Notes under the pieces: model-generated
The model's input: the letters and a program-made list of their open reading frames with translations, nothing else
What the model was told of the DNA's origin: nothing
Databases searched by the model: none
Part shown: positions 1 to 34,202 of the stretch, one piece after another
How positions within the stretch are numbered: the stretch's first letter is position 1
Layout: every line of letters begins with the position of its first letter
Source: Candidatus Cloacimonadota bacterium
GTDB taxonomy: Bacteria > Cloacimonadota > Cloacimonadia > Cloacimonadales > PWNZ01
DNA length: 34,202 bases
Direction of reading: 5' to 3'
Assembly: GCA_003564135.1 (NCBI GenBank)
Contig: PWNZ01000259.1
Coordinates: 1-34,202 of the forward strand
Position numbers and translations under genes: made by a program

Positions 1-390
1 CACATCAGAAAATCGGTCGGGAAAGAAAGAACATTACCGCAGGACAGTTTTGATATTTGGGAGATGAACAAAATCCTTGAAGGGCTGGCGATCGATGTGG
101 CGAACGAACTGAGGGTTAAAGGTCTGAAAGGGAAAACTATAACTTTGAAGATTAAATATGCCGATTTTAGGCTCAATACCCGAAGCTTGTCGCTTGGTTA
201 CTACATTGAACACGCTGAAGAGCTGGAAGCTATCGCCAAACAACTATTAGAAGCTAATTGCCGACGTGAAAAAGGGGTGAGGTTACTAGGAATTGCAGTG
301 TCGAGCCTCAACAACGAAGAAAAAGACGACCTGCAAACATACCTTGACTTCTATAAAAATACATCCCGCAGAACAACCAATCAACCCTAA
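1..390 (+). CDS. dinB: DNA polymerase IV (Y family), C-terminal fragment
   Basis: The reading frame is open from base 1, so the gene enters from outside the window; 129 codons and the TAA stop are visible. The visible part is the little-finger (DNA-binding) domain of a Y-family translesion polymerase. It begins with the family's RKSVGKERT stretch (residues 3-11 of the fragment) and continues through TITLKIKYADF and the closing VRLLGIAVSSL strand. The catalytic palm, with its acidic metal ligands, lies upstream and cannot be checked. The first in-frame ATG, at 64, is internal to the domain and is not a start. A polyproline or clamp-binding tail is not obvious. Pol IV is a low-fidelity polymerase that bypasses DNA lesions. 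UmuC shares the fold but is longer and less likely. Confidence 0.85.
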   Translation, partial: HIRKSVGKERTLPQDSFDIWEMNKILEGLAIDVANELRVKGLKGKTITLKIKYADFRLNTRSLSLGYYIEHAEELEAIAKQLLEANCRREKGVRLLGIAVSSLNNEEKDDLQTYLDFYKNTSRRTTNQP

Positions 391-598
391 ACTCTAAACC
401 TTCAACCCTTCTTTGATTTCTCTTCTTTCTCAAAGTTATTCACAAAAGTAGAAGGCTACAGAGACTGAAACTAAAGTCGCTTAGACTTAATGAAGTAAGA
501 GTGGAAAGGATATGGAAATGTCCTTTACTAACGTGTTAAACAAGGAGTTGGAATTCAGACCAACGTTTGAGACTTAACTGAACCGAAAAGGAGGCCAC

Positions 599-3500
599 AT
601 GATTTCAGGTAAAGGGATAGCCCTTATAAGATTAGTCGGGATACATTTGTTATTGATGTCGGTATCATTTTTGAACGGTATTTTCAGTGAAGCGGTCAGG
701 TTAAATGTGGAAGCCCATCCTTATTATCAATACAGCGCGTACTTTAACGATATTAGCGGCTTTCGAGTTATTGACGGAGAGTTGCATGCCGTTTATTCGC
801 AATTTGTATATGATCAGGCAGTTTTTGATGAAATAGTTTATGTGAAAGCATCCCAGCCTTTTGATTTTGATACTGTACAAAGAACAGCTATTGATAGGTT
901 TGATTTCTTTCCATACTCACATCTTTTTTCATTCACCGAGCCGTCAATTGAGCTTATCAGCGAAGACATGATTGGAGTAGTTTATCCGCGCTATGTTCAA
1001 GAAGGAGACGGCAGAAAAGATCTAAACGTTGTTTTAATAAATCGAGAAGGTCAGATTGTTTCCCGAGAGTCTTTGTGTGAGCATGTTTACTCAAAAAGTT
1101 ATCTTATAACCGACGACTCTAAGACTAATCTCTTGTTTAGGAATGGATTGCCGTCAAATCCGACTGATTATTCTCCCTATCACAGGTTTTGGGGTACTGA
1201 ACGTCACTTTCCCCCGGATACACCTTACACCTGGGTTTTTTGGGAGGGAGACATAATCCACGGCCGGGTTCACCTCAATACGGATATTTATTTAAGAAGG
1301 AACAGTTGGCCCCGTTTTTACGGGTTGGTTACGATCAGCGGTATCGTCAGAGTATCCGGAGGAGGTTTTGCGTATCCTCGAGACCAAATCTTTTTAGGCG
1401 GGTTGATCGAAAATCACCCTATTATACCTTTCCCTGATAGAACGGAAGAGGTTAGGAGAGATGGTATCCTGCCTTTCGGAGAAGAAGCACGTGACGATAA
1501 GATTGCCTATGTAACGGTTGACGGTTCAATGTACCATTCTATGGTAGGAAGAGTAGTTATGGAAGATGTTAATGACCCTGAATTCGAATGGATAGAAGGT
1601 TATAATCAGTTTACAATCTACAATAGTTATCCACCCTTCGGAGAGATAGGTGAGGTTATAGGTGTCAACAGGATACCTAAGGTTGACACAATATGGACTG
1701 AAGGTCCCAACGGAGTTGTTGAGAACACATCTGTCTTTGTTCCGATGGTCCTGTGGATATCGGGTGATTTTGCGGGCAAACAAACTTGGGCGAGTTCACA
1801 CGATGTTTATTTAAAAGGCGATTTAACATACAGTAATACTATCCCCGGCCTAAGTCCGGACGGCTATGATGACCAGGGCAACCAAGTTCGTCCACCCAAT
1901 CCTACCGATTATTTGGGGATAATATCGGAAGAGTCAATTATTATTCAATATGGACATTGGCATCCGGTTGATTCGGTAAGAGTTCGTCCGAATACCGAAG
2001 ATATCTATATGTACGGTGTTTATGCAGCGCTTGGTTTTGGTGAAAACATTTGGAATTATGGAGCAATAAAGGCTGATTACTTATATCCCAAAGGTTCAAC
2101 ACCCGGTCAGGTGTGGAACGGTCAAAGGTACTCTAATATTGACCTTCATATGTTCAGTTACCCTACAACAGAGGCAAATCGTTGGCCTCCCGGTCTCGAT
2201 TATCCCTATTATAACCCCCTTTGGCCCGAACCGGGTGCTATCTACAATGTTCCGCGAATACCTTATGAAATGACACCTAACCCGCATAATGCCAACGAGA
2301 TTGTCAGGTTAAGGGGTGCTGTAAAACTTTTCGGTTCGCTGCTGCAAAGAAGAAGAGGAGTTAAAGGTATTCTTGCCGGTGGAGCAGTACCTAGAGATTG
2401 GAATATTGACGGTGAAATTAACCCTAATATACCACCCACTTACGGAACAGTTCCACCTGATAGAACAGGCTATGAAAGAATAATTAGAAATGACCGCAGA
2501 CTCGGAGAAACAGATTTTCCGCCCCATTTCCCTCAATGTGCCGGAGATGGTCAGGGTGATGGTTTTAGTTTTCATTATTGGACTTCTACCGATGGAGATG
2601 AATTCAGAGCTGTTTTATCGCGTGAACTGGAAAACTTCGACTCGTTACAAATGGCTTCTTGTGGTGACTCTGTATTAATAATAAGCGGTTCAACAATTTA
2701 TTTGTTTACGGAAAACAGTGAAGATTTTGAGGAGATGGATATAGGCCTCAATGAAGATGAAACCGTACAAAATATCGTTCTTTCAGGGCAGAATCTCTAT
2801 CTTTTGACAAACAGGTATTTAGAAGAGTTTGACGTTTATGGGTCTGTTCTCTACCATTACGACTTAGATGAAGAATCATTATCGGTTATAGATAGTAAAC
2901 AGCGGTCTAATCTAATGCAGACAATACACGGCTGCAACGGTCATATATTGTGGGCTGAAGCTGTGGATAATGAGACCATAGCGGTAAATCAATATGATCC
3001 GGCAGATAATCAGGTAACGGTTTATTATTGGGATCATAATATCTTGATTGATGAAGATTTTTGCCGTACTAACAGCAAGTTATCCTTACAATCCGAAGGT
3101 AATGCCCTTTTCCTGATCATGAATTATCGTAATGCAGCTTTGCGAGGGAGTGACACCGGAGGGGATATTTACATAGCTTCCGGTGCCTATCTATTTCCCG
3201 AACAAGGGGTAACCATAGAGTTCATAGAATCACCGCCATATCAGACTATCGAATGCACACTTAACCTTTTTATGCCTGAAGGTGATACTATCGAACCCGA
3301 AGACAGCCCTGTTGATAATATTGCGTCGCTCTATTGGACAATTAACAGTGACCATCCTGATGCGGGATCTTATAATATCAGCTTTAACATCCGAAATCGT
3401 CTTCAAGGAGTTAGAGATATTAAATCCCTGCACCTGTTAAAAAGAGATCATCCCGAATCATCCTGGCAAGATATGGGAACGCCGGATAAGGTAGTTGATT

Positions 3501-4282
3501 CTTTGCTGACTTGGACGGGTCTGCAAGGGTTTTCCGAATTTACTTTCGGCGGATACGGTTCGAATTTCTTTATAAAGCCTTATCCCGCCGCTGCAAGTGA
3601 TCCCTTCCCCGAACACAAACAAGTTGATATCCCTGTTAATTTGGAGAAACTGGCCTGGAGTTATATAGCTGATACTACCTATACAAATCCGGTAGGATTC
3701 AGGGTTTACCTGAGCACAACAGACGAATTTGCAGAAGATAGTTTTACCTGGGTAGATTACGTTGATGACCAAATATCGTTCTCCTGTTCGCAGATTTTAC
3801 CGCAGCAATTGGAAGGGGAAACAGAATATTACTGGAAGGTTGTACCTACTGTCAAGTCCCCCGGTCAGCGTAAGAGAGCAGCGCATAGCCGTGAGCCGGG
3901 CAGGACGCTGTTTCAGCAGTCTGAGCTTCGGAGTGATGCTCTCGATTGTCCCGTATGGACCTTCAAAACAGAAGAAGCATCGTCGGTTGTGATGCACCCA
4001 GCTTTTGAAACCGGGCTGTTATCAAACTATCCAAATCCGTTTAACCCCGAAACTATTGTCAGGTTCACCCTTAAAAACGAGGCATCTATACAGCTTAAGA
4101 TATACAACATCAGAGGCCGGGTAATAAGAGTTTTGCATGACTGCCTCATGCAAGAAGGCAAGCATGAAATTATGTGGGACGGCAGAGATGATAACGGCAA
4201 TCATGTCGGCTCAGGTGTCTATTTTTATCGATTGATTACCGCAGGTTATGATAGAACAAAGAAAATGCTGATAGTTAAATAA
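599..4282 (+). CDS. Large secreted/cell-surface protein with C-terminal YPNPFNP sorting domain
   Basis: A 1227-residue exported protein of unknown function. The start has a strong Shine-Dalgarno (AAAAGGAGG, 586-594) and is followed by a hydrophobic signal peptide in the first ~32 residues. The last 88 residues (about 1140-1227) begin LLSNYPNPFNPETIVRF and include WDGRDDNGNHVGSGVYFYRL. This is the FlgD-Ig-like / type IX-style sorting domain common in FCB bacteria, so secretion to the surface or medium is expected. Residues ~217-233 (GDIIHGRVHLNTDIYLR) and ~396-410 resemble passages recurrent in FCB exoproteins. A fibronectin-III-like region lies at about 1000-1090. The middle is rich in Tyr, Pro, Asp and Asn, and I recognise no catalytic motif in it. 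The gene stands alone, between dinB and the convergent dprA. Export is well supported; any activity is unknown. Confidence 0.88.
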   Translation: MISGKGIALIRLVGIHLLLMSVSFLNGIFSEAVRLNVEAHPYYQYSAYFNDISGFRVIDGELHAVYSQFVYDQAVFDEIVYVKASQPFDFDTVQRTAIDRFDFFPYSHLFSFTEPSIELISEDMIGVVYPRYVQEGDGRKDLNVVLINREGQIVSRESLCEHVYSKSYLITDDSKTNLLFRNGLPSNPTDYSPYHRFWGTERHFPPDTPYTWVFWEGDIIHGRVHLNTDIYLRRNSWPRFYGLVTISGIVRVSGGGFAYPRDQIFLGGLIENHPIIPFPDRTEEVRRDGILPFGEEARDDKIAYVTVDGSMYHSMVGRVVMEDVNDPEFEWIEGYNQFTIYNSYPPFGEIGEVIGVNRIPKVDTIWTEGPNGVVENTSVFVPMVLWISGDFAGKQTWASSHDVYLKGDLTYSNTIPGLSPDGYDDQGNQVRPPNPTDYLGIISEESIIIQYGHWHPVDSVRVRPNTEDIYMYGVYAALGFGENIWNYGAIKADYLYPKGSTPGQVWNGQRYSNIDLHMFSYPTTEANRWPPGLDYPYYNPLWPEPGAIYNVPRIPYEMTPNPHNANEIVRLRGAVKLFGSLLQRRRGVKGILAGGAVPRDWNIDGEINPNIPPTYGTVPPDRTGYERIIRNDRRLGETDFPPHFPQCAGDGQGDGFSFHYWTSTDGDEFRAVLSRELENFDSLQMASCGDSVLIISGSTIYLFTENSEDFEEMDIGLNEDETVQNIVLSGQNLYLLTNRYLEEFDVYGSVLYHYDLDEESLSVIDSKQRSNLMQTIHGCNGHILWAEAVDNETIAVNQYDPADNQVTVYYWDHNILIDEDFCRTNSKLSLQSEGNALFLIMNYRNAALRGSDTGGDIYIASGAYLFPEQGVTIEFIESPPYQTIECTLNLFMPEGDTIEPEDSPVDNIASLYWTINSDHPDAGSYNISFNIRNRLQGVRDIKSLHLLKRDHPESSWQDMGTPDKVVDSLLTWTGLQGFSEFTFGGYGSNFFIKPYPAAASDPFPEHKQVDIPVNLEKLAWSYIADTTYTNPVGFRVYLSTTDEFAEDSFTWVDYVDDQISFSCSQILPQQLEGETEYYWKVVPTVKSPGQRKRAAHSREPGRTLFQQSELRSDALDCPVWTFKTEEASSVVMHPAFETGLLSNYPNPFNPETIVRFTLKNEASIQLKIYNIRGRVIRVLHDCLMQEGKHEIMWDGRDDNGNHVGSGVYFYRLITAGYDRTKKMLIVK

Positions 4283-4568
4283 TTTTATATGATACGATAT
4301 TCATATTGAATTATGAGAATAGTTTTATAAGAACCCGTAAACACAAGAAGTAGGATATATGTAGTTTATAACAAACTATTGTAAAACCTGTATAAGATGT
4401 TATATCCCGGGATTCGGTTACCTGCGGTGAAGCTTCGCTTTGATAGAATTTAATATCATGTAACTTGAATTGGTAGCGGCCATTATAAATGCATTATCCG
4501 AATCTGTCTGCGAAATCTCCGCGAGCAATTATATTCGCGTGCCCATATTTAGAGAATGGTGGATAAAG

Positions 4569-6663
<2,095 letters not shown>

Positions 6664-6845
6664 TTATCTTCCTCCATTGAATTTAAGTTCTAGGTATTCA
6701 TTAGGCAAAAAATGTCAAACATTAATCTTCACAAACATCTAACGATCTTCACACATAGTGTTGAATTTTAAGATAAACCTCGACATTATAATTGACCTCT
6801 AATAATGTAGCCGCCGCTTGCCAATATCATATAACTATTCACTGA

Positions 6846-6861
6846 TCCATTACGGAATGGA
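6846..6861. repeat. Short inverted repeat (6-bp arms)
   Basis: TCCATT (6846-6851) and AATGGA (6856-6861) form a 6-bp stem around a 4-base loop. There is no T-run, so it is not a standard terminator. It is the first of several palindromes in this intergenic region. Confidence 0.5.
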
Positions 6862-6904
6862 ATGAACTCCACAACCTCTTTGTTAGCAGCAAACTACTGA
6901 CGAT

Positions 6905-6937
6905 CTGCCGGCAGGCTGAACTCTGTCGGTCGGACCG
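6905..6937. repeat. Two adjacent GC-rich palindromes
   Basis: CTGCCGGCAG (6905-6914) is a perfect 10-bp palindrome. CGGTCGGACCG (6927-6937) is an inverted repeat with 5-bp arms around a single central G. They lie just outside the left arm of the 6943-7077 element. Protein binding sites or part of a folded RNA are both possible. Confidence 0.5.
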
Positions 6938-6942
6938 CCGAT

Positions 6943-7077
6943 TTTAACCCATATAATGCAGTAGATTTCCGGAACGCAGGCAACACGACGTGCCGGCCGC
7001 ATAAATGCAACATTCCGGTACACTTATAAAAAACGATGCCGCAGTGTAGTATCTGTAACTGCATTATCTGGGTTAAA
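6943..7077. repeat. 135-bp element bounded by 20-bp inverted repeats
   Basis: The left arm TTTAACCCATATAATGCAGT (6943-6962) matches the reverse complement of 7058-7077 at 19 of 20 positions. Inside, CCGGAA and TTCCGG (7013-7018) can pair, and GGCA/TGCC can form a further small hairpin, so the whole element could fold into one long nested stem. No open reading frame of note and no clear target-site duplication (AT on the left, TA on the right). It could be a miniature inverted-repeat element, a REP-like sequence or a structured RNA. Confidence 0.65.
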
Positions 7078-7122
7078 TAGATGAAAAAGCTAAAGCATTT
7101 ACTGCCAATCCCCTGGAGGGTA

Positions 7123-7140
7123 TGTTACGCTACGGTAACA
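7123..7140. repeat. Inverted repeat TGTTAC/GTAACA
   Basis: TGTTAC (7123-7128) and GTAACA (7135-7140) form a 6-bp stem around a 6-base loop. The spacing is compatible with a dimeric DNA-binding protein operator as well as a hairpin. No T-run follows. Confidence 0.45.
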
Positions 7141-7243
7141 CAGGCTTGAGTTTTAGTGCATTATTCAGATTCAGCTGTTTCTCGATACTCAATTAAGGAA
7201 TTTTCGGTTGCTTTACCCTTTCAATTAATTTAGCAACATCCCT

Positions 7244-7303
7244 TATTATAGTGAGTAGTCTAGTAGTCGGCTCGAGCCAACTACTAGACTACTCACTATA
7301 ATA
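7244..7303. repeat. 60-bp near-perfect palindrome
   Basis: Centred between 7273 and 7274. Of 30 base pairs, 29 match; the only mismatch is C7268 against A7279. The core GGCTCGAGCC (7269-7278) is itself a perfect palindrome, so there is essentially no loop. The outer arms contain AGTAGT-CTAGTAGT-type internal repetition. Neither strand has a T-run directly after the stem. The nearest gene is tRNA-fMet, about 240 bases to the right. Confidence 0.85.
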
Positions 7304-7506
7304 CTAATGAGAAGGTAGTAGAAATTTTATCGGTTGAAAGTTTATTTTTCATTGTTTCAATATCACAAACTCAGACCGACAAACCGCCACATCCTTTTCC
7401 CCTATGGACACTCTTGAAGCACAAAGTGCAAAAAAAAATACCTAGCATCCAACCTGGAGAACGATAAGGATAAAGCCACAGAAAATGGGAGACCTCTATT
7501 TAATGG

Positions 7507-7533
7507 TTGACACAAACCCCTTTGTCTTATTAT
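7507..7533 (+). promoter_or_regulatory. Probable sigma-70-type promoter of tRNA-fMet
   Basis: A consensus -35 TTGACA (7507-7512) is followed after 15 bp by TATTAT (7528-7533). The spacer is slightly short. Initiation near 7540 would leave only a few leader bases before the mature tRNA 5' end at 7547, which suits a tRNA promoter. Confidence 0.55.
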
Positions 7534-7546
7534 TGAAAACACGTAA

Positions 7547-7623
<77 letters not shown>

Positions 7624-7840
7624 TTTTTTTATTTAGTCTAATTGTGAGGGCGAAACTAAATAGCAGTTCCAAAAAACAAGATGATCTTTGTCTGTCCACC
7701 TATATAAGCCAAGTTAGATCCACAACGACTTTAACTTATCCGAAATTGATAAAAAGGTTTACCCTGCTGATCAATTAGATAAAATTACTTGACTTATTTT
7801 AATCGGATTATGTCTGAGTGATCTTGAATAATAGTATATT

Positions 7841-7848
7841 AAAGGAGG
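7841..7848 (+). promoter_or_regulatory. Ribosome binding site that fixes the adk start
   Basis: AAAGGAGG lies 5 bases before TTG 7854. An in-frame GTG at 7818 would place this site inside the coding sequence, so the TTG is the better start. Confidence 0.75.
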
Positions 7849-7853
7849 TAGCT

Positions 7854-8480
7854 TTGCCGAACTTGGTGCTTTTAGGAATACAAGGTAGTGGTAAAGGGAC
7901 ACAAGCGAATTTGCTGAGTAAGCATTACGGTTTTGACCATCTTAACGTTGGTTCATTACTTAGGAAGGAGATGGAAAACCGGACAGCAATAGGTGATCAG
8001 ATTAGAGACTACATGCTAAGGGGAGATTTAGTTCCTGACGAGCATATCTTTTCAATCATTGAACCAATACTAACTGAGGATGCCGATAAGCTGGTTCTTG
8101 ATGGCTTCCCCAGAACAATTAATCAAGCAGAATACTTGGAAGGGAAAATCCCTGTAGAATACGCTATATATTTTGAGTTAGGTGATAAAGTGGCAAAGAA
8201 AAGGCTTAGTTCCCGTAGAGTATGTCAGAACTGCCAAGCTAACTATAACTTACTGTTGAATAGCTATCTCCGAGAAGAACGTTGTAAGAAATGCGGGCAA
8301 CTCTTGGAAAGAAGAGGTGACGATAATCAACTCGCCATAAACCGCAGAATAGACGCTTTTCATAAGCAGACTAAGCCAGTTATTAGCTTTTTTGAACAAA
8401 GAGATAGACTGCTACGAGTTGATGCCCAGAAAAAGCCGAAGATCATTCATGAAGAGTTGGTGTCCAAACTAAACCTATAA
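7854..8480 (+). CDS. adk: Adenylate kinase family protein, zinc-lid type
   Basis: Catalyses ATP + AMP = 2 ADP, if it is a true adenylate kinase. With the TTG start it has 208 residues, normal for the family. P-loop GIQGSGKGT (8-16), LDGFPRT (82-88) with the AMP-binding Arg and the following Gln, and RRGDD (153-157) in the LID. The LID carries four cysteines (C124, C127, C144, C147) as expected for a zinc-binding lid. The usual STGD motif that contacts AMP reads NVGSLLR (31-37): the Thr and Asp are replaced, while the Arg is kept. Substrate preference may therefore differ, or a second canonical adk may exist elsewhere. It follows tRNA-fMet and is 23 bases upstream of ktrB. Confidence 0.85.
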   Translation: MPNLVLLGIQGSGKGTQANLLSKHYGFDHLNVGSLLRKEMENRTAIGDQIRDYMLRGDLVPDEHIFSIIEPILTEDADKLVLDGFPRTINQAEYLEGKIPVEYAIYFELGDKVAKKRLSSRRVCQNCQANYNLLLNSYLREERCKKCGQLLERRGDDNQLAINRRIDAFHKQTKPVISFFEQRDRLLRVDAQKKPKIIHEELVSKLNL

Positions 8481-8503
8481 TAATGATCTGAGATAAGATA
8501 GTC

Positions 8504-10231
8504 ATGCAGTATAGAACCATTGATCGAGGAAGGTTCGATAAGAAAAACAGAGCTGATTCTGTTAGTTATTTATTAAGCAGTCTACTGTGGATTTTCGCAG
8601 CAGTAAACTTGTTTATATTGATCTTCTATAATTATGTTGCATCTTTACCGGATTTCGATTATATCAACCCTATCTATACTGCACTGACTGCACTTATTTT
8701 GCTAAGCCTGTATCTTAAAGCAATTTTTGCCGCCAGACTTTCATCTTTAGTTTTACGGAAGAGGATACCTGACTTATTGATCTTGATTTTGGCTGTAATT
8801 TTTTATCGTGAGCCGATAGTATTTCAACTTTGTTTATTAGGCCGGCAATCATATTTAGCAGCCATAATGTTTTCTAAGAGTCGGCAGAGAAGTAGAAAAA
8901 TAAGTAATCTATCCCAAAATGCAGCCATTTTCGTTCTACTTTCATTTTTTATTACAATTTTAGTGGGAACGATCCTGCTTTTATTACCCGTCTCAACCGC
9001 TGAGGGCAACGTCACTTCTTTAACGGGTGCATTATTCACCGCCACATCTGCAACCTGTGTCACGGGGTTAATAGTTTATGATACCGGTACGCATTTTTCT
9101 ACATTTGGCCAGGTAATAATCTTGTTGCTTTTTCAAATCGGGGGTCTGGGTATCATGACTATTTCGACCTCCTTTGCTATCCTGACCGGTCAGAAACTGT
9201 CATTCCGCGGTGAAAGTATAATGCAGGATGTGATAGAGGAGACCAATAAGTTTGACACCATGCGGTTGATTAAGAATATTGTTTTGGTTACTCTATTTTT
9301 TGAATTGTTTGGTGTCATATCACTTTATTCGGTTTTTTCCTCTGAATATACCACGTTTTCCAGAGCTTTGTTCTCTTCTGTTTTCCACTCAGTTTCTTCG
9401 TTTTGCAATGCCGGTTTCAGCCTTTATTCCGACAGCTTTACATCTTATAGAAGCAACTGGTTGTTGAACATTAGTGCCATGGTTCTAATAGTTTTTGGAG
9501 GTATAGGCTTTTCGGTGTTAGTTGATTTGAAAAGAAACATCATAGATCGTTTCAAGCCAAAGCGTTTTAGTCTTCACACGAAGATAGTATTACTAACAAC
9601 GCTTTTTCTTATTATCTTAGGTTTTGTTCTGTTTTTTATCACCGAGTATAATAACTCTATGGAGAACTTTGCTCTTCGTGAGCGGCTTTTAGGGTCAATG
9701 TTTCAATCGGTGACGACCCGTACCGCCGGCTTTAATACAGTTGATACGGGTCAATTCAGTAATTCTTCAGCTTTGGTTTCTCTATTTATGATGTTTGTCG
9801 GAGCATCTCCAGGATCTACCGGCGGTGGTATCAAGACGACAAGCTTGGCAATAATTATTTTATCTGTTATTGCAATACTATTTGGCAATAAAGATGTGAT
9901 TCTTTTCAAGAGAAAGATACGAGACAGTTTGATAAGGAGGGTGATGGCTCTGTTTGCTGTTTCGATTACTCTTCTTTTTTCCATTACTGTAATCTTGATG
10001 ATGGTTGAGCCATTTTCATTTATCCACATAGTATTTGAATCTTTTTCAGCTTTTGGAACTGTCGGTCTTTCAATGGGTATCACGCCTTATCTTTCAGATG
10101 GTGGCAGAGTTCTGGTGACATTTCTGATGTACTTTGGCAGAGTGGGGCCTTTGACGTTTATTTATGCTTTGTCAAGGACTAAACTTCAAAATGGGTTCGC
10201 CTATTCTGAAGAAAAAGTGTCGGTGGGATAA
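8504..10231 (+). CDS. ktrB: Potassium uptake protein, TrkH/KtrB family channel subunit
   Basis: Membrane subunit of a K+ uptake system. The four filter repeats of the SKT superfamily are visible: TSATCVTGL (181-189), SSFCNAGF (298-305), TTRTAGF (404-410) and SAFGTVGLS (515-523). The glycine-rich GASPGSTGGGIKTT (about 433-446) is also typical. At 575 residues it is about 130 longer than a classic KtrB. The extra is an N-terminal block with about three hydrophobic segments (~25-110) before the first pore repeat. The start lies 23 bases after adk and no strong Shine-Dalgarno is seen. The partner RCK subunit follows at 10411. Confidence 0.92.
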   Translation: MQYRTIDRGRFDKKNRADSVSYLLSSLLWIFAAVNLFILIFYNYVASLPDFDYINPIYTALTALILLSLYLKAIFAARLSSLVLRKRIPDLLILILAVIFYREPIVFQLCLLGRQSYLAAIMFSKSRQRSRKISNLSQNAAIFVLLSFFITILVGTILLLLPVSTAEGNVTSLTGALFTATSATCVTGLIVYDTGTHFSTFGQVIILLLFQIGGLGIMTISTSFAILTGQKLSFRGESIMQDVIEETNKFDTMRLIKNIVLVTLFFELFGVISLYSVFSSEYTTFSRALFSSVFHSVSSFCNAGFSLYSDSFTSYRSNWLLNISAMVLIVFGGIGFSVLVDLKRNIIDRFKPKRFSLHTKIVLLTTLFLIILGFVLFFITEYNNSMENFALRERLLGSMFQSVTTRTAGFNTVDTGQFSNSSALVSLFMMFVGASPGSTGGGIKTTSLAIIILSVIAILFGNKDVILFKRKIRDSLIRRVMALFAVSITLLFSITVILMMVEPFSFIHIVFESFSAFGTVGLSMGITPYLSDGGRVLVTFLMYFGRVGPLTFIYALSRTKLQNGFAYSEEKVSVG

Positions 10232-10410
10232 AGGATTTTGAGACAAGATTCTTCTCCCTGAAAGGGGAGTGATATATTGTGGATTGGTTCAGCTTGAGTC
10301 GTTGCTCGCTAAGAGCTAGTTTGTCTATTTCTTGGTTGACAGCAAATGAGTTTTTGGTTAACCAGATTTTAAGTGAAAAGGAGCTAATGGATTGTTAAGG
10401 AGAGACGATA

Positions 10411-11121
10411 ATGCGTAAATATGCAGTAATAGGACTGGGAAAATTTGGCGTTACGGTTGCTAAGACCTTATATGAAAATGGAGCAGAGGTTATAGCAATC
10501 GACAAAGACGAGAAAAAGATTGAAGAGGTCAAAGGCTTGGTTTCTGCAACCGTTAGTATGGACTCAACCGATGAGCAATCACTTAAGAACATTGGAATAG
10601 TTGACATGGATGTAGTTATATTGGCGATAGGTGAAGTGGAGACAAGTGTTTTAACCAGTGCTATTTTAAAGAAATTGGGCATGAAAAACATACATGCCAA
10701 GGTTGACAGTGATCTTCATTCTAAGATATTGGAGATCATAGGAGTGCGGAAGATTCTTTTCCCGGAAAAGCAGGTTGGTGAACAATTAGCCTATACATTG
10801 ATTTCTCCGAATGTGCTTAGGTATGAAAAGATGACTTCGGGGCACTGCTTAGCAGAGATTACCGTACCCCGAGATTATGTTGGCAAAAGCCTACAAGAAC
10901 TAAACCTACCGAACGAGAAAAAAGTGCATGTGATAGCTGTTAAATATCGAGACGAAAGCGTTACAGAAGAAGGTGATAATATTGTAGAAGAAAAGATTAA
11001 TAATCTTCCCGGCGCCAATACAATTCTTAATGAGGATGATGTGCTTGTTCTGATAGGAGCTGTGGGTAATATAAACTCCTTAGTTAAAGATGTTTCACCT
11101 GATGGGAGTGTTTATTTATGA
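10411..11121 (+). CDS. ktrA: Potassium uptake regulatory subunit, RCK/TrkA (KtrA) family
   Basis: A 236-residue cytosolic gating subunit. The N-terminal RCK_N Rossmann fold has GLGKFG (8-13) for nucleotide binding and an acidic strand end at AIDKDE (about 29-34). The C-terminal ~95 residues are an RCK_C domain, the region that binds c-di-AMP or other ligands in relatives. The start has AAGGAGAG just upstream. A 179-base gap after ktrB contains a weak hairpin (CTCCC...GGGAG, ~10255-10270) and a possible TTGACA at ~10336, so ktrA may have its own promoter. Its stop overlaps the start of the HAMP-PAS gene by 4 bases (ATGA). Confidence 0.93.
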   Translation: MRKYAVIGLGKFGVTVAKTLYENGAEVIAIDKDEKKIEEVKGLVSATVSMDSTDEQSLKNIGIVDMDVVILAIGEVETSVLTSAILKKLGMKNIHAKVDSDLHSKILEIIGVRKILFPEKQVGEQLAYTLISPNVLRYEKMTSGHCLAEITVPRDYVGKSLQELNLPNEKKVHVIAVKYRDESVTEEGDNIVEEKINNLPGANTILNEDDVLVLIGAVGNINSLVKDVSPDGSVYL

Positions 11122-11927
11122 AGATTTTTTTAAAGAAAAGAGCCTCTATCCTGCTAGGATTTCTGCTTTTCTTATCAGCTGTTCAGGTAGCTTTAGTATT
11201 CATCAGCCTTGATCCGGAGCGAGGTTTTTTTGAGGTTCGTAGCGAAGTATTGACTGTTATGGCTGTCTTTTTTCTAGTGCAGTTTTCCATAACTGTTCTG
11301 CTGATTGCACAACTGCCCTATTACTTGCGAAAGTACCTGCGAACTATCAACGAAATAATGTCCGAAGTTTCTTCCGGCAATTACAATGTCGATATAGATC
11401 TCGAGGAATACGGTAAGCTGCGAGATAAAGAAATGGTCGAGATAGTGTCATCATTCAATAAGATGATGGACATTATTCTCAGGTTCGATAATTTAAAAAA
11501 GCAAAAGATCCAAGAACAGCGAGCGCGACTGATAGCTTTACTGAATCTTACTGAGAATGGTTTCATTATTTTGAACAAAAAAGGAGATGTCGTTTACGTA
11601 AACTATCTGACCGCTCTTTACTTTCCGACGATACAGGAGAGCATAAATATGATTGACACTCATTTTAGGTTTGATATAGATAAAAACATCCAAAGTTACA
11701 TAACAAAGGCCATCAAAGAAAAAAACAAACTGATGCCCAAGAACTTCTATATGCAAACCTTAGGCAGGCACATCAATTTAAAAAGCGAAATTGTCAGGGA
11801 CTCAAACGGGGATTTCGACGGGATGGTTATAGGAATCTATAATTTAGATTCAAAAACTGATAGGGTTAAGAAAGACAACCCTGAACAAGATCAACAATCC
11901 CCATCGAAGAATGAATCTTACCTATAA
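11118..11927 (+). CDS. Membrane HAMP-PAS protein without an output domain
   Basis: A 269-residue sensor-like protein. Two membrane segments (about 8-30 and 45-67) flank a very short external loop. A HAMP-like linker follows (~70-120, RYLRTINEIMSEVSSGNYNV... VSSFNKMMD), then a coiled-coil with QEQRARLIALLNLTENGFIILNKKGDVVYVN, the typical entry into a PAS domain (~135-250). The sequence ends in a charged tail with no histidine kinase, GGDEF, phosphatase or methyl-accepting region. It overlaps ktrA by 4 bases and rluD by 17, so co-translation with the K+ system is likely. It may be a third subunit or regulator of K+ uptake that reports on membrane or cytosolic state; that role is inference. Confidence 0.75.
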   Translation: MKIFLKKRASILLGFLLFLSAVQVALVFISLDPERGFFEVRSEVLTVMAVFFLVQFSITVLLIAQLPYYLRKYLRTINEIMSEVSSGNYNVDIDLEEYGKLRDKEMVEIVSSFNKMMDIILRFDNLKKQKIQEQRARLIALLNLTENGFIILNKKGDVVYVNYLTALYFPTIQESINMIDTHFRFDIDKNIQSYITKAIKEKNKLMPKNFYMQTLGRHINLKSEIVRDSNGDFDGMVIGIYNLDSKTDRVKKDNPEQDQQSPSKNESYL

Positions 11928-12873
11928 TTGCTCAAAACCGGTTAGAATAGATAAATTTTTGGCGAGCCAAGATATATCTGAGCTGTACTCGAGAAGCATG
12001 ATTGAAAAGCTCATAAATTCAGGCTTTGTGTTAGTTAATGGCAAAATAATAAAGAAAAACTATTTACTGCAAGATAACGATAGTATAGATATAGATTTAC
12101 CGGAACCCGAACCGTCGAGCATGACAGCTGAATATCTCCCCTTAGACATTATTTTTGAAGATCAGTATATGGCGATAATTAATAAGCCGGCCGGAGTAAT
12201 GGTACACCCCTCTCCGGGCAATTATTCGGGTACTATTGCAAATGCAGCCTTGTACCGGTATGGGGAAAACCTGGCCAATCATGAAGACGTGCTTAGGCCG
12301 GGCATAGTCCACAGACTGGATAAGGATACGTCCGGATTGCTAATAATCGCCAAAGACGACAAAACACTATCGTACCTGAATAAGATATTTAGTGAGCGGC
12401 AGGTCAGTAAGACATATAAAGCCGTTGTTGCAGGTGTCCCCAATCAGAAAGCAGGTATTATTGATCAGCCGATATGTCGAAGCAATAAGGACAGAACAAA
12501 AATGAGAGTTTCTCCCGACGGGAAAAAGGCGGTCACCCGTTATCAAGTGGAACAGGTTTATTCTTATTTTTCTTTATTGGAGGTTGTTATTGAGACCGGA
12601 AGAACTCATCAAATAAGAGTTCATTTAGATTCTATCAACTGCCCTGTCTTAGCTGATAACTCTTATGGAACTAAAAAGCTTAAAAGTTTGCTGCCGTTAA
12701 ATATGCAGAAAAAAGTTAATCACTATCTTGGCCGTCGTTTAAAAAGACAAGCACTGCATGCGTACAGATTGGGATTTAAACATCCGGTAACGGGCGATAT
12801 CGTCGACGTAGCTGCTCCTTTGCCTGATGACATGGTTGAATTGATTAAGTGGCTAGAAAGGTATTTTTTGTAG
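11911..12873 (+). CDS. rluD: RluA/RluD-family rRNA pseudouridine synthase
   Basis: A 320-residue enzyme that isomerises uridine to pseudouridine in large-subunit rRNA. The N-terminal S4 RNA-binding domain spans ~10-60 (RIDKFLASQ... VLVNGKIIKKNYLLQDNDSI). The catalytic domain has HRLDKDTSG, with nucleophile D137, NKPAGVMVHP (~91-100) and GRTHQIRVH. Length and the S4 domain match RluD (23S helix 69) better than RluA or RluC, but the exact target cannot be read from sequence. Its start lies inside the upstream HAMP-PAS gene, and its 3' end faces the convergent PorV-like gene across 24 bases. Confidence 0.9.
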   Translation: MNLTYNCSKPVRIDKFLASQDISELYSRSMIEKLINSGFVLVNGKIIKKNYLLQDNDSIDIDLPEPEPSSMTAEYLPLDIIFEDQYMAIINKPAGVMVHPSPGNYSGTIANAALYRYGENLANHEDVLRPGIVHRLDKDTSGLLIIAKDDKTLSYLNKIFSERQVSKTYKAVVAGVPNQKAGIIDQPICRSNKDRTKMRVSPDGKKAVTRYQVEQVYSYFSLLEVVIETGRTHQIRVHLDSINCPVLADNSYGTKKLKSLLPLNMQKKVNHYLGRRLKRQALHAYRLGFKHPVTGDIVDVAAPLPDDMVELIKWLERYFL

Positions 12874-12897
12874 TTCCTGGCTATTGATGCTTGATCT

Positions 12898-13890
12898 TTA
12901 GAACAAGTAGCTTAAACTTACTTGGTTAATAATCCCCAAATCTCCATAAGAAGAAACAGCATAATCAAATACATAGTCGCCTCTATGTAGTCCGATACCG
13001 GTTGAGAAACCCGACAACAAATCAAAGTCACCGCCAGCTTGCCAGTCAGATCCTTGGGCATTGTATCCAGCCCTAAGATCAAGTGTCGGATGAATTGAAT
13101 ATTCTATACCGGCGCCCACGCCGAAGTCATTATCAAAAGGTTTCCGTATATCCAGCAGCCCTGTTAAATTTTCATGAGGGAAATACCTAAACCCGATTGC
13201 AACTCCGGAAGGGATGCTTTCTTCGTAGTTATCGGATGTATGGTATGTTAGCTGAGTGCCAATGTTTTGCAACGTTACACCGATTATTAATTGATCATTA
13301 GTTGTTTGGTGCATTAAAGATATGTCGGCTGCAACGGCAGTAGCTGAGTAGTCATCTAACTGTTCCCGAATAAGTTTTCCTGTAAGCCCGATATTCAGCA
13401 TTTCGTGGATATATCTTCCACCGGAAATGCCGAATATAATGTTGTTCGCCCCGAAAGTCCCTCTAGTTCCCATATATTCACCATACTCATCTACTTCAGT
13501 ACGTGTTATACTACCGCTACCTAAATATTGAGTGAAGAGAGCTATTTGGGTATGGTCTTCAATGGGGAATGAGAAAACAGCAGATCCACCGTGAAATCCC
13601 TCAAAGTAGTTGATGTAGGTAGTAGAGAATGAACGTTTTGAAAGCTGCACTAACCCTGCCGGATTGAAGAATACGGCATTAACATCATCCGAGAGCCCGG
13701 TGTAAGAGTTGGCCAAAGCTGCTGCTCGAGCTGAGTATGGTACTCTCAGGAAATTAAATCCTGTGGTTCCTTTATTTTCATTACCGAATAACGAGTAATT
13801 AATTGTAACTATCATCACAAAAGCCATGATAGTCAATAACTTGCTTTTTATAGCTGTTCGGCCAATAAGTATTAATCTATGTCTATACAT
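12898..13890 (-). CDS. PorV/PorQ-like outer-membrane beta-barrel protein
   Basis: A 330-residue exported protein. An N-terminal hydrophobic segment (~18-36) acts as signal peptide. It is followed by GFNFLRVPYSARAAALANSYTGLSDDVNAVFFNPAGL, in which ARAAALANSYTGLSDD and FFNPAGL are the hallmarks of the PorV/PorQ (UPF0164, FadL-like) family. Alternating hydrophobic strands continue to a C-terminal aromatic residue (SLSYLF). PorV-type proteins are shuttle or scaffold components of type IX secretion, which agrees with the sorting domain on the exoprotein at 599. I prefer ATG 13890, which has AGGAG 8 bases upstream, over the in-frame TTG at 13896. The gene is last in the mtnA operon and overlaps the EIIA gene by 8 bases. 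Confidence 0.85.
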   Translation of the reverse strand: MYRHRLILIGRTAIKSKLLTIMAFVMIVTINYSLFGNENKGTTGFNFLRVPYSARAAALANSYTGLSDDVNAVFFNPAGLVQLSKRSFSTTYINYFEGFHGGSAVFSFPIEDHTQIALFTQYLGSGSITRTEVDEYGEYMGTRGTFGANNIIFGISGGRYIHEMLNIGLTGKLIREQLDDYSATAVAADISLMHQTTNDQLIIGVTLQNIGTQLTYHTSDNYEESIPSGVAIGFRYFPHENLTGLLDIRKPFDNDFGVGAGIEYSIHPTLDLRAGYNAQGSDWQAGGDFDLLSGFSTGIGLHRGDYVFDYAVSSYGDLGIINQVSLSYLF

Positions 13891-14350
13891 ATTCAAGTCT
13901 CCTAAACTTCTTATAGATTTCGTTTTTATTGCTTGCCCTGAGAATACTAATTCTATTATCGGTATCTCTTAAAAATTCCGATACTTTAGCAAGTAGATGC
14001 ATGTAACTATTACCTTCATCTTCGGGCACTGCGAAGAGAATAATCAATCTAACTCCCTTGTCGTCAAGAGAATTAAAATCAATCTCCTTGTCAAGAAGAT
14101 AAATAACAGCCTTAAAAGCTTTAATATGAGAGTCCCGAACATGTGGCACGGCAATATGATTACCTATTCCGGTGGAAAGGTCATTTTCCCTTTTCATCAG
14201 TCTAATGAAAACCTGTTCGATATTTTGCAGATAACCTCTATCCGAAAGGACGTTGACCATGTTTTTTAAACATGTAATCTTGTCCTTACCGGCAGGTGGA
14301 GAGGCGATTTCAGGATGAACAAAGATAAGGTCTTTATCGAAGGTAGCCAT
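13883..14350 (-). CDS. Stand-alone PTS EIIA type-2 domain protein
   Basis: A 155-residue single-domain protein of the fructose/mannitol/nitrogen EIIA class. The phosphorylation site is H70 in GIGNHIAVPHVRD (61-73), preceded by the usual RENDLSTG. VRLIILFAVPEDEGNSYMHLLAKVSEFLRD (about 100-130) is the second family signature. There is no EIIB or EIIC domain and no such gene nearby, so a regulatory role like PtsN (EIIA-Ntr) is more likely than sugar uptake. Its ATG shares one base with the stop of the upstream amidohydrolase, indicating tight coupling. A second EIIA domain occurs as a fusion at 22342-24207. Confidence 0.88.
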   Translation of the reverse strand: MATFDKDLIFVHPEIASPPAGKDKITCLKNMVNVLSDRGYLQNIEQVFIRLMKRENDLSTGIGNHIAVPHVRDSHIKAFKAVIYLLDKEIDFNSLDDKGVRLIILFAVPEDEGNSYMHLLAKVSEFLRDTDNRISILRASNKNEIYKKFRRLEYV

Positions 14351-15669
14351 TATTCTAACATTTTTTTTTGGTAAAACTTTGCTCTATCTTTAATTTCGTT
14401 TTCGTCTAAGGTGAGCAGTTGACGGTTAAGCATTATCGGTTTCCCATTGATTAACACATCTTTTATTGCGTTAGAATTGAGGTTGTAGACTAGATGTGAG
14501 TAGGGGCTGTATATTGGTTGTGCTTCAATCTCATCGGTATCGATAGTTATGATATCGGCTTGTTTGCCAACTTCTATCGAGCCGAGCAATTCTTTTTTCC
14601 CTAGGGCTTTAGCGGCATTAATTGTTGGGAACTTAATCACCTGTTCAGCGGGTAAAAATGTCGGGTCATGATTGAGAGCTTTATGAACTTTTGAAGTTGT
14701 ACTTATTTCTTCGATAATCGATAAATTGTTGTTACTGGCTACTCCATCGGTAGCTTGAGTTAGGTTGATTTTTTTTTCAAAACATTTTTTTAGAGGCATG
14801 AAGCCAGATGCTAACTTGAGATTACTCTTCGTATTAATAGAGATATTGACCTTCTTTTCAGCAAGAATATCTATATCTTCATCAGTTAGCCAGACACTAT
14901 GTGCGGCAATACATTTATCGCTCCAGAAATCCAAGTCATTCAGCAAAGCAGTAGGGCTTTTGCCATGTTGAGCGATACTGTCGTCAAACTCTTTTTTTGT
15001 TTCTGCTAAGTGGGTGTGGAGTAACAGTCCATATTTTTTCGACATATCCAAGACCTTTTGCAATGTCTCGATACTGCAAGTATAAATCGAGTGAGGAGAT
15101 AGGGATACATCAATAGTTGGTGAGTCTTTATATTGTTCTATAAGCGATAAGCTATATTTCAATATGCTGTCTCGGCCATCATATCCAGCAACGGGAAAAT
15201 CTAAAACACCTTCGCCAATAACTGCTCTGACACCGGCTTTTATGGCCGCTTTTGCCGTTTCTGAACCTCTGAAATACATGTCATTGAACATAACAGTTCC
15301 ATTTTTTATAAGTTCGGCAATACCGTGTAGAGATGAGTGATAGACAAACTCGTCATTGATCATAGCTGTCTCTTTAGGCCAGATGTGGTTATTGAGCCAT
15401 GTATAGAGTGGCAGGTCGTCGGCAAGGCCCTTAAAATAAGCCATTGCTATATGAGTATGAGTATTTATAAACCCTGGCATAACAATCTTGTTTTTTGCGT
15501 TTATGGTGTGGGTGGGTTGGTATTTTTGCTTCTCTTGGGGGTCGTTGCTAATCTCAACGACTTTGCCTTTGTTTATCGCAATCCATCCATTTTCCAGTCT
15601 TTCCATTTCTGAATTAATGGTTAGGACGTCTCCGTTTTCAATCAAGATATCGATATTATCTAGTTTCAT
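14350..15669 (-). CDS. mtaD: 5-methylthioadenosine/S-adenosylhomocysteine deaminase (amidohydrolase)
   Basis: A 439-residue metal-dependent deaminase of the TrzA/AtzA/MtaD branch. Expected metal ligands are H71 and H73 (INTHTHIAM), H220 in LLLHTHLAE (with E223) and D308 in ATDGVASNNNL, a motif characteristic of MTA/SAH deaminases. WLNNHIWPKE (91-100) is another family signature. It would convert methylthioadenosine to methylthioinosine, or SAH to S-inosylhomocysteine. Placement behind mtnA and the aldolase supports MTA. A phosphorylase to release methylthioribose-1-phosphate is not in this window. It has GGAG 5 bases before the ATG and overlaps the aldolase by 14 bases. Other amidohydrolase substrates remain possible. 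Confidence 0.88.
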   Translation of the reverse strand: MKLDNIDILIENGDVLTINSEMERLENGWIAINKGKVVEISNDPQEKQKYQPTHTINAKNKIVMPGFINTHTHIAMAYFKGLADDLPLYTWLNNHIWPKETAMINDEFVYHSSLHGIAELIKNGTVMFNDMYFRGSETAKAAIKAGVRAVIGEGVLDFPVAGYDGRDSILKYSLSLIEQYKDSPTIDVSLSPHSIYTCSIETLQKVLDMSKKYGLLLHTHLAETKKEFDDSIAQHGKSPTALLNDLDFWSDKCIAAHSVWLTDEDIDILAEKKVNISINTKSNLKLASGFMPLKKCFEKKINLTQATDGVASNNNLSIIEEISTTSKVHKALNHDPTFLPAEQVIKFPTINAAKALGKKELLGSIEVGKQADIITIDTDEIEAQPIYSPYSHLVYNLNSNAIKDVLINGKPIMLNRQLLTLDENEIKDRAKFYQKKMLE

Positions 15670-16276
15670 TTTTACTCCTAATTTTATTATAGAACCTCAG
15701 GATGTTTTTGCCTGCATCGTCAAGAGAAAAACCTCCAAGAATTATTCCTTCAGGGTGACCGCCCATTATTATCGGTACTGAAGGGTGATAGCCTTCACTG
15801 CTTAGAAGGTGCATAATACTTTCTGCTAATTCAGAAGATCCATACAGGGCTGAGCAACTTGTTGTCGGCACCCGGTTTAGGTTTTGTGCCCATGTTTTTT
15901 TGTCGTGGATATGAATGACAGCTGTAATCTTTGAGTTACTAAGATAAAACGCTGCATGTGATAATGATTCGGAAGATGCCCGAGTTTTTCCATAGCATTT
16001 GAGATAGTTTTTGTGTATGTTGTATTCGCTGACTAATGATAGGTTTTCTTTCGTTAAGTCTGCTATATGTCCGGTTTGGGATCCGGTTATCACAAAAGAG
16101 ATGTCATCTACTCGGTAACTAATATTACCGAATCCTATACCGTTCGGTAAAGCACCGATAAGGTTCATTGTTATTAACCGGGATCTCCAACGATTAAGAG
16201 CTTCTAAGTCTTGCTCCGAAACAATCTCAATTTCTTGTTCTATCCAATCACAAGTAAACTTAATTATATTTTCCAT
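15656..16276 (-). CDS. Class II aldolase/adducin family protein, probable methylthioribulose-phosphate lyase
   Basis: A 206-residue zinc-dependent enzyme. GNIS (50-53), TGSQTG (64-69), catalytic-type E103 with H107 in SSESLSHAAF, and zinc ligands H122/H124 (VIHIHD) and H164 (GGHPEG) align with the L-fuculose-phosphate aldolase pattern (Glu73, His92, His94, His155). MtnB dehydratases share this fold, so the sequence alone does not settle the reaction. Directly after mtnA and before the MTA deaminase, the substrate is probably 5-methylthioribulose-1-phosphate. No mtnW, mtnX, mtnC or mtnD lies nearby. That favours the aldolase of the DHAP shunt (DHAP plus methylthioacetaldehyde) over the Met salvage dehydratase. 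Start and the mtnA stop share one base. Confidence 0.85.
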   Translation of the reverse strand: MENIIKFTCDWIEQEIEIVSEQDLEALNRWRSRLITMNLIGALPNGIGFGNISYRVDDISFVITGSQTGHIADLTKENLSLVSEYNIHKNYLKCYGKTRASSESLSHAAFYLSNSKITAVIHIHDKKTWAQNLNRVPTTSCSALYGSSELAESIMHLLSSEGYHPSVPIIMGGHPEGIILGGFSLDDAGKNILRFYNKIRSKNETR

Positions 16277-17412
16277 TATTTCTCATTGTCATATTTTTGA
16301 GTGATTTTTTCCGGGAATAGTTTCAGAATGCTCTGTTTAGAGGCTTTACACAATCCTCTTTCAGTTATAAGTCCGGTAACAAGCCGAGAAGGTGTGATGT
16401 CAAAGCTCGGATTAGAACACACTACTTTATCGCAAGAAATCAAAACGCTTCTGATTTGATTATCAATTAGCCCTTCGACGTGGGAAACTTCATTGCTGCT
16501 TCTTTCTTCTATTTTTATTTTTTCTGGTTTAAGATCGGAATCGTTGTCAAAAGTGGTACCCGGAAGGGCTACCCAGAAAGGGATGTTGTTATCTTTAGCA
16601 GCTAAGGCTTTAAGGTAGGTCCCTATTTTATTAGCCACATTTCCGGTGATTGTTGTACGGTCGCTGCCAACTAAAACTAAGTCCACCATCCCTTTTTGCA
16701 TTAAGTATCCACCTGCATTGTCTGTGATTAATGTATTATTAATGCCGTTTTCTGTAAGTTCCCAAACTGTCAAACGTGATCCTTGATTACGTGGACGTGT
16801 TTCGTCAACCCAGACATGGATTTTTATGCCTTCTTTATTAGCCAAATAGATTGGAGATGTTGCTGTTCCATAATCTACACATGCTAACCATCCGGCATTG
16901 CAATGAGTTAGAATATTAACCGGCCCTGCTTTAGTTTCACTGATAGTGCGGATGATGTCCAGTCCGTGTTTACCTATCATCCGACAAGCTTCTATGTCCT
17001 CTTCAATTAACTTTTTAGCTAAATGAAGAGCTGTTTTTTCTTTTTTCTCAAGTGTATCCACTTTACTGATTTTTTGCATTATATAGTTGATAAGGTTTTC
17101 AGTATTAACGGCAGTAGGTCTAGCAGAAATGATTTTTTTAGCTTGCTCCTTAATTACTGAAGCCTCTTGGCTTTTTATTGCCTCAGAGCATGCAAAAACA
17201 ACACCAAAGGCGGCTGTTATACCAATAAGTGGCGCTCCTCTTAGGTGCATTTCGGATATAGCCTGGATAACATCTTCTGATGAATACAGTTTTTCGAACT
17301 TGACTTGAAAAGGTAGACATCTTTGGTCGAGGATAATGACGTGCTGACCATAACCGTCTTGGCTGCGAGGCACATACTTAATTGATTGGTAATGGTTACC
17401 ACTAATAAGCAT
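16276..17412 (-). CDS. mtnA: Methylthioribose-1-phosphate isomerase
   Basis: A 378-residue isomerase converting 5-methylthioribose-1-phosphate to 5-methylthioribulose-1-phosphate. Family signatures: RGAPLIGITAAFG (58-70), LTHCNAG (168-174) with catalytic C171, WVDETRPRNQGSRLT (201-215) and GSDR (249-252) with catalytic D251. The relatives eIF2B and ribose-1,5-bisphosphate isomerase share the fold, but these motifs are those of MtnA. ATG 17412 has AAGGAG 8 bases upstream and is preferred to the adjacent TTG. It is the first gene of the five-gene minus-strand operon and is divergent from the radical SAM gene across about 140 bases. Confidence 0.95.
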   Translation of the reverse strand: MLISGNHYQSIKYVPRSQDGYGQHVIILDQRCLPFQVKFEKLYSSEDVIQAISEMHLRGAPLIGITAAFGVVFACSEAIKSQEASVIKEQAKKIISARPTAVNTENLINYIMQKISKVDTLEKKEKTALHLAKKLIEEDIEACRMIGKHGLDIIRTISETKAGPVNILTHCNAGWLACVDYGTATSPIYLANKEGIKIHVWVDETRPRNQGSRLTVWELTENGINNTLITDNAGGYLMQKGMVDLVLVGSDRTTITGNVANKIGTYLKALAAKDNNIPFWVALPGTTFDNDSDLKPEKIKIEERSSNEVSHVEGLIDNQIRSVLISCDKVVCSNPSFDITPSRLVTGLITERGLCKASKQSILKLFPEKITQKYDNEK

Positions 17413-17556
17413 CAATAGTTCTCCTTGTCCGTGTTTATACGGAAAAGAGTAGAGAGAAAAAGCCTGTTTAGGTCAATAAAAATTTGCCATTAGTTAAAAT
17501 TCGGGTTAGATTGAGTTTACAAGATGTAATTACATATACAGATGGAGATGTTTCCT

Positions 17557-18447
17557 ATGCTTAATTTAGAAGAGTGTAATGTTTGCCCTCATAAATGTGG
17601 AGTTAATCGCTATATAGAGACGGGCTATTGCAAGGCAGATATAAATGTGAAGTTAAATCTATATCAGATTAATTTCACCGACGAGCCAAACCTTAGCAGT
17701 AAGAATGGCAGTGGTAATATTTATTTTTCGCACTGTAATACTTCTTGCGTTTACTGCAATAGTTTTAGTGTCAGTCAGTTTGGATGGGGAAAGGTGGTGT
17801 CAAAACAAAGTCTAGCAGATATCATGATAGGTTTTGAACAATCCGGTGTGAACAATGTACACTTAGTCACTCCTACTCATTATAGTCCTCAAATTATTGA
17901 GGGCATAAAATTAGCCAAAGAAATGGGCTTATCGGTTCCCATAGTATGGAACAGTAATGCTTATGAAAATGTTGAGACCCTGAGAGAGCTAGAAGGGTTG
18001 GTCGATATTTATCTTCCTGACTTCCGCTATTTTGACAGTAAAGCGGCTAAAGATTACTCTAATGCTGAGAACTATCCTGACGTTGCTCCGAAAGCTATTT
18101 TAGAAATGTTCCGCCAAGTTGGGCACCTTAAAGAAAGCAATGAAATCGCTAAGAAAGGGATAATGATCAGGATTTTGCTGTTACCAGAGAATAGAAACCG
18201 AGTAGACAAAATACTTAAATGGATTCATGACAATCTGGGCAAGAGAACTTATATCAGTCTTATGAGCCAATATTATCCAACATATAGTACCGCCGCTTAT
18301 CCTGAGATAAATAGAGTCTTGACCAAAAAAGAATATGAATTTGCGGTTGACAAATTAGAGGTGTTTGGCTTTGAGAATGGGTTTGTTCAGGACATTAAGG
18401 GTAACAATGACTGGCAACCAAATTTTGCAAAAGAAAATAACAAATAG
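17557..18447 (+). CDS. PflA-like radical SAM protein (PflX/COG1313 type)
   Basis: A 296-residue radical S-adenosylmethionine protein. The cluster motif is C60-N-T-S-C64-V-Y-C67, preceded by a conserved cysteine set C7/C10/C14/C25 (NVCPHKCGVNR...GYC) typical of the PflX-like group. LPDFRYFD and SQYYPTY (near the C-terminus) also fit. Despite homology to pyruvate formate-lyase activase, no glycyl-radical enzyme lies nearby and the partner is unknown. ATG 17557 has GGAG (17544-17547) 9 bases upstream; ATG 17542 is in frame but lacks a ribosome site. trxB follows after 16 bases. Confidence 0.88.
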   Translation: MLNLEECNVCPHKCGVNRYIETGYCKADINVKLNLYQINFTDEPNLSSKNGSGNIYFSHCNTSCVYCNSFSVSQFGWGKVVSKQSLADIMIGFEQSGVNNVHLVTPTHYSPQIIEGIKLAKEMGLSVPIVWNSNAYENVETLRELEGLVDIYLPDFRYFDSKAAKDYSNAENYPDVAPKAILEMFRQVGHLKESNEIAKKGIMIRILLLPENRNRVDKILKWIHDNLGKRTYISLMSQYYPTYSTAAYPEINRVLTKKEYEFAVDKLEVFGFENGFVQDIKGNNDWQPNFAKENNK

Positions 18448-18463
18448 AGGTTAAGATTCGTAA

Positions 18464-19417
18464 ATGGAAGCTGAAAAAAAACAGATTCGCTATGATGTAG
18501 CAATTATAGGTGCAGGCCCTGCAGGGTTAGGTGCGGCCATATATGCTGCCAGAGGTGGATTAAAAACGGTTATTTTTGAAAAAGGATTCGTCGGTGGGCA
18601 AATTGTCTTAACTGCTGAAGTCGAGAACTATCCCGGTTTCGAAGAACCGGTTAGCGGTTATCATATTGTTGAGAAAATAAAAAAGCAAGTTCAACGGTTT
18701 AATGCTGAGATCAAAATGGAAGAAGTCAGCGCAATAAGCCCCGAAGGGTTATGCAAGATTATAGAAACTGACGAGAATACCTACAGGGCGAAAACTGTTA
18801 TATACTGTGCCGGTGCTTATCCCAGGAAATTAGCTGTTCCAGGAGAACAAAAGTTCACCGGGCGCGGTGTGTCCTATTGCGCTACATGTGACGGTGCACT
18901 GTATAAGGGTAGGATAGTCGCTGTTGTTGGAGGTGGTGACTCAGCAGTAGAAGAAGCTATCTTCTTAACTACCTTTGCAAAAAAAGTATACCTCATCCAC
19001 CGTAGGGACGATTTAAGGGCGGTCCATGCAATCCAAGATAAAGCTTTGAAAAATAATAAAATTGAGATTATATGGAATTCGGTTGTCCAAGAAATTGAGG
19101 GTGATAATGCAATCAGAAACCTCATTCTATATAATAAAAAAACCGAACAGAATAGCTCTTTAGCTGTTGATGGACTATTTGTCTATATTGGGATCATTCC
19201 CAATAATTATCTTGTAGAGTCCAGGATAGATTTGGACGAAAACGGTTTCGTTCTTACTGACGATAATAGGCAGACAAATATTCCCGGGTTTTATGCTGCA
19301 GGGGACATAATAAAAAAAGTTCTTCGTCAGGTTGTGACAGCCGTCAGTGATGGTGCTACCGCTGCCTTCTCTGCTGAAAAGTGGATTCGAGATCATTCTG
19401 ATCAGTTTCCTGAATGA
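18464..19417 (+). CDS. trxB: Thioredoxin reductase (NADPH/FAD)
   Basis: A 317-residue flavoprotein disulfide reductase. FAD-binding GAGPAG (16-21), redox-active C139-A-T-C142 followed by DG, NADPH-binding VVGGGDSAVEEA (about 155-166) and the closing GFYAAGDI motif (near 280) are all present. It transfers electrons from NADPH to thioredoxin in the cytosol. Length is normal for the low-molecular-weight bacterial class. It is 16 bases downstream of the radical SAM gene, so the two may share a transcript; a small AGAGG lies before the ATG. Confidence 0.95.
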   Translation: MEAEKKQIRYDVAIIGAGPAGLGAAIYAARGGLKTVIFEKGFVGGQIVLTAEVENYPGFEEPVSGYHIVEKIKKQVQRFNAEIKMEEVSAISPEGLCKIIETDENTYRAKTVIYCAGAYPRKLAVPGEQKFTGRGVSYCATCDGALYKGRIVAVVGGGDSAVEEAIFLTTFAKKVYLIHRRDDLRAVHAIQDKALKNNKIEIIWNSVVQEIEGDNAIRNLILYNKKTEQNSSLAVDGLFVYIGIIPNNYLVESRIDLDENGFVLTDDNRQTNIPGFYAAGDIIKKVLRQVVTAVSDGATAAFSAEKWIRDHSDQFPE

Positions 19418-19469
19418 TACGAAAATCTGATTGTTTTTAGTTTTTAACTACTCGGTAGGAGGCGAAACC

Positions 19470-20345
19470 ATGGACAACATAATACTGCTGGCAAAATATT
19501 TTGGGATGAAATTTTTCACTATAATTATTATAATCATGATGACGAATGTTTCAATCTTTGGTAATACAGCTTTTTTTGAGGAGTTTAAATCTGAGTTGTC
19601 ACAACTCGAAAGAGACTTGGAAGAAAGGGGAGTGCCTTCCCAATGGTTGCGAGAAAACCTGAGTAGGGATAACTTTAGTCTATATAGAAGGATGGAATCA
19701 TATTTCACCAATATGTCGGAAAGCAGGGTGAGCAGAGGGGAGATGACTGTTGATGATTATAAACTGCACTTTGGTGTCGATCAAAGAGTTCGCAGAGGAT
19801 TAGGTTTTATTGAAGAACATCAAGAATTGCTGCAACAAGTTGAGCAGGTTAATGGTATTCACTATGAACTTGTGGTAGCCATTCTTGGGATGGAGACAAA
19901 TTTTGCCGAGCAACGTCAAAGAGGTAATTTTATCGTTTTTGATGCATTAGTTTCTCAATACGTTCTTCTTTCCAATCGCAGACGCTTTGCTGCTAACGAA
20001 CTTTCAGCTCTTTATGAGTATTCAAAGAAAATAAACCGAGATGTAGACTACTTTATAGGTTCATTTGCGGGTGCTAGTGGCTGGGGACAGTTTATACCGA
20101 CATCATTAAGGGCATTTTTCATATCGGCTGATGGAATAGATGAAAACACCGACATCTACTCTATTGAGGACACACTATTTAGTATAGAAAACTACTTAGC
20201 TGCTCATAGGCTGAATAGAAACACCATAGATTCAGCTCAGAGAAGACGTGATGCGGTTTTTGCTTACAATAGAAGCAATGCCTACGTTGATGCAGTTTTA
20301 TATATATACGATAAGCTAAAAGATAGAGATATCGGTGGATTATAA
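19470..20345 (+). CDS. MltB-like lytic murein transglycosylase (SLT_2)
   Basis: A 291-residue envelope protein. A hydrophobic signal segment spans ~13-30 (FFTIIIIIMMTNVSIFG) and has no lipobox cysteine. The catalytic Glu is E142 in AILGMETNFAE (138-147). GASGWGQFIPTSLRAFF and AVFAYNRSNAYVDAVL are the other MltB signatures. It would cleave peptidoglycan between MurNAc and GlcNAc to give 1,6-anhydro ends. ATG 19470 has AGGAGG 7 bases upstream; an upstream in-frame ATG at 19431 has no ribosome site. It faces the 20376 small frame and HtrA. Confidence 0.88.
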   Translation: MDNIILLAKYFGMKFFTIIIIIMMTNVSIFGNTAFFEEFKSELSQLERDLEERGVPSQWLRENLSRDNFSLYRRMESYFTNMSESRVSRGEMTVDDYKLHFGVDQRVRRGLGFIEEHQELLQQVEQVNGIHYELVVAILGMETNFAEQRQRGNFIVFDALVSQYVLLSNRRRFAANELSALYEYSKKINRDVDYFIGSFAGASGWGQFIPTSLRAFFISADGIDENTDIYSIEDTLFSIENYLAAHRLNRNTIDSAQRRRDAVFAYNRSNAYVDAVLYIYDKLKDRDIGGL

Positions 20346-20375
20346 AGGGATATTACTTAATTAAAAAAGCTCTAC

Positions 20376-20612
20376 ATGAGGGCAAGTGATTATTACAGTA
20401 AGAATACAGTCAAGATTAACCTGGATTGGCAACTAACTGGTGACGGACATATTGCTGAGCAAGCCATAGACCATAGAGCTGCTAAATTGGAAAAATGGCC
20501 TCGCTTTTACAACGAAGCCGATTTTCCCTTCATTATCAGAGCGCCTAATTTTCAAGGTTTATTGTTATGTACCTATAGCTGCCATCCCGTGAACGGACAT
20601 AACAAAGAATGA
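20376..20612 (+). CDS. Possible small protein overlapping the htrA 3' end
   Basis: A 78-codon frame in the gap between the transglycosylase and the convergent htrA, running 68 bases into htrA. The first ~55 residues (RASDYYSKNTVKINLDWQ...KWPRFYNEADFPF) look protein-like in composition. No clear Shine-Dalgarno precedes the ATG, and a stop at 20358 blocks an extension. I recognise no family. It could equally be a chance frame or the remnant of a longer gene. Confidence 0.28.
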   Translation: MRASDYYSKNTVKINLDWQLTGDGHIAEQAIDHRAAKLEKWPRFYNEADFPFIIRAPNFQGLLLCTYSCHPVNGHNKE

Positions 20613-22011
20613 TATTGGTTCCCTTATTTTCGAAAACAGCTTTTGCTTCCGAAATTGCTGATTCATAAACGTTTTTATTGGTTATTCTTCTCCGGTTAAT
20701 CTCTTTTACTACTTCGCCAATTCTGAGGTCAGATCTGAAAGCTGGAGAATCTCTTTCAATCGAAGTAATAACTACTCCATAATCAGCTTCAATTTGCTGT
20801 CTTTGTGCAAATCCGCCATCTAGTCCCTCTACTTCTAACCCTAACCATGGTTTTTCATCAGTTTCCGGTTCTTCTTGGACAGTTTCATCATCTTGCATCA
20901 GTTCTAATGTTGCTTGGAGGGTAAGCATCTTATCGTCTCGGACAACTTTTATAGGGACTGATTTGCCTATATTTGATTCAGCTACAACTATCCTAAACCG
21001 AGACACATTAGGAACTTCTCTATTGTTGAATTCGATGATTACATCTCCGTTTTCTAAGCCGGCACGATCGGCAGGTGTACCTTCTTCCACGCGAGCAACT
21101 AAAACACCCCCGATTCTTTCTAAGCCTAAACTTTTCTGAAGATCAGCAGTAATCTCTTGAGGTAAAATACCTAAATAAGCTCTGACTACCCGACCCTCTC
21201 GGAGGAGGTCATTAGTGACTTTTTTAGCCATGTTTATGGGGATAGCGAAACCAATACCAATGTTACCTCCGGTAGTTGTTGTTATAGCAGTATTAACACC
21301 AATAACATTTCCCTTAATATTCAATAATGGGCCTCCACTATTGCCTGGATTGATCGCAGCATCTGTCTGGATATAGTCTTGATAAAGTGGAGATTGCCGT
21401 CCAAAATTCAAAGAGGAGCGGCCGGTTGCTGACACGACACCAACGGTTACTGTTCGATCAAGCCCTAGCTGTCCGAATGGGTTACCTATTGCAATTGCCC
21501 ATTCTCCGATCTGGACTTGATCTGAATCTCCTAAAGGCGCAATGACGACATTTTCGGAGATCGGCACATTAATTTTTATGATTGCCAAGTCGGTATGTGG
21601 GTCTAGGCCAACGACTTCGGCGGTATACTTGGCTTTATCGGCTAAAGTGACTGTTATAACGGCATTATCGCCAATATCTACAACATGATTATTAGTCAGG
21701 ATAATGACATTTTCATCTTCACGATCAATGATAAAACCGCTACCCATTGACACCGATCGTCTTGTCTCGGGCATTGGACCGAAAAAAAAGCGAAACAGAT
21801 CATCATCAAAAGGGAGTCTACCGCTCGGCGTGCGGGTCTCTACTTCAGCTTCAACCTGAATATTAACGATGCTTTCTCCGAGATCTCGTACCACTTCTAC
21901 AAAAGGACTTTGTCCATCTGTAGTTAATGGATATCGCGCAAACAAACTTGACAAGGTTAAGCTCAGTATCAGCAAAAAAGCTGCTGGAAAAGTAATGTCT
22001 TTCAGTTTCAT
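20545..22011 (-). CDS. degP: Periplasmic serine protease HtrA/DegP
   Basis: A 488-residue envelope quality-control protease and chaperone. An N-terminal hydrophobic segment (~8-25) is the signal peptide or anchor. The catalytic triad is H109 (LTNNHVVD), D141 (DPHTDLAII) and S225 (NPGNSGGPLL). PDZ domains follow at about 250-345 (YLGILPQEI...NGDVIIEFNN) and about 385-488 (WLGLEVEGL...RIGEVVKEINRR). Two PDZ domains point to the DegP/DegQ layout instead of DegS. AAGGAG lies 6-7 bases before the ATG. It is divergently arranged from the permease-EIIA gene across 330 bases. Confidence 0.95.
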   Translation of the reverse strand: MKLKDITFPAAFLLILSLTLSSLFARYPLTTDGQSPFVEVVRDLGESIVNIQVEAEVETRTPSGRLPFDDDLFRFFFGPMPETRRSVSMGSGFIIDREDENVIILTNNHVVDIGDNAVITVTLADKAKYTAEVVGLDPHTDLAIIKINVPISENVVIAPLGDSDQVQIGEWAIAIGNPFGQLGLDRTVTVGVVSATGRSSLNFGRQSPLYQDYIQTDAAINPGNSGGPLLNIKGNVIGVNTAITTTTGGNIGIGFAIPINMAKKVTNDLLREGRVVRAYLGILPQEITADLQKSLGLERIGGVLVARVEEGTPADRAGLENGDVIIEFNNREVPNVSRFRIVVAESNIGKSVPIKVVRDDKMLTLQATLELMQDDETVQEEPETDEKPWLGLEVEGLDGGFAQRQQIEADYGVVITSIERDSPAFRSDLRIGEVVKEINRRRITNKNVYESAISEAKAVFENKGTNIILCYVRSRDGSYRYITINLEN

Positions 22012-22341
22012 GTTAACTCCTTTCGTTCCGTTCGTCTCGAACAGTAGTTTGCAATCATTTATCTAGTTATTTATATTTCTTGTCCGATTGAACTGTTTTC
22101 TTATTAATAACGAAGATTAATAAGGTGCCGTTTCAAGGACATTGTAGTCAAAGTATTTGAAGCCATAACAAACCGAGAAGGAAAAGAAAATTGTCGCCTC
22201 GATAGGGGGTAAGAGATATTATTCCTTGACTTCTTAGTTTCTAATTTCAAATTTGATTCGACTTCATTAGTGGATGAGGTTATGCCACACTGTTTATGAT
22301 ATCGTAGTGGGTCTTGATAGTAAAAGTAGGAGAACTAAATA
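22012..22341. other. Intergenic region between divergent htrA and the permease gene
   Basis: 330 bases that must hold promoters for both flanking genes. I see no ORF, tRNA or strong hairpin. A TTGACT at 22226-22231 is a possible -35 for the plus direction, but no good -10 sits at the right distance, so no promoter is called. Confidence 0.4.
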
Positions 22342-24207
22342 ATGGAATTAAAAAAAGAGTTAGGACTGTTAGAGGTCTTTTGCATCGCTTCCGGAGCTAT
22401 GATCAGCTCGGGTCTATTTATATTACCCGGGATAGCTTTCAGTTATGGTGGACCGGTGATAGTCTTAGCATACTTTTTAGCCGGTTTATTAGCAATGACC
22501 GGAATGTTGAGTATTGCCGAGATGGCAACCGCTATGCCCAAAGCCGGAGGAGAGTATTTTTTTATAACTCGAGGGATGGGGCCAGCTATGGGCACAATAT
22601 CGGGTTTACTTAGCTGGTTCTCTCTATCGTTGAAAAGTGCATTTGCCCTGATAGGGATGGCCGCATTTACTGTTGTTGTTTTGCCAAATTTTGATATTAG
22701 AATCATAGCTATAGCTCTTAGCCTGTTATTTATGCTTATCAATATAGTAGGAGTCAAGGAAAGTGGTCGTTTTCAGGTAATCTTGGTATTATCTTTACTG
22801 TCTTTGATGGGTATTTACTTAATATTTGGATTACCTAAAGTTAATTTGGACAACTTTCAGCCTTTCATCCCCTATGGAAATCGTTCAGTATTCAGTACGG
22901 CAGGATTCGTGTTTACTGCGTATGGCGGTTTGCTTTATATCGGATCTGTAGCTGAAGAGATCAAAAACCCAAATAAAGTAATCCCTTTAGGCTTGATTCT
23001 CTCTTTGTTGATTGTAAGCATACTATATACCTTGATGGTTTTTGTTACTGTAGGTGTTTTACCGGCCGATGAACTAGCCGGTAGTTTAACACCAATATCC
23101 GATGGTGCCAGTGCGGCCATAGGTTCTTGGGGTTACATAGTCTTAAGTTTAGCTGCCATTATGGCTTTTATATCAACTGCCAACGGAGGTTTATTGACAG
23201 CATCCCGTTATCCTATGTCTCTAAGCAGAGATGGCTTGATGCCGGCTTTTCTTAGCAAGATCAGCCCGAAATATAGAACACCGGTGATCTCTATTATTGT
23301 AACTACAGGATTCCTGATAATATTCTTGCTGCTAGAACTGGAGGTGTTAGTAAAAGCTGTTTCTACTACTGTTATCCTTACGAATATATTGTCATGCACG
23401 GCGTTAATAGTCATTAGAGAGAGCAGACTTCAGAACTACAGGCCAATCTTTAAATGTCCTTTATATCCGGTACTTCAGATATTAGGTATTATAGGGTTTA
23501 TCGTGTTACTTTTTGAAATGGGTCTTTCATCGATCCTGATAACATCCTTAGTAATTTTAATAGGATTTTTCACTTATTGGTTCTACGGTAGAATAAGAGT
23601 CGATCGGGAATATGCATTACTATATCTAATTGAACGTATGACATCCAAAGAGTTGACGAGTTACACATTAGAAACCGAGTTGAAAGAGATTATTCATGAT
23701 CGAGATAATATTCAATTTGATCATTTCGACGAGGTAATAAAGGACGCACATATAATCGATCTCGATGACTCAGTAACAATGGAAGAATTTTTTCATCTGG
23801 CTGCCCAGGAGGTACAAAAAGATCTGCATCTATCAGCCGAAGAAGTTTTCGATGCATTGCTGAAAAGGGAACAGGAAAACTCTACCGTTCTTAATGACCA
23901 CTTAGCTGTTCCACACATAATAGTTCCCGGCGAAAAATCTTTTAGTATATTGGTAGCAAGATGTAAAAAGGGTGTCATGTTCTCTGAGAAAAATGCAGTT
24001 ATCAAAACGATTTTTGTTATCGCAGGGTCTAAAGATCAAAGAACTTTCCATTTGAGAGCATTGGCTGCGATAGCTCAAATTGTGAATGATCCCGATTTCA
24101 TGCCTAAATGGTTGAGCGCTAGCAGCAGCGAAGCTCTCAAGGATGCTATTCTTTTAGCTAATCGGAATAGAAGCACTTATTTCAGCAAAGGTAAAATACC
24201 GTCTTAA
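22342..24207 (+). CDS. APC-family amino-acid permease fused to a C-terminal PTS EIIA domain
   Basis: A 621-residue membrane protein. The first ~430 residues are an APC-superfamily transporter: ASGAMISSGLFILPG (about 16-30) is the substrate-binding TM1 break, and MPKAGGEYFF is the TM3 region signature. About twelve hydrophobic segments can be counted. After a charged linker (~430-470), residues ~475-620 form a type-2 EIIA domain with the phosphorylatable histidine H525 in NDHLAVPHIIVPG. HLRALAAIAQI is the second signature. Phosphorylation of the tail could gate transport in response to PTS energy status; that is inference from domain architecture. Substrate unknown. AGGAGA precedes the ATG, and the AhpD-like gene follows after 16 bases. 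Confidence 0.9.
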   Translation: MELKKELGLLEVFCIASGAMISSGLFILPGIAFSYGGPVIVLAYFLAGLLAMTGMLSIAEMATAMPKAGGEYFFITRGMGPAMGTISGLLSWFSLSLKSAFALIGMAAFTVVVLPNFDIRIIAIALSLLFMLINIVGVKESGRFQVILVLSLLSLMGIYLIFGLPKVNLDNFQPFIPYGNRSVFSTAGFVFTAYGGLLYIGSVAEEIKNPNKVIPLGLILSLLIVSILYTLMVFVTVGVLPADELAGSLTPISDGASAAIGSWGYIVLSLAAIMAFISTANGGLLTASRYPMSLSRDGLMPAFLSKISPKYRTPVISIIVTTGFLIIFLLLELEVLVKAVSTTVILTNILSCTALIVIRESRLQNYRPIFKCPLYPVLQILGIIGFIVLLFEMGLSSILITSLVILIGFFTYWFYGRIRVDREYALLYLIERMTSKELTSYTLETELKEIIHDRDNIQFDHFDEVIKDAHIIDLDDSVTMEEFFHLAAQEVQKDLHLSAEEVFDALLKREQENSTVLNDHLAVPHIIVPGEKSFSILVARCKKGVMFSEKNAVIKTIFVIAGSKDQRTFHLRALAAIAQIVNDPDFMPKWLSASSSEALKDAILLANRNRSTYFSKGKIPS

Positions 24208-24223
24208 TCAAGAAGGAAAATTT

Positions 24224-24574
24224 ATGTGTACACTAAAGCAATTCGGAAAAGAAAGAGAGAGGCTTAATAAGCTGATCGAGGGGAAAGATAACCTTACGAT
24301 AAAAAGGTTCTTTAATTTAGATCAAAATGCTTATAAGCAAGGAGCATTGTCCAAAAAGACAAAAGAGATTTTAGGATTAGTTGCTTCGTTGGTTCTTAGG
24401 TGTGATGACTGTATCAATTACCATCTTGTAGAATGCAAAAAGGAAAACGTGTCGACTGAGGAATTGGAAGAAGCTGTAGCTATTGCCTTGATAGTAGGGG
24501 GATCAATAACTATACCTCATGTCAGAAAACTGTTTGATTTGTGGGAAGAAATGGGAAAGGAGAATAATGAGTAA
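24224..24574 (+). CDS. AhpD/carboxymuconolactone decarboxylase-like CxxC protein
   Basis: A 116-residue all-helical protein of the CMD/AhpD-like family. The redox motif C60-D-D-C63-I-N-Y-H67 matches the CxxC-x3-H active site of AhpD-type disulfide reductases. KTKEILGLVASLV before it and VGGSITIPHVRKLFD after it fit the fold. AhpD relatives pass electrons to peroxiredoxins; the real partner here is not evident. AAGGA lies upstream of the ATG. It is co-oriented with the permease gene, and its end overlaps the next small gene by 8 bases. Confidence 0.87.
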   Translation: MCTLKQFGKERERLNKLIEGKDNLTIKRFFNLDQNAYKQGALSKKTKEILGLVASLVLRCDDCINYHLVECKKENVSTEELEEAVAIALIVGGSITIPHVRKLFDLWEEMGKENNE

Positions 24575-24968
24575 GATATTTATCTGGACGTTGCTGATTG
24601 TTATTATGACCATAACAGGATTTTTCTTAGGTAGGTACACAACAACACCTGAGATTGTAGAGAAGGAAGACCCTTGTTAACAGTTGCCTGAACATCTCGG
24701 AGCGTCCTTATCTCAAAGACTCAATACCGACAGGCCTTTAGAAGTACTCCAAGAAGATCTGATATCCAAGCCGGAGTTAATTCCCTATGATCCTGAATTA
24801 GGTGGTAAAATGGGGTTCTATGAGGCAGATAAAATCATAATACTGAACGAAAAATGGGTGTATGCACCTTTTGAAGATGGGCATATAGGTGGTTATATGC
24901 TGCTTAACTATGACATTGATAATGAAGGGAATATTGATTGGGATATTGTCGAGGCGACTCTTTATTGA
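24567..24968 (+). pseudogene. Small membrane-anchored protein interrupted by an in-frame TAA
   Basis: ATG 24567 has AAAGGAG (24556-24562) 4 bases upstream and overlaps the AhpD-like gene by 8 bases, as an operon member would. The first 37 codons give a single transmembrane anchor (IFIWTLLIVIMTITGFFLG) and a short linker ending in EKEDPC. Codon 38 is TAA (24678-24680). The same frame then stays open for 95 more codons with protein-like sequence (QLPEHLGASLSQRLN...) to the stop at 24966-24968. A TTG at 24684 could restart translation, but no ribosome site is near it. Either a recent nonsense mutation, a sequence error, or stop-codon readthrough. I do not recognise the family. The end overlaps the convergent glycosyltransferase by 7 bases. 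Confidence 0.6.
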
Positions 24969-26236
24969 GTTAGCTTATTAATAATTTGAGTCAGATAGTT
25001 GGCCTGATTCGGTGCCGCAAAACAGTTGACTCTCTCCTTATTTGTTTTGATTACATTATGCAGAACTGATTTCCGATAGGATGAGATGGCTTTTTTGAAG
25101 CCTTCTTCATCATCATAGCCGACCATTGTCCCCGATTTTGTGTCTTGCAATATTTTTGCCGCTTCACCGCTTGTGGGTCCTATTGCTAATATGTAGCGGC
25201 CGGAGGCCATGTACTCAAAAAGTTTAGTGGTTAAAATTCCTTTATTATCTGGGCATTTCCTGATTAACAGCAACAGTATATCTGATTCGACCATTTCTTT
25301 TAAGGCATTTGTATGGTTAGTGTGGGCTATATTTACGATAGAAAGATAATCTGAAGCAGGAGCATCATCTTCAGAAAAACTGCCAATTAAGCTAAGTTCA
25401 ATGTGTTCAACAAGCTTTTCCTTAACCGCTTCTTCAAGCCACCGGATAGCTGCTCGCAAAGGATGACCTGGCCTAACTGCTCCAACATACTTGATTTTTA
25501 TCGAATGGTTGTTTTGACTCGATTTTCGAGTATTATGCGAGAAATCTTTAGGGTCAAATCCATTGTATAGAACAATCTTTTTACCATCTGGTAAACTTTC
25601 AGCAATGGTTTTTGAGACTACTAAATTTTCGTCGGCTGTTGCTATTATTTTAGCTTCTAATCGTTTATTTAAGTAGCGAACGATAAAATTTTGGCGTGCG
25701 GTTTGCAAATAAGTTATCTCTGTCCAAGGGTCACGAAAATCTGTCATCCATTTTACGGGGAAATTTTTCGATAAACGTTTTCCGATTAAGTGGGTAGAGT
25801 GAGGAGGTCCTGTGGTGATGACCACATCATATTTGCTTTCTCTTAATAACATGACTGCTTTTCGGTAAGCAAATTTATTCCAGACACGTCTAATGTCTGG
25901 AACTACAAAGTTCAGTCTAAACCAGTAGCCGAGCCTTGTTAAAAATGATATTTCCTGTGCAGGCTGTAAACTTCCATGGGGAAGACCGGTGTTATTACCG
26001 GTAATAGCACGGTAAATTTTGGATAATGACGGTGTACGGGTTCTTACTACTTTCACTTGTTTAGGTACTTTGCTCGATAAGGACTCATCTAAGACCGGAT
26101 AATCTCCCTTCTCGGTAGTGAGGACAGTAGCGTCCCACCCATTCTCGTGCAAATACGGCAATAGCCTGAGCCATCTCTGTACACCTGCTCCTCCGCATGG
26201 TGGAAAGTAGTACGTGATCAGTAATAATCTTTTCAT
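24962..26236 (-). CDS. Glycosyltransferase family 4 protein
   Basis: A 424-residue GT-B enzyme. The N-terminal YYFPPCGGAGVQRWLRLL (9-26) is the acceptor-side loop common in GT4 enzymes such as WcaI-like proteins. VVITTGPPHSTHLIG (~124-138) and WMTDFRDPW follow. The C-terminal nucleotide-sugar half contains KYVGAVRPGHPLRAA and TKLFEYMASGRYILAIGP, the EX7E-like region (E..GR). It probably adds a sugar to a surface glycan or lipid in the cytosol; donor and acceptor are unknown. Its start overlaps the stop of the neighbouring glycosyltransferase by 4 bases (ATGA), so the two act from one transcript. Confidence 0.9.
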   Translation of the reverse strand: MKRLLLITYYFPPCGGAGVQRWLRLLPYLHENGWDATVLTTEKGDYPVLDESLSSKVPKQVKVVRTRTPSLSKIYRAITGNNTGLPHGSLQPAQEISFLTRLGYWFRLNFVVPDIRRVWNKFAYRKAVMLLRESKYDVVITTGPPHSTHLIGKRLSKNFPVKWMTDFRDPWTEITYLQTARQNFIVRYLNKRLEAKIIATADENLVVSKTIAESLPDGKKIVLYNGFDPKDFSHNTRKSSQNNHSIKIKYVGAVRPGHPLRAAIRWLEEAVKEKLVEHIELSLIGSFSEDDAPASDYLSIVNIAHTNHTNALKEMVESDILLLLIRKCPDNKGILTTKLFEYMASGRYILAIGPTSGEAAKILQDTKSGTMVGYDDEEGFKKAISSYRKSVLHNVIKTNKERVNCFAAPNQANYLTQIINKLTQ

Positions 26237-27369
26237 GATTTGTCCTTAACGCTATCACCTTTCAAAATCAACTCAACAAATTTTTGCCAAGAAAGCTCTT
26301 GAGAATAGCTAAGTATCCTGTTATTAACTCGATTCCTATCGAGTGAAAGAAACTCTATGATAGCTTGCGCAAAAGAATCGACTGATGTTGATTGAGCGAC
26401 GATGCCGGTCTCTCTTTGGTTTACCATAGCCGGTAGCCCCCCAACCGGAGTGACAACCACGCCAACACCCATAGAGTAGGCTATCTGTATTACGCCACTT
26501 TGAGTTGCTGAACGATAGGGAAGAGCTAGCAAGTCAGCAGCTTTGAAATAAAGTTCCACCTTATCATCAGAGGTATACTCATTATGCACGATTATGCTTT
26601 TTTTATGAGCTGACTTACCGATCAAATTAAAATAACGGTCACTATCGCCATAGATCTCTCCAACGATGAGCAAGACAGCATCAGGGTATTTGTTTTTGAC
26701 TTCCGGGAAACAGTTAATTAAGGTCTCTAAACCTTTATAAGGTTTGATATAGCCGAAAAAAAGAATTACTTGTTTATTTTCTAAGCCGAGTTTTTTTTTA
26801 GCGTTTTTTTGATTATATTGTTTCCGGTCATAGAAGTCGTATAATGGGTGAAAAGCCTTAATATTATCTGTTTTAGGGGCTATTTCTCGAGCAGTTTGGC
26901 TAACAGCGTCTGAGAGTGTAATGATACTGTCAGCGTTAGACAGCATCCGCTTTGTCAGATAATCAGCGAAAGGCCATTTTTCGTGTGAGATAATATTATG
27001 AGCTATAATTGAGCTAGGAATGTCTTTATTTTTTAGCCTACGTATGAGGAAGCTGTAAGCTATAGAGAACAAAGGAATAAAGTAGTTAAAGAGCACCAAG
27101 TCAGGATTACTCTCAAAAATTTTTGATAAGCTTACATTATAAGTCACCGGATTATAGGGGGTTAATACTCTCTTTGAGGGAATATCTTGAAAAAAGTTAT
27201 TGGATTCAAACTGTGACTTACCCGGGAAAATCAACGCAGGGTATTGAGAGCGGAGATTAATCATGGTAACGTTATGTTTCTGGCGCACCAATTCTTTATA
27301 CAAGCAGCCGCCAAAATGAGCAATACCGCCTCTAAATGGGTAAACAGGCCCTACAATTATAATGTTCAT
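26233..27369 (-). CDS. Glycosyltransferase family 4 protein
   Basis: A 378-residue GT-B enzyme. It opens with VGPVYPFRGGIAHFGGCLYKEL (about 6-27, with the glycine-rich N-terminal loop), and has the donor-binding half ILFFGYIKPYKGLETLI and LPYRSATQSGVIQIAYSMGVGVVVTPVGGLP. Partner of the downstream GT4 in a two-gene unit. No polymerase, flippase or further sugar genes lie nearby, so the glycan cannot be named. No strong Shine-Dalgarno precedes the ATG. Confidence 0.9.
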   Translation of the reverse strand: MNIIIVGPVYPFRGGIAHFGGCLYKELVRQKHNVTMINLRSQYPALIFPGKSQFESNNFFQDIPSKRVLTPYNPVTYNVSLSKIFESNPDLVLFNYFIPLFSIAYSFLIRRLKNKDIPSSIIAHNIISHEKWPFADYLTKRMLSNADSIITLSDAVSQTAREIAPKTDNIKAFHPLYDFYDRKQYNQKNAKKKLGLENKQVILFFGYIKPYKGLETLINCFPEVKNKYPDAVLLIVGEIYGDSDRYFNLIGKSAHKKSIIVHNEYTSDDKVELYFKAADLLALPYRSATQSGVIQIAYSMGVGVVVTPVGGLPAMVNQRETGIVAQSTSVDSFAQAIIEFLSLDRNRVNNRILSYSQELSWQKFVELILKGDSVKDKS

Positions 27370-27451
27370 ACCATTAAAGAGTACTCCAGTATTTTATGGT
27401 TAACAGGGTAACTATGAGAAACGGTTTTCAGAAATTAAAAATCGTTAATTA

Positions 27452-27964
27452 TTAACGTGTTTTAACGATGATGATATTTTTCATGAACTCATCATACTCT
27501 ATGTCGGGACACTTCTCAGCTATGGAGTTGATGATCTCTAGCATGTTGGGGAATACCATAGTGAATGTCAGTGATTTTTTTTGCCCGCCTTTTTCATAAT
27601 CCATTACCACTGCTCTGGTTTTGCCCGAATAGACAGATAGTTTTTTTATTTCTTCCCATTTAATAAAAATATTACGGGCTAACAGATACCCAAATTCCAA
27701 GCCTTGCTCTGTAAAAACTAAGGTGTTCAAAGAAAAAAGATTTCTGAATAATGAGTTGCCTGCTAAGAAGATCACGACAAAAGGGATGATCTTTTTTAAT
27801 GTCGCTGTATCGGCATCGACTGCTGCGAAGACATACCAGACAGCCCAGATGATTGCAAACAGCCCGATAAAGATAGTTGTCCATCTGGTAAATGGGCTAA
27901 AACGATAAGTTCGAGGAAAGCCTTTTTTACTGTTAATATCGGTAAGGTCTATGTTTTGTTTCAA
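27452..27964 (-). CDS. Small two-TM membrane protein with PH-like domain
   Basis: A 170-residue protein of unknown function. Two hydrophobic segments (~28-48 and 58-77) are separated by a short turn. A cytosolic domain of ~90 residues follows (TLVFTEQGLEFGYLLARNIFIKWEEIKKLSVYSGK), whose strand pattern resembles bacterial PH-like (YcxB/bPH) domains. The start is TTG 27964 with AAAAGGAG 7 bases upstream. It overlaps the PHP gene end by 32 bases, an unusually long overlap that implies coupled translation. Confidence 0.7.
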   Translation of the reverse strand: MKQNIDLTDINSKKGFPRTYRFSPFTRWTTIFIGLFAIIWAVWYVFAAVDADTATLKKIIPFVVIFLAGNSLFRNLFSLNTLVFTEQGLEFGYLLARNIFIKWEEIKKLSVYSGKTRAVVMDYEKGGQKKSLTFTMVFPNMLEIINSIAEKCPDIEYDEFMKNIIIVKTR

Positions 27965-28817
27965 TCTTAACTCCTTTTAAGCTATCATTTCTGAGGTAAT
28001 GGTTTTTATAGTTCCTTAGATTTGTCAAGCATATTTCGGGAACAGAAAAGCTGCCGAAAGCCGGTTTTTCATAAGGTTCACAATGAAAATCAGAACCTCC
28101 TGTGATCAGTAATCCATGTTTGTAAGCTTGTCTTAACAAAAAATTTCGAGTATGTTCTGCCGAAGTGGGGCAGTAAATCTCAATGCCATCAATACCGGCT
28201 ATGAGCAGATCGGAAATCATTTGTTTATTTTTCAACCGGTGAGGATGGGCAAGGACTGAGATACCTCCGGAATTCTTTACAATTGGCAACACTTTTTCAA
28301 GAGGGCACGTTTTCTTAGGCACAAAATATGATGTTTTTTCATTAAGATAGCGGTTAAAAATGTCTTTGATGGTCAGTTCAGGTTTGAGTGCATTAATCTC
28401 ACGGGCTAAGTGAACTCTGCCAATAATCCCCGATTTGCCGGTTTTTGCGTATATTTTATCGAAATTTAGGCCAATACCAGCCGAGATTAGATTATTGATT
28501 ATCTTTCTTGCCCTACTAATACGCGAGCTATTGATCATCTCTAAAAGTTGATTAAGCATTTGGTTATTCTCTTCAAAGTAATACACGAGGATATGAACTT
28601 CTTTGCCGAGAAAGAAGCTGCTTATCTCTACGCCTGGGATTAGTTCAATGCCATAATCTTTGGCATATTTTTTAGCCTGAAGATATCCGTTTAGAGTGTC
28701 ATGATCGGTTATTGAGATATTCTTGAAGCCTCTATCACGACAAAGCGTTAGTAATTCTAAAGGGGAAATTCTACCATCCGATTGGTCAGTGTGAAGATGC
28801 AGGTCAATTTTGTTCAT
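27933..28817 (-). CDS. PHP-domain metal-dependent phosphoesterase
   Basis: A 294-residue PHP protein. Metal-ligand motifs: HLHTDQSDG (7-15), ITDHDT (36-41), PGVEIS (~61-66) and, at the C-terminal end, SDFH (GGSDFHCEPY). SVLAHPHR supplies further ligands. It belongs to the YciV/RNase AM-like group that hydrolyses 5' nucleotides from RNA or 3',5'-bisphosphonucleosides. The exact substrate cannot be read from sequence. The Shine-Dalgarno before the ATG is weak. Confidence 0.87.
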   Translation of the reverse strand: MNKIDLHLHTDQSDGRISPLELLTLCRDRGFKNISITDHDTLNGYLQAKKYAKDYGIELIPGVEISSFFLGKEVHILVYYFEENNQMLNQLLEMINSSRISRARKIINNLISAGIGLNFDKIYAKTGKSGIIGRVHLAREINALKPELTIKDIFNRYLNEKTSYFVPKKTCPLEKVLPIVKNSGGISVLAHPHRLKNKQMISDLLIAGIDGIEIYCPTSAEHTRNFLLRQAYKHGLLITGGSDFHCEPYEKPAFGSFSVPEICLTNLRNYKNHYLRNDSLKGVKIETKHRPYRY

Positions 28818-28986
28818 GGATTACTTTTTTCTTTGGTTCTTCAGCTTTAACTAATTCTCATCACAAAACTAATGCTGATGTTGAATCTTAACGCTATGCA
28901 TAAGCAATAATCGCTATAGTTCCAACAGCAGCAATGTTTGGATAATGGGTTCAAGATAGCTCTTTACCAATAAACTTAATGTATGA

Positions 28987-30585
28987 TTAATCGAAAAAAG
29001 TACTTCTCGTTTCACTAATAAGTCGTTCCAACATGTTCTTCCGAGCTTCAATATCTCTAACTACCGGTGGTCCCGGAGCATATTGCAGGGCTGAAGTTAG
29101 ATGTTGGTCCGCTTGTTGGAACAGCTGATTTGCTTGACTTCTTGCTTGATCTCTCATGTCGATAAGCCGGTTTGCTTCAGCACCAAATGCATCCTGTGCT
29201 TTTTTTTCATATTCCAAGAAGTCTTCGTATTGTTGATAACCACGTACCTGATTGATTTGTGCCAAAAGGGCGTAAGGCTCATGGTTTTCCGGATCTAACT
29301 GCTGAGCTCTTTGTGCATATCTATCAGCTTCATCCATATTATCTAAAGCGAGATGAACATCAGCTAAACGAATAAATACTGTTGGGTTATCTCTTTCAAT
29401 ATCTGCTAACTTGTTAAGAGCTTCTAATGCTTCTTCGTTATTATCTTTAGTTCTGAGAGCTCCTGCTAAATTTAGATAAGCAGTTACATTTTCCGGGTTA
29501 CGTTCTATCTGCCTTCTATAGCTTTCGATAGCTGAACCCAGTTGATCAGTTCGCAGATATGCGGAGGTCAACTTTCTGTTGATCAAATCATCTTCAGGGT
29601 TAAGTTCGGCAATATATTCTAAGTGTGGGATTGATTCTTCAATTTCATGGTTGTCAAACAACACAACGCCTAATCTGTATCTTGCTTCTTCAGATTCAGG
29701 ATTTACTTCAACAGCTTTTCTCAGGGCATCAGTGGCCATATACTCGTCGTGGATGTCAAAATATATCTCAGCAATTCTTAACCAGGCAGTCTCATCTTGA
29801 TCTACTTGAGCCAACTGCTCGAGTGTGGTAATTGCGCAAGTATGCCTGCCAACTTGAATCAGGGCTTCCACTAAATTGTTAAGAACTCTTGTGTCATCGG
29901 GCGATATTTCTAAAGCAGCCTCACAATAATCAACAGAAGACTCATAATCATCAAGCATAAAGGTCAAATATCCTAAGAAATACAATGCCTCAGAATTTTG
30001 AGGCTCAATTTGGACGATGCGCTCAAATGTTTGTCTGGCGGCAGTATAGTTTTCGGAGTCTAACTGTTGTTCTCCTATGTCGAAAAGTCTGTTGATTTCA
30101 CCTCCGGTCAGTTCACCTATTTTCTGCACTAGCTCCGTTTCTAAGTCGTCACGGCGGTCATTCCGTCTTTTCCTAGCATTAAATCTAACTTGATTGATGT
30201 TTTGTGAGCGGACGCTCATAATGTTGGCAATTATTCTGCTCTCAGTGGCAGAAACGTCTGAGATTGATCCCCAAACTAAAATATCTGCCTCCAATTCTTC
30301 ACCAAGTTGAGCAGCCATCGCTGAATTTAAATTTCTGACATCGCTTATACCAAAATCGGTTAGTGCATCATTAACCCGACCTTGATCAATTAGTTTATAT
30401 TGATCTAATTCATCAAAGATATTGATAAAGTCACCTCTGCGAGCATGCATGAGGTTGTTGGCTTGGGTGCGAGCGGCTCTTTCCTCGGGTTCGAAATTTA
30501 ATACGGCGACTCTTTGGGGTTCTTGTGCTATCAATGAGCCAAAAAGGAACAGTATGATGGCGCAGATTGCTAGTTTATTCTTCAT
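28987..30585 (-). CDS. Exported TPR protein with CsgG/FlgO-like N-terminal domain
   Basis: A 532-residue periplasmic or outer-membrane-associated protein. ATG 30585 has GGAGG 5 bases upstream and starts a classic signal peptide (KNKLAICAIILFLFGSLIAQ). An in-frame ATG 14 codons upstream is less likely. Residues ~22-150 (RVAVLNFEPEERA... LEADILVWGSIS) resemble the CsgG/TolB-type N-terminal fold seen in FlgO-like and lipoprotein TPR partners. From ~160 to ~440 there are seven to eight TPR units (e.g. AARQTFERIVQIEPQNSEA, YFLGYLTFMLDDYESSVDY). The last ~90 residues are Gln/Arg-rich helices. It is probably a scaffold for envelope assemblies; no enzyme motif is seen. Confidence 0.85.
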   Translation of the reverse strand: MKNKLAICAIILFLFGSLIAQEPQRVAVLNFEPEERAARTQANNLMHARRGDFINIFDELDQYKLIDQGRVNDALTDFGISDVRNLNSAMAAQLGEELEADILVWGSISDVSATESRIIANIMSVRSQNINQVRFNARKRRNDRRDDLETELVQKIGELTGGEINRLFDIGEQQLDSENYTAARQTFERIVQIEPQNSEALYFLGYLTFMLDDYESSVDYCEAALEISPDDTRVLNNLVEALIQVGRHTCAITTLEQLAQVDQDETAWLRIAEIYFDIHDEYMATDALRKAVEVNPESEEARYRLGVVLFDNHEIEESIPHLEYIAELNPEDDLINRKLTSAYLRTDQLGSAIESYRRQIERNPENVTAYLNLAGALRTKDNNEEALEALNKLADIERDNPTVFIRLADVHLALDNMDEADRYAQRAQQLDPENHEPYALLAQINQVRGYQQYEDFLEYEKKAQDAFGAEANRLIDMRDQARSQANQLFQQADQHLTSALQYAPGPPVVRDIEARKNMLERLISETRSTFFD

Positions 30586-30771
30586 TATTTCCTCCATTAT
30601 TAACTTGCTTGCTTCCTGTCTGCCCAACTAGTTTATCTCTCATTCATAGAATGCAAGATACTATAAGCAGAACAGTTATCTACTATATATAACATTATTT
30701 TTAGATCGGTGTTTCTGTAAACAAAAAAGTCGATTAGTGTAACTTGAATAAAATATGGAGCTTTCGGTGGT

Positions 30772-30798
30772 AGCGAGATAGGGTCGCAGCTTCTCGCT
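30772..30798. repeat. Inverted repeat AGCGAGA/TCTCGCT
   Basis: Perfect 7-bp arms (30772-30778 and 30792-30798) with a 13-base loop. No T-run follows directly. It may be part of a leader, an operator for the TPR gene, or chance. Confidence 0.4.
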
Positions 30799-31402
30799 CT
30801 TAATTAACCACAGAGGCTATTTTTTTCCAGCAAAAGTAAATCAGAGATTAGATAATTTTGTGGAAAGCTATACGCTACTGCATGAAGGGGAAATGATTGT
30901 ATACAGCTCTCTTTCAAGTCGAGCGGGTGATTGTTTCCGCTATATATTCATATTTTTGCAGGACCTTTAGTTCGGCGGAATGATAGCACTAACACTACAG
31001 ACCGGCAAAGGATAGGTGTATGTTAAAGGTGATGAACCTTGGTATCGTAAAACGGAATAACTCAATGCCACATATGACATTGAGATTGTTTGGTAGTTTT
31101 AACGTGAACATGTATCTCCATTTTGACTTTATCTTTAGCTTCTTCTCATCAGAGACAAATAATAACCTCGCAATTTCAAAATTTCTTCACAAGCTTGCTC
31201 TTCGAGAAGTCCCCCATGATGGTGTTCTCCCTTTTGTCCGTTGATTGGGAGGCACTATTATTACTGGGCAGTTCCGTTCAACTTTTTTGTTTAGCTCTAC
31301 TCACGCGATTTGAAAGAGAGCCTAATAAGACCAAAAAGGTTGCTTCAACTGGGATGTGGTGTAGGGATTAGTGACTATGTTTTTAAACGCAGCTTCACTT
31401 TT

Positions 31403-31433
31403 CTCTTCGAAAGTTTACGAGAAGAGTTTTTTT
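31403..31433 (+). terminator. Rho-independent terminator-like hairpin without an assigned gene
   Basis: CTCTTC (31403-31408) pairs with GAAGAG (31421-31426) around a 12-base loop, followed immediately by seven T (31427-31433). The T-run is only on the plus strand, so it would end a rightward transcript. No plus-strand gene is recognised upstream within this intergenic region. Confidence 0.45.
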
Positions 31434-31505
31434 GAGACTTGGTTTAGCTACAGAACCACAAAACTCAATATCCCCGTATGACATGTTTCTGCTTGATAAA
31501 GGATA

Positions 31506-32438
31506 CTATATCATAATTCTTTTCACATGCCTCAAATGCTGTAGCGGATAGCTATAAATAATAAAGTCATTTTCCTGCTCCCGGCTTTTGAAGTCGGCAG
31601 TCGACAAGGGTTTAAGATATCTTTCTTGGGTGGGTATCTTAGCTTCTAACAAACTTAATCCACTTTGAACTGTGATGATCTTTGCTGCATCCAAGAGCTG
31701 GTCCGCTACTTCCTGAGACTCTGCCTCTATCAAGCATATATTACATGTAGGTGTCTTATTCATTGAGTTTTTTATGTCATAAAAAAGCAGACCGGATAGA
31801 TTATTGTTGGTCTTGTACGCGATATACTGTTTAGGCTCATAGAAGAATTTTTCAATCATTTGATTGCTATGCTTATAACAGACCCATCCTAAACAGATGA
31901 AACCTTTGGCATCTTTTAGGTATTGAGAATTTTCGAGATATCGGTTCATCTCTTCCGTGCCGAGACCGCCACAATGGATATTTTGTGGTAAAGCTTTATC
32001 TTTAAAGCGATTTTGGTCATCGTCATCTATGCACAATACTTTATTAGACATTATAATATCGACCTCGAAACCTAATCTTTCGCTTGTAGTGATAGATGCT
32101 TTGTTTTGGAAGTAAGTAGCGAATCTGATTGAATTCAGGTCTGTTTTTCTGCTTAATAACTGCAAATAGTGCTCCGAAAGCCTTCGCCCTATTCCTTTTA
32201 CATTAGCATCCGGATCAGATCTTAACCCTTCAAGCCATACGTCTGTAGGTGTGAGAAAACTGAGTCTGCTGAACCCAACAATTATACCATCTCTAAGCAC
32301 AGCAGTGAATTCACCTCTTGTGTCAGCGACCCATCGATCGAACACATTGTGTATATAGTCGCTACCTTCCCATATCTTACTACTTATCTTGAGTACTGCT
32401 TCTTTATCTTGCGAAGTTATCCTTCTTATTGTGAACAA
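31506..32438 (-). CDS. GNAT-family N-acetyltransferase-like protein
   Basis: A 310-residue protein. The N-terminal ~130 residues are a GNAT fold: FTIRRITSQDKEAVLKIS, then EFTAVLRDGIIVGFSRLS and the acetyl-CoA loop region SDPDANVKGIGRRLSEHYLQL (about 75-95), followed by NKASITTSERLGFE. The remaining ~170 residues (GLLFYDIKNS... ATCNICLIEAESQEVADQLLD...GLSLLEAKIPTQE) look like a degenerate second GNAT half. The substrate is unknown. The start is TTG with AGGAGG 4 bases upstream. It is divergent from mobB. Confidence 0.8.
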   Translation of the reverse strand: MFTIRRITSQDKEAVLKISSKIWEGSDYIHNVFDRWVADTRGEFTAVLRDGIIVGFSRLSFLTPTDVWLEGLRSDPDANVKGIGRRLSEHYLQLLSRKTDLNSIRFATYFQNKASITTSERLGFEVDIIMSNKVLCIDDDDQNRFKDKALPQNIHCGGLGTEEMNRYLENSQYLKDAKGFICLGWVCYKHSNQMIEKFFYEPKQYIAYKTNNNLSGLLFYDIKNSMNKTPTCNICLIEAESQEVADQLLDAAKIITVQSGLSLLEAKIPTQERYLKPLSTADFKSREQENDFIIYSYPLQHLRHVKRIMI

Positions 32439-32612
32439 GTTTCCTCCTGTTGAGTGAGAATATCTCGGGACTAGAAATTATCAGGCCATTATTGTAAAGG
32501 ATTTTATTGAGGACATAAAAGATGAAAAACCCATCTAGCAGAGCTTGAGTTGGAAATGATTTGACGGAATATGGCAAAATCAAATCCTTTTACCAAAAAA
32601 GGAGCTGTAAAG

Positions 32613-33353
32613 ATGAAAGTATTTGCGATATCGGGCTACAGTAAAACCGGTAAAACTACCATAGCTCTCCAGCTTATAGAGCAGCTTAAAGAAAGAGGGT
32701 ATAGTGTAGCGGCAATTAAAGATATTCACAATGAGGATTTTACTATGGAAAAAGAGGGATCTAACAGCCATAGGATGCAAAAAGCCGGTGCTGAAACTGT
32801 GTTTGCAAGAGGATTAAAAGAAACATATCTAATTAGACCTGAAAGAATGCATCTGTTGGACATGCTAAGTTTGGTGAAAGCGGATTGGGTAGTTATTGAG
32901 GGAATGAAAAATGAAGCGATCCCAAAAATCATTACTGCAGCTTCTGAGAAAGAGCTCAATGAACTTGTTGATGGGACGACGATGGCAATCAGCGGGAAAA
33001 TATCCCGAGAGATTAAAACCTACAGACAGTATCAGGTAATAGATAATTACGAAGACATAGAAAAACTGTGCGATATGGTTGAAGAAAAGGTATTTGAATC
33101 GTTACCTTTGTCCAGCGATGAATGTTGTTCTAAATGTGGTTTAACTTGCTATGAGATGGTAACTGCTATTTTGGATGGGACCAAGAATAGATCGGACTGT
33201 TTAGTCGATCAAGACCAAAAAATAACGGTAAAGATCGATGGTAAACGTATAAATATGGTTCCATTTGTTGCAAATCTGTTCTATGATTTAATTCACTCAT
33301 TCCTCAGCAACTTAAAAGGCTACAGGAAAGGGAAAATAGACATACAATGCTGA
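32613..33353 (+). CDS. mobB: MobB-like molybdenum cofactor protein with C-terminal cysteine cluster
   Basis: A 246-residue P-loop GTPase of the MobB family, which assists attachment of guanine nucleotide to molybdopterin. P-loop GYSKTGKTT (8-16), HNEDFTMEKEGSNSHRM (39-55) and DWVVIEGMK (91-99) are typical. A tail beyond residue ~160 carries C171, C172, C175, C179 and C196 in the order CxxC-x3-C-x16-C. This resembles the FeS domain of RnfB-like proteins, and a 4Fe-4S cluster is plausible. ATG 32613 has AAGGAG 8 bases upstream; an earlier ATG at 32571 is poorly supported. The kinase-like gene starts 18 bases after the stop. It suggests a Mo/W enzyme such as formate dehydrogenase elsewhere in the genome. 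Confidence 0.86.
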   Translation: MKVFAISGYSKTGKTTIALQLIEQLKERGYSVAAIKDIHNEDFTMEKEGSNSHRMQKAGAETVFARGLKETYLIRPERMHLLDMLSLVKADWVVIEGMKNEAIPKIITAASEKELNELVDGTTMAISGKISREIKTYRQYQVIDNYEDIEKLCDMVEEKVFESLPLSSDECCSKCGLTCYEMVTAILDGTKNRSDCLVDQDQKITVKIDGKRINMVPFVANLFYDLIHSFLSNLKGYRKGKIDIQC

Positions 33354-33371
33354 TTGTTAAATACTGAAACA

Positions 33372-34001
33372 ATGAAGGCTGAAATAATTGTCATACCGGA
33401 GAAACATCGAGTTCTCAAAGTGTGCCGGACGGCGGTAGACTTTCACAAAGAGGTGAGAGTTTTAAGCATTGCTTTTCCTTTTATTCCTAGTTTGTTGGCT
33501 ACTTATGGTGAGAAAGTAATTGAGATGGAGCTGCTTGAGGGAGAGACTATTACCAATAAGATGAATCTTGACTTTTTCAAATTAGCCGGTCTGTTTTCTC
33601 AGTTGCACCTGAAAACATCCAATAAGCAAAAGGTATTATGTCACATTGACACTAACCCAAAAAACTATATAATAGACGAAGTTACCGGCAATTATTACAT
33701 GATAGACTTTTCAGAAAGCAGTTTGTCTGTGCCCGAACATGACCTGTTTAATTTTCTTCTGTTTTTCGCAGCAATGTACGAACCGGAGAGGTTTGAGAAG
33801 GCAATGATATGTTTTTTGAATTCATACAAGAATAAGAGATTATTGGACAGAAATCGTCATCCTTTGTTTGATCAGTGGATAGACATATTTGATCACCGAA
33901 GAGAAAAATACAGAAAAAAAAGTAATGTTCTTCCGACAATTCACAAGCGCAACAGAAAATTGCTCAGAGAACGGTTCTATGACTATTCCATGAGAGAGTG
34001 A
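33372..34001 (+). CDS. Kinase-fold (APH/RIO-like) phosphotransferase-like protein
   Basis: A 209-residue compact kinase-fold protein. Visible elements: K16 in RVLKV (candidate ATP-binding Lys), E27, the hinge-like MELLEGETI, the catalytic loop H91-I-D93-TNPK-N98 and a metal-binding D112-F-S in YMIDFSESS. The C-terminal helix region is followed by a basic tail (HKRNRKLLRERF). These match Kdo-kinase/RIO/APH-type small kinases. The substrate is unknown. Position 18 bases after mobB suggests co-transcription. ATG 33372 is chosen over the TTG at 33354, which abuts the mobB stop; neither has a strong ribosome site. Confidence 0.7.
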   Translation: MKAEIIVIPEKHRVLKVCRTAVDFHKEVRVLSIAFPFIPSLLATYGEKVIEMELLEGETITNKMNLDFFKLAGLFSQLHLKTSNKQKVLCHIDTNPKNYIIDEVTGNYYMIDFSESSLSVPEHDLFNFLLFFAAMYEPERFEKAMICFLNSYKNKRLLDRNRHPLFDQWIDIFDHRREKYRKKSNVLPTIHKRNRKLLRERFYDYSMRE

Positions 34002-34054
34002 AGATGGTTCAGGTGTTACTGGTATTAGTACCTTATCAATAATATTGACTGCGT

Positions 34055-34182
34055 CGAGCTCGTTTAAAAAGATTAGTTGCCGTACTTCGTCCGGCGAGCT
34101 CGTAAAAAGATCAGTTGCCGTACTTCGTCCGGCGAGCTCGTAAAAAGATCAGTTGCCGTACTTCGTCCGGCGAGCTCGTAAA
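34055..34182. repeat. Tandem array of a 38-bp repeat
   Basis: Copies begin at 34076, 34114 and 34152 with an exact 38-base period. A partial, slightly diverged copy precedes them (from 34055, with two extra T), and the last copy is cut at 34182. Each unit contains the palindrome CGAGCTCG and a short GCCG...CGGC hairpin followed by an A-run. There are no unique spacers, so it is not CRISPR. The period is not a multiple of three, so it is unlikely to be coding. Six T at 34194-34199 follow. Confidence 0.9.
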
Positions 34183-34202
34183 CTCGGTTCGTGTTTTTTG
34201 CC

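Follow-up and report, generated by a model that had tools for sequence, protein, structure and literature searches.

A HAMP-PAS membrane protein encoded behind ktrA as a candidate sensor subunit of KtrAB in Cloacimonadota

The textbook KtrAB potassium uptake system consists of KtrA and KtrB only. Further third parties of Trk/Ktr systems are c-di-AMP acting on RCK_C, SapD/TrkE and KtrE; these and EIIANtr are likewise extra factors on the RCK or channel subunit, and to our knowledge none of them is a HAMP-PAS protein of the membrane whose gene follows ktrA. KtrAB is under ATP/ADP control through KtrA, as described in passages of two reports (PMC11078986, PMC4714889); a passage of PMC9239096, citing Lee et al. 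2007, has E. coli TrkA acted on by EIIANtr, and PMC12453120 reports the binding of c-di-AMP by TrkA. A preliminary description of the locus reported here knew of no dedicated PAS sensor subunit for a Ktr or Trk system. A search by title of the open-licence literature found nothing relevant on a PAS or HAMP protein working with KtrA or TrkA.

The window, by which we mean the whole stretch of 34,202 nucleotides that was analysed, carries a cluster of five genes, all on the + strand. The first in window order is adk, for adenylate kinase (7818-8480; ADK 1.5e-36), followed by ktrB, for the K+ channel subunit (8504-10231), ktrA, for the RCK regulatory subunit of 236 aa (10411-11121), a gene for a HAMP-PAS protein of 269 aa with two membrane helices (11118-11927), and finally rluD, for a pseudouridine synthase (11911-12873; PseudoU_synth_2 4e-35), which belongs to the same conserved cluster and overlaps the HAMP-PAS gene by 17 bases from position 11911. 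The ATGA start/stop overlap described between ktrA and the HAMP-PAS gene is present at 11118-11121; the accompanying phrase "fused by overlap" stands for this locus as an overlap, but as nothing beyond that, and the ATGA overlap occurs in 12 of 86 distinct ktrA-PAS pairs. An Rfam scan of the window at gathering cut-offs returned one tRNA (7547-7620) and no riboswitch. Promoter-like sites numbered 16 against 17.6 in shuffles, which is no excess, and terminator-like sites 8 against 4.2. An EIIA gene (PTS_EIIA_2, 4.7e-29) lies on the opposite strand at 13883-14350, about 1 kb past rluD; since EIIANtr regulates TrkA in E. coli, it may by analogy provide a second input to K+ uptake close to the cluster.

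Both RCK lobes are present in KtrA by Pfam (TrkA_N 2e-24, TrkA_C 5.5e-11), and the protein matches the solved Bacillus KtrA and KtrC at 4e-51 and 6e-39, the KtrC match running over residues 2-226. It is thus a single-RCK protein with N and C lobes, the GxGxxG motif and an equivalent of E125: its E119 occupies the aligned position of E125 in KtrA 5but and does not vary across an alignment of 30 proteins, while K11 stands at the position of R16 in known KtrA, a column that holds K or R among the 30. KtrB, with 575 aa, matches TrkH at 6e-59, exceeds the TIGR00933 cut-off (332.6 bits against 331.15) and matches the solved KtrB at 8e-91 over residues 144-571. Because that match starts at residue 144, about 143 N-terminal residues (1-143; 8504-8932), containing several hydrophobic stretches, are extra and absent from the solved protein. 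This extension matched no Pfam family in the four N-termini scanned, and a VSD-like reading made by eye was dropped, being without Pfam support in the same four. The KtrB frame of an Aerophobetes locus (L136) is likewise long, at 545 aa. Both window proteins match over their cores the solved proteins of the Bacillus subtilis KtrAB system, a member of the Trk/Ktr/HKT family, and the locus differs from that system in the KtrB extension and in a third gene, for a membrane HAMP-PAS protein, behind ktrA. Judged by these alignments, the KtrAB part of the locus is a KtrAB potassium uptake system, for which an octameric KtrA ring and ATP/ADP control would be expected.

The structure of the 269-residue protein was predicted with a mean pLDDT of 83.3 and a pTM of 0.54. 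The model comprises TM helix 1 (residues 5-30; 11130-11207), whose membrane placement is deduced from sequence, TM helix 2 running into HAMP helix 1 (37-85; 11226-11372), HAMP helix 2 continuing into a linker helix (104-144; 11427-11549) and a PAS domain (145-241; 11550-11840) whose modelled fold spans 148-241. Only about six residues between TM1 and TM2 lie outside, leaving no room for a sensing domain beyond the membrane, in contrast to a distant relative at locus L130, recorded as Nitrospinota, which has a periplasmic one of the 4HB_MCP type. By Pfam the HAMP match is weak (0.064, below the cut-off), and no HAMP was tallied among 30 members at 0.01; the predicted structure has a helix-connector-helix between TM2 and the linker helix. 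Pfam finds no PAS match in the window protein itself and finds one at 0.01 or better in 8 of 30 aligned HAMP-PAS proteins; the modelled domain nevertheless has the PAS fold, superposing on the ThkA PAS domain with Z 11.8 and rmsd 2.4 over 91 residues. This match comes from the second of two structure aligners, whose first-ranked matches are PAS domains of kinases. The top PDB matches of the model by Foldseek are WalK (9a5d) and a VicK-like protein (4i5s), the latter matched by sequence as well (7e-6), and NCBIfam identifies the region as the HAMP-PAS part of the PnpS (23 of 30 members), VicK (22), AtoS (16) and NblS (15) kinases.

What is present resembles the membrane-HAMP-PAS input half of a WalK/VicK-type sensor histidine kinase. 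The order of TM, HAMP, helical linker and PAS is that of WalK, VicK and PnpS, but the window protein stops after PAS, with neither a DHp nor an ATPase domain. No kinase domain was matched by Pfam in 30 HAMP-PAS proteins, and the lack of a known output domain noted in the preliminary description extends to the family, as only 2-28 residues follow PAS in 85 aligned proteins. On account of its layout, its likeness to kinases and this short tail, the protein looks like the input half of such a kinase without the output half.

Conservation within the family is concentrated in the linker. The weighted conservation of linker helix residues 119-140 is 0.60, whereas the membrane helices, HAMP and PAS score 0.43-0.46, and the columns of F123, D124, K127, K130, I131, E133 and R137 have frequencies of 0.93-0.98. 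These residues make up the motif FDxxKxxKIxExxxR (residues 123-137; 11484-11528; FDNLKKQKIQEQRAR in the window), which occurs exactly in 73 of 85 proteins and in relaxed form in 81 of 86; the L130 relative has a close variant, FDQLKVQKIAEEQRK. As the best-conserved segment, the surface of the linker helix is taken as the likely output contact. The protein as a whole is fast-evolving: among relatives, identity to the window protein is 25-53%, compared with 44-80% for KtrA, a faster rate than is usual for a core subunit in tight association. The reading that we favour, at a probability of roughly 0.6, makes the protein a sensor subunit dedicated to KtrAB, acting through a contact that we infer.

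A different role for a protein so placed is that of an assembly or anchoring factor, holding the KtrA ring at KtrB or stabilising the complex during translation, with PAS as a non-sensing protein-binding module. Tight spacing behind ktrA would suit it, the gap being at most 15 bases in 80 of 86 distinct pairs (the tally holds L130 as 397, where the frame coordinates give 25 bases, and a spacing of 494 in G013 belongs to the second piece of a split PAS gene, the first piece giving 21). So would the character of the PAS domain, which is about as variable as the membrane part (conservation 0.45 and 0.44) and whose best His, Cys, Trp, Asp and Glu columns are conserved at 0.61-0.71 at most. A heme, flavin or zinc cofactor was considered and set aside for lack of a conserved His/Cys set. 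Yet HAMP domains and helical linkers are converters of signals in known proteins, the L130 relative carries the 4HB_MCP sensor domain, and KtrAB is encoded elsewhere with no such neighbour, as in genome G106; an assembly role is unlikely, and the sensor reading is retained in what follows.

The neighbourhood might have been unique to this genome, a prospect raised in the preliminary description, and it is not. A sample of 124 Cloacimonadota genomes, the window's own included, was searched with a profile of the protein at E <= 1e-10, fragments being counted, and 104 gave a HAMP-PAS match, among them 64 of 70 genomes of good quality. The pairing proposed between the two genes goes beyond chance: in 98 of the 104 the HAMP-PAS gene immediately follows ktrA in the same orientation, and a contig end cuts the site in the remaining six. 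The gene begins at most 115 bases from the contig start in G046, G059, G086 and G103, with ktrA right at the edge of a different contig in the first two; 140 bases are left on the contig in G080, and ktrA is truncated in G031 (L157). It is nearly always single copy, with two matches found in two genomes, G013 (a gene in two pieces) and the window's own, where a fragment lies on contig C47. This second PAS-rluD copy (L003, G000:C47:1-3020), which is cut, is 56% identical to the window protein and 70% to that of G001 (L004), and probably derives from a relative whose contig strayed into the bin.

Six genomes gave a KtrA match and no PAS match. In G014, G037, G044 and G115 the contig stops inside ktrA or at most about 180 bases past it, and the sole KtrA of G016 and of G106 is a divergent one (E 3e-47 and 3e-54). 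No HAMP-PAS gene was found in the 1.3 kb behind the divergent ktrA of G106, nor any match genome-wide in G016, whose contig stops about 260 bases behind ktrA; G103 has, besides its PAS fragment, a separate divergent KtrAB with no HAMP-PAS gene. A ktrA of the PAS-associated type without the gene was seen nowhere in the phylum sample except at contig ends. Neither protein was matched in 14 genomes, three of them at least 90% complete (G067, G079 and G082); G067 and G079 also gave no TrkH match, and G082 has a TrkH gene with about 540 bases between it and the end of a contig.

Conservation of the KtrB-KtrA-HAMP-PAS order, a check put forward in the preliminary description, was found across the sampled phylum and again in a single distant lineage. 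Of 39 genomes searched within the window's own taxonomic order, the window's genome among them, 34 gave a match, and KtrA before and RluD behind the HAMP-PAS gene were found at all 29 relatives' loci read; adk lies upstream of ktrB or ktrA in many of the relatives. Another order contributes 15 matching genomes, and ktrB-ktrA-PAS-rluD is kept in 14 of 14 loci fetched, where adk gave no match, 13 of them having at least 811 bases before ktrB. Among named loci, drawn from the best 80 of 362 KtrA relatives, the gene is present in 66 of 68 of this cluster type (L063-L129 and L131), and in the two exceptions, L117 and L127, the sequence ends just behind or in ktrA; many named loci are probably of the same species as genomes of the phylum sample, and the two counts are not independent. 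The ktrA-PAS pair also persists where ktrB has gone from the locus, in 3 of 28 judgeable loci (L006, L008 and L022; L014 is cut), the ktrB-type genes lying elsewhere in these three genomes. Read by eye, the displaced ktrB-type genes at L187 and L188 have STTG, not CVTG, in the first filter segment, and the one at L188 adjoins genes for a predicted ion transporter and an EIIA-CBS-like protein. The third gene of KtrAB is real and phylum-wide.

Outside the phylum, the best 80 of 362 KtrA relatives supplied 12 further loci, and among these the sole one with ktrA followed by a gene for a kinase-less HAMP-PAS protein is L130, recorded as Nitrospinota bacterium J063. It has ktrB at 1860-3251, ktrA at 3265-3945 and a protein of 417 residues at 3971-5224, in which Pfam finds 4HB_MCP, HAMP (4.9e-11) and PAS_4 (2.9e-7) and no kinase; no match to rluD or adk was found in this locus. 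The other 11 (L132-L142) have no such gene, ten of them with at least 1.4 kb behind ktrA and L140 with only 137 bases. Run genome-wide at 1e-5, the profile of the HAMP-PAS protein matched 4 of 13 of these genomes, one of them that of L072; the match in the L130 genome (2.7e-18) covers positions 36-245, that is HAMP, linker and PAS, and two other weak matches cover PAS alone. In the small group around J063, one of five genomes matched, J063 itself. At 1e-12 no match was returned from 297 genomes of the phylum of a Deltaproteobacteria record or from 84 of that of a Poribacteria record, empty answers of this kind being weak evidence. A Cloacimonadota-type cluster recorded under Armatimonadetes bacterium bin.262 (L072; profile match 4.5e-98) is probably mislabelled.

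Since adk and rluD are conserved neighbours as well, slow change of gene order explains part of this pattern, and gene order alone does not decide the partner. The protein might accordingly be a passenger, an unrelated membrane PAS protein kept behind ktrA by slow gene-order change in the phylum, just as adk and rluD have stayed in the cluster although no link between them and K+ uptake is known. Such a passenger would have had to stay behind ktrA in the order whose 14 loci gave no adk match, to be retained with KtrAB in L130 in the absence of both adk and rluD, and to be missing from behind a PAS-type KtrA only at contig ends, and we regard this as quite improbable. A split sensor kinase, in which the input half would heterodimerise with a full-length histidine kinase encoded elsewhere and the position behind ktrA would serve co-regulation only, is suggested by the best structural and sequence relatives (WalK, VicK, PnpS, NblS and AtoS) but is very improbable, as no kinase or regulator gene was found among the open frames of window positions 6000-17000 (seven of them, all five cluster genes included, scanned with Pfam) or, by eye, in the L130 locus, the position behind ktrA recurs in L130, and a search of the 124 genomes at E <= 1e-10 found no full-length kinase with this input half, every match falling in an open frame of at most 294 aa.

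If the protein is a sensor subunit, its partner may be sought by comparing rates of evolution. Over 81 loci, the partial correlation of PAS protein distances was 0.66 with KtrA and 0.27 with RluD, and KtrA was preferred over RluD in 300 of 300 subsamples of the distance matrices. When KtrB was added (34 loci), the partial values were 0.17 for KtrA, 0.27 for KtrB and 0.23 for RluD and were not separated, KtrA being best in 50 of 300 subsamples; in 21 loci of the window's own order, it was best in 183 of 300. Mutual information between KtrA and PAS columns (85 pairs, Neff 54, low power) gave no signal: 89 of 100 within-cluster shuffles reached the observed maximum, and the number of column pairs above the 20th score was about the same for shuffled data (mean 19.8) as for the observed. 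A model of an artificial fused chain, in which Gly replaced the stop that separates ktrA from the PAS gene, was built from an alignment of 21 in-frame loci with 64 KtrA and 64 PAS rows added, L130 being left out here and in the covariation analysis. It was confident within each of the two parts (mean pLDDT 92.4) and had a pTM of 0.70, and all 50 Foldseek matches listed for it are RCK proteins.

The preliminary interpretation is thus upheld in part, by the conserved gene order, and an exit of the signal through the RCK subunit stays a proposal: distances favour KtrA over RluD, but KtrA and KtrB are inseparable and residue covariation is null. L130, which lacks rluD and adk, points to KtrAB and not RluD as the partner. 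RluD was considered as a functional partner and is less likely because L130 lacks it and the rates fit it less well. Four points favour KtrAB, namely L130, the loci without ktrB, the tight spacing, and distances that follow KtrA over RluD.

These observations lead us to propose a model for the sensor subunit in which the HAMP-PAS protein would form a dimer next to KtrB in the membrane. An altered state of the membrane, or else a ligand or the ionic conditions at the cytosolic PAS domain, would shift the HAMP and linker helices, allowing the linker surface FDxxKxxKIxExxxR, the PAS domain or both to touch the KtrA ring or the contact between KtrA and KtrB; that touch would then bias the channel opening controlled by ATP and ADP. 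A precedent for regulation of this kind is found in the KCNH (EAG/ERG/ELK) K+ channels, where, in a passage of PMC7515569, the PAS domain regulates by touching a cytosolic domain of the ligand-binding type (PAS-CNBHD). There PAS is part of the eukaryotic channel polypeptide, and the likeness is one of working and not of descent; the PAS fold matches include the N-terminal domain of hERG (1byw; Z 8.4, rmsd 3.1, 90 residues) along with many other PAS domains. Tentatively, and at somewhat less than even odds, the KtrAB of Cloacimonadota may be a three-component channel gated through linker-helix contact with a kinase-derived HAMP-PAS membrane subunit.

Apart from ATP/ADP and c-di-AMP, little is known of the inputs that inform Trk/Ktr channels of outside conditions or of the energy state, and a sensor behind ktrA throughout a phylum offers a concrete and testable partner. 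If the model is true, an input module from two-component signalling would have been turned from phosphotransfer to the direct control of an ion channel, in principle a bacterial equivalent of the PAS domain (eag) in K+ channels of animals. The protein would, moreover, clearly exemplify a sensor-kinase input half that has outlived its kinase, with an ion channel as its output.
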